From an uncultured Anaerolineae bacterium (GTDB taxonomy: Bacteria > Chloroflexota > Anaerolineae > J036 > Brachytrichaceae), in assembly GCA_938034415.1 (NCBI GenBank), contig CALHLE010000008.1, positions 1 to 64,000 of the forward strand: a stretch of DNA of 64,000 nt, read 5' to 3'. The position numbers and the translations under genes were made by a program. This document shows positions 1-64,000 of the stretch, one piece after another. The notes beneath the pieces were generated by a model. The model was not told the DNA's origin. It saw only the letters and a program-made list of their open reading frames with translations, and ran no database searches. How positions within the stretch are numbered: position 1 is the first letter of the stretch; the number at the start of each line of letters is the position of its first letter.

Positions 1-1398
1 GCTGCACTGATAATAAGCAACTCCACTTTCTCCATCGGCGCTCCCTCCAACTGATAATGTGGTTGGGTTCCACGTGCCTATACTGAAACCGCCTAGACTC
101 AGCGTCGGGGCGGTGGGTGGCGCATTGTCCACCAGATAAGACACGCTCGCGCCGGTGATTGTTGTATAGCCACTCTTGTAGGTGCCGTCGTAGTTACTTG
201 GGTTGAACTCCAGCCTAAAGCGGGCATATCGCCCTTGAACACCGGATAAACCCACGCTCCAACCAGCCTGGCAGTTTCCAGCAATCCCTGACCAGCTCAC
301 CGGCTCAGCCCCACTATTCCACGCTTTGTAGCGCACGTAAATATTCGCGCCGCCGGCATAGTTGGCAATCCCATGGCAGGTGACGGATTGCCAGACGCTG
401 TTCGGCTTGCCGGAATCTATCACGTTGCTGTCGTAGTTGCCAATAGCAGACGTGGGCGCAGACGCATTTTGCTGACGGATATACACAATCGACATTATTG
501 TTGGGCTTGTCGCTGTTTCAGTGCGATTCCCTATCCATATCTGATAGCGATCATTGTAGTCCAGCACTCCAAGCTTGCTGCCTACTACGATAGCACGAGT
601 GGCCCCATTAGGGGCCAAATAATCGGTGTCAAGAAACTGCCCACATAACCAGCTAACTTCAACGCTGTTTCCATTTATAACCCGTAGGCGAGCGCCAATC
701 CCATATTGTGTTGGAGGTGTATATGAGGCAAACTGAACACAAGCGTTTTGGAAGTTACTGCTCTGCTCTTGTGATCCATCATTCCAGACTAGGCTCAATG
801 TGTACCCAGGACCAACTTGATGCCTAACACCAACCCATTTGTTCGATTGAACTTGAATGAGAGCAATGTTTCGCTGACTTCCTGTAGAAAAGCTTGACTC
901 ATCATTAGCCCAGCGAATGTAAATATCAGGGTTCGCCGAAAGAGGGGCAACACCGGGAGCAGACACATCACCCAGGTAGCAGCTACCGAAACAGGCTGAA
1001 GCACGAGCATTCGGATTTCCACCGGGTGACCACAGATAGAGTCTGCCGCCAGCAGTCACAGTTGTATTTGCTCCTGCGTCCTCCAGGGCACGCCAAGAGT
1101 TCGGAGCGGAGGCGTTGATATCGTAGACTGGTGCGGGTAATCCGTTGCCAAACAAGTAGCTGATTGCGCCCAGCACGCGCCCGGATCCTGCAGAGCCCCA
1201 CTGCGACTCAACACCACGGTCGCCAACACCGCCGACATTTGGTCCGGCAGTAGGATCGCCGTAGAAATCTGCTGTCAGATTTGTCCACGCTGTTGGCCCG
1301 GCCATTGTCGGCGTCGGCTTGGGGATAAAACTGATCGCCAGCGCCATCAGCGCGACGGTCAACCACAAACCAAGACTGCGAGAGTGAGACTTCTTCAC
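1..1398 (-). CDS. Secreted surface protein, C-terminus cut by window edge
   Basis: An open frame of 466 codons runs off the left edge, so the ORF track does not list it. I chose the GTG at 1398 because AGGAGG (1405-1410) lies 6 nt upstream; the ATG at 1403 hits a stop after two codons. The product starts with a Sec-type signal peptide (MKKSHSRSLG, then a hydrophobic stretch to about residue 25). The mature part is rich in Gly, Ser, Asn and Trp, has scattered Cys residues (ACFGSC, WLCGQF, VTCHG), and near the truncated end reads VDNAPPTAPTLSLGG, which looks like entry into an Ig- or FN3-like module. No catalytic motif was recognised. A cell-surface or extracellular adhesive role is an inference from architecture only. 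AT content is higher than in neighbouring genes. Confidence 0.8.
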   Translation of the reverse strand, partial: MKKSHSRSLGLWLTVALMALAISFIPKPTPTMAGPTAWTNLTADFYGDPTAGPNVGGVGDRGVESQWGSAGSGRVLGAISYLFGNGLPAPVYDINASAPNSWRALEDAGANTTVTAGGRLYLWSPGGNPNARASACFGSCYLGDVSAPGVAPLSANPDIYIRWANDESSFSTGSQRNIALIQVQSNKWVGVRHQVGPGYTLSLVWNDGSQEQSSNFQNACVQFASYTPPTQYGIGARLRVINGNSVEVSWLCGQFLDTDYLAPNGATRAIVVGSKLGVLDYNDRYQIWIGNRTETATSPTIMSIVYIRQQNASAPTSAIGNYDSNVIDSGKPNSVWQSVTCHGIANYAGGANIYVRYKAWNSGAEPVSWSGIAGNCQAGWSVGLSGVQGRYARFRLEFNPSNYDGTYKSGYTTITGASVSYLVDNAPPTAPTLSLGGFSIGTWNPTTLSVGGSADGESGVAYYQCS

Positions 1399-1462
1399 GG
1401 CATGCCTCCTTATGTGATTTGTGAAACGAGACTAACGCTCACGGATACGCTCATCGTGAAAC

Positions 1463-1468
1463 ATGATA
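1463..1468 (-). promoter_or_regulatory. -10 box of the secreted-protein promoter
   Basis: On the minus strand the sequence reads TATCAT about 65 nt upstream of the GTG start. No recognisable -35 hexamer is present; instead the nearest AGGACA box ends exactly 10 bp upstream, the geometry of activator-dependent PhoB/OmpR promoters. Confidence 0.5.
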
Positions 1469-1478
1469 GGGGGAAAAG

Positions 1479-1561
1479 AGGACACCGAGAGGGCGAAAAT
1501 AGGACAACTTTAGGACACAAATAGGACATCTTTTGACATAAGGGTGTCCTTTTCGTGTCCT
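1479..1561. promoter_or_regulatory. Phased AGGACA box array, likely OmpR/PhoB-type operator
   Basis: Six copies of a 7-bp box (AGGACA followed by A, C or T) occur in 83 bp. Four are in plus orientation, starting at 1479, 1501, 1512 and 1523 (steps of 22, 11 and 11 bp). Two are inverted, at 1544-1550 and 1555-1561 (11 bp apart). Adjacent boxes are separated by 4-bp AT-leaning spacers. A 7+4 bp direct-repeat pattern with 11-bp period is typical for winged-helix OmpR/PhoB-family response regulators. The outer arms also form a perfect 11-bp inverted repeat (1518-1528 with 1556-1566). The array lies upstream of the secreted-protein gene. The regulator is not identified. Confidence 0.65.
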
Positions 1562-1597
1562 ATTTGGGCAAGACATGCGCAGGCCGCCCATTTCTCG

Positions 1598-1730
1598 CCC
1601 TCACCCCCTTCCCCCTCCCCCAAGATGGGGGAGGGAAAGAAGCCCCTCCCCCTTCATGGGGGAGGGGTTGGGGGTGAGGGAGACAGCCCCTCCCCGGCCC
1701 TCTCCGCACGCGGGGAGGGTTGGGGGCTGT
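1598..1730. repeat. GC-rich palindromic intergenic repeat
   Basis: Several nested hairpins are made of C5TC5-like and G5AG4-like tracts: arms at about 1611-1635, 1643-1667 and 1687-1719, enclosed by an outer pair CCCTCACCCCC (1599-1609) and its complement (1670-1680). It resembles the palindromic elements scattered between genes in many GC-rich genomes. The remaining intergenic DNA from 1731 to 1973 shows nothing I can support as a gene. Confidence 0.6.
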
Positions 1731-1973
1731 CGCCCGAATCGCGCGCAGGTTTCAGCCCTTCTGTTGTCCCCTGCGCGCGGGGACGACCGTCGGCCGAGGT
1801 TGATGCGCAAACAATCGAGGGGGAGCGAGCGTCCGGCGATCATCGCCGCCACAATTAGGGGCACGCCCCGCCGAGCGTAACTCAGCAGCCGCGGACAAGC
1901 GCAACGGGTTGGCCGACGGCGGTTGCGTGCGGCGGTCGCCCCAAGCGCGCGCACCGCAGCAGCCCTGCCGTAT

Positions 1974-1979
1974 TACGAT
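1974..1979 (+). promoter_or_regulatory. -10 box placing uppP start at the transcript 5' end
   Basis: TACGAT is followed after 7 nt by the ATG at 1987. There is no Shine-Dalgarno. This spacing suggests a leaderless transcript. Confidence 0.4.
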
Positions 1980-1986
1980 TCGCCCC

Positions 1987-2799
1987 ATGGATCTTTCCTT
2001 GCTGTTCAAAGCGCTCGTCATGGGCATCGTCGAGGGCCTCACCGAATTCCTCCCCATCTCTTCCACCGGCCACCTCATCGTCGCCGGCGCGCTGATCGGG
2101 TTCCCCGAAGCGATTGCCGCGACGTTCGAGATCTTCATCCAACTCGGCGCCATCTTGGCCGTCGTCGTTTACTTCGCGCGCGACTTGCTCGACCTGCTGC
2201 GGCGGGCGACGCGCGACCGGCGCGCGCGGCGGCCGCTGGTCAACGTGGCGATCGCGTTTGTTCCGGCGGCGGTCGTCGGCGCGCTGTTCAGCCGCTTCAT
2301 CAAAGACAACCTGTTCAACCCGCTCACGGTCGCGCTGGCGCTGATTGCCGGGGGCGTCATCATGTTGATCGTGGAATGGCGGCCGCGCCGGGCGGCGACG
2401 CATCGGGTGGAGGACGCGCATTGGCGACAAGCGCTGGTCGTCGGCCTCGCCCAGGTCGCCTCGCTGTGGCCGGGCTTCTCGCGGTCGGCCTCTACCATCG
2501 TCGGCGGGTTGCTGGCCGGCATGGATCGGCCTACGGCGCTGCGCTTTTCGTTTTACCTCTCTATCCCCACCATGCTGGCCGCGACCGTGTTCGACTTCGC
2601 GCGCAACCTGGACGCCATCCATCCGACCGAGTTGCCGGCCTTCGCCGTCGGGCTGGCCGCCGCGTTCCTCGTCGCGCTCGTCGTCATTCGGCTCTTTCTC
2701 GGCTACGTCGCCCGGCGCGACCTGAAACCCTTTGCCGGGTATCGCATCGCTGCGGGCGTCATGTTGCTGGGGTTGGCCGCCGTCGGCTTCTTCGGATGA
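1987..2799 (+). CDS. uppP: Undecaprenyl-diphosphatase UppP (BacA)
   Basis: The integral membrane enzyme dephosphorylates undecaprenyl diphosphate to recycle the lipid carrier used for peptidoglycan and other envelope polymers. The 270-residue product has both family signatures: EGLTEFLPISSTGHL at residues 16-30, containing the acidic E-x3-E motif and the His, and WPGFSRSAST at 161-170, containing the catalytic PGxSRSxxT. Multiple hydrophobic helices cover the rest. I use the ATG at 1987; the track's longer start adds 26 Arg-rich residues outside the family pattern. The gene stands alone, but a polyprenyl synthase gene (uppS) for the same carrier lies about 9 kb downstream. Confidence 0.95.
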   Translation: MDLSLLFKALVMGIVEGLTEFLPISSTGHLIVAGALIGFPEAIAATFEIFIQLGAILAVVVYFARDLLDLLRRATRDRRARRPLVNVAIAFVPAAVVGALFSRFIKDNLFNPLTVALALIAGGVIMLIVEWRPRRAATHRVEDAHWRQALVVGLAQVASLWPGFSRSASTIVGGLLAGMDRPTALRFSFYLSIPTMLAATVFDFARNLDAIHPTELPAFAVGLAAAFLVALVVIRLFLGYVARRDLKPFAGYRIAAGVMLLGLAAVGFFG

Positions 2800-2829
2800 C
2801 GTTGCATTGGACGAATGTCATACCTACCT

Positions 2830-2844
2830 GTGACAAAACGTCAC
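2830..2844. promoter_or_regulatory. Palindromic operator candidate at bc-operon promoter
   Basis: GTGAC and GTCAC form a perfect 5-bp inverted repeat around 5 bp, abutting the predicted -35. It resembles, but does not match, the TGTGA-N6-TCACA site of CRP/FNR regulators, because the spacer is one base too long. Confidence 0.4.
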
Positions 2845-2872
2845 TGACGGGGCGGGTGTCTCGTGATATATT
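2844..2872 (+). promoter_or_regulatory. Promoter of the Rieske-cytochrome b-cytochrome c operon
   Basis: CTGACG (2844-2849), a 17-bp spacer and TATATT (2867-2872) form a good vegetative-type promoter. The transcript would carry a leader of about 120 nt before the Rieske gene. Confidence 0.55.
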
Positions 2873-3001
2873 GCGCACCGGTACAAGACCGCCTTGGCGC
2901 GCGTAAGTACAGTCTCGCGCGAGGCGAGGCGGCGCCCGAGCGTAGCGCTCGGCCAGTTGCCAAGGTTGCACAGCGCAAACGACGACTTTGAAGGAGTGTC
3001 A

Positions 3002-3814
3002 ATGGCAGAGACAACAGAACCTAAGGGAGCATCGGCGTCTCAACCCGCCGAGGGCGCTCAGCCCGCGGTCGAACAGGCGGCCGGCAAGGTCGCGGATAAA
3101 GCGATCGCTGCCGCAGAGGGCGCGGCGAAAGCAGCGGCTGCCAATCCTGCGCAGCCGGCCGCAGGCGCCGTAAAGTCGGCCACGCCATCAGCGGCTGCGA
3201 AGCCGACGGCGGCAGCTAAGCCTGCAGCCGCGAGCGCGGCGCCTAAACCGGCGGCCGCCGCCGCGAAAGAGAAGGAAGCGGAGGCGCCGGTCGCCGCGCC
3301 AAAAGGCGTGACGCGGCGCGAGTTCCTCAACTACGTGTGGGGCGCGTCCATGGCGCTCTTCCTGGTGCAATTCGGCGGCATCACATTCTTGTTCGCCATG
3401 CCGCGCTTCCGCGCCGGCGAGTTCGGCGGCAAGATCACCGTGCGCGCCGACGAGTTCCCGCAGCCCAATCAAGCGCCGGTCTCGAACAACGTCGGCAAGT
3501 TTTGGTTGGTGCACACCGACGCCGGCATCAACGCGCTATACAAAATCTGCACCCATCTGGGCTGCATCTTCCCGTGGAGCGACGCGGCGAAGATCTTTGC
3601 CTGCCCGTGCCACGGTTCGCAGTTCCAGCTCGACGGCACTTACATCGCCGGACCTGCGCCGCGCGACCTGGATCGTTTCACCTTTGAGGTGCTCGACGCC
3701 AGTGGCAACGTCATCGCCGCATCTACGGATGGCCAACCCATCCCGATGCCGCCGGGCGCCGACACCGTGGTCGTCAACACAGGACAGAAAATCTTGGGCA
3801 AATCGCATTTCTGA
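3002..3814 (+). CDS. Rieske iron-sulfur subunit of quinol:cytochrome c oxidoreductase
   Basis: This subunit carries the 2Fe-2S cluster that takes the first electron from quinol in a bc/b6f-type complex. The ligands are clear: CTHLGC (C183, H185, C188) and CPCHGS (C201, C203, H204), the second Cys of each box forming the usual disulfide. A membrane anchor spans about residues 113-133. Unusual is an N-terminal extension of about 100 residues made mostly of Ala, Pro and Lys, expected on the cytoplasmic side before the anchor. I start at 3002 because AAGGAG lies 5 nt upstream; the track's start at 2894 adds 36 unrelated residues. It is first in an operon with cytochrome b and a dihaem cytochrome c. 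Confidence 0.93.
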
Positions 3815-3867
3815 TGGAGATTCGAGATCGTGTTGTGTGCTGAGAGTATAAGGAGGTAAGACCCGAT

Positions 3868-5556
3868 ATGGCCATTGTTGGACAGAAACTGGTCAAGCAG
3901 ATTCAGGCCACCGGCCTGAAGGCGACGGTGGCGCAGCGCCTCGACGATGCGTTCACCCGTTTCACGGCGGGCTTGTCGTGGAACGACGTGCGCGGCGTCT
4001 TGCGCGGCGACCCCCCGGCCAAGCCGAACCCGCGCGTGAAGCCGCACACCGAGGGGTTCTGGTTCCACATCCGCCCGACGTTCTATCACGAAGCCGTCAC
4101 CACGCTCTATCCCACCTTCCGCCTGGGACTGCTCTCGGCGCTGTTCTTCACGTTCGAGATCATCACGGGCATCTTCCTGATGATCTTCTACACGCCGTCG
4201 CCGTCCTACGCCTACGGCAACATGCTCGACATCCTGACCAACGTGCCGTTTGGCAAGTTCATGCGGGACATGCATCGCCTGGGCGCGGAAGCCATGGTGA
4301 TCGTCGTCACGCTCCACATGGCGCGCACTTTCATCACCGGCTCATACAAGAAGCCGCGCCAATTCACCTGGTTCACCGGCGTGGTGCTGCTCGGCGTCAC
4401 GCTGTTCATGTCGTTCAGCGGCTATCTGCTGCCGTGGGACCAGCTCGCGTTCTGGGCTGTGACGATCGGCACCTCGATGGCGGATGCCGTGCCCGGCATC
4501 GGCCCGCAGCTCAACCTGCTGCTCCGCGGCGCGCCCGACATTGGCGCCGGCGGCTTGCTGCGCTTCTATCTCTTCCACGTCGTGCTGTTCCCGCTGATCG
4601 GCGTGATCTTCGTCGCGGTGCACTACTACAAAGTTGTGCGTTTCGGCATCAGCCTGCCGCCGGAGATGGAGGCCATCGGCGAGGACACCGCCCGCAAGGT
4701 GCCCCCGGAGAAGCGCGTGAACTTCTTGCCGGATATCCTCACCAATGAGCTGATGTACGCCGGCGTGGCGTTCGCCGTCCTGGCCATCTCCTGCGCGACG
4801 TGGTACTCCGCTCCGCTGGAGCATCACGCCGACCCGCTGGTGACGCCGAACCACACCGTGGCCCCGTGGTACTTCTACTGGTTGCAGGGTCTGCTCAAGA
4901 TTCCACACATGATCCCGCTTCTGCCCGAAGGCATCGCTGGCGAGGTGGATCGCTTCTTCGCCAACGTCTTCGGCCTGACGCCGAAGGTGTTCTGGGGCGT
5001 GATCGTTGGCCCGCTGATGTTCGCCCTGCTGTTCGTCGTGCCTTACATTGACCCGAACCCCAGCCGCCGCTATGGCGACCGGAAGGTGATGCTCACCTTC
5101 GGCGCGCTCTTTGCCGCTGCGATCATCTACCTGTCGCTCGCCGGCATCCCCACCGGCGTACCGATCATCGGTTTCGGCTACGTGGGCGGCGACCCGGCGT
5201 CGGAAGTGGGGCAGGCCTTCATCCCCGATGAAGGCGTTGGCCCGGTGCGCTTGCTGCCATATGAACAATATGTCGTCGGCAAGTTCACGATTAGCGCACA
5301 GCCAAACACTGGTTCGGCGGGACTTGACCGACTGATCCGCGACATCCACAACGACATGGAGGCGCGCAAGGCGCGGCCTGACCCGCTAGGTAAGACGCTC
5401 TCTGCCGACGCGACCGGCTCGCTGGAGGTGAAGGAGATTCAAGCGAATCTCAAGCAGGTGATCATTACCTTGGATTACACCGACGTGAACGGCGCTCCAG
5501 CGCAATTCAAGAAGTACACCTTCCTGCATGCGCAGTCGGGTTACGCTTCTGAGTAA
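3868..5556 (+). CDS. Cytochrome b, fused b6/subunit IV type
   Basis: This is the central membrane subunit of the complex, holding two b haems and both quinone sites. Haem-ligand histidines appear as H136/H150 and H237/H252; the second pair has 14 intervening residues, as in b6f complexes, versus 13 in the first. The SGYLLPWDQ segment is present. The C-terminal half corresponds to subunit IV, so the protein is a single 562-residue chain. The Qo-site PEWY motif is replaced by APWY (332-335), losing the usual Glu. A soluble tail of about 120 residues follows the last helices. AAGGAGG precedes the start, and the gene lies 53 nt after the Rieske gene. Confidence 0.93.
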   Translation: MAIVGQKLVKQIQATGLKATVAQRLDDAFTRFTAGLSWNDVRGVLRGDPPAKPNPRVKPHTEGFWFHIRPTFYHEAVTTLYPTFRLGLLSALFFTFEIITGIFLMIFYTPSPSYAYGNMLDILTNVPFGKFMRDMHRLGAEAMVIVVTLHMARTFITGSYKKPRQFTWFTGVVLLGVTLFMSFSGYLLPWDQLAFWAVTIGTSMADAVPGIGPQLNLLLRGAPDIGAGGLLRFYLFHVVLFPLIGVIFVAVHYYKVVRFGISLPPEMEAIGEDTARKVPPEKRVNFLPDILTNELMYAGVAFAVLAISCATWYSAPLEHHADPLVTPNHTVAPWYFYWLQGLLKIPHMIPLLPEGIAGEVDRFFANVFGLTPKVFWGVIVGPLMFALLFVVPYIDPNPSRRYGDRKVMLTFGALFAAAIIYLSLAGIPTGVPIIGFGYVGGDPASEVGQAFIPDEGVGPVRLLPYEQYVVGKFTISAQPNTGSAGLDRLIRDIHNDMEARKARPDPLGKTLSADATGSLEVKEIQANLKQVIITLDYTDVNGAPAQFKKYTFLHAQSGYASE

Positions 5557-5558
5557 GG

Positions 5559-6527
5559 ATGGCTTTGATGAGCATCTTTAAGAAGATCGTCACCTTTCGT
5601 CCCAGCTTCACCGTACGCATCCTGACCGGCCTGATCAGCATGCTCATCCTGCTCAGCGTGTGCACGTTCATCGGCCTGGCCGATCAAACTCGCTTGAACG
5701 TGCGCGCCGCTCAATTTGACGCCCGCTCGATCGAGGCAGGCGCCAAGGTGTACTTTGAGCAATGCGCGCGCTGCCACGGCGTGAACGGTGAAGGCGTCGA
5801 GGGCTTGGGGCCGGCGCTGGCCAGCGAGCAGTTCGTCGGGCGGATCGAACTCGTCCGCGACAGCATGCAACTTCAGACGGTCAAGGTGATCAAGCCCAGC
5901 GCGCGCATGGAACAGATCGGCTGGACCGGCACGTTGAAGGATTACATCCTCAGCGTGACGGCGTCGGGCATCCCGGTCAAGACCAGTAACGTCTGGGACG
6001 TCAATCACCCGACGTTCAGCGAGCGATTCGGCGGGCCGCTGCGCGACGACCAGATTCGCGACGTTGCCAACTTCATCTTGAACTACGGGCTGAACCCGCT
6101 GCCGGACGATCAGGCGTTGCTGCCCCCTGCTCCCGGCGAGGGCATGGCGCCGCGCCCGACGCCCGTGCCGCTCACCCCGCAGCAGGAAGCCGGCCGCGAG
6201 GTCTATCTGGCCAAGGGCTGCGCGGCGTGTCACGCCATCCGCGGCGTCGGCGCGCAAGGCGCCATCGGCCCGAACCTCACACGCATCGGCGCCGTCTCGG
6301 AAGAGCGCATCGCCAGCGATAGCTACAAGACTAACTTGAAGGATCAGCCGCCTGCCACCACCGGCGCCGAGTACATCCGCCAATCCATCCTGTACCCGAA
6401 TGCCTACATCGTGGCGCAGTGTCCGCAAGGCCCCTGCCTGGCCGGCGTGATGCCGCAGAACTACGCGCAGCAGTTGACGCCGGAGGAGCTGGACAACCTG
6501 GTGGACTATCTGAACTCCCTCAGGTAG
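5559..6527 (+). CDS. Membrane-anchored dihaem cytochrome c of the bc-type complex
   Basis: The protein has one N-terminal anchor (about residues 20-40) and two c-type haem sites, CARCH at 69-73 and CAACH at 221-225, each in a small cytochrome c domain. It would accept electrons from the Rieske protein and pass them to a soluble carrier or terminal oxidase. A Pro-rich linker (about 187-207) joins the domains. The start follows the cytochrome b stop by 2 nt; an alternative ATG at 5568 has better Shine-Dalgarno spacing to TAAGGA. A strong terminator follows, closing a three-gene operon. Confidence 0.92.
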   Translation: MALMSIFKKIVTFRPSFTVRILTGLISMLILLSVCTFIGLADQTRLNVRAAQFDARSIEAGAKVYFEQCARCHGVNGEGVEGLGPALASEQFVGRIELVRDSMQLQTVKVIKPSARMEQIGWTGTLKDYILSVTASGIPVKTSNVWDVNHPTFSERFGGPLRDDQIRDVANFILNYGLNPLPDDQALLPPAPGEGMAPRPTPVPLTPQQEAGREVYLAKGCAACHAIRGVGAQGAIGPNLTRIGAVSEERIASDSYKTNLKDQPPATTGAEYIRQSILYPNAYIVAQCPQGPCLAGVMPQNYAQQLTPEELDNLVDYLNSLR

Positions 6528-6548
6528 TCGTCGTCGCGAGTTTCGCAC

Positions 6549-6583
6549 AAGGGCGGGTCGAACGATCCGCCCTTTTCTTTTGC
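6549..6583 (+). terminator. Intrinsic terminator of the bc-type operon
   Basis: A GGGCGGGT/ATCCGCCC stem (one G-T pair) with a short loop is followed by TTTTCTTTT. Confidence 0.85.
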
Positions 6584-6589
6584 GTCGCC

Positions 6590-6595
6590 GATAAT
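6590..6595 (+). promoter_or_regulatory. -10 box before the gene remnant
   Basis: GATAAT lies 9 nt before the ATG at 6605. It looks like an intact leaderless-type promoter in front of a broken coding region. Confidence 0.35.
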
Positions 6596-6604
6596 GGGCG
6601 GACC

Positions 6605-6834
6605 ATGTCGCTACTTCGCTCCGGTGCCCTGTTGCGCGTCCTGGTTGGGCTGATGCCGGCGCAGGCCGCGCACTCCATCGCTGTCACGGTGAACATGCTC
6701 GCCGCCGTGCAGTTGAGCGGCCAGCGGGATTCACCGCGCTGTCGGCTGTCGGCTTTGCGGTGGCGCTGCTGCCGTTGTTGGGGGTAAGCTTCACCTCGGC
6801 GGGGCAGACGCCCGATGCGCCCCGCGCGCGTTAG
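6605..6834 (+). pseudogene. Frameshifted remnant of a membrane protein gene
   Basis: The ATG at 6605 opens a hydrophobic reading (MSLLRSGALLRVLVGLMPAQ...) that turns Arg/Cys-rich and implausible after about 6720. A different frame picks up from there with another helix-like stretch, ALSAVGFAVALLPLLG, and ends at the stop at 6832-6834. Together they read as one membrane-protein fragment split by a frameshift near 6722. The family is not recognised; a transporter tail is only a guess. Both pieces are short, so chance cannot be excluded. Confidence 0.3.
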
Positions 6835-6855
6835 GTGTCGCCGTCCGCCATCTCA

Positions 6856-6861
6856 TACAAT
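6856..6861 (+). promoter_or_regulatory. -10 box of a leaderless ubiD-family gene
   Basis: TACAAT lies 8 nt before the ATG at 6870, with no Shine-Dalgarno between them, so the transcript should begin at or next to the start codon. Confidence 0.5.
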
Positions 6862-6869
6862 CGCGCACT

Positions 6870-8282
6870 ATGCACGACATCTGCGACCTGCGTTCCTATC
6901 TCGACTTGCTCGACCGGCATGGCCAACTGATGCGCATTACCAAGCCGGTCAACATCATCCACGAAGCCGCCGACGTCGGCGCCACCTGCGAGCGGGTGGG
7001 CGGGCCGGCGCCGTTGTTCGAGTCCATCTACGAAGACGGCTCCGCAACAGATTCAGGTCAACCTGCCGCCACTTCGGCGCAAGTGTTCAAAGGCTGGCGG
7101 CTGTTCAGCAGCGCCGTGGCCAATCAAGCGCGCGTGGCGTTGGCGCTGGGCTGTGGGCAGCACGAGGTGACGGCGACCATGGCGCGCGCGCTTGAGCCGG
7201 CCAACGCCATCCCGCCGGTTTGCGTGGCCGATGCGCCGTGGAAGAAGAATCTCATCACCGACCCGGATGCGATTGACGTCCGCCGCTTGCCCATCCCCAA
7301 ACACGCCGTGGGTGACGGCGGGCGCTTCATTACCGGCGGCGTCGTCGTCAGCAAGCATCCCGAGACGGGCGTAGGCAATTTGGGCTACAACCGCATGGAG
7401 ATCCTTGGCCCGCGCACCCTCGGCATGAACATCAACCAGTGGCGCGACGTGCAGCGCGCGCACGCCGCCGCCGAGGCGCAAGGCAAGCCGCTCGGCATCG
7501 CCGTCGCCATCGGCCTGGACCCGGCGCTGATGATCGCCGCCGGCTGCAAGTATGAAGGCGACGAGAACAACATCGCCGGCGCGATCCGCGGCCGGCCGGT
7601 CGAGGTGACGCGCGGCGTCACGGTGGATGTGGACACGATCCCCGCGCACGCCGAGCTGGTGCTGGAGGGGCGCGTGCTGCCCGGCCTGCGCCGCAGCGAA
7701 GGCCCGCTGGCCGAGTTCCACGGCTACTACGGCGAGCCGTGGGAATCGCCGGTGTTTGAGGTGACGGCGATCGGCCATCGCGACGATCCCATCTTCCAGA
7801 CCATTGTGCCCGGCTGGAACGAGCACATCTACATCGGCAACGTGCTGCCGCGCGAGCCGTTGCTCATGCGCTTCGTCCGGCACGCCAGCAAGAACGTGCG
7901 CGCGGTACACATCCCGCCCTACACCAACGGCTTCCTGGTGGTCGTGCAGCTCGACAAGAAGACGAACATGGGCGAGCCGCGCAATGTGGCGCTGGCCGCC
8001 TTCGCCGCGCACCCCAACTTCCGCGTGTGCGTGGTGGTCGAGGGCGATGTGAACATCTACGACCCCAGCGATCTGCTCTGGGCGCTGACGACACGGGTGG
8101 ACTGGGGACAGGACGTGTTCACCGTGCCGCGTGCGCAAGGGCACGAGATGGACCCGGCCAACGATAGCAAGGGCATCGGCACGAAGATCGGCATTGATGC
8201 GACTTTCGACAAGGGCCGCCGGCCCTATGGCCGGCGCGTGAGTTACCCGATGGTGGAGTTGGCGAAATATCTGGCGGAGTAA
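6870..8282 (+). CDS. UbiD-family (prenylated-FMN) decarboxylase
   Basis: UbiD enzymes use prenylated FMN made by UbiX to add or remove carboxylates on aromatic or unsaturated acids. The 470-residue length and the whole-length pattern fit: an N-terminal domain starting DLRSYLDLLDRHGQL, a central GVGNLGYNRMEI segment, and the LAEFHGYYGEPWE and PIFQTIVPGWNEH stretches of the catalytic half. The substrate cannot be read from the sequence; menaquinone-precursor decarboxylation and degradation of aromatic acids are both possible. No ubiX is adjacent, and the gene seems to be transcribed alone. Confidence 0.88.
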   Translation: MHDICDLRSYLDLLDRHGQLMRITKPVNIIHEAADVGATCERVGGPAPLFESIYEDGSATDSGQPAATSAQVFKGWRLFSSAVANQARVALALGCGQHEVTATMARALEPANAIPPVCVADAPWKKNLITDPDAIDVRRLPIPKHAVGDGGRFITGGVVVSKHPETGVGNLGYNRMEILGPRTLGMNINQWRDVQRAHAAAEAQGKPLGIAVAIGLDPALMIAAGCKYEGDENNIAGAIRGRPVEVTRGVTVDVDTIPAHAELVLEGRVLPGLRRSEGPLAEFHGYYGEPWESPVFEVTAIGHRDDPIFQTIVPGWNEHIYIGNVLPREPLLMRFVRHASKNVRAVHIPPYTNGFLVVVQLDKKTNMGEPRNVALAAFAAHPNFRVCVVVEGDVNIYDPSDLLWALTTRVDWGQDVFTVPRAQGHEMDPANDSKGIGTKIGIDATFDKGRRPYGRRVSYPMVELAKYLAE

Positions 8283-8360
8283 CCCTGGCGCTGCTGCCCG
8301 GCGCGCGAATTGAATCCGTGAGGCAAGATACGGTTGGGCACCGGCGCGGCCTGCGCCGTC

Positions 8361-8415
8361 TTCTACCACGAACATGGGCTTGCGCATCGCGCGTTGGACC
8401 TCAACGTGGTAGAAT
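8361..8415 (+). promoter_or_regulatory. Inverted repeat overlapping the rpsB-tsf promoter
   Basis: TTCTACCACG (8361-8370) and its exact complement (8405-8414) flank 34 bp. The right arm overlaps a TAGAAT box (8410-8415), the best -10 candidate upstream of rpsB. No good -35 is visible. This would give a leader of about 115 nt, which contains a small TTCCGC/GCGGAA hairpin and could be a site for ribosomal-protein autoregulation (inference). Confidence 0.4.
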
Positions 8416-8534
8416 CCCGCCCGGCGCGAAGCCGGAAATATCACATCATGCGCTTCGATGGTTGAGGCCTGTTCCGCTTGCGGAATCCGAAAACCGCGTG
8501 AGAGGCGCAGAGGAATCTAAGGAGAAAACCGCAT

Positions 8535-9362
8535 ATGCCCGTTGTCCCCATGAAGGCGCTCCTCGAAACGGGGGTGCACTTCGGCCATCGCACGAAGCGA
8601 TGGAATCCCAAGATGAAGCCGTATATCTTCACGGAAAGAAACGGCATTCACATCATTGACCTGCAGCAAACGATCGTCGCCATTGACACAGCCGCGGCGC
8701 TGATTCGCGATATTGTCGCGCGCGGCGGCACAGTTCTCTTCGTCGGCACCAAGCGCCAGGCGCAAGAGCCGATCATGACCCAGGCGCAACGCGCCGGCCA
8801 GCCTTACATCACCGAGCGCTTCCTGGGCGGCACGCTGACCAACTGGCGCACCATCAAATCTCGCCTCGATCGCTTGGCCGAGCTGGAGGCGATGCAGGAA
8901 CGCGGCGAGCTGGAGCGCTTCACGAAGAAGGAAGCGCTGTTGCTGACGCGCGAGATCGGACGGTTGAACCGGCGCATGGGCGGCATCAAAAACATGCGTC
9001 GGCTGCCCGATGCGCTGTTCGTGGTGGATGTCGGCCGCGAGGCCAACGCGGTCAAGGAAGCCAACCGGCTGGGCATCCCCGTCATCGCCATGGTGGACAC
9101 CAACTGCAACCCCGACGGCGTGGACTACGTGATCCCCTCAAACGATGACGCAATCCGCGCCATCAAGTTGATCGTCGAGGCGATGGCCAATGCGGCGCTA
9201 GAAGGCCTGGCGCTGCGCAAGGGCGCGGACGAGATCGAGGCCGTCGCTGGCGCTGAGGAGAAAGCTGCCGCCGTCGAAGACGCGCGCACCGATGAATTCG
9301 CGCTGGATGAGGAGACAATGTTGCGCTCGTTCGCCCCTGACCTGGAAGAAGACGAAGAATAA
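8535..9362 (+). CDS. rpsB: 30S ribosomal protein S2
   Basis: The protein shows the S2 family throughout: [19 protein letters not shown] at the N-terminus, [10 protein letters not shown], a GGTLTNW box, and [25 protein letters not shown]. At 275 residues it is slightly long because of an acidic C-terminal tail rich in Glu and Asp after about residue 235. AAGGAGA precedes the ATG. It is cotranscribed with tsf, the usual pairing in bacteria. Confidence 0.97.
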
Positions 9363-9380
9363 AGATCGGAGTGAACGAAG

Positions 9381-9980
9381 ATGACAATCACAGCGGAGAT
9401 GGTGAAACAACTGCGCGAACAGACCGGCGCAGGCATGATGGATAGCAAGAAGGCCCTCGAGCAATTCGATGGCGATATGGCCAAGGCGGCTGCCTGGTTG
9501 AAGGAGAAGGGCCTGGCCACGGCGGCAAAGAAGGCGTCGCGCGAAGCCAAAGAGGGCATGATCGAGGTGTATTCGCACATGGGCGGCCGGCTGGCCGTGA
9601 TGGTCGAGGTGAACTGCGAGACGGACTTTGTGGCGCGCATGCCGGAGTTCCGCGAGTTAGCGCATGACCTGGCGCTGCAAATCGCGTCCGCCGCGCCGAC
9701 CTACGTGAAGAAGGAAGACGTGCCCGCCGAGGTCATCGCGGCGCAGACCGCCAAGTTCAAGGAGGATGCGATCGCCGAGGGCAAAAAGCCCGAGATCGCC
9801 GAGCGCATCGCCGCCGGACGCATGGAGAAGTTCTATCAAGACCACGTGCTCATGGAACAGGTCTTCGTCAAAGATGACAAGGTCAAGGTCAAAGACCTGA
9901 TTGCTGCCGCAATCGCAAAATGCGGCGAAAACATCCAAGTGCGAAGGTTCGTCCGGTATCAGCTCGGCGAAGAGAGCTGA
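9381..9980 (+). CDS. tsf: Elongation factor Ts
   Basis: EF-Ts catalyses GDP/GTP exchange on EF-Tu. The N-terminal UBA-like region ([20 protein letters not shown]) and the core motif [10 protein letters not shown] are both present. At 199 residues it is the short form, missing part of the second core subdomain, as in several thermophiles. It follows rpsB by 18 nt with GGAG upstream, and a strong terminator lies just after the stop. Confidence 0.97.
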
Positions 9981-9987
9981 ACGATTG

Positions 9988-10018
9988 AAAAAGGGCATTT
10001 CAAATGCCCTTTTTATTT
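9988..10018 (+). terminator. Intrinsic terminator after tsf
   Basis: A perfect AAAAAGGGCATT/AATGCCCTTTTT hairpin with a 4-nt loop runs into a T-rich tract. Confidence 0.92.
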
Positions 10019-10074
10019 GCAACGCGGCCGGCACGCTCGACGCGCAGGGCGCGGTGTGAAAGGAGGCAAGCGCT

Positions 10075-10797
10075 ATGAACGTCCCCAAATACAAACGCGT
10101 GTTGTTGAAGATCGGCGGCGAAGCCTTTGCTGGGCCGGGCGGCATGGGCATCGTGCCGCAATTGGCCGAGGAGGTGGCCGCTAAAGTCCGCGCTGTGCGG
10201 CAACTCGGCGTGCAAGTGGTGATCGTGCTCGGGGCGGGCAATTTCTGGCGCGGCAAGGACGGCATCGCCCACGGCATGGACCGCACCACGGCCGATCACA
10301 TCGGCATGCTCGCAACGGTCATGAACGCGCTTGCCCTGCGCGATGCGTTCGAGCGGCTGGGCACGGAAGCGCGGGTGCAGACGGCGATCGAGATACGCTC
10401 CGTGGCCGAGCCTTACATCCGCCTGCGCGCCATCCGGCACCTGGAGAAAGGGCGCGTGGTGATCATCGGCGCCGGCACCGGCAACCCCTACTTCACAACC
10501 GACACCGCCGGCGCGCTCCGCGCCGCCGAGACCAACTGCGACATCCTCATCAAAGCCACGAAGGTGGACGGCGTTTACAGCGCCGATCCGCACAAGGACG
10601 AAGGGGCGCAGCGCTATGAATTTATGACATACCTTGATGCGCTGAATCAAAAAGTCGGCGTGATGGACAGCACCGCCTTGACTTTATGCATGGAGAACAA
10701 CTTGCCCATCCTTGTTCTCAACCTCTGGCAGCCCAATAGCCTGGAGCGCGCCGTTCTGGGTGAGAAGATCGGCACGCTGATCACTTCGGGACGTTGA
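10075..10797 (+). CDS. pyrH: UMP kinase
   Basis: This cytoplasmic enzyme phosphorylates UMP to UDP. The amino-acid kinase fold is clear: [13 protein letters not shown] at the N-terminus, [12 protein letters not shown], the [13 protein letters not shown]-like nucleotide loop ([18 protein letters not shown]), and [13 protein letters not shown]. Its 240 residues are normal for bacteria. A strong AAAGGAGG Shine-Dalgarno sits before the ATG. It begins the pyrH-frr-uppS-cdsA cluster, an order conserved in many bacteria. Confidence 0.97.
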
Positions 10798-10912
10798 TGG
10801 TTTGAGCATAACTAGACTGCCAAAATCTACAACTGCGTCTGTGATAGCATTTTGTAGCGCCTCTGCGGATGTGTGCAGGGCGATTCAACTACAAAAGAAG
10901 GGGTACTCTGAA

Positions 10913-11479
10913 ATGGCCGACGAAATAAAAAGCGTCATCAAAGAGATTGAGAAGGAGATGGAACGCGCGATCCAGGCGATGGAAGTTGACTTTCAAGCGA
11001 TTCGCACCGGTCGGGCATCGCCGGCCCTGGTCGAGCGGATCCCTGTCGAGTACTACGGGGCCCAGGTGCCGCTCCAGCAGTTGGCCACGATCACCGTGCC
11101 GGAGGCGCAGGTGATTATGATCAAACCGTTCGATCCGACGACGCTGAAGATGATTGAGAAAGCGATCAGCGCTTCCGATGTCAAGCTTGTGCCGAACAAC
11201 GATGGCAAAGTGATCCGCTTAAACATCCCGCCGCTGACCGAGGAGCGGCGGCGCGACATCGTCAAGTTGGTGCATAAGCGCCTGGAAGAGGCTAAGGTTT
11301 CCATTCGCAACCACCGACGCGAAGGCATGGAGAAGTTGAAAGCGTTCGAGGAAAAAGAGCTGATCACCGAAGATGACCACAAACGCGGCAAACAAGAGTT
11401 GGAGAACCTGACCCATCGCTTCACTGCGCGGGCCGATGAACTCGGCGCGCGCAAGGAACGCGAAATCATGGAGCTGTGA
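10913..11479 (+). CDS. frr: Ribosome recycling factor
   Basis: RRF splits post-termination ribosomes together with EF-G. The 188-residue protein has the RTGRASPALVERIPVEYYG signature and the C-terminal helical pattern with RRDIVKLVHKRLEEAKVSIRNHRR. The start at 10913 matches the family; the track's start at 10802 adds 37 residues with no family similarity. The 115-nt gap after pyrH contains repeated CTACAA/TTGTAG words that could form a weak stem. Confidence 0.96.
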   Translation: MADEIKSVIKEIEKEMERAIQAMEVDFQAIRTGRASPALVERIPVEYYGAQVPLQQLATITVPEAQVIMIKPFDPTTLKMIEKAISASDVKLVPNNDGKVIRLNIPPLTEERRRDIVKLVHKRLEEAKVSIRNHRREGMEKLKAFEEKELITEDDHKRGKQELENLTHRFTARADELGARKEREIMEL

Positions 11480-11488
11480 CCAGCATCT

Positions 11489-12277
11489 ATGGCCCTATCC
11501 GTCGCAACCTTCAAGCGGTCTTTCACACAGAAAGCGCAGGACGTCGCTGCGCCCCAGGCGGGTGCGCAAACCGCAGCCGCGGCGCATGGCATCAAACACC
11601 TCGCCATCATCATGGACGGCAATGGCCGATGGGCCAAGCGCCGCAACTTGCCGCGCCTGGCCGGGCATAAGGCCGGCACAGATAATCTGCGTCGCATCTT
11701 GAGGGCATGTAAGGATCACGGCATCAAGATCGTGACCTTATATGCCTTCTCCACCGAGAACTGGCGCCGTCCCGAGGAGGAAGTGAACGGGTTGATGAAG
11801 CTCCTCGAGGCCTCGATTGAGAAAGAGCTGGACGCGCTGCACCAAGAAGGCGTGCAGATCCGGCACATCGGCCGCACCGACCGCATTCCCCCGGCGCTGC
11901 GCGAGAAGATCCGCTACGCCATTGCCTACACGCGCAACAATACGGAGCTAATCCTGAACGTGGCGATGAACTACGGCGGACGGGCCGAGATCGTGGACGC
12001 CGTGAGGCACATGTTGGCCGATGACCTCGATCCGAGCTGCGTGGACGAGGCCACGTTCAGCCGCTATCTCTACACCGCCGATCTGCCCGACCCCGATCTG
12101 ATCATCCGCACCAGCGGCGAATATCGCGTCAGCAACTTCCTGATCTGGCAGGGGGCGTATTCTGAGTATTACGTGACCGATGTGCTGTGGCCTGACTTTG
12201 ACGAGAAGGAGCTGCAAAAGGCCATTGAGCACTACCGCAGGCGCGAACGTCGTTTCGGCGGGCTCGTCGGCAAATAG
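11489..12277 (+). CDS. uppS: Isoprenyl transferase (undecaprenyl diphosphate synthase)
   Basis: The cis-prenyltransferase builds the long polyprenyl diphosphate carrier from FPP and IPP. Signatures include [14 protein letters not shown] with the catalytic Asp, [18 protein letters not shown], and [20 protein letters not shown] at the active site's C-terminal side. The first 35 residues form a Gln/Ala-rich extension not typical for the family, so initiation could be further downstream, although no better start is seen. The gene begins 10 nt after frr and supplies the same lipid carrier recycled by UppP. Confidence 0.95.
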
Positions 12278-12300
12278 CGCGCCCGCCTTACACGTCCGTA

Positions 12301-12306
12301 TAGAAT
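12301..12306 (+). promoter_or_regulatory. -10 box of leaderless cdsA
   Basis: TAGAAT (within TATAGAAT) is followed after 7 nt by the TTG start at 12314; no Shine-Dalgarno is present. Confidence 0.45.
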
Positions 12307-12313
12307 CCCTTCG

Positions 12314-13135
12314 TTGCAGACGTCGTCCAACGATCTCGCTGCGCGCCTGATCGGCGGCGCGGCTACCGTCATCATCGCCGTCGTCTTCGGCGCGCTGGGC
12401 GGATGGTGGTTCGCGCTGCTTGTTGCGGCCGTCATCGCCCGCGCGACGTTTGAGCTATGGCAATTGCTTAGGCGCGCTGGTTATCACGCATCGCTGGCCG
12501 TAGCGCTGGGCGCGGCAGCGGCAGCCTTCGCCGGCGTTCGCCTGCCCAGTTTGTTTGCCCTCATCCCGGCGCTGACGCTGGTGTTGCTCGCATCGCTGGC
12601 CTGGCAGTTGCAACGCGCCCAGACGCGCAACTTTGGCGATTGGGCGGTGAGCTTCGCCGGCGGGTTTTACCTCGGCTGGACGGGCGGCCACCTGGCTAAA
12701 CTGATCGTCCTGCCTCCCGATGGGCGCTGGTGGCTGGCGCTGACGCTGGCCACCCTGTGGTCGGCCGACAGCATGGCCTACGTTTTTGGGCGACTGCTCG
12801 GCAAGCACAAACTCGCGCCGACCATCAGCCCCGGCAAGACTTGGGAGGGTTATACCGCCGGCCTGATTGCCAGCACCCTCGCCGGCGTCATCCTCGGCTT
12901 GTTTGCGCCCTTTGGCGTGTCCGTCGGCGCCATCGCGGGCATCCTCGTTGGCGCGTTGAGTCCCCTGGGCGACCTGATCGAATCCATGATCAAGCGTCAG
13001 GCGCACGCGAAGGACTCCGGCAATGTGATCCCCGGACACGGCGGCGTGTTTGACCGGATAGACTCGCTGCTCTGGGCCGGCGTCGTGGTGACCTATGTTG
13101 CGGCGATTGCCTTGGGAACCTTCCAGCTCCCCTGA
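12314..13135 (+). CDS. cdsA: Phosphatidate cytidylyltransferase
   Basis: CdsA converts phosphatidic acid and CTP to CDP-diacylglycerol, the branch point of phospholipid synthesis. The 273-residue membrane protein has several helices and the exact C-terminal signature: SMIKRQAHAKDSGNVIPGHG followed by GVFDRIDSLL. SPGKTWEGYTAG is also typical. The start is a TTG 36 nt after uppS, directly behind a -10-like TAGAAT, so it may be transcribed both from this promoter and by readthrough from pyrH-frr-uppS. Confidence 0.94.
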   Translation: MQTSSNDLAARLIGGAATVIIAVVFGALGGWWFALLVAAVIARATFELWQLLRRAGYHASLAVALGAAAAAFAGVRLPSLFALIPALTLVLLASLAWQLQRAQTRNFGDWAVSFAGGFYLGWTGGHLAKLIVLPPDGRWWLALTLATLWSADSMAYVFGRLLGKHKLAPTISPGKTWEGYTAGLIASTLAGVILGLFAPFGVSVGAIAGILVGALSPLGDLIESMIKRQAHAKDSGNVIPGHGGVFDRIDSLLWAGVVVTYVAAIALGTFQLP

Positions 13136-13152
13136 GCGACATTTCTAGGCGC

Positions 13153-13158
13153 TACAAT
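13153..13158 (+). promoter_or_regulatory. -10 box of a leaderless small membrane protein gene
   Basis: TACAAT lies 6 nt before the ATG at 13165 with no Shine-Dalgarno. Confidence 0.45.
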
Positions 13159-13164
13159 CGTGGC

Positions 13165-13482
13165 ATGTGGACGCTGCTGGCGCTGTTGGGCATCTATGCC
13201 GGCACTTCGGCCTTGGGCACAAGCATTCGGCTGGGTTGGGTGAGCACGCGCGGCTGGCGATGGGCGCATCATGCGCTCTTCGCCCTGATCTGGCTTGCGC
13301 TGGGCGGCGCGGCGGCTTGGGGATTTGCGTTCGGCGCGCCCTGGCGATGGCCGTTGTTCATCGTCGCGCCGTTCCTGATACTGTTGCCGCGCTTCCGCCC
13401 GGGGTCGTCGGCGCATTGCTGGACGGCGACGGGCGGGCTGGTGGTGCTGGCCGGCCTGGTCGTTTGGGCGGCTGCCGCATAG
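13165..13482 (+). CDS. Small membrane protein of unknown function
   Basis: The 105-residue product is almost entirely hydrophobic, with about three transmembrane helices (roughly residues 2-20, 34-54 and 58-74) and a fourth near the C-terminus (85-104), and a WRWAHHALF segment between the first two. No family was recognised. It sits 29 nt after cdsA but has its own -10 box, so it need not belong to that operon. Absence of charged or catalytic motifs gives no hint of function. Confidence 0.6.
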   Translation: MWTLLALLGIYAGTSALGTSIRLGWVSTRGWRWAHHALFALIWLALGGAAAWGFAFGAPWRWPLFIVAPFLILLPRFRPGSSAHCWTATGGLVVLAGLVVWAAAA

Positions 13483-13571
13483 ATGCCTATCGCGCATTGC
13501 GCGACCATGACGCAGGAGCGTAAGGCGCGAATCGCGAACTGTTAAATCCCTAATCCCTAGACCTTAAACCG

Positions 13572-14411
13572 ATGGATCTACTGGAAGCCATCCGCAAGCG
13601 CAAGACGACCAACACGCCTTTTCGGCCGGAGCGCATCAGCGATGAGCACAAGCGGCTGTTGATCGAGGCCGCCTCGCGCGCGCCCTCGCACTTCAACAGT
13701 CAGCCCTGGCGCTTCATCGTGATCGAGGATCGCGAGCGCATCGCGCAGATTGCCGACATCGCCGGCGATTCGATGAAGCGGCTGATGGACGAGGGCGCGT
13801 TCGTGGCGCGCTACCGACGCTACTTCCGCTTCGACGCCGAGGAGTCTATGGCTACGGGCAGCGGCATCTATGTGGACAATGTGCCGGCGGCGCTCCGGCC
13901 GATGGTCAGGCTCGTCTTCTCCGAACAAGTCGGATCGCTGCTCAGCAAATTCGGTGCATCCACTATCTTAGGCAACGACCAGCGCAAAATCGTGCGCAGC
14001 GCGCCGATGCTGCTGGCGATCGCGCTGGACAGGCAAGAATATCGCCCCGGCGAGCTAAGCGGGCTTTACGCTTCAATCACGCTCGGTGCCGTGATTCAGA
14101 CGCTGTGGCTGGTCACGACGGCGCTGAATATCGGCATGCAGTTCATCAGCACGCCGCTGGAGGTGGCGGAGAACAAGGCGCGCATCGTCGCGCTGCTCAA
14201 GATCCCCGAGACGCATGAGCTGGTGGCGATATTCCGCATGGGCTACAAGGATCCGAGCGTCGCCCGCAACACGATTGACTGGACGAGCAACCAGCGCAAG
14301 CCGTTCACCGAACTGGCGCGCTACAACGACTGGGAGACTCCGCTGCCTGAGCCGTTTGCCTCGGCGCGCAGCCTGCTCTGGGGGGATGGGGGAGCGCCGG
14401 CGGAACCCTAG
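13572..14411 (+). CDS. Nitroreductase-family FMN oxidoreductase
   Basis: The protein has the nitroreductase pattern: AIRKRKTTNTPFRPERIS and EAASRAPSHFNSQPWRFIVI at the N-terminus, which bind FMN phosphate and shape the dimer active site, and a helix LYASITLGAVIQTLWLVTTA in the middle. Such enzymes reduce nitro compounds, quinones or flavins using NAD(P)H. At 279 residues it is longer than the roughly 200-residue core, with an insertion around residues 85-135 and a C-terminal extension. The substrate is unknown. The nearby genes give no functional context. Confidence 0.85.
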   Translation: MDLLEAIRKRKTTNTPFRPERISDEHKRLLIEAASRAPSHFNSQPWRFIVIEDRERIAQIADIAGDSMKRLMDEGAFVARYRRYFRFDAEESMATGSGIYVDNVPAALRPMVRLVFSEQVGSLLSKFGASTILGNDQRKIVRSAPMLLAIALDRQEYRPGELSGLYASITLGAVIQTLWLVTTALNIGMQFISTPLEVAENKARIVALLKIPETHELVAIFRMGYKDPSVARNTIDWTSNQRKPFTELARYNDWETPLPEPFASARSLLWGDGGAPAEP

Positions 14412-14446
14412 CGCAGCGCTCTAATCTGGTGCTTATGGGTTGCCGG

Positions 14447-14452
14447 TAGATT
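14447..14452 (+). promoter_or_regulatory. -10 candidate of the response-regulator gene
   Basis: TAGATT lies 10 nt before the ATG at 14463, again without a Shine-Dalgarno. Confidence 0.35.
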
Positions 14453-14462
14453 TAGGTTCCAA

Positions 14463-15137
14463 ATGGAACACATTCTCGTTATTGAAGACGACCCCGCCAT
14501 TCGCGACCTGTTGCGGCGCGGATTGACCTACGAAAATTACAAAGTGACGACGGCCAACGACGGCGCAAGCGGGCTGGCGGCAGCCCGCGATAATCCACCT
14601 GACCTCGTCATCCTCGATTGGATGATGCCCGGCTTGAATGGGCTAGAGGTGTGCATGCGGCTGCGCGCGGCGAGCAACGTCCCGATTTTGATGCTGACGG
14701 CGAAGGACTCAGTGCCGGATCGCGTGCTCGGCCTGGAGAGCGGCGCGGATGACTATCTGGTCAAACCGTTCGCCTTCCCCGAGCTGCTGGCGCGCGTGCA
14801 TGCCCTGCTGCGCCGCACTCAACCGAGCAGCAAGCCGGAGATTTTGAAGTATTCCGACCTGCAACTCGACACCGGCACGCGCCTGGCTAAGCGCGGCGAG
14901 CGGCAGTTCGAGCTGACGGCCAAAGAGTACGACCTGCTCGAATACCTGATGCGCAACCCGCGCCAAGTGCTGACGCGCGAGCAAATCCTGGATCGGGTCT
15001 GGGGTTACGACTTCGGCGGCGAGAGCAACGTGCTTGAGGTGTATATCCGCTACTTGCGCCAGAAGACCGAAGCCAACGGCGAGCCGCGGCTGATCCACAC
15101 CGTGCGCAGCGTCGGCTACGTGCTCAGGGAAGAGTAG
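14463..15137 (+). CDS. OmpR/PhoB-family response regulator
   Basis: An N-terminal receiver domain (residues 1-120) carries the acidic pair D9/D10, phosphoacceptor D52 (VILDWMMPG), T79 and K101. The C-terminal winged-helix DNA-binding domain (about 128-222) has the typical [34 protein letters not shown] run and ends at [11 protein letters not shown]. No histidine kinase gene is adjacent, so its partner and signal are unknown. It is the only OmpR-family regulator in the window, and the 11-bp-phased boxes at 1479-1561 are the kind of site this family binds, but a link between them is not shown. Confidence 0.95.
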
Positions 15138-15163
15138 GGCGCGTCGCGCGATAACCCTCCAGC

Positions 15164-16336
15164 CTACTTCCGCTGATCGATCGGCACGTAGTGCACGTTC
15201 AGCGGGCCGATGTATTCCGACTGCGGGCGGATGAGCACGTTGTCCTTGTATTGCTCGATCACGTGGGCGGCCCAGCCGGCGATGCGCGCGCAGGCGAACA
15301 TCGGCGTGAACAGGTCTATCGGGATGCCCGCGTAGTACAGCATCGAAGCGCTGTAGAAGTCCACGTTCGGATACAGTTCGCGATGGCGATGGACGGCCTC
15401 GACGACCTTGAGCGACATCTCGTAGTACTTGGGTCGTCCCACTTTGCGCCCCAGCTTCTCCGCCCACTTACTCAGGTGTTCTGAGCGTGGGTCGCCGCTC
15501 TTGTAGATGCGATGGCCGAAGCCCATGATCTTGCGTTTGGCGGCGAACATCGCGTCAATGTAGGCGTCCACGTTATCCGGCTCGCCGATTTCCAGCAGCA
15601 TGCGCATCGTGGCTTCGTTGGCGCCGCCGTGCAGTGGCCCTTTGAGTGATGCGAAGGCGCTCGATACGGCCGAGTGCAAATCGGCCTGCGTGCTGGCTAC
15701 CACGCGCGCGGTGAATGTGCTGGCGTTCATGCCATGGTCGGCCAGCAGGATGAAATACAGATTGATCGCTTGCACGAAGTCCGGATCAAGGTCCGACCCC
15801 AACATGTAGAGCGTGTTGGCCGCGTGGCTCAAGCGCGGGTTGGGCGCGATCGGCTCTTTGCCTTCGCGCAGGCGTTGGTAGGCGGCGCACAGCGTGGGGA
15901 GTTGGGCGATGAGCCGCACCGCTTTGCGCTGCGTGGCCTCGATGCTGATGTCTTCGATTTCGGGGTCGTAGAACGATAGGGCGGACACCGCCACCCGCAG
16001 CGCCTCCATGGGCACGGAATCGCGCGGCAGGCCGCGCAGCAAGTCATATACCGGCGCCGGCAACCACCGGTTGGCCACCAGGCGCGCGTTGAAGTCGGCC
16101 AGCTCCGAGCGGTTGGGCAGGTGGCCGTTCAACAACAGGAAGGCGACCTCTTCATAGCTCGCTTGCTCGGCCAATTCGTGGATGTTGATGCCGCGATAAA
16201 GCAAGGTGCTGTTTGGGCCGTCTACAGCGCTGATTTCCGTTTGAACAGCAACTACGCCGTCCAGCCCCTTCACGAAGGGTGGCTTAGCCGTCGTCGGGCT
16301 GTTGTTAGTTGTGGGGGAAGGGGATGCGTTGGTCAT
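15164..16336 (-). CDS. gltA: Citrate synthase (or 2-methylcitrate synthase)
   Basis: The 390-residue short-form enzyme condenses acetyl-CoA (or propionyl-CoA) with oxaloacetate. Catalytic segments are present: LADHGMNASTFTARV and GPLHGGANE with the conserved histidines, and MGFGHRIYKSGDPR. The N-terminal residues 1-20 are Ser/Thr/Pro-rich and non-conserved. The start overlaps the stop of the upstream pseudouridine synthase by 4 nt (ATGA), so the two are translationally coupled. The sequence alone does not separate citrate from methylcitrate synthase; no prpB or prpD lies nearby. Confidence 0.9.
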   Translation of the reverse strand: MTNASPSPTTNNSPTTAKPPFVKGLDGVVAVQTEISAVDGPNSTLLYRGINIHELAEQASYEEVAFLLLNGHLPNRSELADFNARLVANRWLPAPVYDLLRGLPRDSVPMEALRVAVSALSFYDPEIEDISIEATQRKAVRLIAQLPTLCAAYQRLREGKEPIAPNPRLSHAANTLYMLGSDLDPDFVQAINLYFILLADHGMNASTFTARVVASTQADLHSAVSSAFASLKGPLHGGANEATMRMLLEIGEPDNVDAYIDAMFAAKRKIMGFGHRIYKSGDPRSEHLSKWAEKLGRKVGRPKYYEMSLKVVEAVHRHRELYPNVDFYSASMLYYAGIPIDLFTPMFACARIAGWAAHVIEQYKDNVLIRPQSEYIGPLNVHYVPIDQRK

Positions 16337-17019
16337 GCTGAAATCCTATGCTTCTTCAGATTGGGCTTTTTGCGCTGCGCCGATGTCGGCGACGCGCTGT
16401 TCACCCATGCGTCTGAACGGTAATGGATTATAGAATCGAGTTCGGATTTACTCAGATCGCGCCACTGGCCGGGCGACAGGCCGGCGATCGTGATCGGTCC
16501 GATGGCGACGCGCACCAGCCGCAGCGTTGGCAGGCCGACGGCTGCGGTCATGTGGCGCACTTGGCGCTTCTTCCCTTCGCGCAGCACGATCTCGAGCCAG
16601 GCCGTCGGCCCGTGCGGGCTGACGGGCTTGCCGCGCGGCGGCAGATCGGGTTCGACGTCCAGCGCGCGCGCTTCGCAGGGCAGGGTGCGATAGCCCTTGA
16701 TCGTCACACCCTGCCTCAGTTGACGCAGTGCGGCTTCGGTGGGCGCCCCTTCGACCTGCACGTAGTAGGTCTTCGGCAGCTTGTAACGCGGGTCGGTGAG
16801 GCGATGGATGAGCGCGCCGTCGTCGCTCAAGATGAGCAACCCCTCGCTGTCGTAATCCAGCCGGCCGGCCGCATAGACCCCTTTAGGCAAACCGAACTCG
16901 CTCAGCGTGCGCTTGGGCGGCAGGTCGCTCGCCGCGCGGTCGGCGCGCCCAGGTTGCGCCTCGTGGGTGAATGACGACAGGACGCCAAAGGGCTTGAAGA
17001 AAGCGATGGCGCGAGACAT
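16333..17019 (-). CDS. RsuA/RluE-type rRNA pseudouridine synthase
   Basis: The enzyme isomerises a specific uridine in ribosomal RNA. The catalytic Asp lies in AAGRLDYDSEGLLILSDDG, and the family's KTYYVQVEG and REGKKRQVRHMTAAVGLPTLRLVRVAIG motifs follow. The N-terminus begins at once with the catalytic domain (FFKPFGVLSSFT), without an S4 domain, which favours the RluE-like subgroup acting on 23S rRNA. A basic tail of about 25 residues extends the C-terminus. It is the first gene of a pair with citrate synthase, divergent from the small gene at 17043. Confidence 0.88.
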   Translation of the reverse strand: MSRAIAFFKPFGVLSSFTHEAQPGRADRAASDLPPKRTLSEFGLPKGVYAAGRLDYDSEGLLILSDDGALIHRLTDPRYKLPKTYYVQVEGAPTEAALRQLRQGVTIKGYRTLPCEARALDVEPDLPPRGKPVSPHGPTAWLEIVLREGKKRQVRHMTAAVGLPTLRLVRVAIGPITIAGLSPGQWRDLSKSELDSIIHYRSDAWVNSASPTSAQRKKPNLKKHRISA

Positions 17020-17027
17020 GCGTTTGG

Positions 17028-17033
17028 TATCAT
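17028..17033 (+). promoter_or_regulatory. -10 candidate of the small gene at 17043
   Basis: TATCAT lies 9 nt before the ATG at 17043. Confidence 0.35.
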
Positions 17034-17042
17034 CTCCAAAGT

Positions 17043-17273
17043 ATGTCGGAAGTCAAGACTGCTCCTTCATCCGAAGGTGCGCACGCGCCAAAAATCATCG
17101 CCAAGTTCTTCGTTGACGGACAGGAAGTCGGCATGCTGGTTTTGAGTCCGAAGCAATTCAGCACCGGCAGCACGGGTTTCTTCGCCAACGGCAAGGTGTC
17201 GCTCGGCGATGACGCCGAGAAGGGCTACCAAGCGCAGGTGCAACTGGTGCGCATCGGCAGCAAGCTGAAGTAG
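17043..17273 (+). CDS. Small hypothetical protein
   Basis: The 76-residue product is soluble, with a Ser/Ala-rich first 16 residues and then a compact beta-rich pattern ([19 protein letters not shown] ... [16 protein letters not shown]). No family was recognised. It is divergent from the pseudouridine synthase gene and 23 nt upstream of the UDP-xylose synthase gene, with which it may be cotranscribed. Coding potential is supported by the in-frame -10/start spacing and sensible composition. Confidence 0.55.
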
Positions 17274-17296
17274 CGATCGCGAGGAGCAGGCCAAGC

Positions 17297-18256
17297 ATGA
17301 GAATACTCGTCACCGGCGGAGCCGGATTCATCGGCTCGCATGTGTGCGACCGGCTGATTGCCGATGGCCATCACGTCATTGCGATGGACAATTTCATCAC
17401 CGGCTCGCGCAACAACATCGCGCATCTGATCGGCCATCCGCAATTTGAGTTCATCGAGTGCGACATTATCGAGTCGTGCTGGGTGCAGGGGGCGCTGGAT
17501 GCCGTGCTGAACCTCGCCTCGCCGGCCAGCCCAGTCGGTTACCTCGATAATCCCATCGAAACGATGCTGGCGGGTTCGCACGGCACGCACAACGCGCTGG
17601 AGTTGGCGCGGCGCAAGGGCGCGCGCTTCCTACAGGCCAGCACCAGCGAAGTCTACGGCGACCCGCTGGAGCATCCCCAACGCGAGACTTATTGGGGCAA
17701 CGTCAACCCAATCGGCGTGCGCTCGGTATACGATGAAGCCAAGCGTTTCGCCGAGGCGTTGACCATGGCCTATCATCGCAAATTCGGCGTGGCGACGCGC
17801 ATCGTGCGCATCTTCAACACCTATGGGCCGCGCATGGACATCGGCGATGGCCGGGTGGTGCCCAACTTCGTCGCTCAGGCCGTGCGCAACCAGCCGTTGA
17901 CCGTCTATGGCGATGGCAGCGCGACGCGCGCGTTTTGCTACGTCAGCGATTTGGTGGATGGCATGTTGCGCTTACTGTGGAGCGATGAGGTTGAGCCGGT
18001 GAACATCGGCAGCCCTCACGAGATGACCATCCTCGAATTCGCCCAGGCCGTGAAGGCGGCCGCCGGCCCGGAATGCACCAGCGAGATCGTGTTCTGCCAG
18101 CCGCGACAAGAGCGCATCGCCGACGATCCCCAACGCCGCCGACCGGATATCACCCGCGCCCGCGCCATCCTGGGATGGGAGCCCAAAGTCTCGTTGGAAG
18201 AAGGGCTGCGCAGGACGATAGACTACTTCCGCGCGTTGGCGCAACAGCCGACGTGA
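17297..18256 (+). CDS. uxs: UDP-glucuronate decarboxylase (UDP-xylose synthase)
   Basis: This short-chain dehydrogenase/reductase makes UDP-xylose from UDP-glucuronate. The NAD-binding GGAGFIGSH is at the N-terminus (residues 7-15). The subgroup-specific [37 protein letters not shown] and [14 protein letters not shown] (YxxxK active site) are all present, as is [10 protein letters not shown]. These fit UXS better than generic epimerases. At 319 residues it is the soluble bacterial form. UDP-xylose would feed surface glycan or glycoprotein assembly. GGAG precedes the ATG. Confidence 0.88.
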
Positions 18257-18283
18257 CGGCTGTTGCCGGCGGCCGACGAGTCC

Positions 18284-18315
18284 GTCGGCGACATCGCCTT
18301 CGGCGAGTCGCCGAC
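18284..18315. terminator. Hairpin between convergent genes
   Basis: GTCGGCGAC and GTCGCCGAC form a perfect 9-bp stem with a 14-nt loop between the convergent UDP-xylose synthase and acyltransferase genes. There is no T tract on either side, so a bidirectional termination role is only likely. Confidence 0.4.
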
Positions 18316-18319
18316 CGAG

Positions 18320-19162
18320 TCACTTGCCCTGGCCTATCCCTACCTCGCGGATCTGCTCCTTGCCGCGCACGGCGTCCCAGATGCGGTTGATGCTCCACGC
18401 GCCCTGAATCAGCCGGGTGAATGACGCCAGGCGATAGGCCACCACGTCGTCGCGCAGCCGGTCTAGTTCTTCGGTCAACGCCTGCTCCATGCGCGCGGTG
18501 ATCTGCCGGGGATTAAGCGCCTCCGCGCCGTCTTCCTTGCGCACGACGAAGGGCTGCCCGACGCTGATAAAAGCGTCGGGCTTTTGCTCGCCGATGAACT
18601 CGTAGCGCAGGGCGATGGGATACAGCGCGCACGCGCCAACCTGCTGCGCCGTCTTGCTCGCGATGCGGCCGACACCCTGGTAGAACCTCAGCGGTCGCGC
18701 GTCGTTGGCGCGGATTTCGCCCTGTGGAAAGATCAGCAGGGCACGGGGCGCTGCGCCGCGACGCGTCGCGGCGGTCAGGAGGCTGACGGCGTAGTTCAGG
18801 CTCTCCACTGCGCTTCGCGGGTCGCGCCGGTTGACCGAGAACGCGCCGCACCAACGGAAGAAACTGTAACGCGAAAGCTGGATGTCCTCGACTATCACGT
18901 AGCCGTCCGTGCGCCAACATTCCTCGTTCAAAGCCATCACCAGGTGCGCGTCCCACCAAGCGCTGTGGTTGCCAAACATGATCAGCGGGGGAGAATCCGA
19001 TCCTGGCGGCGGCGCGGCCTGCCTCAGGTAGATGCGGTGAAATGCTGACTTCAGCGGCGCCTTAATCAAGAAGGCGTAGATCAGCCGGTTGAGCAAGGGG
19101 TTCTTGCGAGCTGTGAGCACGTCCAAAGCTATGGTACACGATTTGGATGAGCGCCGGTTCAT
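18320..19162 (-). CDS. PlsC-like 1-acyl-glycerol-phosphate/lysophospholipid acyltransferase
   Basis: The acyltransferase signature is clear: NHSAWWDA (the HX4D catalytic box), a VNRRDPRSA segment, and LLIFPQGEIR, equivalent to the FPEGTR substrate box. Such enzymes esterify lysophosphatidate or related lysolipids; the acceptor here is uncertain because the surrounding sequence is divergent. The start is uncertain: I use the ATG at 19162, but a GTG at 19120 sits 10 nt behind TACCAT in the leaderless pattern, and the track extends to 19273 into the divergent promoter region. Confidence 0.75.
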   Translation of the reverse strand: MNRRSSKSCTIALDVLTARKNPLLNRLIYAFLIKAPLKSAFHRIYLRQAAPPPGSDSPPLIMFGNHSAWWDAHLVMALNEECWRTDGYVIVEDIQLSRYSFFRWCGAFSVNRRDPRSAVESLNYAVSLLTAATRRGAAPRALLIFPQGEIRANDARPLRFYQGVGRIASKTAQQVGACALYPIALRYEFIGEQKPDAFISVGQPFVVRKEDGAEALNPRQITARMEQALTEELDRLRDDVVAYRLASFTRLIQGAWSINRIWDAVRGKEQIREVGIGQGK

Positions 19163-19218
19163 GTGCGGGCAGCAGCCGCGCGGCGCAGACTGTGTCGGCG
19201 CGCTCAGCGGCGCTGCGC

Positions 19219-19224
19219 TAGAAT
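19219..19224 (+). promoter_or_regulatory. -10 candidate for the amino-acid ABC transporter genes
   Basis: TAGAAT lies about 115 nt before the binding-protein gene. A 6-codon ORF starting at ATG 19230 lies at the expected transcript 5' end (MTQQIA then stop); whether it acts as a leader peptide is unknown. Confidence 0.35.
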
Positions 19225-19339
19225 CCGCAATGACACAGCAAATTGCGTAATGCAGCGTCGCGCGAAGACCCATGGTGGCGAGTAGCTGCTTTCACGCAAG
19301 TTGCAAACATCCCGTGCCAAGAAGAGAGGAGTTTCCAAC

Positions 19340-20224
19340 ATGAACAGACAGCGCATCATCGGATTGTTTGTCACAGCAACGATCGCCCTGTCCGCCTGCG
19401 CGGCCCCGCCGGCTGCACCTGCAGCGCCTGCGGCGCAGCAACCGACCACGACCTCCGGCTTGCCCGATCTGGGCGGCCGCGAGATCACCATCGCCATCGA
19501 AAACGCCTACATCCCGTTCAACTACATCCGGTTGGACAACGGCCAGGCCGAGGGCTGGGACTACGACGCCATCGCGGAGATTTGCAAGCGGCTGAATTGC
19601 AAGCCCGTGTTCCGGGAGATCGCCTGGGACGGCATGATCGCCGCCGTCGCCGCCGGCCAGTTCGATATGGCGGCTGACGGCATCACTATCACCGAAGAGC
19701 GCAAGCAAAGCGTGGATTTCTCCGACGGCTACATCAAGGTGGATCAGCGCCTGGTCGTCCGCGTGGATGAGGACCGCTTCAAGAGTGTCGAAGAGTTCAA
19801 GAACGGCAACTTCAAGCTGGCGACGCAGAAAGGCACAACCAACTATGCCGAGGGCGTCAAACTGGTCGGCGAAGCGCGTGTGATCGCGTTCGACGACTTC
19901 GGCTCGGCGGTGCAGGCGGTGATCTCTCAGGATGCTGACGCGGTTATCATCGACGACGTGGCCGGCCAAGGCTACGTGGGGGTGAATGCCGACAAACTCA
20001 AGCTGCTCGACGGCATCGTCAGCGAGGGCCAAGAGCTGGGCTTCATCTTCCCCAAGGGCAGCGACCTGGTCGGGCCGATCAACGCTGCGCTGAAGTCCAT
20101 GCGCGAAGACGGCACCTTGCAGCGCCTGCAGGACAAGTGGTTCCCGAAGGGCCGCCAGGTGATCGAATACGATCAGATTGGCCCAGGCGCCTATGGCGAC
20201 CCAACGCCGACGCCGCAGCCGTGA
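19340..20224 (+). CDS. Polar amino-acid ABC transporter, substrate-binding lipoprotein
   Basis: A lipobox (LSAC, Cys near residue 20) marks this as a lipoprotein tethered outside the membrane. After an Ala/Pro/Thr-rich linker, the solute-binding family 3 fold begins at [17 protein letters not shown] and continues through [40 protein letters not shown] and [17 protein letters not shown]. The ligand is probably a polar amino acid. The start at 19340 follows AGAGGAG; the track's earlier start adds 13 residues. The permease and ATPase genes follow, with a hairpin in between. Confidence 0.92.
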
Positions 20225-20267
20225 TGACCGAAGGGCACTTGCGCGATCGCTCGCATTGAGTACAACA

Positions 20268-20308
20268 AGCGCGCAGCCGAGCAAGAAGCCGGTTGCGCGC
20301 TGTTTTTC
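20268..20308 (+). terminator. Terminator/attenuator between binding protein and permease
   Basis: AGCGCGCAGCC (20268-20278) pairs with GGTTGCGCGCT (20291-20301) through an 11-bp stem with one G-T pair, followed by TGTTTTTC. It lies just 5-10 nt before the permease start, so it probably limits permease and ATPase expression relative to the binding protein. Confidence 0.75.
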
Positions 20309-20311
20309 ATC

Positions 20312-21208
20312 ATGTCGCTGACTACCGGGCCGCAGCAGCCTGCGGCCATCCCGCTCGACCCGACAACGGATCACTCGGCGCAGGGCCGGTTCGTTGACCG
20401 CATGGCGAACTGGCCATGGTGGCTGCTGATCATCGTGTTCTTCGGCGTGCTGATCGCGTGGAATGCGATGACCAGCGAGCTTTACGCCGCAATCTTCAGC
20501 CGGCTGCTGCTGGGCATCGGCGTCACCATCTTCACCACGTTGGTCGCCTACAGCCTGGCCATCGTCATTGGCCTGACCGCCGGCCTAGGCCGCGTGTCGC
20601 AAAATCCGCTTGTCTTCAACGTCGCCACGCTGTACGTGCAGGTCATCCGTGGCGTGCCGATCCTGGTGCAGTTGCTGGTGATCGCGTTCGTCATCGTGCC
20701 CATTGTCATTGACGGCGTCAACCTGCTGGGCAACGCCCTAACGCCGATATTGGGCGCTGATAACTTTCTTTTGCGCACCAAGCCGCAGGATGTGCCATTC
20801 TTGACCCGCAGCATCATCGCGCTGGCCATCGCCTATGGCGGCTTTCAGGCGGAGACCTTTCGCGCCGGCATCCAGTCTATCAGCAAAGGGCAGATGGAGG
20901 CGGCGCGCTCGCTGGGCATGAGCTACTTGCAGGCCATGCGCTACGTCATCCTGCCGCAGGCCGTCCGGCGCGTGCTGCCGCCCTTGGGCAACGACTTCAT
21001 CGCCATGCTGAAGGATTCGTCGCTGGTGTCGGTGCTCGGCGTGCGTGACATCACGCAAGAGGCGCGCCTGTATGCCGCAGCCTCGTTTCGCTTTCTGGAG
21101 ACCTACACGTCGCTGGCCTTCTTGTATCTGGCCATGACCATCGTGCTGTCGCTAGGCGTCAAATGGCTGGAGAACCGCTTGAACAGCGAAGGCCGCGCTC
21201 AAGGCTGA
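20312..21208 (+). CDS. Polar amino-acid ABC transporter permease
   Basis: A membrane subunit of the His/Glu/Gln/Arg type with five to six helices. It has [18 protein letters not shown] near the middle and the ATPase-coupling EAA-like loop [35 protein letters not shown]. An additional loop of about 40 residues (INLL-like region, [20 protein letters not shown]) separates helices before the coupling loop. No Shine-Dalgarno precedes the ATG at 20312, which sits right behind a terminator hairpin; an internal ATG at 20405 (MANWPWW) is an alternative. Confidence 0.9.
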
Positions 21209-21222
21209 GGAGGATGAGCGCC

Positions 21223-21966
21223 ATGCAGCACGATGAACCGATGATCGTCATCAAGCACCTGGTCAAGCAGTTTGGCAACCTGCGCGCGGTGGACGACGTG
21301 AGTCTAACGGTGGGGCGGGGCAAAGTGACCGTGATCATCGGCCCCAGCGGCAGCGGCAAGAGCACCGTGCTGCGCTGCATCAACCACCTCGAGACCCCCA
21401 CCAGCGGCGAGATCTGGGTGGATGGCATTCACCTCACCCATGACGCGAAGAACATCAACGCCGTGCGGGCCGAGGTGGGCATGGTGTTCCAGCAGTTCAA
21501 CCTCTTCCCGCATCTGACGGTGCTGGAGAACGTGACACTGGCGCAGCGCGTGGTGCGAAAGCGCAGCGAAGCCGAGGCGCGCGACATCGCCATGCAACAG
21601 CTCACCCGCGTCGGCATCCCGGAGAAAGCGAATGCCTATCCCAGCCAACTCAGCGGCGGCCAACAGCAGCGCGTGGCCATCGCGCGTGCCCTGGCCATGA
21701 ATCCGAAGATCATGCTGTTCGACGAGCCGACCAGCGCGCTCGACCCGGAGATGATCAAAGAAGTGCTGGATGTGATGCTGGAGCTGGCGCGCAGCGGCAT
21801 GACCATGGTGGTGGTTACCCACGAGATGGGCTTTGCGCGCAACGCTGCCGACGAGATCGTATTTATGGATCGCGGCCGGATTGTTGAGCAGAACACGCCT
21901 GACGCGTTTTTCACCAACCCGCGTGAGGAGCGCACGCGGGCGTTCCTCAGTCAGATTCTGCGCTGA
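21223..21966 (+). CDS. Polar amino-acid ABC transporter ATP-binding protein
   Basis: The ATPase powers the transporter above. Walker [11 protein letters not shown]-loop ([13 protein letters not shown]), signature [15 protein letters not shown], Walker [15 protein letters not shown] and the switch His in [11 protein letters not shown] are all intact. At 247 residues it is a single-domain GlnQ-type subunit. I use the ATG at 21223 because GAGGAGG, overlapping the permease stop, lies 9 nt upstream; the track's start at 21163 lies within the permease gene. The stop codon abuts the stop of the convergent HerA-like gene with no intervening base. Confidence 0.94.
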
Positions 21967-23673
21967 TTACACCAAGCCTTCGTCCAGTGGCCGACGGCCG
22001 AGCTTTTGACGGTTGGCTTCGGCGCGCGCCTCCGGCGTCATCTCGGCCGACGGGTCGGCGAACTGCCGGTAAATCGCCTCGCCGTATTCGGTCGTGCGCA
22101 CCACAACCGGCATGGGCACGGCGTGACCCATGATCAACGCCTGTTGCTTGCTCTCCAGCGATAACAGCACGTTGCGCAGATGCGGCGCGCCGCCGATGCC
22201 GGTGAAGACCGCCCTGATATCTTCCTCGTCGCTTAGTGCACAGGTGATGCGGGTGCCGATCTGGCTCATCACCTCGGCGTCAATTTGGCTGGGGCGTTGA
22301 TCCACAATGAGCAAGGTCACGTTGTATTTGCGCAGCTCGCGCGCAATCGTGCCGAAGATGGTCAAGTCGGCCACGTCCGGCTCCAGGAACTTGTGCGCCT
22401 CTTCGATCGCGATGACGAGTTTCTTGGGCTCCTCTCCGCCCCCGCCCTCTGCGGCTTCCTTCATCTCGACGTAGCGGCGGTGGATGCGCCGGGTGAGGAA
22501 GTTGGCGACGAAGACGTAGGCTGGCAGGTCGTTGCCATAGCGCCCGAATTCCACCACCACGCTCTCGCCACTTATGAGATGGTTCAGCACCCGCTCGGCG
22601 AAATCCTCGGTCACTTTTCGGCGCAAGAAGTCGAACTTCAGCAGCCGGCTAAGCCTGCGCTGTAGGGCGTAGTAGGTGTACTCGGCGATCTTGTTGCTGT
22701 CGAACAATTCCTGCACTTCCTCGGAGACGTCGCTGCTGAGCAGTTGGTGCACCCAGTTGTTGGGAAAGCGGCGCTTGAGCACGTGCAAGGCATTCACCTG
22801 CACATCGTTCAGGTTGAGCACGCCGCGCAGCGTCTCGATGTCTTCTGGCTCGATCTGGTCATAGCCAATGTGCAAGGCGAAATCCGGCCGCGAGCCGCGC
22901 GATTTGGACGACTCCTCGTCCAGCGTCGCGATGACCACCTTGTGGCAGATGGCGTTGAGCTGTTTCAGTCCCTTTAACTTGCGCCCCCCGTCACCTTTGA
23001 GCGTGTACCCGTAGTCGTTGTGCATGTCGAAGATCAACACGCTGGCCAGGTCGCGCCGGATGATGCTGGCAAGCAGCGGCAGGGTGAGGAAGGTCTTGCC
23101 CGTGCCGCTGCGACCAAACACGGCGCTGCTGCGCTCGATCAAGCGTTCCAAATCCAACCTGATCTCGATGCTCTCGTCTTCGACCGAGGCGCCGATGCGA
23201 TATGCGGTGCGCTCGTCAGCGGCGAAGATCTCTCGCACTTCGTCGGGTGTGGAGCGGTAGGCGACAGCGAAATGCGACGGCACGCTCTTCACTGGCTTCG
23301 CTTCGCCCTGGCCTTCCTTCACCAGCATCGGTTTGACGTGCAGCACGCTATAGGCCACTGTGCCGCGGTAGATCTCCAGGCGCGGATTGCCGGGGTCCGG
23401 CGGTGATTGCGCCAGCAGGTCGGCGTCGGTCACGTCGAGCTGAATATCGGTAACCAGGCCGAAGAACTTACGGTCGGTCTGACCCTTGATGGTGACGTAA
23501 GAGCCGGCGGCTACGCCCTCAACGATCAAGTCATCGTCCAGTTTGACGCGAAGGTTGTCGTTGAGCGAACCGCTGATGACGACGCCAAGGCGCGCGGGCG
23601 ATACATCGCGCTGTGGCCGCGCCAAATCGCTTGGCGCGAGGGGGTTGAGTTCTGAGAGTAGATCTGCTGTCAT
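21967..23673 (-). CDS. HerA-like DNA translocase ATPase (HAS-barrel + DUF87)
   Basis: HerA-family hexameric pumps process DNA ends, usually with the nuclease NurA. Residues 25-80 form the N-terminal beta-barrel (RLGVVISGSLNDNLRVKLDD ... GSYVTIKG) called HAS. The P-loop is GRSGTGKT (187-194), followed by SVLIFDMHNDYGY; Walker B is KLVIAIEEAHKFL, with downstream LLIVDQRPSQIDAEVMSQIGTRI, matching the HerA/VirB4-type fold. AGGAGG lies 7 nt before the ATG. The upstream gene, 34 nt away, encodes a second barrel-like protein. No NurA or Mre11/Rad50 gene is in the window. Confidence 0.85.
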   Translation of the reverse strand: MTADLLSELNPLAPSDLARPQRDVSPARLGVVISGSLNDNLRVKLDDDLIVEGVAAGSYVTIKGQTDRKFFGLVTDIQLDVTDADLLAQSPPDPGNPRLEIYRGTVAYSVLHVKPMLVKEGQGEAKPVKSVPSHFAVAYRSTPDEVREIFAADERTAYRIGASVEDESIEIRLDLERLIERSSAVFGRSGTGKTFLTLPLLASIIRRDLASVLIFDMHNDYGYTLKGDGGRKLKGLKQLNAICHKVVIATLDEESSKSRGSRPDFALHIGYDQIEPEDIETLRGVLNLNDVQVNALHVLKRRFPNNWVHQLLSSDVSEEVQELFDSNKIAEYTYYALQRRLSRLLKFDFLRRKVTEDFAERVLNHLISGESVVVEFGRYGNDLPAYVFVANFLTRRIHRRYVEMKEAAEGGGGEEPKKLVIAIEEAHKFLEPDVADLTIFGTIARELRKYNVTLLIVDQRPSQIDAEVMSQIGTRITCALSDEEDIRAVFTGIGGAPHLRNVLLSLESKQQALIMGHAVPMPVVVRTTEYGEAIYRQFADPSAEMTPEARAEANRQKLGRRPLDEGLV

Positions 23674-23707
23674 GGCATGTCCTCCTGAAGACGGCGCGAG
23701 GCCAAGG

Positions 23708-24313
23708 TTAGCCTAACCGGCTCAGTAAACTGTCGAGCCGCGCGCTGTCTTTAGCCAGCAGTCGGGCTAGTTCGCGGCCGCACCTGCGCAGAAAGGCTTG
23801 CGGATCGTTGTGCGTCTGAGATGCAAGTCGCAGGCTGGCGGCCAACAGCTCATCGCTCGGTATGTCACGCGCATCCAGCACCAGACGGAAAAAGTCAAGC
23901 TTCTGGGTGAATTCCTTCACCTCGTCTGCGCTGCAACTGAAGACCTCATTGAGCGTGACCGGCGGCTGTGGCGGGAGGGCCTGCCGAATTGCGTGGCCTG
24001 CCTCGTTGCCTTCGCGGTAACCAACGCATAACACGCTGACCTCGATCGGCAGGCGCCGGCTGCGCTGCCAGGCGATCTCCTCGGCCTTCACCAGGTCATC
24101 CTCGGCGATCGACAACATGCGCGTCATGCCGTCGTCCTCGATAAGGATGTCGTAGATCAGCCCGAACACCGTGGCTGCTTTGTGCTGAATGTGCGTCTTG
24201 ACAAATGCGCCGAAGATCGGCACGTCTTCCCTCGGCACGCGCGTGCCGAAGATGAAGGAGCGCGTGTTGGCGCGCAGGATTCTGCCGTTGATTTCCATAT
24301 CCGAGTCGAACAA
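23708..24313 (-). CDS. HAS-barrel-like partner of the HerA ATPase
   Basis: The 201-residue protein opens with a predicted beta-barrel (GRILRANTRSFIFGTRVP ... FGAFVKTHI ... ATVFGLIYDILIED) and ends in a helical half with PPQPPVTLNEVF, EFTQKLDFFRLVL and a C-terminal RRCGRELARLLAKDSARL run. This architecture resembles cyanobacterial proteins annotated as HAS-barrel, which I recall being encoded beside HerA-type ATPases. It shows no nuclease motif. It starts with TTG, placed 8 nt behind a perfect TATAAT, and is followed by the ATPase gene in the same operon, so the two products probably act together. Confidence 0.65.
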   Translation of the reverse strand: MFDSDMEINGRILRANTRSFIFGTRVPREDVPIFGAFVKTHIQHKAATVFGLIYDILIEDDGMTRMLSIAEDDLVKAEEIAWQRSRRLPIEVSVLCVGYREGNEAGHAIRQALPPQPPVTLNEVFSCSADEVKEFTQKLDFFRLVLDARDIPSDELLAASLRLASQTHNDPQAFLRRCGRELARLLAKDSARLDSLLSRLG

Positions 24314-24321
24314 TTGTTCTA

Positions 24322-24349
24322 ATTATAGCGCACGCCGACCGGGAATCAA
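24322..24349 (-). promoter_or_regulatory. Promoter of the HAS-barrel/HerA operon
   Basis: On the minus strand TTGATT, a 16-bp spacer and a consensus TATAAT are followed after 8 nt by the TTG start codon. It is the clearest leaderless promoter in the window. Confidence 0.75.
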
Positions 24350-24443
24350 GGGAGGCGCGAGATATGGGCAGGCGCTGCCTGCGTCCATCTGGCCGACTTG
24401 CCTGCGTTGCACCTGAAATGCGAACGGGACGAAAATACAGGGC

Positions 24444-25595
24444 ATGACAGAACACTTCGACGTCATCGTGATCGGCGCCGGCGTGATGGGCAGCGCTGCC
24501 GCTTATCACCTCGCTAAGGATGGCCAACGCACGCTGCTCATCGAGCGCTTCGAGATCGGCCACACCCTCGGCAGCTCACACGGCGAATCGCGCATCTTTC
24601 GCTTCGCCTACAACAACCCCGACTATGCGCGGTTGGCGATGCAGAGCTATCCGCACTGGCGCGCGCTCGAGGCCGATAGCGGCGAGCCATTGTTGGAAGT
24701 CATCGGCGGCCTCGACCTCGCGCACGAGCCGGCGCATCACCCCGACGTGGACGCTGTGGCCGACGCGCTGACTCAGGTTGGCGGGAGGTTCGAGCGGCTG
24801 GACGCCGCGCAAATCAGCGCGCGCTACCCGCAGTGGCGCTTGGGCGACGCGGCGATTGCCGTGTTCTCGCCCGACTCCGGCTTCTTGCGCGCGACGCGCT
24901 GCGTGCAGGCCATGGTCGCGCAAGCTGCCAAACACGGCGCGACGGTGCGCGAGCGCGAGGCGGTCAACGCGATCGCCCCCGGCCGGCCGGTCGAAGTCGT
25001 CACCGACGCCGGTCGATATCGCGCCGACAAATTGATCATCACCGGCGGCGCCTGGATTAACGAGCTGATCCGATACGTCGGCCTGCAGTTGCCGGTGCGC
25101 ATCGAGCAAGAGCAGGTGACGTACTTCACGCCGCTGCGCAACGCCGAGCACTTCCGGCGCGGCCGCTTCCCGATCTTCATCCACTGGCGCAGCCCGATCC
25201 CCGCCTACGGCTTCCCGATGATTGACAAACCGGGGGTCAAAATCGGCTTTCACCATGAGGGATACTTGGTGGATCCCAACGCGCCGCGCATGGCGCGCGA
25301 TGAAACCACCCGGCGGGTGCTCGATTACGCGCGCGCGCATCTGCCCGACGCTGCCGGCGCGCCGTTCGAGCCAACGGCCTGCCTCTATACGACTACGCCC
25401 GATGAGGATTTCGTGATTGACTTCGCGCCGGACTTCGATAACGTGGTGATCTGCTCGGCTTGCAGCGGCCACGGCTTCAAGTTCGGCGCCGGCATTGGCC
25501 GCGCGCTGGCCGACCTGGTGGAGCACGGCGCTACCGAGATGCACATCGGCCATGTGCGGTTGCGCCCATTCGCTACGGGATCCCCAGCTCAATGA
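24444..25595 (+). CDS. Sarcosine oxidase / N-methyltryptophan oxidase-like flavoenzyme
   Basis: This FAD-dependent amine oxidase of the MSOX/MTOX group demethylates secondary N-methyl amino acids, producing H2O2 and formaldehyde. The dinucleotide-binding motif VIGAGVMGSAAAYHLA is at residues 9-24, followed by the subgroup-specific SSHGESRIFRFAY. The Cys in ACLYTTTPDEDFVIDF matches the covalent FAD attachment site, and CSGHGFKFGAGIG follows. At 383 residues it is monomeric-type. The exact substrate is not determined. It overlaps the end of the broken dinB-like gene on the opposite strand by 23 nt. Confidence 0.88.
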   Translation: MTEHFDVIVIGAGVMGSAAAYHLAKDGQRTLLIERFEIGHTLGSSHGESRIFRFAYNNPDYARLAMQSYPHWRALEADSGEPLLEVIGGLDLAHEPAHHPDVDAVADALTQVGGRFERLDAAQISARYPQWRLGDAAIAVFSPDSGFLRATRCVQAMVAQAAKHGATVREREAVNAIAPGRPVEVVTDAGRYRADKLIITGGAWINELIRYVGLQLPVRIEQEQVTYFTPLRNAEHFRRGRFPIFIHWRSPIPAYGFPMIDKPGVKIGFHHEGYLVDPNAPRMARDETTRRVLDYARAHLPDAAGAPFEPTACLYTTTPDEDFVIDFAPDFDNVVICSACSGHGFKFGAGIGRALADLVEHGATEMHIGHVRLRPFATGSPAQ

Positions 25596-26084
25596 GGTAG
25601 TAGATCAGGTCAATGTTGCCCGGCGAGTAGCCGAAATTGGTCAGAATTGCGGCGGCTTCGCTGCGGTGTTGCATGTCGTGAAAGACCATGTGCTTCAGGC
25701 AATGCTCCACCGTATGTTGGCGCGTCTGTGGGTTGACCATCGTCGTATAAGTCACGACGCGCGTGAGGTCGCCGTCGTTTGAGCCGGCGATATATTCGCG
25801 CATGTGTCGCTCCTCCGTTTGCCAGCGGGACAGCAGCGCCGACGGGTCGGGGAACTCAACCGGCTTTAGCGCGGCAACGGGTGAAATGCCGTGCCACAGC
25901 CGCATGCGCCAGGCTCACTCGAAATTCAAGATGGGAACGAGCGTGCCGCGCAAACTGCCTGCGCTGAAGCTGGGGGGTGAGGTGCGGCGAATTGCTCGCC
26001 GCTCAACTGAGCGGCTCGGTCGAGGATGCGCCGGTTGGCCCAGTAGTTGTAATCGAGCAATAGCGCAAGGTCTTTGGCGTTCAT
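25573..26084 (-). pseudogene. DinB-family gene broken by frameshift and nonsense codon
   Basis: The track lists only the 110-residue tail (25573-25905), which carries DinB-type metal-site motifs (EHCLKHMVFHDMQHR). Upstream, an ATG at 26084 opens MNAKDLALLLDYNYWANRRI, the usual DinB N-terminus. The frame shifts at a run of six Gs in the plus strand (25972-25977), and the continuation (FSAGSLRGTLVPILNFE) meets a TGA (25915-25917) where DinB proteins normally have Trp before AWRMRLW. The complete reading is thus intact apart from two lesions. An assembly error could explain the homopolymer shift but less easily the nonsense codon. A leaderless-type TAGAGT box precedes the original start by 6 nt. 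Confidence 0.75.
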
Positions 26085-26174
26085 GCGGCTACTCTATCAC
26101 TCATCTTTGCTTGCGCAACGACTTTGCAAATGACATCGCGCGCAAGTAGAACAGTGCTTCGCCCCGCATGCCGA

Positions 26175-26180
26175 TAGAAT
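26175..26180 (+). promoter_or_regulatory. -10 box of leaderless metH
   Basis: TAGAAT lies 6 nt before the ATG at 26187 with no Shine-Dalgarno. No cobalamin or SAM riboswitch was seen in the short upstream gap. Confidence 0.5.
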
Positions 26181-26186
26181 GCGCCT

Positions 26187-30110
<3,924 letters not shown>

Positions 30111-30163
30111 ACCGACAAGGCGCGGCGTCTGCCGCAGCGAGCGGCGTTGTGCGGCCGTCTCGC

Positions 30164-31333
30164 TCAGATGCGCTGGCCCGAATCGAAGAGTCGCGCGTGC
30201 TCGGCGAGGGCGAACCGGTCGGTCATGCCCGCGATGTAATCACACACGGCCCGGCCGAGCGACAGACGCTCGATCTGATGGCGCGCGCTCTCGGGCATGT
30301 TGCGCGGCTCCTTCGTGTATGCCCGAAAGAGGTCGCTGACAACGCGCTCAGCTTGCCTGGCCATGCGCAGGACATGCGGATGATCGTATACGCGCTCGTG
30401 CAGAAAGCGCTTCAGTTCTCGGTTCATCTGCTCCGCCTCGGCCGAGTAGCCGACCAGCGGCGCCGGCCAGCGGCGCACATCATCCACGCCGACCCGTGAG
30501 CCGTGCCGCGCCAGCAATGCCTCAATGCGGCGCGAACTCTCCACCAGTAGATCGGTCACAACGAGGTCAATCAACCTGCGAATGATGCGGTGACGCTTGA
30601 TGTCGGTGAAGGCCGCCTCGCCATCTACCTGCGCCGCTTCGCTAGCGCGTTGCCACCAGGCCAGCGCCTTCACGTCCTCTTCGCCGACCAGTCCGGCGCG
30701 CAGCGCGTCGTCCAGGTCGTGCGCGTTGTAGGCCAGCTCGTCCACGATGGCGGCGATCTGCGCTTCGAGCGTGCCGCGCAATTCCGGCCAGTAGTCGGGT
30801 GGCGCTTCGACGGGCAGGACGTCTGCATTGTGTTTGAGGATGCCCTCTCGAAATTCATGGGTGAGGTTGAGGCCGGGGAAGTCGGGATAGCGGCGCTCCA
30901 GCTCGGTGATGATGCGGAAGCTTTGCCGGTTGTGATCAAAGCCGCCTTCCGAAGCCATCAGCGCATTTAACGCGCGCTCGCCGGAATGGCCGAAGGGTGG
31001 GTGACCCAGATCGTGCGCCAGACAAATGCCCTCCACCAGGTCTTCGTTTGCGCCGAGCGCGCGCGCGATGGTGCGGCCGATCTGCGCTACCTCCAACGTG
31101 TGTGTGATGCGGGTGCGGTAGTAATCGCCTTCGGTCGTCACGAAGACTTGCGTCTTACCCTGCAGGCGGCGGAACGCGGTGGTGTGCAGGATGCGTTCGC
31201 GGTCGCGCTGGAAGGCGGTGCGGTACGCCGCTTCTGGCTCAGGGTGCTGCCGCCCGCGCGATGCGGCGCTTTTCATCGCATAGGGCGCGAGCGTCAATGC
31301 CTCGAGCTGTTCGAGTTCTTCGCGCGTTCGCAT
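30164..31333 (-). CDS. dgt: Deoxyguanosinetriphosphate triphosphohydrolase-like protein
   Basis: The HD-domain enzyme hydrolyses dNTPs to nucleoside and tripolyphosphate. Residues after about 35 give the family pattern: YRTAFQRDRERILHTTAFRRLQGKTQV, RTRITHTLEVAQIGRTIARALG, and the metal-binding HD in CLAHDLGHPPFGHSGERAL. At 389 residues it matches the bacterial dGTPase-like type, many of which lack strict dGTP specificity. The gene is convergent with metH and lies downstream of dnaK on the same strand, separated from it by a terminator. Confidence 0.92.
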   Translation of the reverse strand: MRTREELEQLEALTLAPYAMKSAASRGRQHPEPEAAYRTAFQRDRERILHTTAFRRLQGKTQVFVTTEGDYYRTRITHTLEVAQIGRTIARALGANEDLVEGICLAHDLGHPPFGHSGERALNALMASEGGFDHNRQSFRIITELERRYPDFPGLNLTHEFREGILKHNADVLPVEAPPDYWPELRGTLEAQIAAIVDELAYNAHDLDDALRAGLVGEEDVKALAWWQRASEAAQVDGEAAFTDIKRHRIIRRLIDLVVTDLLVESSRRIEALLARHGSRVGVDDVRRWPAPLVGYSAEAEQMNRELKRFLHERVYDHPHVLRMARQAERVVSDLFRAYTKEPRNMPESARHQIERLSLGRAVCDYIAGMTDRFALAEHARLFDSGQRI

Positions 31334-31337
31334 GGAT

Positions 31338-31381
31338 AGAAAATAAAAACCCCTCGCAGGGCGCGCGCCCTGCGAGGGGTT
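31338..31381 (-). terminator. Intrinsic terminator of dnaK
   Basis: Read on the minus strand, a perfect AACCCCTCGCAGGGC stem with its complement is followed by TTTTTATTTTC, immediately after the dnaK stop and before dgt. Confidence 0.92.
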
Positions 31382-31389
31382 GAAGCGGC

Positions 31390-33276
<1,887 letters not shown>

Positions 33277-33359
33277 CTTCTCTTCCTCCACACTTTCACT
33301 TCACGCGACGATTTCGCGAAGGTTTCTCCGCTTGAGACGCCCTTAACCTTACGCACAGG

Positions 33360-33377
33360 CCGTTAGAGATATAACGG
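33360..33377 (-). promoter_or_regulatory. Palindrome overlapping the dnaK promoter region
   Basis: CCGTTA and TAACGG form a perfect 6-bp inverted repeat around 6 bp that includes a TTATAT -10-like box on the minus strand (33369-33374). Two further GTTAGC words lie just beyond (33384-33400). It is not a CIRCE element (TTAGCACTC-N9-GAGTGCTAA). Confidence 0.45.
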
Positions 33378-33445
33378 CTTCGCGTTAGCGTTGTGTTAGC
33401 AGGCTGGGACAGCTCGCAGAGGCGTTGAGCTACCGCCTCCGTCGC

Positions 33446-34204
<759 letters not shown>

Positions 34205-34274
34205 AGCTCAGCGATCGGTTCTGCAACTTCAAACTGGCGTCTTGTGCAAAGCCCCGCAGGACGTGAACTTGGGG

Positions 34275-35489
34275 TTACCTTCCTACACTCAATCGCGCTT
34301 CCAAGCGCTGGCTGAAGGCAGACATGAGATAGCAGAATACGCCATAGACCAGCGCGACGAACAGGTACACCTCGGCTTGCAGTCCAAGGAAGTCCGGCTG
34401 GGCGAGCACCGCCTTGGCGATGCCCATCAAGTCGAGCAGGCCGACGATGACCACGAGCGAGGTGTCCTTGAACAAGGCGATGAACTGTCCGACCAGGATC
34501 GGGATGACGGCTTTGAGCGCCTGAGGCAGGATGATGAGCAGCATCATCTTCCAGGTGTTCAAGCCCAGCGCACGCGCCGCTTCGTACTGCCCACGCGGGA
34601 TGGCTTGCAAGCCGCCGCGCACGTTCTCGGCCAGGTAGGCCGCGCTGAACAAGACGATGCCGGCCATCGCCCGCACCACGCGGTCAATGGTCACGCCGGG
34701 CAGGAAGAGCGGCAGCATGAGCTGAGCCATGAACAACACGGTGATGAGCGGCACGCCGCGGATGACCTCGATGTAGATCACGCAAAGCGCGCGCACGATC
34801 GGCAGGCTGGACTGCCGGCCCAGCGCAAGCAGCACCCCCAGCGGGAAGGAGAACACGATGCCCACCACGGTGAGCAGCAGGGTGAGCAGCAAGCCGCCCC
34901 ACAGATTAGTGGTCACCAAGGGCAGCGGCCCGTCTGCGCCGCCGAAGCCGCTGATCAGCAGGATGACGAGCGGGAAATAGACCACCCAGCCGATGATGCT
35001 GATGCGTTGTAGCTGCGCGCCGCGCCAGCGGCTGAGCGCAAAGCCGACCGCGCCAGCGACGCCGACGATGAGCAGCGCGACGCGCGCTTCGTCCTGTGCG
35101 AGGATGGCCAGGAGAAACGGCAGCGCGCCAAAAGCGATTGCGCCGGCGCGCTGGTTGCGTCCCCAGATGCCCCAGGACAGCCCGATCAACAAGGCCAGCA
35201 AGATCACACAGGCCCAGGCGCGCCATGTCGCAGCCGCCGGATATTGCCCGACCATGAACAGCCGCAGGTTGGTCGTGATGACCTCCCAGCGCGCCTGCGT
35301 GAATGCCCATTCCAGAAAGCCGCGCAGCAACAGGACGACGATGGCGCTAAAAATCACCGTCAACAGCGCGTTGTACCAGGTGCTAAATAGGTTCTTGCGC
35401 AGCCAGCCCAGCGCCGTGTAGCGCTCGGTTGGCGGCGGTAGCACCTCGGCGCGCGAGGGAAGCGAAGGGGTGGTCGCGCTCATCGTCAT
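34275..35489 (-). CDS. AapM-like general L-amino-acid ABC permease
   Basis: The 404-residue permease has an N-terminal half with several extra helices and a C-terminal transport half with YIEVIRGVPLITVLFMAQLMLPLF and the coupling loop GQYEAARALGLNTWKMMLLIILPQALKAVIP. The enlarged N-terminus is typical for AapM/BztC-type subunits. The ATG at 35489 overlaps the upstream permease stop (ATGA), so they are translationally coupled; the track's start at 35975 lies inside that gene and gives an Arg/Ala-rich shadow sequence. Confidence 0.9.
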   Translation of the reverse strand: MTMSATTPSLPSRAEVLPPPTERYTALGWLRKNLFSTWYNALLTVIFSAIVVLLLRGFLEWAFTQARWEVITTNLRLFMVGQYPAAATWRAWACVILLALLIGLSWGIWGRNQRAGAIAFGALPFLLAILAQDEARVALLIVGVAGAVGFALSRWRGAQLQRISIIGWVVYFPLVILLISGFGGADGPLPLVTTNLWGGLLLTLLLTVVGIVFSFPLGVLLALGRQSSLPIVRALCVIYIEVIRGVPLITVLFMAQLMLPLFLPGVTIDRVVRAMAGIVLFSAAYLAENVRGGLQAIPRGQYEAARALGLNTWKMMLLIILPQALKAVIPILVGQFIALFKDTSLVVIVGLLDLMGIAKAVLAQPDFLGLQAEVYLFVALVYGVFCYLMSAFSQRLEARLSVGR

Positions 35490-36682
35490 CGCTCCACCAA
35501 CCGCACGCGGCGGTTGTACCAGTTCATCAATAACGAAGTGAGCAGGCTGACTGACAAATACACGCCCATGACGACCACGATCATTTCCACAGCCCGGCCG
35601 GTCTGGTTGATGATGGTGCCCGATACGGCGAACAGGTCGGGATAGCCGATCGCCACGGCCAGCGAGGAGTTCTTCGTCAGGTTCAGATACTGGCTGGTGA
35701 GCGGAGGGATGATGACCCGCAATGCCTGAGGGAACACCACCAATTGCAAGGTGCGCCGGCCGTTCAGCCCCAATGCGCGCGCTGCCTCTACTTGCCCCTT
35801 CGGCACCGACTGGATGCCGGCGCGCACGACTTCGCCGATGAAGGCCGCAGTGTAGATCACCAGGCCGATCAGCAGCGCCATAAACTCCGGCGTCAACACC
35901 AGCCCGCCGCGAAAGTTGAACGCGGCGATCTGCGGCGTGGTGATCGTCAGCGGCGGCTGCGGCAGGGCGAGCCACCCGATCACGGCTATGGCCGCAAACG
36001 TGCCCAGCGCCGGCAGCACGATCGGCTTAGGTCGCCCGCTGCGCTCTTGCCAGAGGCGCAGCCCGGTCGCCGCCAAGGCGGCCGAGCCTACCGCGGCGAT
36101 GATGATATAGAGGTAGATCGGCCAGGTCTCCGTTGGCTCGCCCCACGGCATGGCCACGCCGCGATTGCTCAGGTAAATCGGCCCCAGGCTGATGGCTTGC
36201 CGCGCACGCGGCAATTTCAGGAAGAAGGCCGTGTAAATGAAGATGAGCAGCACCAGCAACGGCACGTTGCGCATCAGCTCGATAAACAACCAGGCCAGCC
36301 GGTTGACCAGCCAGTTGCTGGAGAGCCGGGCGATGCCGACGATGACGCCGAGCACCGTCGCCAAGACGATGCCCAGCACGCTGACGAGCAGCGTGTTGAG
36401 CAAGCCGACGAGCAATGCGCGGGCGAAGGTATCGGCGTTGGTGTAGCGGATGAGCGATTCGCCGATGTCAAAGCCGGCAGCGTTGTCGAGGAAGCCGAAG
36501 CCCAGCGCGATGCCCTGGCGCTGCAACGAGGCGGCCATGTTTTGGACTAGGACGAAGGCCAGGCCGGCGACAATGGCCAGGACGATGAGCTGCGCGGCAA
36601 ACTGGATGAAGCGATCGTCGCGCCAAAACGCGCGGCTCATCCTCGGCGGCGAGTCGGGAGGTGGAAGCGGAACGTTCGCCAT
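35486..36682 (-). CDS. AapQ-like general L-amino-acid ABC permease
   Basis: This 398-residue permease pairs with the AapM-like protein. It has LFIELMRNVPLLVLLIFIYTAFF, a large periplasmic insert between about residues 150 and 250, and the coupling loop GQVEAARALGLNGRRTLQLVVFPQALRVIIPP. The ATG at 36682 begins MANVPLPPPDSPP; the track's longer start adds 43 unrelated residues. It is the first gene of the operon, behind a recognisable promoter. No binding-protein gene is found next to it. Confidence 0.9.
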   Translation of the reverse strand: MANVPLPPPDSPPRMSRAFWRDDRFIQFAAQLIVLAIVAGLAFVLVQNMAASLQRQGIALGFGFLDNAAGFDIGESLIRYTNADTFARALLVGLLNTLLVSVLGIVLATVLGVIVGIARLSSNWLVNRLAWLFIELMRNVPLLVLLIFIYTAFFLKLPRARQAISLGPIYLSNRGVAMPWGEPTETWPIYLYIIIAAVGSAALAATGLRLWQERSGRPKPIVLPALGTFAAIAVIGWLALPQPPLTITTPQIAAFNFRGGLVLTPEFMALLIGLVIYTAAFIGEVVRAGIQSVPKGQVEAARALGLNGRRTLQLVVFPQALRVIIPPLTSQYLNLTKNSSLAVAIGYPDLFAVSGTIINQTGRAVEMIVVVMGVYLSVSLLTSLLMNWYNRRVRLVER

Positions 36683-36695
36683 ACCTTGGGGCGCA

Positions 36696-36723
36696 GTTAT
36701 AGCCAGTTTCGGCGAATTCGCAA
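36696..36723 (-). promoter_or_regulatory. Promoter of the second amino-acid transporter operon
   Basis: TTGCGA, a 16-bp spacer and TATAAC read on the minus strand, 13 nt upstream of the permease ATG. The rest of the 224-nt gap shows no credible gene. Confidence 0.55.
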
Positions 36724-36906
36724 CATCCCAGCGCTGCCAAAAGGCGCGGCGGGCGGCAGCGCAGCGCGCGTTCGCAGCCGGCCTGGACGTGGTGATGGAC
36801 CGCTGCGTCAAGCTGGAGCACGCGCGCTTCCGAGGCGGCCAGCACTCGATCGGCCTGAAACATCGGCGTCATCAGTGCGAAGCGGCTGCGGCCGGGATGA
36901 TTCAAT

Positions 36907-39123
36907 TCAGTCTGCGGCTGCTTCGTCTTCGCCCGGCGCCGGCGGTGTGTCGCCCGCGCCGCCGAGCGTCGCGCTGTCAGATGCGCCCTTCCGCGCGCTG
37001 AACGCCGCGATCAACTCGCGCCATTGCTCGTCCAGTCCTTCATCGGTGACGCCGTAGAACACCACGACTTTGCCGCTGGCGTCGCGTATCGCCAGATCGG
37101 AGCGCATCTTGCCCGCGCGCATCTCGCGCGTGAGCACGGCGCGGTCGCCTTGCCATTCGATCTCCTCCGGTCCGCTGGGATGATCGGCGAACTGCGTGAT
37201 GGCATAGTGCCATAGGTCGCGCGCGCTCTTCATCGTCACGTTGCGAATGATTGAATTGTTGCGCAGGTCGCGCACGGTGAAATAGACCACGCCGCCGCGC
37301 TCTTCCATAGAAAGCACCTGGACGCCGGTCTTGGGTGTGCCTGGGAGCGCCGATGCGCCGTTGTTCTCCGCCGGCAGCGGCTGCGCGGCAATCGTCACGC
37401 TTGTCGGCTCGGTGGGCCGCGATTTGTCTCGACGCTCGCGCTGGGCTGGCGGCTGCGGTGGCTTGACTGCCGGCTGGTTTGGCTGCGGCGGGCGCTGTGG
37501 GTGCTGCTGTTGCGGCTGCGGCTGGGGTTTGCGCTGCTCATGTTGGCGTCGCTCTGGCTGTGGCTGCGACGGCTGCTGTGAGCGACGATCGGGTTGCGGT
37601 TGCTGAGCAGGCGGGCGTTGTTCTTGCGGCCTCGGCTTCTCATAGCCGCGCCGGGCGATGGCCACAATCTCATCGCGCGTCGCCGGGCGACTCTCCGCGT
37701 CTGCGCGCACGAAGAAACGCTCGCCGTCCAGCACGTAGGGCGCATCCTCGCCGCGCGGCACCTGGATCTGCAGCACGCTGGCGCCGTCCAGCGCGCGAAC
37801 CTGAACCGGGGCTAGAAGCCTCGGCGCGATGCGCTTCTCCATCTCGAGCGACAACTTCTGCAACACGTCGGGCGCATCGGATATGCCCGGCGCTTTCTTG
37901 TTGGGCTTGGCGTCGCAGCCGATGAAGATATTGCCTCCTTCACCATTGGCCATCGCGCAGATGTCACGCAGCACGGCGGCGAACCGATCGCCGCGTTTGG
38001 GCAATGACGCATAAAAGGCGACCGTGGCGCTCGGGCCGCGCTCGCGCGCCTTCACCAATTCATCTTCGGGCAGGTCCAGCACGTCGAATACCGGCCGCAC
38101 GCGGCTGAAGTCCTGGCTAAGGAACACGTTGCGCAGCGCCTCGAAGCTGACTTCGTCGAGTTGGATCTCCGTGGCGCGTTCGCCTACGCCCAATCGCTTG
38201 GCGTTCTCCTTCGAGGCGGTCAGCCGGTGGGCGTCGCTGCCCTGGATGGCGAACATGCGACGCGGATACTCCGGCTTGACGCCGGTGAACAAGTGCGCGC
38301 TAGAGTAACGTCCTCGGTCGAGGTCGGTGAACTCGATGGCGTGCAAATGCGGGTCTTGTGTGAAAGCGATGCGCGTCTGGCCGCCGAGATCGCGCCCGCG
38401 CATGGCAACGCCGTTCGACGAGTTGGCATGCGCGGCGATCGCGATGCCGCCAGCCTCGTCAATCGCCTCGTAGGCCTGCAGCACATCGCTGGTGGCGCCG
38501 GCTTCGGTCAAGCCCTTGTCCAGCGCATGGCCCGGCACGCGCAGGTCCATCAAGATGTGCTCGATGTCGCGCAGCGGCTTATCCGGCGGAAAGATGCCTA
38601 AGATGTGAAATCCGAACGTGGCTGTGAATTCAAACCCCGGCAGCACGAGGATCTTCTGGAGCAGGCGGCGGTACTCATTCAGGCGCGCCAGCTCGTCTGG
38701 ACGGATGCGGTCGAGCTTCTCCAGATATTCGAGATGCTCGATCTCGTTCATCATGTTGCGGTATCCGTTCACCGTGTTGTGATCGGTGAAGGCGATGATG
38801 CTGAGGCCGCGTCGCTCGGCTTGCTTCAGGATGTCGAGGTAGGTGATGTTCGGTTCTTCGTAATCGTGCGACGCCGGGGTGTGAACGTGCAAATCAACGC
38901 GCTTCCATGGACTGTCGGATGGCGATGCAGGTAGCAGGGGCTTTACCTCGGGTGCGCTTGCCGCGACCTTGCTCGCGCGGTTGCCGCGGCGCGACGATGT
39001 GCTGCGCGTGGATTTGGGTTCGGATTTCGATTTCTCGGATTCTAAGTCTGTCGCCTGGGTCGTCTTGTCGTTTTGCGATTCGCCCGATGCTACAGTGGTG
39101 GCTTCTTTCTTCTTTCTGGCCAT
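36907..39123 (-). CDS. PHP phosphoesterase-AlbA_2 (Schlafen-like) fusion protein
   Basis: The 738-residue protein has four parts. A Lys/Ser-rich basic N-terminus (1-65) precedes a PHP domain with all metal motifs: H79/H81 (DLHVHTPASHD), D114/H115 (FTDHNTV), H232 (AAHANSS) and D297/H299 (GSDAHR). Next is an AlbA_2 domain (about 365-485) with ICAMANGEGGNIFIGCD and RFFVRADAESRPATRDEI. A Gln/Pro-rich linker (about 495-575) leads to a C-terminal domain (about 600-715) of unknown type. PHP domains are phosphoesterases or nucleases, and AlbA_2 domains occur in nucleic-acid-targeting proteins. A nucleic-acid-processing or defence role is an inference. I use the ATG at 39123. Confidence 0.8.
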   Translation of the reverse strand: MARKKKEATTVASGESQNDKTTQATDLESEKSKSEPKSTRSTSSRRGNRASKVAASAPEVKPLLPASPSDSPWKRVDLHVHTPASHDYEEPNITYLDILKQAERRGLSIIAFTDHNTVNGYRNMMNEIEHLEYLEKLDRIRPDELARLNEYRRLLQKILVLPGFEFTATFGFHILGIFPPDKPLRDIEHILMDLRVPGHALDKGLTEAGATSDVLQAYEAIDEAGGIAIAAHANSSNGVAMRGRDLGGQTRIAFTQDPHLHAIEFTDLDRGRYSSAHLFTGVKPEYPRRMFAIQGSDAHRLTASKENAKRLGVGERATEIQLDEVSFEALRNVFLSQDFSRVRPVFDVLDLPEDELVKARERGPSATVAFYASLPKRGDRFAAVLRDICAMANGEGGNIFIGCDAKPNKKAPGISDAPDVLQKLSLEMEKRIAPRLLAPVQVRALDGASVLQIQVPRGEDAPYVLDGERFFVRADAESRPATRDEIVAIARRGYEKPRPQEQRPPAQQPQPDRRSQQPSQPQPERRQHEQRKPQPQPQQQHPQRPPQPNQPAVKPPQPPAQRERRDKSRPTEPTSVTIAAQPLPAENNGASALPGTPKTGVQVLSMEERGGVVYFTVRDLRNNSIIRNVTMKSARDLWHYAITQFADHPSGPEEIEWQGDRAVLTREMRAGKMRSDLAIRDASGKVVVFYGVTDEGLDEQWRELIAAFSARKGASDSATLGGAGDTPPAPGEDEAAAD

Positions 39124-39285
39124 AACAGCGGTCACAATGTTCAGTTCAAAATTACAGGCGCCGGTAGCGTTCCGGAGGGAATACCGCCCAAAATCAAAAT
39201 TCGCCGGCGAGCCTGAAATTCTCTGTCGCATTCGACCCCAGCGAGATGAGCAAACGCTGAGTGAGCGAAAGCGTCCTTTTCGACC

Positions 39286-39291
39286 ATTATA
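39286..39291 (-). promoter_or_regulatory. -10 candidate for the PHP-AlbA_2 gene
   Basis: A consensus TATAAT reads on the minus strand about 165 nt before the start; no good -35 is seen. The 251-nt divergent gap shared with pyk holds no gene. Confidence 0.35.
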
Positions 39292-39374
39292 CAGACCGCC
39301 AGTGTGCTGATCGTTGGTCGAACCAGGACAGACGCCGATGAGTCGTCCAGCTCATGTAGCATAGAGGAAGACAC

Positions 39375-40811
39375 ATGCGCACCAAAATCGTTTGCACCCT
39401 TGGGCCGGCCAGCGAGGACGAAACAGTCCTGCGAGGCATGATCCGCGCCGGCATGGCCATCGCGCGGTTGAACTTCTCGCACGGCAGCTGGGCCGACCAT
39501 GAGCGGCGCATCGCCCTGGTGCGTCGGGTAGCTGCCGAAGAACGCGCCAGCATCACCCTGATGGGCGACTTGCAAGGGCCGAAGTTTCGCATCGGACGTT
39601 TGGCCGACCAGGGCATTGCGCTGCAGCGCGATCAGCAGGTCATCTTCAGCGATCAACCGAATGGTGAAGCCATCCCGCTGCCTCACCCCGACCTGTTAGC
39701 CGCGATCCAGGTGGGCCAGCGCATGCTGATTGACGATGGGGCAATTGCGCTGACCGTCGTGCGTCGCATTGACTCGACCACGATTGCGTGCCGCGTGCTC
39801 AACGGTGGGGTAGTAACGTCGAACAAGGGAGTGAGTGTGCCCGGCCTAAAGATCGTTGCGTCGGCGCTCACGCCCAAGGACCGCGACGATGTGCAGTTCG
39901 CCATCGCGCAGCGGATGGATGCGCTGGCGATGTCGTTCGTGCGCAGCGCGGAAGACGTTTATGAGCTGCGCCGGCTTATCCAGGATTGCGGCGGGAACCA
40001 ACTCATCGTCGCCAAGATCGAGAAGCCCGAAGCGCTCGACGACTTGACGGGCATTGTGCGCGCCAGCGATGTCGTCATGGTGGCCCGCGGTGACTTGGGC
40101 GTGGAAGCGGCGCCGGAGGAGGTGCCGTTCTACCAAAAGCGGATCATTCTGACCTGTCTGCGCGCCGGCAAGCCGGTCATTACTGCTACGCAGATGCTAC
40201 AGAGCATGATTGCTTCGCCGCAGCCCACGCGCGCCGAGGCCAGCGACGTCGCCAACGCAGTGCTCGATGGCGCCGATGCGCTGATGCTCAGCGGCGAGAC
40301 GGCGGTGGGCGCATTTCCTGTGCAAGCGGTGGAGGCCATGGCCCGCATCGCTGCGCGCGCCGAGGCCAGCGTCGTCTATCGACCTCGCACGCCTCTGTCG
40401 GAGTTGCACGAGGCGCTGGCCGATGGCGACAGCGCTGACCATAAAACCGACGCCATCACCACCGCTGCGGTGCGCATCGCCGAGACGGTCGGCGCGAAGG
40501 CCATCGTGTGCGCGTCGGCGTCCGGCTTCACGGCGCGCATGATCGCGCGTCACCGCCCTGCGGTGCCCATCGTATGTCTGACGCCCCACGATCGCACCAA
40601 GCGTTACGCAGCGTTCATGTGGGGTGTAGTGGCAGTGATCACAGAGACGCGCAGGACGGACGCCGATACGCTGTTCGAGGCGGCGTGCGACGCAGCGCAG
40701 TGGCTGGGCTGCGCGAAGCCCGGCGATACCATCGTCGTCACGGCCGGCTTGCCGCTGGGCGCCGGCTCCGGTCACACCAACGTCATCCGGCTGATGGAAG
40801 TTCGCGCGTAG
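39375..40811 (+). CDS. pyk: Pyruvate kinase
   Basis: The glycolytic enzyme makes pyruvate and ATP from phosphoenolpyruvate and ADP. Signatures are intact: MRTKIVCTLGPAS, RLNFSHGSW, the active-site IVAKIEKPEALDD with the catalytic Lys, MVARGDLGVE, and ITATQMLQSMI followed by TRAEASDVANAVLDGADALMLSGETA. A C-terminal regulatory domain is present, giving the usual 478 residues. AGAGGAAG precedes the ATG. Confidence 0.96.
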   Translation: MRTKIVCTLGPASEDETVLRGMIRAGMAIARLNFSHGSWADHERRIALVRRVAAEERASITLMGDLQGPKFRIGRLADQGIALQRDQQVIFSDQPNGEAIPLPHPDLLAAIQVGQRMLIDDGAIALTVVRRIDSTTIACRVLNGGVVTSNKGVSVPGLKIVASALTPKDRDDVQFAIAQRMDALAMSFVRSAEDVYELRRLIQDCGGNQLIVAKIEKPEALDDLTGIVRASDVVMVARGDLGVEAAPEEVPFYQKRIILTCLRAGKPVITATQMLQSMIASPQPTRAEASDVANAVLDGADALMLSGETAVGAFPVQAVEAMARIAARAEASVVYRPRTPLSELHEALADGDSADHKTDAITTAAVRIAETVGAKAIVCASASGFTARMIARHRPAVPIVCLTPHDRTKRYAAFMWGVVAVITETRRTDADTLFEAACDAAQWLGCAKPGDTIVVTAGLPLGAGSGHTNVIRLMEVRA

Positions 40812-40821
40812 GCGTCTCCGC

Positions 40822-40827
40822 TACAAT
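40822..40827 (+). promoter_or_regulatory. -10 candidate of the MFS permease gene
   Basis: TACAAT lies 13 nt before the ATG at 40841 and overlaps an alternative in-frame ATG at 40826. Confidence 0.35.
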
Positions 40828-40840
40828 GGCGCGGTCCGCT

Positions 40841-42049
40841 ATGCGCACCACTTCCTTGCTCTTTGTCCTTGGGTGCTATGCCTTCGTCAGCCTTGGTGTG
40901 AATGCGGCATTGCTGGGTCCGGCGTTGCCAACGCTGGCTACCAGAGCGAATGCCGGCCTCGACCGCACCGGCTTGATCTTCGCCTCGATGTCGCTGGGCT
41001 ATCTCACGTCCGCCCCGATCATCAACACGATAGGCGCGCGCATGGGCACACGCGCCATGCTCATTGTCAGCCCGCTAGTGGTCATCGGCAGCATGGCGCT
41101 GCTAGCGCTCGGCGCGCATCTGAACGCCTTCTTTGTGGCGACCTATCTGCTCGGCCTGGGCCAATCCGGCTCACAGGTGGCTTACAATGCCATGTTTGGC
41201 TTGCAGGCAGAGGGGGGACGCGCCTCGGCAGTGCTCAATCGGCTCAATGCGTTCTTCGGCGTCGGCGCGCTCATCGGGCCGCTGTTCGTAGCAGCGAGCT
41301 ACACACTCATCAACGCGGCGACGTTGGCGTTTTGGATTGCGGCTGCGATGGCGCTGCCGCTCACGCTGGGGGCGCTGTGGGCGCGCGATGGGCTGCGCCA
41401 TTCGTCGCCCGCGCGCGCGACATTGCCAGACGGCGGCGCAGCGCGCCGCTTATTGACCTCGCCGGCAGCGTGGGGATTATGCGTCGTGATGGGGTTGTAC
41501 GTCGGCTGTGAAGTCGCCTTCAGCGGATGGGCGACCGAGTTCACCAGCCGCATGACGGGCGCAGGCACGGCGCAAGCTGCGGTTGCGGTGAGCATCTTCT
41601 GGGCGGCGCTGGCGCTCAGCCGTTATTTCACCAACATCGTCGCGCGCCGTATTCCGCCCACGGTGTTGATCGGGTTGCTCTTTGCGCTGGCCATCGTCGG
41701 GTTGGTGGTGATGCTGCTGGCCGGGCAGGTGAGCGCCGCAGCATGGGCAGGAGCGTTTCTGGTGGGCGTCGGCTTCGGCCCGATCTATCCTACGCTCATC
41801 GCCATCGGCATCCAGCGCTTCCCGTTTGCTGCGCAGATGATCGCCAGCGTGCTGACCAGCACCGGCGCGCTCGGCGCGCTTTTCTTGCCGGCGTTGATGG
41901 GCTTCGCGATGGATGCGTCGGCGCTCGGCGCGGTGAGCGCATGGATGATGCTGGCCGGAGTGCTGGCGCTGGTCATCGGCCTATGGCAATTCACGCGCCG
42001 TGCCCTGGGTCGTGAGGATGTCGCGGCACTGCAAGCGCGCGCCGCGTAG
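40841..42049 (+). CDS. Major facilitator superfamily permease
   Basis: A 402-residue membrane protein with about 12 helices in two halves. Between the second and third helices lies NTIGARMGTRAMLIVSPLVV, an MFS motif A-like loop. The central cytoplasmic loop (about residues 180-205) separates the halves, and the second half starts at LTSPAAWGLCVVMGLYVG. Its pattern resembles the fucose/sugar permease-like MFS subgroup, but the substrate cannot be assigned. The track's 513-residue ORF includes an upstream extension inside pyk; I use the ATG at 40841. Confidence 0.85.
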   Translation: MRTTSLLFVLGCYAFVSLGVNAALLGPALPTLATRANAGLDRTGLIFASMSLGYLTSAPIINTIGARMGTRAMLIVSPLVVIGSMALLALGAHLNAFFVATYLLGLGQSGSQVAYNAMFGLQAEGGRASAVLNRLNAFFGVGALIGPLFVAASYTLINAATLAFWIAAAMALPLTLGALWARDGLRHSSPARATLPDGGAARRLLTSPAAWGLCVVMGLYVGCEVAFSGWATEFTSRMTGAGTAQAAVAVSIFWAALALSRYFTNIVARRIPPTVLIGLLFALAIVGLVVMLLAGQVSAAAWAGAFLVGVGFGPIYPTLIAIGIQRFPFAAQMIASVLTSTGALGALFLPALMGFAMDASALGAVSAWMMLAGVLALVIGLWQFTRRALGREDVAALQARAA

Positions 42050-42135
42050 TTCCCGGCGTCGTCGCGCGTTGATCTGCTGACTTAAACGTGACCTTCTGGC
42101 CTCATCTAGCTCAGCCGCGTCTCACCCGTCCCTGT

Positions 42136-42141
42136 TAGAAT
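42136..42141 (+). promoter_or_regulatory. -10 candidate for the mrp gene
   Basis: TAGAAT lies about 72 nt before the ATG at 42213, giving a leader with its own GGAGA Shine-Dalgarno. Confidence 0.35.
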
Positions 42142-42212
42142 CCACTCGTCAGTTTGTGCATATTAGCGCGCAATGTCGCGCACCCTGCGTTTGCGCTGCC
42201 TGTGGAGATGAA

Positions 42213-43322
42213 ATGGCTGTCACCGAAAAGGAAGTGATGTCCGCGCTTTCGCGCGTGATCGAACCCGAGTTGCATCGAGACCTGGTCTCGCTGAACATGA
42301 TCAAGGATCTACAGATCCGCGGTAACGACGTCTCGTTCAAGATCGAGCTGACCACGCCGGCCTGTCCCCTGAAGGACGTGATGGATAAGGCGGCGCGGGC
42401 TGAATTGGGCAAGATCCCCGGCATCGGCAAAATCGAGATCGGTTGGACGAGCAACGTCGCCGCCAACGCGCGGATGCGCAGCGCGCTCAACCTGCCCATC
42501 AAGAACATCGTCGCCGTCGCCAGCGGCAAAGGGGGCGTGGGCAAGACCACCGTCGCGGTGAACCTGGCCGTCGCGCTCGGCCAAACCGGCGCAAAGGTTG
42601 GCCTGCTCGACAACGACGTGTATGGCCCGAACGTGCCGCTGATGGTCGGCCTGCCGACGGCCGAGCTGTTGCCGGACGGGCGCGCCATGCCCAGCGTGGC
42701 CCAGCAAAACGGCAAGCTCGTCCCCGAGGAGAAGTTCGGGATCAAGATCTTCAGCATTGGGTTTATCTATCCTGCCGAGTCGCCCCTGGTGTGGCGCGGG
42801 CCAATGTTGCACAGCGCCATTCGCCAGTTTCTTCAGGATGTGGACTGGGGCAACCTGGACTATCTGATCGTGGATATGCCGCCCGGCACAGGCGACGCGC
42901 AGCTCTCGCTGGCGCAGACGGCGCAGGGCGTGATGGGCATCATCGTCACCACGCCTCAATTGGTCTCCATGGGCGACGCGCTCAAGGGCTTGGCTGCGTT
43001 CGAGCAGCTCAAGATTCCAATCATCGGCGTAGTTGAGAACATGGGGCCATACACCGACCCGGCCACCGGCAAAAAAGTTGCTATGTTCGGCGAGGGCGGC
43101 GGCGAGCGCTTGGCTGCGATGAAGCAGGTGCCTTTCTTGGGCAGCGTGCCGCTCGACCCGGCCATCCGCGTCGGCGGCGATAGCGGCCGACCGATCGTCG
43201 CGGCGTATCCTGAGAGCGAAGCGGCCAAACGCCTGATCGAGATTGCCAAGCAGGTCGCGGCGCGCGTCAGCGTGCTGAATTTCCAACAAAACAACGTCAT
43301 CCCGATCTCGATCATCGGGTGA
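42213..43322 (+). CDS. Mrp/ApbC-type P-loop ATPase lacking the CxxC
   Basis: The N-terminal MIP18-type domain (residues 1-85, MSALSRVIEPELHRDLVSLNM with TTPACPLKD) is fused to a deviant-Walker-A ATPase with VASGKGGVGKTTVAVNLA and LIVDMPPGTGDAQL. Mrp/Nbp35-family proteins carry Fe-S clusters for delivery to target enzymes. However, the C-terminal CxxC that bridges the cluster is absent: after VVENM the sequence runs GPYTDPATGKKVAMFGEGGG. Either it carries the cluster differently, or it has another role. I start at 42213 (GGAGA upstream); the track's start adds a Cys-rich spurious leader. RicT follows 72 nt downstream. Confidence 0.9.
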   Translation: MAVTEKEVMSALSRVIEPELHRDLVSLNMIKDLQIRGNDVSFKIELTTPACPLKDVMDKAARAELGKIPGIGKIEIGWTSNVAANARMRSALNLPIKNIVAVASGKGGVGKTTVAVNLAVALGQTGAKVGLLDNDVYGPNVPLMVGLPTAELLPDGRAMPSVAQQNGKLVPEEKFGIKIFSIGFIYPAESPLVWRGPMLHSAIRQFLQDVDWGNLDYLIVDMPPGTGDAQLSLAQTAQGVMGIIVTTPQLVSMGDALKGLAAFEQLKIPIIGVVENMGPYTDPATGKKVAMFGEGGGERLAAMKQVPFLGSVPLDPAIRVGGDSGRPIVAAYPESEAAKRLIEIAKQVAARVSVLNFQQNNVIPISIIG

Positions 43323-43394
43323 GACGGCCCCGAAGGGCAACGGCTGATTCGCCGACGCGCGCGTCGCTGGCGTCTCTTGCGAATCAACGCTTAA

Positions 43395-44645
43395 ATGTCT
43401 AGCATGGACGCTACGGTCAAAGAGCCTTCGATGTTCGACCTGCCGGAATGGACGGGCGTCTATCCACCGGAAGAGCAGCCGCCACAGGCTAAGCCGCGCC
43501 TGGTCGGCGTGCGCTTTCAACGGGTCGGCAAGATCTATTACTACAGCGCCGAGGGCTTCGATGATTTGAAAGTTGGCGACTGGGTGATTGTGGACACCGC
43601 GCGCGGCAAGCAGATGGGGCAAGTGGCCACGCTCAAGCCGCCAAAGGAAATAGGCGGCCCCTACAAGCGCATCGAACGCCGCGCTACGGGCCGCGACATG
43701 GCCATGCGCCACTACTACGAGAGCAAGGAACTCGAAGCGATGATCGCTTGTCGCGCCGAGAGCGCCGCGCTCAACTTGCCGATCAAAATCGTGCGCGCCG
43801 AATACAGCTTCGATGGTCAGACGCTCACCTTCCTCTATTCGTCCGATCAGGAAGAGCGCGTCGAAGTGAGCGCGCTGCGCGAGGCGATGAGCCGGCTCTA
43901 TCGCGCGCGCATCGAGACGCGCCAGATCAGCCCGCGCGAAGTGGCCAAGATCCTGGGCGGCATGGGCGCGTGTGGCATCGAGGAGCGCTGCTGCTCGCGC
44001 TTCCTGACCGAGTTCAGCCCAATCTCGATCAAGCACGCTAAGGAGCAGAACCTCAGCCTGAATCCGCACGACATCACCGGCATGTGCGGTCGCTTGCGTT
44101 GCTGTCTCATCTATGAGTACGAGCAATATGTGGAGGCGCGCCGTCATCTGCCCAAGCTCAAGTCCATGGTCGGCACGCCAATGGGGCCGGGCAAAGTAGT
44201 TGAGATCTTGCACCTGCGCGACTCGGTGCGCGTGAAGATCGGCGAAGGGCCGGAGGCGCGCGAGGTGGAGTTCCATCGCGAACAACTCGTCCCGTTGGAG
44301 GAATGGAAGCGGCTGCAAGAGAAGGCTGCCAGCGGGACGTGCGACCGCCATCAGCACGGCGAATGCAACTGCGGCAAGGGTGAGCCGCGCAAAGCCGAGC
44401 CGTCGCAACCAACCCGGTCGGATGAACTCCCGCCGGCGGCCAAGGCGTTTATCGAGGCCAATGAAGCGCAGCAGGAACAGGGGCAAGCGCGCCCGAACCG
44501 CGCGAAGCGGCAGGAGCGCAAGCAACACGGTGAGCGCCGGCCAACCGATGTCGGACGCCATCAGCCGCGCGCCACAGATGCCGATAGCGCAGGCGGCGCG
44601 CAGCGCAAGCGCCGGCCGCTGCTCCGCCGCAAGCCGGGCAAATAG
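43395..44645 (+). CDS. ricT: RicT/PSP1-domain protein with long basic tail
   Basis: The PSP1 domain core is clear: VGVRFQRVGKIYYYSAEG and GDWVIVDTARGKQMGQV at the N-terminus, then GACGIEERCCSRFL and GMCGRLRCCLIYEYEQY with the conserved Cys motifs. In Bacillus, RicT (YaaT) forms an Fe-S complex with RicA and RicF that assists RNase Y-dependent RNA maturation. Beyond about residue 310 an additional tail of roughly 105 residues is rich in Lys, Arg, Gln and Pro and has a CDRHQHGECNCGKG cluster. RicA and RicF are not in the window. Confidence 0.9.
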   Translation: MSSMDATVKEPSMFDLPEWTGVYPPEEQPPQAKPRLVGVRFQRVGKIYYYSAEGFDDLKVGDWVIVDTARGKQMGQVATLKPPKEIGGPYKRIERRATGRDMAMRHYYESKELEAMIACRAESAALNLPIKIVRAEYSFDGQTLTFLYSSDQEERVEVSALREAMSRLYRARIETRQISPREVAKILGGMGACGIEERCCSRFLTEFSPISIKHAKEQNLSLNPHDITGMCGRLRCCLIYEYEQYVEARRHLPKLKSMVGTPMGPGKVVEILHLRDSVRVKIGEGPEAREVEFHREQLVPLEEWKRLQEKAASGTCDRHQHGECNCGKGEPRKAEPSQPTRSDELPPAAKAFIEANEAQQEQGQARPNRAKRQERKQHGERRPTDVGRHQPRATDADSAGGAQRKRRPLLRRKPGK

Positions 44646-44693
44646 CCGCTCATCATCCCCCACATCCCAACAGCCCAGCTCGGCCCGCGAACC

Positions 44694-45380
44694 GTGAACG
44701 TCCTCGTCATCATCGCTCATCCCGACGACCCCGAGTTCTTCGCCGGCGGCACGATCGCCCGTTGGTGCCACGAAGGCCACAACGTGCGCTACGTCGTCGT
44801 CACCGGCGGCGAAAAGGGCAGCGACCAGCCCGATATGACGCCGGCTCGGCTCTTGGCCATCCGCCGCGACGAGCAACGCAACGCTGCCGCCGTCCTGGGT
44901 GTGCGCGATGTCACCTTTCTCAGCCACGTGGACGGCGAGCTGCTGAACACGCTAGACATACGGCGCGATCTGGTGCGCGAAATTCGCCGGGCGCGCCCGG
45001 ATATCGTCCTAACGACCGACCCACAGACGCTGCACTACGGCGCGATGCGCGTTAACCACAACGACCACCGCGCCGTCGGCCTGGCGGTCTGCGACGCAAT
45101 CTTCCCGGCGGCGAGCAACCGAATGTACTTCCCCGAACTGCTGGCGGACGGCTTCGCGCCTCATGCGCCGAAGGAGATCTACTTCGCCGGCCCGGCTCGG
45201 CCGAATGCGCTGGTGGATGTCACCGATTTCATCCAGGCCAAGATCGAGGCGATCCGCATGCACGCTTCACAAGTTAAAGCGCCGGACGAGCTGGAGTCGC
45301 GCATCCGGCAGGGGCTGCTGCGCATGACCGCCGACGGTCGCATCTTTTTCGCAGAGGCGTTCCGGCGCATCTTGCTATAA
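44694..45380 (+). CDS. LmbE/PIG-L family N-deacetylase
   Basis: The Zn-dependent enzymes of this family remove acetyl groups from GlcNAc-containing molecules such as GlcNAc-malate (bacillithiol) or GlcNAc-PI. The motif AHPDDPEFFAGGT at residues 8-20 gives the His/Asp/Asp metal and base residues, and VNHNDHRAVG in the middle contributes the third ligand. At 228 residues it is normal. It starts with GTG 48 nt after ricT. Located directly upstream of the glycosidase-like cluster, it could deacetylate a glycan processed there; bacillithiol synthesis is the other obvious option. Confidence 0.88.
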   Translation: MNVLVIIAHPDDPEFFAGGTIARWCHEGHNVRYVVVTGGEKGSDQPDMTPARLLAIRRDEQRNAAAVLGVRDVTFLSHVDGELLNTLDIRRDLVREIRRARPDIVLTTDPQTLHYGAMRVNHNDHRAVGLAVCDAIFPAASNRMYFPELLADGFAPHAPKEIYFAGPARPNALVDVTDFIQAKIEAIRMHASQVKAPDELESRIRQGLLRMTADGRIFFAEAFRRILL

Positions 45381-45721
45381 GCCTCGGGACGGATGAGCGC
45401 ATTTCCGGCAAGGGGCAGGCGCAAGTACTGCCCCTCGCCTGTCCATATCTCGCCCCGGCAGAGCAATGCACCCTGACGGACGACGCGCGCAGTCGCCGTG
45501 CTAGAATGCACAACTGGTGTTATCCTATAAATCGTAATCCGAAATAATCTGAAATAATGATGATTCGATGAGATGAACCGATCAGCGCTGCCGCACATCG
45601 TGGCTGAGACGGTTTACTCCAATGCACCCGAGCCGATCGCGTTCCGTAGGTGCATGGCCTGCGCCGCATTGGGCGCTTACTGAAGTCCATAGAGGGTAAC
45701 GCTATAACGCGAGGCGCATAT
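45381..45721 (+). promoter_or_regulatory. Intergenic promoter region before the glycosidase-like cluster
   Basis: The 341-nt gap holds a GGGGCAG/CTGCCCC hairpin (45412-45434) after the deacetylase gene, which may help termination but lacks a T tract. Next come a TAGAAT box (45502-45507), a TATAAA box (45526-45531) and an unusually AT-rich stretch with a direct repeat GAAATAAT (45541-45548 and 45551-45558). A further TATAAC lies about 13 nt before the ATG. No credible gene is present; the track ORF starting at 45650 extends the next gene upstream. Confidence 0.45.
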
Positions 45722-48652
45722 ATGAATGGGCCTTCTATGCATCGAGAATCCGATTCGAGTGCCTCGGGCGCTTCGGATCCCGGTTTATCAGGCTTGACAG
45801 AGACGCCGGTCATTGACCGCATCCCTCGGCTGGCCGATAGAAAGCACAAGCCACCGCGCTCAACCCGCGAAACCCCACGCACGCAGTTCCTGCTGCCGAC
45901 GACGCGCGCGGGTTGGCTGAAAGTGATCGGCGTTGCCTTCGCCGCCGTCTTGTCCGTAGGCGCGGCGCTTGTGAGCCTGCGCCTGCTCAGCGCCAATGAT
46001 TGCAGCGAATTCACGACCGAGCGGACGACGGTGGCTGCCGAGGACTTTCAGATTCAGGTGATGCCGAGCGATCTGACCGGCAGCTTTGGCGTGAAGCTGG
46101 GCGTCTTGTCGTTGGCCGACCTCACTGCTGCGTCTCGTGACGCCGAGCTTCAAGCTGCTGCCTCCGGCCTGCCATCTGGGTTAACGATTGTGGGCGACCC
46201 GGTCAGGGTCAAAACCTGCAGCGCCGATCCCAAGCGGGCGACGCTGCGCATGAGCATCCCGCCTGGCGTGGAAGCAGACACGAGTTTGGATTTGTATGGC
46301 TGGGATAGCCGAGCGCGTGCGTGGGCGTGGCTCGGCGGCGAGTTGGATGCGGCGTCTCGAACTGTTGTGGCGCATGTGACCCGCGTGCCTTCGCTCGTGG
46401 CGTTAATGAGAGTTGCGCCCATTCCGCCTGCGCTCGGCGTCGAGCTGCCGCCGGCGTCCCGTGATCCGACGGCGATCGCCCAGTCTATCCCGCCTGGCGC
46501 CGGGATCGGCTATGCCACTGGCCTCTATCTGGGCGACCGCAGCAGCATCGTCGGCGACCCGGGTAGGTTGCTGCGGCCAAGCAGTGTGCCCCTGAGGGTC
46601 ATCCCAGTCGTGCGCAACTGGGGCGCGCAAGGCGAAGTCAACCGCACGCTGCTGCGCGCGATGCTGGCCAGCGAAGCAAGCCGCGCTGCGCATGTGAACG
46701 CGCTGATTGGTCTCGTCGCGGCCGGTGGCTTCGAGGGCGTGCAGATAGACTATCGCGGCGTGGAAGCGGCGCAGCGCGACGCCTTTTCGCAATTCATCGA
46801 GCAACTCGGCGCGCGTTTGGCCGAGCGTGGCAAGATCCTCAGCGTCGCCGTCCCTGCCCCCGCGCTCACGGACCCAACCGGCGTGTTCGACTCGTTGGGC
46901 TATGACCTGTATCGGATTGGCCAAGCCGCTGCACTGGTGCAGCTCGATTTAAGCGCCAACCCTGAGGTGTGGTGTACCGACCGGTTGGATCCGTTGATGA
47001 CATGGGCGGTTGGCCGTGTGGATCGCCGTAAGCTGCAGGTGATCCTCCCGACCCTGAGCGTCCAGAAAGATGCCAACGGGCGGGTGAGGCTGGCCGGCCT
47101 GGAGGAGGCGCTGGCTGTTCTGGGTGGGCTGCAGACCGTAGCGCCCGCCGTTGCGCCTGGCGCCAGCGTCAGGATGTGGTGGAGCGGCGATGTCGAACCG
47201 TCCGATGCGCGCTATGACCCGACCGGTCAGTTCTACTCCTATAGCTACGTAGATGAACGCGGCATCCAGCAGACGGTGTGGCTGAACACTGCCGCCAGCT
47301 TTAAGCGCACGCTGGAGCGCCTGAGTCGGCATAACATGCGCGGCGTCACACTGCGCGGGCTGACGCATCCCGGCAACGATGACGGCGTGATGCAAATTGT
47401 GGATGGCTTCATGCGCGGCGACCTGGCTTCGGTGCAGGCGCCAGAACCGGTGATCAAAGTGTCGTTTGGCGCCGGCACGCCGTTTAGCCTGCTGCTGAGC
47501 CAGGGCGCAGAGGCGATGATCGTGCAGGCGCCTGGCGGCGAGGGCCAGTATGAGATCACTTCTGCCTTTCAAAGCGCGCGGGCGGTGACCTTGAACCCGG
47601 CGCGTGTGTTGGTATCCAAAGATGCGCCCACTGACGAAGGCGGCGCAGATGCGGCGTCTGTTGCGTCGGCTGCTGCGGGTCAAGCGTCTCAAGGCGCTGC
47701 GTCTCCCATGCCCGGCGTAAACGCCGAGCGATTCGAACTCGGCGGCCATGTCAACGACCTGGCCCACGCCGCGCAGATGAAGACCGCAGGCATGACCTGG
47801 GCGCGCACCGAGGTGCGCGGCGAAGCCGTGCCCGAGGCATTTATCGCCGAAGCCAAAGCCAAAGGATTGAAAGTGCTCGTCACCGCCGTCGGCGATCGCA
47901 GCCGCGTGATGGATGTCGCTTACCGCGATCAATGGGCGCAACACCTGGGCAAAATCGCGGCTGCCGGCGCGGATGCGATCGAGGTGTGGAGCGAGCCGAA
48001 CTATAAGGCGGAATGGCCGGCCGGTCAGATCAGCGGTGCGTCTTATGCCGACCTGTTGAAGCGCGCTTACTTTGCCATCAAACAGGTTAATCCCAATGTA
48101 CTGGTGATCAGCGCCGGACTGGCGCAGACATCGGGCGTGTTTGCCGGCGGATGCGCCGAGGACGGCTGCGATGAGTTGGCCTTCCTGAACCAGATGGCCG
48201 CCGAGCGAGCTCAGGATTACATGGACTGTGTGGGCATCCACTACACGTCTGGCTTTGAGTCGCCCAGCGCGGTAGGCGCGCTCCATTACTCTCAATATTA
48301 CGAGCCGCTGCGCAACGCGCACTATGGCGCGTTCAACGGCGCCAAGCCGGTGTGCTTCACGGCGCTGGGCTATGTGACGGCGGATGGGTTCCCTTCAGGC
48401 ATGCCGGCCAAGTATTCGTTTGCCGCAGGCACGACGTTGGCCGATCATTCAGCATGGTTAGCCGAAGCGGCTAAGCTCTCCAAAGCAAGCGGCAAGGTCC
48501 GTTTGATGATCGTGTGGAACGTGGATGCGACGGAGTGGATTGCGGATGATCCTTCTCGAAACATCGAAGGTGATCCTCAGGCAGGCTACGCCATGATTCG
48601 ACCTGACGGCACGTGTCCGGCTTGCGAAGCTTTGCGCAGCGTCATGAAATGA
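45722..48652 (+). CDS. Membrane-anchored two-domain glycosidase-like pseudoenzyme
   Basis: The 976-residue protein has one transmembrane anchor (about residues 62-85) after a polar N-terminus. An external beta-rich domain (about 90-255) precedes a GH18/YaaH-like barrel (about 265-580). Its catalytic strand reads GFEGVQIDYRGVE, so the usual DxxDxDxE has become ExxQxDxR, with R345 in place of the acid. After a Gly/Ala linker, a clan-A barrel (about 665-970) has VWSEPN (acid/base E758) but TALGY where the nucleophile should be (A881). Both barrels thus look catalytically inactive, so binding or scaffolding is more likely than hydrolysis. The next gene overlaps by 4 nt. Confidence 0.75.
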   Translation: MNGPSMHRESDSSASGASDPGLSGLTETPVIDRIPRLADRKHKPPRSTRETPRTQFLLPTTRAGWLKVIGVAFAAVLSVGAALVSLRLLSANDCSEFTTERTTVAAEDFQIQVMPSDLTGSFGVKLGVLSLADLTAASRDAELQAAASGLPSGLTIVGDPVRVKTCSADPKRATLRMSIPPGVEADTSLDLYGWDSRARAWAWLGGELDAASRTVVAHVTRVPSLVALMRVAPIPPALGVELPPASRDPTAIAQSIPPGAGIGYATGLYLGDRSSIVGDPGRLLRPSSVPLRVIPVVRNWGAQGEVNRTLLRAMLASEASRAAHVNALIGLVAAGGFEGVQIDYRGVEAAQRDAFSQFIEQLGARLAERGKILSVAVPAPALTDPTGVFDSLGYDLYRIGQAAALVQLDLSANPEVWCTDRLDPLMTWAVGRVDRRKLQVILPTLSVQKDANGRVRLAGLEEALAVLGGLQTVAPAVAPGASVRMWWSGDVEPSDARYDPTGQFYSYSYVDERGIQQTVWLNTAASFKRTLERLSRHNMRGVTLRGLTHPGNDDGVMQIVDGFMRGDLASVQAPEPVIKVSFGAGTPFSLLLSQGAEAMIVQAPGGEGQYEITSAFQSARAVTLNPARVLVSKDAPTDEGGADAASVASAAAGQASQGAASPMPGVNAERFELGGHVNDLAHAAQMKTAGMTWARTEVRGEAVPEAFIAEAKAKGLKVLVTAVGDRSRVMDVAYRDQWAQHLGKIAAAGADAIEVWSEPNYKAEWPAGQISGASYADLLKRAYFAIKQVNPNVLVISAGLAQTSGVFAGGCAEDGCDELAFLNQMAAERAQDYMDCVGIHYTSGFESPSAVGALHYSQYYEPLRNAHYGAFNGAKPVCFTALGYVTADGFPSGMPAKYSFAAGTTLADHSAWLAEAAKLSKASGKVRLMIVWNVDATEWIADDPSRNIEGDPQAGYAMIRPDGTCPACEALRSVMK

Positions 48653-50100
48653 GCCGATACACCTTCAACCCTAAGCTCGACCCCAGTCGGGAACGCAATC
48701 GTCGTTTGCTCGTCAGCGTCGCCGCATTAGGCGCGACTGCGTTGTTTGCCCTAGCGCTGCTCGGCTTCGGCATCTGCTTGTTGACCGGCGGGTGCGCGAT
48801 CGGCAGCACAGGAGCGGCTGAAGAACCCACGCCGTTCGTCCCAGAGGTGACCATCTTTGCGCCGCAAGTTACACCGCCGACGAGCGGAGTTTCGGACAGC
48901 GCGTCGGCCAACACTGCGCCGCCGCCCGCTGCAACCATGGATCCGCGCGGGAAGATCGAAGGCATTGACGACTTTGTGTGCCCCAACCCGCGCCCTGCGC
49001 CGGCGCGGTTCGGTTACGGCATCCAGAGCAACTGGCCGGTCGGCGACATCGGCCTGTTCAACTCCATCATGGCCGAGCAACTGAAGATGGACTGGACGAA
49101 GGCACAGGTGCGCTGGACGGACTTTGAGCCTAACGGTCGCGGTCAATACGAGCTATACAAGTGGCAACTGCTGGACGCCTTTACCGCTGACGCCAATAAG
49201 AAAGGCTTGCACATCTTGTTCGGCGTGCTCGATGCGCCGGCATGGGCGCGACCCCGAAACGCCAACCCCGCGCGGCCGGACCTGCTTGGCCCACCGGATG
49301 ACTACGAGGACGCGCGCATCTTCATCGAGAAGCTGCTCGCCCGCTACAAGGGCTGCGTGCAGGCCATCGAGGTGTGGAACGAGATGAACCTCGACCGCGA
49401 GTGGACGGTCGCCTCCCGCCAGATCAAAGCCAGCGATTACGTGGCTTTCCTGGATGCGATTGTGCCCACCATCCGCGCGATCGACCCGAGCGTCATCGTG
49501 CTGATGGGCGCTCTCTCGCCAACCGGCGCGAACATCACTCAAGATGGTGTGATGCAGGTGGTGGATGACCTGACCTACATGGATCAGTTCGTCGCCGCCG
49601 GCGGCCCCGCCCGCGTGGACTGCATTGGCGTGCACCTGAACGGCTACAACATGCCGCCCGATAAGGAGTGGAACGAGGGCTACAACGATCCCACGGCGAC
49701 CTTCCGCGGCCCGTTCGACTCGCCTCATCCGTCGTGGTCGTTCAAGAGCACGATGCGTCTGTATCACGAGAAAACGCGAAAGCCGCTGTGCGTGACCGAA
49801 TTCGGCTGGGCTTCGATGGAGAACCTCAAGCGCTCAGACGGGTCGCCCGTGCAAGGCGCGCCGCCTGGGTTCGGCTTTGCGCTCGACAACACCGAGCAAG
49901 AGCAAGCCGACTGGATCGTGCAAGGCTTCCAGATCATGCGCGATAGCGGCTATGTCAAGTTCGCCATCGTCTTCAACCTAGACTACATTCAGAAAGTGGG
50001 CGGCGAGCCGGATCAGGAGAACGTCGCGCCGTATAGCATTACGCGGCGCGATGGGTCGCCGCGCCCGGCTTTTGAGGCGCTGAAGGCCATGCCGCGCTAG
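48649..50100 (+). CDS. Membrane-anchored clan-A glycoside hydrolase-like protein
   Basis: The 483-residue protein has a short basic cytoplasmic start, one hydrophobic anchor (about residues 22-50) with a Cys-rich end, a Pro/Thr/Ala-rich linker, and a clan-A (GH39/GH5-like) barrel from about residue 105. The acid/base is E245 in AIEVWNEMN and the nucleophile E384 in CVTEFGWAS, both intact, so it should be active. The barrel aligns with the C-terminal domain of the preceding protein and with the next gene's product. Its ATG overlaps the preceding stop (ATGA). The substrate is unknown. Confidence 0.78.
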   Translation: MSRYTFNPKLDPSRERNRRLLVSVAALGATALFALALLGFGICLLTGGCAIGSTGAAEEPTPFVPEVTIFAPQVTPPTSGVSDSASANTAPPPAATMDPRGKIEGIDDFVCPNPRPAPARFGYGIQSNWPVGDIGLFNSIMAEQLKMDWTKAQVRWTDFEPNGRGQYELYKWQLLDAFTADANKKGLHILFGVLDAPAWARPRNANPARPDLLGPPDDYEDARIFIEKLLARYKGCVQAIEVWNEMNLDREWTVASRQIKASDYVAFLDAIVPTIRAIDPSVIVLMGALSPTGANITQDGVMQVVDDLTYMDQFVAAGGPARVDCIGVHLNGYNMPPDKEWNEGYNDPTATFRGPFDSPHPSWSFKSTMRLYHEKTRKPLCVTEFGWASMENLKRSDGSPVQGAPPGFGFALDNTEQEQADWIVQGFQIMRDSGYVKFAIVFNLDYIQKVGGEPDQENVAPYSITRRDGSPRPAFEALKAMPR

Positions 50101-50130
50101 CCTGGTCGCCCGCCTTCAGCCCAGCTAACG

Positions 50131-51297
50131 ATGAGACGAGCACGCCAGGCCGCCTGGATGGTCGTTGCGGCGTTGGTAGCCGCATGCGCAGCGCCAAACG
50201 TCATGCGTCCGCCGCCGCAGGCCGAGTCGGCGCGGCCCGTCGCGCCGCAATTTCCTCCGCCGCGCCGGGTCGAGTCGCCCGGCTATGGCTTTGAGGCCTA
50301 TCTGTGGTGGAAGCCGGAGATCGCCACGCGCGACTTGGGGCTAATTCGCGAGGCCGGCTTCAAGTGGGTCAAGCAGACCTTCGCCTGGCGCGACATCGAG
50401 ATTGAGCAAGGCATATACGACTGGAGCCGCGCCGATCAGGTCGTGTTCCTGGCGACGGAGGTCTTCACGCGCAATTTGATCGCGCGGTTGGATCGCGAGC
50501 CGTACTGGGACCGCCGCGACTATCCACTCGGCCAGGGCATCGCCGCCGGCCCACCGCGTCACCTTCAGCATTTCTTTAACTTCTGCGCTGCCATCGCTGC
50601 GCGCTACAAAGGCAAGATCGCCGCGTATCAGGTCTGGAACGAGCCGAACCTGGCGCGCGAGTGGGGCGGCATGCCTCCCGATCCGCGCGCCTACGTCGAG
50701 ATGTTGAGGGGATGCTACCTGGCCATCAAGCAAGCCGACCCCGATGCACTCGTGATCAGCGCCGGCTTGGCGCCGACCGGCACTGGCCCGCCGCTGGCCA
50801 TGCCGGACGAGCAATTCCTCATCGCGATGTATGAGGCCGGCGCAGCGCCCTACTTCGACCTGTTGGGCGTGCATGCGCCCGGGTTCCGCGCCGCGCCGGA
50901 GACGCCGCCCGGCATGGCCGTCAGCATCCCTGAGCTGGGTGGGCAGCGTTTCTTCGCCTTCCGCCGCGTCGAGGACTTGCGGGCGATCATGGAGCGCTTC
51001 GGCGATGGTCACAAACAAGTTGCCGTGCTGGAGTTCGGCTGGACGACCGATCCGGTCAACACGAACTACGCCTGGTTCGCCATAGACGAGCAGTTGAAAG
51101 CGGACTACATGGTGCGCGCCTTTCGCTGGGCCAGGCAGAATTGGCAGCCGTGGATCGGCCCGATGATCGCGCTCTCCATCCCGCAGTTCGACTGGACGCC
51201 GCAGAACGAGCAGTACTGGTGGGCTGTTGTGGATCCGCACTATCCGGAGACGCGCACGCGCCCGGCCTATGAGGCGCTGAAGGCGATGGACAAGTGA
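50131..51297 (+). CDS. Lipoprotein clan-A glycoside hydrolase-like protein
   Basis: A lipobox (LVAAC, Cys near residue 19) makes this a surface lipoprotein. The barrel begins about residue 50 (GYGFEAYLWWKPEIATRDLG) and contains the acid/base E171 in YQVWNEPN and the nucleophile E301 in VAVLEFGWTT. It is clearly related to the two preceding proteins and has the same AxVISAGLAPTG and RPAYEALKAM segments. At 388 residues it lacks the long linker. It lies 30 nt after its neighbour, in one operon. The polysaccharide target is not evident. Confidence 0.78.
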   Translation: MRRARQAAWMVVAALVAACAAPNVMRPPPQAESARPVAPQFPPPRRVESPGYGFEAYLWWKPEIATRDLGLIREAGFKWVKQTFAWRDIEIEQGIYDWSRADQVVFLATEVFTRNLIARLDREPYWDRRDYPLGQGIAAGPPRHLQHFFNFCAAIAARYKGKIAAYQVWNEPNLAREWGGMPPDPRAYVEMLRGCYLAIKQADPDALVISAGLAPTGTGPPLAMPDEQFLIAMYEAGAAPYFDLLGVHAPGFRAAPETPPGMAVSIPELGGQRFFAFRRVEDLRAIMERFGDGHKQVAVLEFGWTTDPVNTNYAWFAIDEQLKADYMVRAFRWARQNWQPWIGPMIALSIPQFDWTPQNEQYWWAVVDPHYPETRTRPAYEALKAMDK

Positions 51298-51304
51298 TCC
51301 GGCC

Positions 51305-52501
51305 ATGCGCTGCGTGTTCGATGTCCTCGACGGCGCGCCATTGTGCGATGCGTTCAGCCTGTCCGGGCGCGCCATCCCGCGCATCGTCGGCGAGTTCTGG
51401 ACGGCGCGGCAGCGGCAGGCCTGTTCGCTCCACGAGATCTCCTATCGCGCTTGCTTCAAGCCACAGCTCCCGCGCTACTTCATCGAGCGGCTGACCCGAC
51501 CCGGCGACATCGTGTACGACCCGTTCAGCGGGCGCGGGACGACGGCTGTTGAGGCGGCGCTGTTGGGCCGACGCGTCATCGCCAACGACGTGAACCCGCT
51601 CAGCGCCATCCTCACTGCGCCGCGTTTGCGCCCGCCGACGCTCGAAGCGGTGGCTGACCGACTGGCGCGCATTCCAGACTCCGTGCAACGCGCCGAGATC
51701 GATCTCTCGATGTTCTTCCATCCGGATACCGAGCGCGAGATCGTCGGCCTGCGCGGCTATCTGGCGGCGCGCCGCCAGGCCGGCGCGGAAGACGACGTGG
51801 ACGCCTGGATTCGCATGGTGGCGACCAACCGGCTGACCGGCCACTCGCGCGGCTTCTTCTCGGTCTATACGCTCCCGCCCAATCAGGCGGCCAATCCCGA
51901 GCGCCAGCGCCGCATCAACGCTCGCTTGAATCAGCAACCCGAGTACCGCGACACGCGGGCCATCATCTTGCGCAAGACGGCGAGCCTGCTGCGTGGGCTT
52001 ACCGAGGCGCAGCGCGCGAACCTGCGCGCCGCAGCCGAATCGGCGCTGCTGCTGACCTGCGACGCGCGAAGCACGCCGGCCATCCCGGACGGCAGCGCTC
52101 AGCTCACGGTCACTTCGCCGCCGTTTTTGGACGTAGTGCAATATGCCGCAGACAACTGGCTGCGCTGTTGGTTCAACGGAATTGCGGTCGAAGAGGTCGC
52201 GCCGCGCATCACGCTGTCACGCACGTTGCAATCCTGGTCAACTGTGATGCGTGCGGTCTTCGACGAGCTGCATCGAGTGACGCGGCCGGGCGGCTGGGTG
52301 GCGTTCGAGGTGGGGGAGGTGCGCGGGGGGCGCGTGCGCCTGGATGAACATGTCGCCCCGATAGGCGAATCGGCCGGCTTCGCCTGCGCCGCGATCCTGG
52401 TCAACCAGCAGCGCTTTACCAAAACTGCCCACATCTGGGGCGTGGCCAACAACGCCTGCGGCACAAACACCAATCGCATCGTGGTCTTTCGCAAAGAGTG
52501 A
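51305..52501 (+). CDS. Orphan DNA methyltransferase with permuted motif order
   Basis: The SAM-binding motif YDPFSGRGTTAVEAALLGRR (residues 71-90) comes first and the catalytic TSPPF (270-274) nearly 200 residues later, whereas the common N6A/N4C enzymes of the DPF.GSGTT type have SPPY first. The intervening region (about 105-265) probably includes the target-recognition part. Such enzymes methylate adenine N6 or cytosine N4. No restriction endonuclease or specificity subunit is adjacent. It starts 7 nt after the lipoprotein gene without its own promoter, an odd partner for glycosidase-like genes. Confidence 0.78.
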   Translation: MRCVFDVLDGAPLCDAFSLSGRAIPRIVGEFWTARQRQACSLHEISYRACFKPQLPRYFIERLTRPGDIVYDPFSGRGTTAVEAALLGRRVIANDVNPLSAILTAPRLRPPTLEAVADRLARIPDSVQRAEIDLSMFFHPDTEREIVGLRGYLAARRQAGAEDDVDAWIRMVATNRLTGHSRGFFSVYTLPPNQAANPERQRRINARLNQQPEYRDTRAIILRKTASLLRGLTEAQRANLRAAAESALLLTCDARSTPAIPDGSAQLTVTSPPFLDVVQYAADNWLRCWFNGIAVEEVAPRITLSRTLQSWSTVMRAVFDELHRVTRPGGWVAFEVGEVRGGRVRLDEHVAPIGESAGFACAAILVNQQRFTKTAHIWGVANNACGTNTNRIVVFRKE

Positions 52502-52759
52502 TGACCGCAGGACAACGCCGGCCGTCGCTTGCGCCGGCCTAAATAATTTGGCTACATAAATAAGGCTGTCGTAGCGGGTTGGACGTGATAACTTCGGGTG
52601 CCGAACAGGTGTGGTAGGGTTGAAAGTGAAACGTTACGCTGCTTTCTCCTTCGGGCCGCGAGCGCGCGCCGGGCGAGACAGTCGTGGCGTCACTTTGCAG
52701 CGGACGACAAGCCAGGCAGCTTGTCGCCGAACCGGACGTTTATCGTTACCCGAACAGAG

Positions 52760-53863
52760 ATGATTCGTTTGACACGGCAAACGCTCGAAAAGTATCAGGT
52801 CTTGATCTATTTTGTGGCCGTCGGCAGCGGCCTGATCGTCGGCATGGCTCAACCGATGTGGCTGGGGACGCTGGAGGCCATGCTGCGGCCCGTCCTTGCG
52901 TTGCTCCTTTACACCACCTTCACCCAGGTGCCGCTGGCCCATCTGCGCGAGAGCATCGCTGACCGGCGCTTCATCCTCGCCGCCGTGGTGGGCAACTTCC
53001 TCATCGTGCCGGCGCTGGTGGCCGGCCTGGCGCAATTTTTGCCGGGCGACGTGGCGATTCGCCTTGGGGTATTGATGGTGCTGCTGGTGCCCTGCACCGA
53101 CTGGTTTATCACGTTCACCCATCTGGGCGGCGGAGACACCCGATGCGCCATCGCTTTCGCCCCGGTCAGCCTGCTGCTGCAAGGCCTCTTGCTGCCGTTG
53201 TATCTCTGGCTTTTCCTCGGCGAGGCGCTGGGGGTGGCGATGGTGTGGCGCGAGATGCTGATCGCCTTTGGCAGCCTGATCCTGTTACCATTGTTGGGCG
53301 CTTGGCTCACCGAGCGGTGGGCCGAGGGTGAGCCTCGGCGGCGCGGCGTACTGGGCAGGCTGTCTTGGTTTCCGTTGCCGCTCCTCGCCGTGGTCGTCTT
53401 CATCATCGCAGCAACGCAGGTGAACCTGGTGGCGGGATCGCTGGCGGCGCTCGGCCGGTTGCTCCTTATCTTCGTCGCCTACTTAGTCCTTGCCGGGCTG
53501 ATCGCCCGCGGCCTGGCGCGGGCCTTCCGCCTGCCGACGGCTCAAGGCCGCGTGCTGGCATTCAGCCTGGGCACTCGCAACTCGTTCGTGGTGCTGCCGC
53601 TTGCGCTGGCGCTCCCCCCGGCTTTTGGCCTAGCAGTCGTCGCCATCGTCTTCCAGTCCCTGGTGGAATTGGTCGGCATGGTCACGTATCTGTGGTGGGT
53701 GCCAAGGCGGCTCTTTCCCGAGGCCGCCCGCAGCGCGGCCCAGGAGGACACAACCCGGCGCGGCGCATTGGCCGATGCCGTCAAGCTGTCCGGCCAGGGT
53801 GAGTATCCGCCGCTACCGACGCGCTCTGCGCGACAGGCGCAGCATCTCGAGGGGGCGGAATGA
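52760..53863 (+). CDS. ACR3/BASS-type transporter (arsenite or organic anion)
   Basis: A 367-residue membrane protein with about ten helices. VLLVPCTDWFITFTHLGGGD in the middle corresponds to the conserved Cys-containing helix of ACR3 arsenite permeases, and FSLGTRNSFVVLPLALALP to the second half repeat. The bile-acid/sodium symporter and ACR3 branches share this fold, so the substrate is not certain; no arsR or arsC is nearby. The ATG at 52760 has no good Shine-Dalgarno; the track's earlier start gives 54 Arg-rich residues outside the family. The 258-nt upstream gap contains no other gene. Confidence 0.82.
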   Translation: MIRLTRQTLEKYQVLIYFVAVGSGLIVGMAQPMWLGTLEAMLRPVLALLLYTTFTQVPLAHLRESIADRRFILAAVVGNFLIVPALVAGLAQFLPGDVAIRLGVLMVLLVPCTDWFITFTHLGGGDTRCAIAFAPVSLLLQGLLLPLYLWLFLGEALGVAMVWREMLIAFGSLILLPLLGAWLTERWAEGEPRRRGVLGRLSWFPLPLLAVVVFIIAATQVNLVAGSLAALGRLLLIFVAYLVLAGLIARGLARAFRLPTAQGRVLAFSLGTRNSFVVLPLALALPPAFGLAVVAIVFQSLVELVGMVTYLWWVPRRLFPEAARSAAQEDTTRRGALADAVKLSGQGEYPPLPTRSARQAQHLEGAE

Positions 53864-53891
53864 GACTCGGAAAGCGCTCAACCTCGCGGCG

Positions 53892-54446
53892 TCAATGTAA
53901 CTTCTTAATCTCTTCGTCGAGCTGAGCCAGACGGCCTTCGACGCTGTCTTTGAAGCGGGCCAGCGCTTCGGAGAACGCATCGGTCGCCTCCAGCAGCTCG
54001 TTGGCCACTTGGCTGGGCGACTTGAGGTTGAGCAGGTTTGTGGGGTCGGGCAGCGGGGCAAAACCGACGAACGCGCCGTCGGCGTCGCGCACGGCCGAGC
54101 GCACGCTGATGATTGCATCGCGGTTGATCGGCCCGTAGATGTGCGGGAAGCGCGGCGCACCGTCCGGCGCAGTGTCGCTGACCGATGCTTCCGGCGGAAG
54201 CGGAGCGCCGCCCTGGGGTGGAGCCGGCGCTTCCCAGCGCACCTCGCTGGTCAGGCGCGCCTCGTCAATTTCCAGGACGACGAACTCGCCTGGCCGGTCT
54301 TTGTAGAAGGCGTTGGCGATGCGCAGCAGGAGGTCGTCGCCTTGCGTCGCATGGATGAAGCCCTCGCGTGCCAAGCTGTCGGCGCGGTAGGGTTGGTCGG
54401 CCGGTGTAGCTTCCCAGTCGGCGCGCGGGGCAAGGTGTAGGATCAT
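53892..54446 (-). CDS. DUF952-domain protein
   Basis: The N-terminal 75 residues match the DUF952 pattern, ILHLAPRADWEATP ... YRADSLAREGFIHATQGDDLLL and FVVLEIDEARL. An internal loop rich in Pro and Ala follows, then IYGPINRDAIISV and a C-terminal coiled-coil-like helix (about 140-184). The biochemical role of DUF952 is unknown to me. The ATG at 54446 overlaps the tatC stop (ATGA), so it is translationally coupled to tatC; the track's longer start lies within tatC. Confidence 0.8.
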   Translation of the reverse strand: MILHLAPRADWEATPADQPYRADSLAREGFIHATQGDDLLLRIANAFYKDRPGEFVVLEIDEARLTSEVRWEAPAPPQGGAPLPPEASVSDTAPDGAPRFPHIYGPINRDAIISVRSAVRDADGAFVGFAPLPDPTNLLNLKSPSQVANELLEATDAFSEALARFKDSVEGRLAQLDEEIKKLH

Positions 54447-55234
54447 TTGGCGTCCTTGAGCTTCTCTTCGGGGTCGAGCATGGCCGGCACGGTGGCATGG
54501 CGGCGGGCGATGTAGGCCATCACGACGCTGAACACGTAGAGCAGCAACAACGGCACCATGACGATGCTCATGTTGACGGGATCGGGCGTTGGCGTGATGA
54601 GCGCAGCCAGTACGGCGACGATCACCACCGCCCAGCGCCAATGCCGCTTGAGCACGTTGGCGTTGATCACGTTGGCCTTGGCCAAGATGAAGATGATCAA
54701 TGGCATCTCGAACGCCACGCCCATCCAGAACATCACGCCGGCGACGAAGGGGATGTAGTCATCTGGCGTCAACGCGACGTTGAAGACGCTGGGGAAGATG
54801 CCGGTGAGGAAACCCACCGCTGCCGGCAGCATGACGAAAAACGCGAACGTCGCGCCCAAGATGAACAGCCCAAATCCGAACGGCAGGCCGATGAGGATCC
54901 AGCGCTTCTCGTGCGGCAGCAAGCCGGGGAAGATGAAAGCCAGGATCTGATACAAGATGAATGGCAGCGCTAGGATGGCGCCGGTGGTCACCGACACCGT
55001 GAAAACGTTGGTCAGCGGCGAAGTCGGGCTTGTCACCAGAAGCTGCTTGGCCGGGCCGTAGGGCGCGAGCAGGATTTTCAAAATCTGCTCTGCGAAGGCC
55101 AGCCCGACCGCCGTGCCTACGGCCAGCGCGATCACCGCCTTCAGGAGCCGATCGCGCAGTTCGCGCACGTGCTCGAGGAGGGTCATGCCCTCTTCTTCTT
55201 GTAGCTCGCCCATCGGTTGAACGTTTTGCGCCAT
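54443..55234 (-). CDS. tatC: Sec-independent protein translocase TatC
   Basis: TatC is the polytopic core of the twin-arginine translocase, exporting folded proteins such as Rieske-type subunits. The N-terminus EGMTLLEHVRELRDRLLKA with the Glu and Arg of the signal-binding site, LPFILYQILAFIFPGLLPHEKRW, and six helices are typical. A GTG at 55264, overlapping the tatA/B stop (GTGA), is an equally possible start and would add ten residues. It is encoded directly after the TatA/B-like gene, as expected. Confidence 0.94.
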   Translation of the reverse strand: MAQNVQPMGELQEEEGMTLLEHVRELRDRLLKAVIALAVGTAVGLAFAEQILKILLAPYGPAKQLLVTSPTSPLTNVFTVSVTTGAILALPFILYQILAFIFPGLLPHEKRWILIGLPFGFGLFILGATFAFFVMLPAAVGFLTGIFPSVFNVALTPDDYIPFVAGVMFWMGVAFEMPLIIFILAKANVINANVLKRHWRWAVVIVAVLAALITPTPDPVNMSIVMVPLLLLYVFSVVMAYIARRHATVPAMLDPEEKLKDAK

Positions 55235-55260
55235 ACGTCTGCCTAGATAGTTATACACGA

Positions 55261-55881
55261 TCACCCACGCCAGGGGTTATCGTCGTCCAGCCGATCGGTG
55301 CGGATCGTCGCGCCGACCGAGGCCCAGGGGTTGTCATCCGGCAGTTCGATCGGGATGTGGTCCTTGGAAGCGAGCAGGGGCGGAAGTACAACGCGCGCGC
55401 CATTCGATACATCGGCCGGCTGCTCGGTCGCGGTGGTCAGGTCAGCGTGAGATGCCGGGGGATGCGTTGCGGGGTGGGGCGGCGCAGGTAGAGGAGCGGG
55501 GGTGTTCAAAGGCGCGGCGGCGCCGTTCAGGCCGTTCGTCGCTGCTGGCAGGGTCGGTGTGCTCGGCGGCGGGTTCAGGCTGGCGGCCCTGCTGATGTCG
55601 TCGGCGTAAGGCTGCAGGATCGCGCGCAGGTCGGCTGCTTCTCGGATAGCCTGCACCTCACGGCGGATCTCACGGGTCACCTCGTCAAGGTCCTGGGCGA
55701 TGGGTTGCAGTTCGCCTTTGAACTCCTGGGTGAAAGCGATATACGTCTCGCGCAGGCGGCGCAGGGCAGCGCCCAGGCCGCGCGTAAACTCCGGCAGGCG
55801 CTCTGGCCCGAACACGAGGAAGATCAGGATCAAGATGAACAGCACCTCCAGCGGGCCAATGCCGAGAATCGTTCCGTTCAT
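55261..55881 (-). CDS. TatA/TatB-family translocase subunit with long tail
   Basis: A single N-terminal helix (GPLEVLFILILIFLVFGPERLPEFTRGLG) followed by an amphipathic helix is the TatA/B hallmark; GPERLPE and the long charged helix favour TatB. The Pro/Ala/Thr-rich tail (about residues 105-170) is unusual, and near the C-terminus the short motif DDNPW occurs twice. Its product would pair with the TatC encoded next. The ATG at 55881 overlaps the nusB stop (ATGA). Confidence 0.88.
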   Translation of the reverse strand: MNGTILGIGPLEVLFILILIFLVFGPERLPEFTRGLGAALRRLRETYIAFTQEFKGELQPIAQDLDEVTREIRREVQAIREAADLRAILQPYADDISRAASLNPPPSTPTLPAATNGLNGAAAPLNTPAPLPAPPHPATHPPASHADLTTATEQPADVSNGARVVLPPLLASKDHIPIELPDDNPWASVGATIRTDRLDDDNPWRG

Positions 55882-56270
55882 AGATTTGCCGCGGCGCCCA
55901 ATACGCCGTTCACGAATCGTGAGCTTGTCTCGCTGCCGAATTCCTTTGCGACGTTCACCGCTTCGCTGATCGCCACCTGCACCGGCACCTTGCCTTCTCG
56001 CATCTCGTAAAGCGCAATGCGCAGGATGTTGCGGTCAATCGCCGAGAGTTGTTCGGCCGGGAATTTGGGGGCCAGCGCGTTGATGATCTGGTCAAGAGAC
56101 GTCGCCTCGCGCATCACGCCCTGCACCAGCTCGATGGCGTATTGGCGCACTGCCGCCGGCCATGCCACCTCTGCGAGGTGGCGATTCAGCACCTCATCGG
56201 CGGGGTGGTGCGCCGTGTCCGCTTCGTAAAGCGTCTGCAAGGCGAGCACGCGCGCGTCATGCCGTGACAT
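55878..56270 (-). CDS. nusB: Transcription antitermination factor NusB
   Basis: NusB binds boxA RNA with S10 (NusE) to stop premature termination of rRNA transcription. The 130-residue all-helical protein has RHDARVLALQTLYEAD at the N-terminus, the LDQIINALAPKFP motif, DRNILRIALYEM and the C-terminal AISEAVNVAKEFGSETSSRFVNGVLG. All are standard. It overlaps the upstream Asp23-family gene by 14 nt. Confidence 0.95.
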   Translation of the reverse strand: MSRHDARVLALQTLYEADTAHHPADEVLNRHLAEVAWPAAVRQYAIELVQGVMREATSLDQIINALAPKFPAEQLSAIDRNILRIALYEMREGKVPVQVAISEAVNVAKEFGSETSSRFVNGVLGAAANL

Positions 56271-56571
56271 CCTCGAAATATACGTCCACTGCCGATACGC
56301 GCAGCCCGATGATCTCCTGAACCGCCTGTTGCACTTCCGACTGGATTGACCGGCCCAGCTCGATCAGCGAGACATCGTGCGCCGCGGTGAGATGCAGCTT
56401 CACGCGCACTTCGTCGCCGTCCATGCTGACCTCAACGCCTCTGTAACTGTCGCGGGGGCGTAGGGCGCGTGTGTGATCCACCAGCCCGCGCACGCCCGGC
56501 ATGGCGAGCACGGTGTTGCGCACGATGGTGCGCACGACGTCGGGCGAGATCGTTACCGAAGATTGGGCCAT
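56257..56571 (-). CDS. Asp23/Gls24-family envelope stress protein
   Basis: The 104-residue protein starts VTISPDVVRTIVRNTVLAMPGVRGL, the typical opening of the Asp23 (DUF322) family, and continues GVEVSMDGDEVRVKLHLTAAHDVSLIELGRSIQSEVQQAV. In Firmicutes such proteins are linked to envelope stress, and a member often precedes nusB. It lacks a membrane segment. Confidence 0.88.
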   Translation of the reverse strand: MAQSSVTISPDVVRTIVRNTVLAMPGVRGLVDHTRALRPRDSYRGVEVSMDGDEVRVKLHLTAAHDVSLIELGRSIQSEVQQAVQEIIGLRVSAVDVYFEDVTA

Positions 56572-56575
56572 CGCA

Positions 56576-57325
56576 TCATTGCATGACCAGGCCGCCGTCC
56601 ACGCTCAAGACTGCGCCGGTGATGAAAGCGGCCTCGTCGCTGGCGAGGAATGATACCGCATAGGCGACTTCTTCGGGCGTGCCGAACCGGCCCAGCGGCG
56701 TGGCTTTGAGAATGGCTTGTTTTTGTTCCTCGGTGAGCGCCTCGGTAAGCGCAGTGGGGATGAAGCCCGGCGCTACCGCGTTCACGGTGATGTTGCGCGA
56801 GCCGAGTTCTTTGGCCAGCGACTTGGTGAAGCCGATCACTCCGGCCTTAGCTGCCGCGTAATTGGTCTGACCGCCTTGGCCGGCCAACCCAACGACCGAG
56901 CTAATGTTGATGATGCGCCCGCTGTGCGCGCGGATCATCGGCCGGATGGCCGCCTTGCAACAGTTGAACACGCTCTTCAGGTCGGCGCCGATCACCGCGT
57001 CCCAGTCTTCTTCGCTCATGGTCATGAGCAGCGTGTCGCGGGTGGTGCCGGCGTTGTTCACCAAGATGTCGAGCTTGCCGAATGCATCCAGCGCGGCTTT
57101 CACCAATGCGGTGGCCTCGTCCAGTCTGCTCACGTCGGCCTTGAAGGCGATGGCCGCGCCGCCGGCATCGGTGATGGCTTTGACCACGTCGCGCGCTGCG
57201 GCTTCGCTGGTGTTGTAGTTCACGACCACCGAGGCGCCGCGTCGGGCCAGTTCAATGGCAATCGCGCGCCCGATGCCGCGCGATGCGCCGGTAACGATGG
57301 CGGATTTGCTTTGCAGTTGTCCCAT
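56576..57325 (-). CDS. fabG: 3-oxoacyl-ACP reductase FabG
   Basis: FabG reduces 3-oxoacyl-ACP in each round of fatty acid elongation. The NADPH-binding TGASRGIGRAIAIELARRGA, LVNNAGTTRDTLLMTMSEEDWDAV, the active-site Ser in NISSVVGLAGQGGQTNYAAAKAG (YxxxK) and the C-terminal SFLASDEAAFITGAVLSVDGGLVM are all conserved. Its 249 residues are standard. It follows fabD by 39 nt. Confidence 0.95.
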   Translation of the reverse strand: MGQLQSKSAIVTGASRGIGRAIAIELARRGASVVVNYNTSEAAARDVVKAITDAGGAAIAFKADVSRLDEATALVKAALDAFGKLDILVNNAGTTRDTLLMTMSEEDWDAVIGADLKSVFNCCKAAIRPMIRAHSGRIINISSVVGLAGQGGQTNYAAAKAGVIGFTKSLAKELGSRNITVNAVAPGFIPTALTEALTEEQKQAILKATPLGRFGTPEEVAYAVSFLASDEAAFITGAVLSVDGGLVMQ

Positions 57326-57364
57326 GTCGTGCTTGTTTGTGTAGGCGCGCCTGTGCGCCGAGCG

Positions 57365-58267
57365 TCATCCGATGGCGCGCGTCTCTACATCTGTGACGAT
57401 GCGCCGGATCAGCCCGCACAAAACGTCTTTGGGGCCCAGCTCGACGAAATGCGTCACGCCCTGGTCGCGCATGAAGCGCACGCTCTCCACCCAGCGCACG
57501 GGCGCGGTGAGCTGTGCGGCCAGCTCGGCGCGGATGTCGTCGGGATGGGTGATCGGCTGCGCCGAGGTGTTGGCCACGACCGGCACGGCCGCCGGCGCGA
57601 TCGGCGTCGTCTCGACAAGTCGCGCGAACTCGTCAGCAATTTCGGCCATCAGCGGCGAGTGCGAGGCGACGCTGACGTTGAGCGGAATGACGCGTTTAGC
57701 CCCTTTGGCTTTGGCCAGGGCCGAAGCGGCTTCGACAGCCATTTTGCCGCCCGAGATAACAATTTGACCCGGCGCGTTGTCGTTTGCAACGACGACGCCC
57801 GGCGCGTGCTGCCGAGAGGCTTCGTGGCACGCTGCGCGCAGCGCGTCGGCGTCTAGGCCGATCACCGCCGCCATGCTGCCTGGGGCGCGCTCGCCCGCTT
57901 CCTTCATCAGCCGGCCACGCTCACGCGCCAGCTTCACGCCATCCTCGAAGGCTAACGCGCCCGCCGCGCACAACGCGCTCAGCTCGCCCAAGCTGTGGCC
58001 GGCGATAAAGGCCGGCGCTTCGATCTCGCCGGAAAGCCGCACCATCTCGTGCATTGCGATGCTGTGGGTCAAGATGGCGGGCTGGGTGTTGATCGTGTCG
58101 CTCAGTTCGGCTTCTGGCCCGTGCCAGCATAGGTGAGAAAGTGGGAAGCCCAGCACAGCGTCGGCGCGCGCAAAGATGCCTTTGACAATCGGCCGGTGCT
58201 GCGCCTGCTCCAGCCCCATCCCCACAAATTGCGACCCCTGGCCGGGAAAGACGTATGCGGTCGTCAC
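57365..58267 (-). CDS. fabD: Malonyl-CoA-ACP transacylase FabD
   Basis: FabD loads malonyl groups onto acyl carrier protein. The N-terminal YVFPGQGSQFVGMG, the nucleophile loop FIAGHSLGELSALCAAGAL (GHSxG), and the C-terminal RWVESVRFMRDQGVTHFVELGP with the catalytic His are all present. At 300 residues it is typical. The gene lies between rpmF and fabG; acpP and fabH are not in this cluster. Confidence 0.95.
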   Translation of the reverse strand: MTTAYVFPGQGSQFVGMGLEQAQHRPIVKGIFARADAVLGFPLSHLCWHGPEAELSDTINTQPAILTHSIAMHEMVRLSGEIEAPAFIAGHSLGELSALCAAGALAFEDGVKLARERGRLMKEAGERAPGSMAAVIGLDADALRAACHEASRQHAPGVVVANDNAPGQIVISGGKMAVEAASALAKAKGAKRVIPLNVSVASHSPLMAEIADEFARLVETTPIAPAAVPVVANTSAQPITHPDDIRAELAAQLTAPVRWVESVRFMRDQGVTHFVELGPKDVLCGLIRRIVTDVETRAIG

Positions 58268-58297
58268 GTGTTCGACTGAAGGTGCTCCGGAGCGCGG

Positions 58298-58501
58298 TTA
58301 CTTCTTGTCGCCTTTGGCGTCGTCGCCGATGCGGACGACCATGCGGCCCTTGTAGTAGCCGCAGGATGGACACACGATGTGCGGTGGCTTCATCTCGCCG
58401 CAGTTGTCGCAGGCGATCAGTGGCACGGGTGTGAGATGGTCGTGTGCGCGTCGCCGATGCGTTCGGCCCCATGAGAACTTTCGCTTTGGTAGTGGACCCA
58501 T
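58298..58501 (-). CDS. rpmF: 50S ribosomal protein L32
   Basis: The 67-residue protein has the basic N-terminus LPKRKFSWGRTHRRRAH and the Zn-binding C..C-x(9-10)-C..C pattern (ACDNCGE ... VCPSCGYYKGR). The tail is Lys/Asp-rich. In many bacteria rpmF lies upstream of fatty acid genes, as here. AAGGAG lies 12 nt upstream, a rather long spacing. Confidence 0.94.
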   Translation of the reverse strand: MGPLPKRKFSWGRTHRRRAHDHLTPVPLIACDNCGEMKPPHIVCPSCGYYKGRMVVRIGDDAKGDKK

Positions 58502-58524
58502 GTCTCAAAAAGCTCCTTCTACGT

Positions 58525-58590
58525 CGGACGGCGCGCCGAGCGGTGCGCGACAGCCGTCCGTTCTTCTGGTTACAAAGGCGCGTTATTCTA
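58525..58590 (-). promoter_or_regulatory. rpmF operon promoter and leader hairpin
   Basis: On the minus strand TAGAAT (58590-58585) lies about 85 nt upstream of rpmF. The leader contains a perfect 8-bp stem (CGGACGGC with its complement, 58525-58532 and 58553-58560) that could take part in regulation. Confidence 0.4.
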
Positions 58591-58674
58591 ACCCACGTTG
58601 TCGGCGATTGCGGATGATCATCCCGGCGCAGGTTGCTCGCTTCTGGACTAGCCTGCTGGTCGGTTGCCTGTGAT

Positions 58675-59133
58675 TTATGAGGCGGTGGGAGTCGTGGGCG
58701 GGCTGTCTGCGGCGGTTGCGCTGGCTGCTGCTTCCGAGGGAGCGGCCTGCTGGACATTGGTCGCGGCCACATCCGGCGCGCGATCAGCTTGAGGGGCGGC
58801 TTGCCCGGCGCGCGCCGTCTCGAATGGGTCTTCGCCCCATACCTCGGCGAACATCAGCGATACGATGTCGCGGGCGAACATCATGAGATCGGCGCCGGCG
58901 GCGCGCCCCTGCGCTGAGTTCAGCGCGTAGTTCAGCGCGGCCATGTCGGCGAAATACACGTCGTGGATGAGGTAGTAGGGCGGCTCGCCGCGTGGCGCGC
59001 CCAGCGCGCGAGAGACCGACGTGCGCACAACGCCCGGCATGGCGGCGATCAGCGGCACGTGACGGTGCGCAAAGTGATCCTCGAAGGCTAAGATGTCCGC
59101 CGGCCGGCGAAAGAAAATGGTGAGCTTGACCAT
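58675..59133 (-). CDS. EthD-domain protein
   Basis: Residues 1-100 match the EthD ferredoxin-like fold: VKLTIFFRRPADILAFEDHFAHRHVPLIAAMPGV, a central YYLIHDVYFADMAAL strand and MMFARDIVSLMFAEV. Such domains occur in small dimeric oxidative or degradation-associated proteins of mostly unknown function. The last 45 residues are low-complexity Ala/Thr/Pro/Ser. It follows the enolase-family gene by 34 nt and is probably cotranscribed with it. Confidence 0.8.
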   Translation of the reverse strand: MVKLTIFFRRPADILAFEDHFAHRHVPLIAAMPGVVRTSVSRALGAPRGEPPYYLIHDVYFADMAALNYALNSAQGRAAGADLMMFARDIVSLMFAEVWGEDPFETARAGQAAPQADRAPDVAATNVQQAAPSEAAASATAADSPPTTPTAS

Positions 59134-59167
59134 GGCTGACGCTTAAGTGTAACCCCGAGCCGGCGCG

Positions 59168-60445
59168 CTACGACCATAGCCGATCCCACGATCGGTCGGC
59201 GTCCCAATAAGTGCTCGGCTCAAAGTAGCCGGCCGGATCTCCGGGCGTGAGATGCGCGCGGATCGCTTCCTCGTTCAGGTCAATGCCCAGGCCGGGGCCT
59301 TCCGGCACCGGGATGTAGCCGTCTTGAATGATCGGCTTGGGTATGCCGGTGACGAAGTCGTCCCAGTAGGGTAGGTCGGTGAAATGATGCTCGAGCGCAA
59401 TGAAGTTCTCGGTGGCGGCGGCGCTGTGTACGGCGGCGATGGTGGAAACCGGCGAGCCGGCCATGTGGATGGCCATGCTGATGCCGTATTCCTGCGCTAG
59501 GTCGCCGATCTTCTTCGTCTCCAGGATGCCGCCAGCCGTCGCCAGGTCAGGATGGCACACCGAGATCGCCTGCGCCTCGAACAATGGCTTGAAGTGGTCG
59601 TGCAGATAGATGTCCTCGCCGGTGCAGACGGGCGTCTTCAGGTGGGTGCGCAGCAGGCGCCACTGCTCGGTGAGCTGCCATGGCACCATGTCCTCCAGCC
59701 AGGCCAGGTTGAACGGCTCCAGCGCTTCGCCTAAACGCAGGCAATCCTCGACGCCGATGTGGCCGAAGTGATCCACCGCCAGCGGGATCTCGTAGCCGAT
59801 TACGCTGCGCACCTGCGCGACGTACTCGACGAGGATGCGGATGCCCTTGTCGGTCAGTCGGATATGGGTAAAGGGATGCATGACCGTGCGCGTATCCAAC
59901 ATGCCGGCCGGCGCACACAGCGCGCCGGGGATGTCGGCCAGCATTTCGATCCCTACATCCATCTTCAGGAAGGTGAAGCCCTTGTCTATACGGCCCTGTA
60001 GCTTCTTGCCCATCGCCTCGCCGGTCGGCTCGTTGGGCGTGTCGCAGTACATACGCACTTTGTCGCGGAACTTGCCGCCGGCCAACATGTAGCACGGCAC
60101 GCCGTAGGCCTTGCCGGCCAAGTCCATCAGCGCCATCTCGACGGCGCAGACGCCGCCGCCCTGGCGGGCATGCCCGCCGAACTGTTTGATCTTGCGGAAC
60201 AATTTGTCCACGTTGCATGGGTTCTCGCCGATCAACAGCCGCTTGAGCATCAGCGCGTAGTTCTTGCTGGCGCCGTCGCGCACTTCGCCGATGCCATAGA
60301 TGCCTTGATTGGTGTCAATGCGGATCAGCGGGCACATCCAGCCCGTCGGCGTGAGCTGCAGCGCCGCCGCGCGCACATCGGTGATTCTCAAGTCGCTCGG
60401 CCGCGAATAGGTGCGGACGTTGTCCTCAATTCGTTTGGATTCCAT
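59168..60445 (-). CDS. Enolase-superfamily sugar-acid dehydratase-like protein
   Basis: The mandelate racemase/muconate lactonising fold has a capping domain (about 15-145) and a barrel with acidic Mg2+ ligands in PLAVDHFGH, LAWLEDMVP and CTGEDIYL, followed by the His-containing IHMAGSPVS. The 425-residue length and the spacing resemble galactonate/gluconate-type dehydratases, but substrate prediction in this superfamily is unreliable. It lies between an Asp-box protein and an EthD protein, probably as one operon, which suggests carbohydrate catabolism. Confidence 0.85.
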   Translation of the reverse strand: MESKRIEDNVRTYSRPSDLRITDVRAAALQLTPTGWMCPLIRIDTNQGIYGIGEVRDGASKNYALMLKRLLIGENPCNVDKLFRKIKQFGGHARQGGGVCAVEMALMDLAGKAYGVPCYMLAGGKFRDKVRMYCDTPNEPTGEAMGKKLQGRIDKGFTFLKMDVGIEMLADIPGALCAPAGMLDTRTVMHPFTHIRLTDKGIRILVEYVAQVRSVIGYEIPLAVDHFGHIGVEDCLRLGEALEPFNLAWLEDMVPWQLTEQWRLLRTHLKTPVCTGEDIYLHDHFKPLFEAQAISVCHPDLATAGGILETKKIGDLAQEYGISMAIHMAGSPVSTIAAVHSAAATENFIALEHHFTDLPYWDDFVTGIPKPIIQDGYIPVPEGPGLGIDLNEEAIRAHLTPGDPAGYFEPSTYWDADRSWDRLWS

Positions 60446-60509
60446 GGTGAATCTGCTTTAAGGCTGAGTCTGGGTTACGGGCGGCGCGGCAGTGCGCACG
60501 CTGCGACCT

Positions 60510-61397
60510 TCATGCGTAGATCCACAAACCGTTCTGCTGAGTGCCGCAGAGGATCGTGCCGTCATCGCCGACCCACAGCGCCAGCGGGTCGCGCGGCATA
60601 CGGCCCTCGGTGCGCTCCCAAGTCTCGCCGAAGTCGGACGACAGCGCAACCACCATCGGCGTGGCAAGGGCGATCTTCGTCCCATCCGGCGATACGGCCA
60701 GCGCGCTGGTGGGGCCGGAACTGAACGCGCTGCGCTTGCTCCAGGTTGCGCCGCGGTTGGTCGAGTGATAGAGGCCGCGCGATTCGCTGCCTACGATCAG
60801 CGCGTTGCGTGCAAAGGCGATGCCGGCCAGCGGCAACGCTGCCGGCTCGATGGGCGATAGCCGCCAGGACTCGCCGCGGTTTGTGCTGTAGAACAGGCCG
60901 CCGACGACGGCGACGAAGAGCGTGCCGTCCACGGGGAACATCGGCGAGAGCGCGATCGCCGTCACTTCGTGATCCGGTAGGCCGAAGTTGCGATAAACCC
61001 ACGACCGGCCGCCATCGGTGGATCGCAGCACGCCGTGCGCTGTGGTCGCTGCGAAGGCGACGCCATCGTGGTCGAAGGCCGGCGAGGCGACGATGAACGC
61101 GATTTGCGCTGGCTCGGGCAACGCGCCGGCCGTCCAGCTTGCGCCGCCGTCGCCGGAATAGGCGATGCCGTCGTTGGCACCTACCAGGATTAGGCCGGCT
61201 TCGGGCCAAGCGCTGCCGCACGCGGCGACGGCGGTCAGCGATATGTGCTTCAGCGGCTCGGCGATCGGCTCGCACGCTTCGCCGCCGGCGTAGCGCCACA
61301 AGCCCTCGTTTGTGCCGAGCAGCCAGGCTGGCGAACCACCCTGCTGTGCGATTGCAAAAATCGTCTTAGGACTTGTTAAGTTTCGCCATCTTCGCAT
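60510..61397 (-). CDS. Asp-box beta-propeller protein
   Basis: At least four Asp-box-like repeats are visible (SGDGGASW, STDGGRSW, STNRGESW, STNRGATW), with a further SSDFGETW near the end. This gives a BNR/sialidase- or Ycf48-like propeller of 295 residues. No sialidase catalytic residues or signal peptide are evident, so it is probably cytoplasmic and not an active sialidase. It is the first gene of a run with the enolase-family and EthD genes. The 214-nt divergent gap upstream holds GTTGA repeats (61575-61590) and no gene. Confidence 0.75.
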   Translation of the reverse strand: MRRWRNLTSPKTIFAIAQQGGSPAWLLGTNEGLWRYAGGEACEPIAEPLKHISLTAVAACGSAWPEAGLILVGANDGIAYSGDGGASWTAGALPEPAQIAFIVASPAFDHDGVAFAATTAHGVLRSTDGGRSWVYRNFGLPDHEVTAIALSPMFPVDGTLFVAVVGGLFYSTNRGESWRLSPIEPAALPLAGIAFARNALIVGSESRGLYHSTNRGATWSKRSAFSSGPTSALAVSPDGTKIALATPMVVALSSDFGETWERTEGRMPRDPLALWVGDDGTILCGTQQNGLWIYA

Positions 61398-61617
61398 AAA
61401 CTAACCCGGAACTAGATGCACTTGCCTGGCGTCTATATCGCGAGCCGAGTTAATGAGTCGGAGGCTGACCGGCAAGCGTCGGTCGGGATGGATGCACACA
61501 GTGCATCGCGCATGCGCGTTGAGCGGCCTCCTACGTCGTCAAGGGTGATTTACGCGGAGCGCGTGTGCTCCGCAAGTTGAGTTGAGTTGAATAGACGCGC
61601 GAGCGAGAGGGATGCGC

Positions 61618-63297
61618 ATGAGAGTGTTCAAGCGGTATGGTTGTCGAAATGTCGTCGGCATCGTCGTAGGGACTATTCTAGCCTCGCTGCTCGCAGCGTG
61701 CCAGTCGCCGTTCCCGCCGACGCCGCCCGCGCCGACGGCGACACCGGCCAAGCCGCTGCCGTTCATCACCGTTGTCCCTAAACGGGTCACAGCCGGCGAA
61801 GTGGTGAATATTGTTGGTTCGGATTGGGACGCAGGCGAGGAGATCACCCTGGGGCTGGTCTCCACCGTGCCCACGACGGGCACCGGCTCGATCGTCCTCG
61901 CCGTGCTCCGCGCCGATCCGAATGGCCGATTCGAGCTGGCTACGACAATTCCCGCGCAGACCCCGTCGGGCGTTTGGCAGGTGTACGCGCAAACTCGCAC
62001 CGTCGGCCGCTTTGCCACGGATACGCTGACCGTGCTGGTTCCTACGGTAACGCCCGCGCCGCCCACGCAGACGCCTGCGCCGACGCAGACGCCGACGCGC
62101 GCTGCGCCCACGCGCCCGCCGCAGCGTCCGACTCGGACGCCGGCACCGCCCACGCCGGCGCCGACCACGATCGTCCTGCCCCCATTCACCGAATGGCGTG
62201 GCGAGTATTACGCGAACCCGAACCTGTCCGGCCCGCCCGTCATCATTCGCAACGATGCGGTGATTGATTTCAACTGGGGCTACGGTTCGCCCGACTCGCG
62301 CATCCCGACCGACAACTTCTCGGCCCGCTGGACGCGCACGCTGGAGTTCGCGCCGGGCACCTACCGATTCACCTTCCGCGTGGATGATGGCGTGCGCATG
62401 TGGCTGGATAACGTGTTGATGCTAGATGATTGGCGTGAGGGCGCGGCGCGCGATGTCTCGACCGACGTGACGCTAGGCGCGCGCCCATATTCCTTCCGCA
62501 TCGAGTACTTCGAGCGTTCCGGCGTTGCGTCCATTCGCTTTAGCATCTTCCAGTTGCCGCTGGCTACCCCATCGCCGTCTCCGACCCGCACGCCGACGCC
62601 TGTTCCGGCATCGCCCACACCGACGGCCACTCCGGCGCCACCCACGCCGACGCCTGTTCCGCCGACGGCGACCGCGACACCCATCCCAACGCAAATTCCG
62701 CCGCTGCCCACCGCCACGCCGATCCCGCTGCCGACGTTGACGGCCACGCCGATCCCGCTGCCGACGCCGACCAGCACGTTCACGCCGACGCCGCGACCAA
62801 CGGCGACGTTCACGCCGCAACCTACCGACACGCCGGAGCCGACGAGCACGCCTGCGCCGTCGCCGACGAGCACGTTCACGCCGGCGCCGCAACCAACGGC
62901 GACGTTCACGCCACAACCTACCGACACGCCTGAGCCGACCAGCACGCCGACGGAAGAACCGGCGACGCCCACCCCGACGCCTACATCTACGTCCACGCCC
63001 ACGCCTACGCCGACGTTGACCGCGACGCCGTCGCCGACGGCGACGGCTGTGTTGAGCCAGAGCGTGCAACTGCAGGTGACGGGCGAGCGTTGGCCACCAA
63101 ATGCGCGCATCTCGATCAGCCTGAGCGAGGAGCCGGACGGCTCGGACGCGACGTTGCTCGGCCGCATACGCGCCAATCGCAGTGGGCGCTTCACCTTCAC
63201 CTATGAGTTGGACGAAGCGCCGGCTGTGCCGCTCTACGTGGTGGTGGAATACCGGACTACCATTCGCGTCGTGGTGCCGGTTCAGGGCGCGCCGTAG
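61618..63297 (+). CDS. PA14-domain surface lipoprotein with Thr/Pro stalks
   Basis: A lipobox (LLAAC, about residue 28) follows a basic, hydrophobic signal. An Ig-like beta domain (about 45-145, [21 protein letters not shown]) is joined by a Thr/Pro-rich linker to a PA14 domain (about 190-315) with [26 protein letters not shown] and [14 protein letters not shown] Thr/Pro stalk of about 150 residues then leads to a final beta domain ([21 protein letters not shown]). PA14 domains bind carbohydrates. I use the ATG at 61618, 7 nt after GAGAGG. The DNA of the stalk holds a 96-bp tandem duplication. Confidence 0.85.
62770..62961 (+). repeat. Two tandem 96-bp units in the lipoprotein stalk
   Basis: The unit starting at 62770 recurs at 62866, encoding [20 protein letters not shown] and [20 protein letters not shown] followed by nearly identical 12-residue endings. 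The two copies differ at only a few bases, indicating recent duplication. Confidence 0.85.
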
Positions 63298-63320
63298 CAA
63301 TCTCCCTCGGAGCAACGCAC

Positions 63321-64000
63321 ATGCCCAAAGTAGACTTCTCGCCTGCGCGAGATGGCTTTCTGTTCGGGAACTATTTTGTCAATCAGATCGCCGACATTCC
63401 CGGCATCGGCAAATTGCAATCGGCCGGCCGGTGCGGCGGTATGTCGTACTGCGCGCTCGATCACTATGCGGCTCGGCGGCCGCTGCCGAGGTTCAAGCCG
63501 AGCGACTTCGGCGATAGAGGCGTGCCCCCCGATGGTCATCCGCTGGCCGATTACATCTACCAGCGCCAGCTTGACAGCTTCCTCACCCTCAGTGCGATCA
63601 AGTTCATCACATGGACCCTCGCGCCGGACGCGGGCAACTTCTTTATGCGCGGGGTGACGGATCGCACCAAAAACGAAGAGTTTAAGAAGCTGCGCGAGGC
63701 GATAGACCGCGGCGCGCCGGTGCCCCTGGGCCTCGTCGTTGCGCGCAATCTGAACGACCTAGGGCGCAACCATCAAGTGGTCGCCTACGGCTATGACCTC
63801 GACGCGAAAACGCAGCACATGACGGTTTACATCTATGACGTGAATTGGCCGGGACTGGAGATTACGCTCTCTTCGGGCAGAAACGACGCCGGCTGGTTCG
63901 AGTCAAGCCCAGGCAAGGAGCAGTGGCGCGGCTGGTTTGTGCAGGACTACGCGCCGCGCCGGCCGCCCCCCAATCTAGACAAACCCCTGCTCGAAGGAGC
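63321..64000 (+). CDS. Papain-fold-like protein, C-terminus cut by window edge
   Basis: An open frame of 226 codons runs off the right edge and is therefore absent from the ORF track. GGAG lies 9-10 nt before the ATG. The protein has no signal peptide. AGRCGGMSYCALDHYAARR (about residues 36-54) places a Cys at a helix start, and GRNHQVVAYGYDLDA (about 149-163) places a His on a following strand: the Cys-His arrangement of papain-like folds. I know such CGGM...HQV proteins as uncharacterised, so peptidase, transglutaminase-like or inactive binding roles are all open. It is encoded 23 nt after the PA14 lipoprotein gene. Confidence 0.7.
   Translation, partial: MPKVDFSPARDGFLFGNYFVNQIADIPGIGKLQSAGRCGGMSYCALDHYAARRPLPRFKPSDFGDRGVPPDGHPLADYIYQRQLDSFLTLSAIKFITWTLAPDAGNFFMRGVTDRTKNEEFKKLREAIDRGAPVPLGLVVARNLNDLGRNHQVVAYGYDLDAKTQHMTVYIYDVNWPGLEITLSSGRNDAGWFESSPGKEQWRGWFVQDYAPRRPPPNLDKPLLEG

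Follow-up and report, generated by a model that had tools for sequence, protein, structure and literature searches.

The stretch of DNA analysed here (the window) comprises 64,000 nucleotides from an organism in the same genus as Ca. Roseilinea (class Anaerolineae), whose closest named record is NK_OTU-006 at 85% identity. Three tandem genes on the forward strand encode glycosidase-like proteins (Table 1). The first encodes a fused protein with a cytoplasmic tail of about 65 amino acids, followed by a transmembrane segment, a β-rich domain that is conserved throughout the class together with the barrel behind it, a GH18-like barrel, a linker and a second barrel of clan A (GH39/PslG-like). Read from an upstream GTG, the same open reading frame would give 1000 amino acids. 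The fused product is best explained as a cell-surface protein of the Anaerolineae envelope that is held in the membrane by a type II anchor. A search of NCBIfam with the fused protein returned no family. The start codon of the second gene overlaps the stop codon of the first (ATGA, as read from the coordinates), which suggests translational coupling of the two genes. Elsewhere in the window, a 774-amino-acid open reading frame (36907-39231, reverse strand) joins a Schlafen AlbA_2 domain to a weak PHP domain match.

Table 1. Features of the fused gene and the two tandem genes downstream of it, in coordinates of the window.
Feature	Position	Strand	Basis
Fused pseudo-GH18 / pseudo-GH39-like membrane protein	45722..48652	+	976 aa, ATG start; orthologues
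Single N-terminal transmembrane segment, residues 68-86	45923..45979	+	hydropathy maximum 2.44
β-rich N-terminal domain, about residues 96-255	46007..46486	+	alignment; strands in model
GH18-like barrel of YaaH/SleL type, about residues 256-585	46487..47476	+	Pfam, PDB profile search, model, structure search
D343-Y344-R345, Arg replaces GH18 catalytic Glu	46748..46756	+	alignment, homologue residue counts
Low-complexity linker, residues about 590-665	47489..47716	+	highest ω (0.32)
GH39/PslG-like barrel, residues 670-976	47729..48649	+	PDB profile match, model, structure search
R695..E697 in place of K..Q (K..Q in 133/134 intact homologues)	47804..47812	+	alignment
S757-E758, acid/base Glu kept, preceding Asn replaced by Ser	47990..47995	+	alignment
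A881, Ala replaces nucleophile Glu	48362..48364	+	alignment, residue counts, tree
Next gene, membrane-anchored GH39-like protein, intact NE...TEFGW	48649..50100	+	sequence; downstream-gene comparison
Third tandem gene, lipoprotein-like GH39/clan-A protein, intact NE...LEFGW	50131..51297	+	sequence; domain tree; locus comparison

A profile of the GH18-like half detected the family in 175 of 199 genomes of the class, usually as a single copy in an open reading frame of about 1000 amino acids, and the fused protein also occurs in hot-spring relatives of Roseilinea. Matches outside the class were nearly all short and weak and came from ordinary GH18 proteins that keep the Glu. Within the class, family f27 contains many near-complete genomes without the GH18-like family. 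Unless stated otherwise, the residue counts given below refer to 152 full-length orthologues of the fused protein.

The fused protein matches PF00704 just above the cut-off (30.2 bits, with a cut-off of 29.6). In a profile search of PDB chains, its GH18-like half retrieved 5jh8 (5e-37), YdhD 3cz8 (2e-33) and YaaH 4s3k (4e-29), while the clan-A half retrieved PslG 4zn2 (8e-20). AlphaFold models of the two barrels, built from alignments of the fetched homologous loci, reached a mean pLDDT of 94.3 and 95.2. Foldseek placed the first model next to SleL 4s3j (3e-19) and 5jh8 (1e-18), and the structure search with the second gave PslG 5bx9 as best match. Both folds are thus intact in the models, as an earlier sequence-only reading of this DNA had supposed.

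That reading had also placed an Arg at the GH18 acid position, and the alignment puts it exactly there: the GH18-like half adopts the expected barrel fold, but in its motif FEGVQIDYRGV the residues DYR stand against DFE, with R345 opposite the catalytic Glu of the D-x-E motif on strand 4 in 3cz8, 5jh8 and 4q6t. D343, two residues ahead of this site, is present in 131 of the 152 orthologues. The acid position itself carries Arg in 123 of them, Gln in nine and Glu in four, the rest having other residues, and parsimony on the full-protein tree gives Arg as the root state. A search by conservation for another acid near the site found no Glu kept in at least 80% of the 152 homologues anywhere in the GH18-like half. 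Because Arg is dominant and the root state, and no Glu is conserved at this level, the GH18-like barrel was apparently silenced before the class diversified. By canonical criteria, this half is a class-wide pseudoenzyme, a GH18 fold without its catalytic Glu in the manner of chi-lectins, with the Arg as a family hallmark. The Pfam label GH18 is probably wrong in functional terms for a family that spans most genomes of the class. One full-length relative, L098 (7860-10703), has DFE and with it a complete GH18 D-x-E motif while nested among Leu/Arg relatives, which may mean that the catalytic Glu was regained there.

In the clan-A half, A881 lies in the sequence CFTALGY, and TALGY aligns where PslG carries its nucleophile; the Glu expected on strand 7 is absent, again exactly where it had been reported missing. 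PslG uses Glu276 as nucleophile and Glu165 as acid/base (PMC11912335). The acid/base site after strand 4 had been described as changed from Asn-Glu to Ser-Glu, which is correct for the Asn (residue 757) but leaves the catalytic residue untouched: E758 is kept in the source protein and in 151 of 151 sequences in which the site is aligned. At the nucleophile position, 135 of the 152 proteins have Glu, 13 Ala and two Asp, with two unaligned. Both canonical catalytic sites are thus very probably disabled in the source protein. R345 and A881 do not stem from a sequencing error or frameshift, as each is seen again in independent genomes (123 and 13 of the 152 full-length homologues, respectively).

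The 13 sequences with Ala881 form one clade (support 0.98), and parsimony needs two changes at the nucleophile position of the fused protein. Among the neighbours of this clade, L016 and L017 keep both Asn-Glu and the nucleophile Glu, L011 combines Asp-Glu with the nucleophile Glu, and L019 and L044 have Ser-Glu with Asp at the nucleophile position; L009 again has Asn ahead of the acid/base Glu. The graded states in L016/L017, L019/L044 and L011 place the loss of the Asn before that of the nucleophile. The clan-A loss is recent and confined to the clade around Ca. Roseilinea, the site being intact almost everywhere else. The sequence-only reading had treated the loss at both sites together. 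Both centres are indeed affected, but the losses are separate events, the GH18-like one ancestral to the class and the clan-A one limited to a single clade. It had also named orthologues with intact catalytic residues as the evidence against it, and these exist for A881 in large numbers, but R345 has no comparable set. A swap of the fused clan-A domain for that of an SH3-GH39 paralogue in Roseilinea was considered but is not supported, as the domain tree groups the A881 domains with the fused domains of L011 and L019 and not with the SH3 group. L016 and L017 differ in this respect: their fused clan-A domain clusters with the SH3-GH39 paralogues, apart from the other fused domains, which suggests a domain swap in these two.

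Further intact clan-A proteins are encoded both close by and elsewhere. The next two proteins carry TEFGW and LEFGW as previously noted. The examined genomes of the A881 clade also encode an SH3-GH39 protein, unlinked to this locus, whose residues are intact. Active paralogues had been proposed to stand beside the fused protein; this holds for clan A but not for GH18, as the fused protein is the sole PF00704 match in the source genome. Among 98 loci with enough room downstream, 74 have an adjoining GH39-like gene; the third tandem gene type is found at 49 of 59 loci. Nine loci from other lineages (L121, L124, L125, L116, L128, L122, L131, L146 and L182) present the mirror image of the source locus: in the adjacent downstream gene the nucleophile is replaced by Ala or Lys, and the fused protein keeps its Glu. 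These nine losses correspond to about five changes by parsimony, and in five of the nine downstream genes the acid/base Glu is replaced by Gln as well. Among the loci compared, none was seen with the nucleophile lost in both genes. The reciprocal pairing of a dead and a live copy comprises few independent events and is suggestive only. Directly upstream of the fused gene lies a gene for a PIG-L type GlcNAc de-N-acetylase (44694-45380, forward strand), and a PMT_2-like glycosyltransferase is encoded downstream in part of the class; both neighbours are consistent with an envelope-glycan setting but do not prove one.

Taking protein and locus together, we propose, with a probability of about 50%, that the fused protein is a subunit anchored in the membrane that holds glycan next to active GH39 partners and probably grips rather than cuts envelope sugars. 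Glycan binding, the partnership with the next protein and the nature of the glycan are what we infer here. The four full-length relatives with Glu at the GH18 site, among them L098, speak against such a role. The conservation of the silenced barrels could also be explained by a purely structural or protein-protein role, in which both barrels are platforms that hold the GH39-like neighbour at the membrane and bind no glycan. The ATGA overlap, the conserved tandem and the dead/live pairing in both directions across lineages agree with such a scaffold. The clan-A pocket does not: W693, W756, E758, N760 and W932 are unchanged in the A881 clade despite the loss of the nucleophile, which fits a pocket that is still used, and we consider the scaffold unlikely.

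Other positions of the same pocket have been rewritten. The 134 intact homologues are nearly invariant at K695 (133), Q697 (133), P802 (134) and D818 (134). In the A881 clade, residue 695 is Arg and residue 697 Glu in 11 of the 13 members, residue 802 is Gln and residue 818 Glu in all 13, N757 is also replaced, and some members differ at H840; the two members known to lack E697 have Gly (L012) and Tyr (L013). Since PslG itself carries Arg at column 695 and Asp at column 697 of the PDB profile alignment, the new R695/E697 pair may concern ligand recognition. Within the genus, pairwise ω, calculated as a domain average, is 0.073 in the A881 domain, which is near the 0.044 of both the intact next gene and the intact SH3-GH39 protein and lower than in the GH18-like half (0.18) or the linker (0.32). 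Near-invariant pocket residues have been replaced, yet ω is as low as 0.07; the clan-A half of the Roseilinea clade therefore appears remodelled rather than decayed, and both halves are under purifying selection.

These values also bear on plain relaxation after duplication, according to which a redundant barrel is decaying without any new function while paralogues cover its activity. Active-looking paralogues are indeed found in the same genome, and the next gene has independently lost its nucleophile in other lineages, as redundancy would permit. A decaying domain would sit badly with an ω of 0.073 and a median domain identity of 91% within the genus, with replaced pocket residues that are fixed genus-wide and not scattered, and with the absence of in-frame stops or frameshifts in the fused gene among the matches listed, making this explanation quite unlikely. 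Rewriting at several otherwise invariant pocket positions is easier to reconcile with repurposing than with a mere dead copy.

Repurposing could even have preserved catalysis, since R695/E697 resemble the Arg/Asp of active PslG and the rewritten pocket could still be catalytic. The clan-A half would then be an enzyme with a changed mechanism, in which E758 remains the general acid and the missing nucleophile is replaced by a relocated carboxylate (E697 or E818) or by the 2-acetamido group of the substrate. E758 is present in every sequence with the site aligned, Q697 and D818 both became Glu in the very clade that lost Glu881, the domain is under strong purifying selection, and there is a precedent in family GH97, whose glycosidases were able to move a carboxylate and to switch between retaining and inverting mechanisms (PMC2670981). 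Nevertheless, E697 is missing from L012 and L013 within the A881 clade, the Asn preceding E758 has gone, and H840 is not constant throughout the clade. Moreover, PslG combines its Asp at column 697 with a separate nucleophile, and an acidic residue in this column does not in itself amount to a new catalytic residue. We regard a changed mechanism as very unlikely. The more specific version, a rebuilt barrel in which E697, E818 and R695 offset the loss of Glu881 and which acts as a (trans)glycosidase using E758 and a relocated carboxylate, is highly unlikely; if true, a mechanism switch would have been caught in progress, with intact (L016), intermediate (L011 and L019) and converted forms among the relatives.

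For the glycan-holding role that we favour, the following course of events can be envisaged. The YaaH/SleL-type barrel would have lost its catalytic Glu in the ancestor of the class, with Arg becoming fixed, and would most likely serve as a putative glycan-docking module. The PslG/GH39-type barrel would have been the original catalytic half. In the Ca. Roseilinea clade, whose sister lineages already lack the Asn, a single Glu-to-Ala event would have removed the nucleophile. After the rewriting of its pocket, the clan-A domain would have been kept as a non-hydrolytic module that holds glycan or positions a partner. Hydrolysis would be the task of the two GH39-like genes downstream, the first of which overlaps the fused gene, and of the unlinked SH3-GH39 paralogue. 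The fused protein, from its membrane anchor, would use one of its silenced barrels, or both, to hold an envelope glycan. The envelope glycans of this class are little known.

Pseudoglycosidases as such are already known, and PslG is the GH39-type endo-β-glucanase of the Psl exopolysaccharide system (PDB 4zn2, 5bx9). The clan-A half shares with PslG, its best PDB match by both sequence and structure, the fold and the acid/base Glu, but it has Ala881 for Glu276 and Ser for Asn, is fused to a pseudo-GH18 barrel, and no psl-like operon was seen around the fused gene. GH18 glycosidases of the YaaH/SleL/YdhD type (4s3j, 4s3k, 3cz8, 5jh8) resemble the 256-585 barrel in fold and sequence, including the Asp of D-x-E and a GYD motif; the fused protein differs from them by its class-wide Arg in place of the catalytic Glu, its GH39-like barrel and its membrane anchor. 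Lectins derived from GH18 have been described (PMC3662789). Chi-lectins and chitinase-like proteins (YKL-40, Ym1, TCLL), several of which were among the structure-search matches of the GH18-like model, likewise retain the barrel without its catalytic Glu. In contrast to them, the fused protein is bacterial, is nearest to the YaaH/SleL subfamily, has Arg at the site throughout a class and carries a second glycosidase fold. The literature searched, which was covered in part, yielded no description of the fused family, and the feature not found described is an Arg-dominant YaaH-type barrel across a class, fused to a GH39-type barrel that is intact in most of the class and was remodelled in one clade. 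Such a family offers a natural time course of enzymes turning into pseudoenzymes. One barrel fell silent in the class ancestor and the other stepwise within one family of genomes, first at the Asn and then at the nucleophile (to Asp or Ala); intact, intermediate and converted orthologues are all available, and in other lineages it is the partner gene that was silenced.
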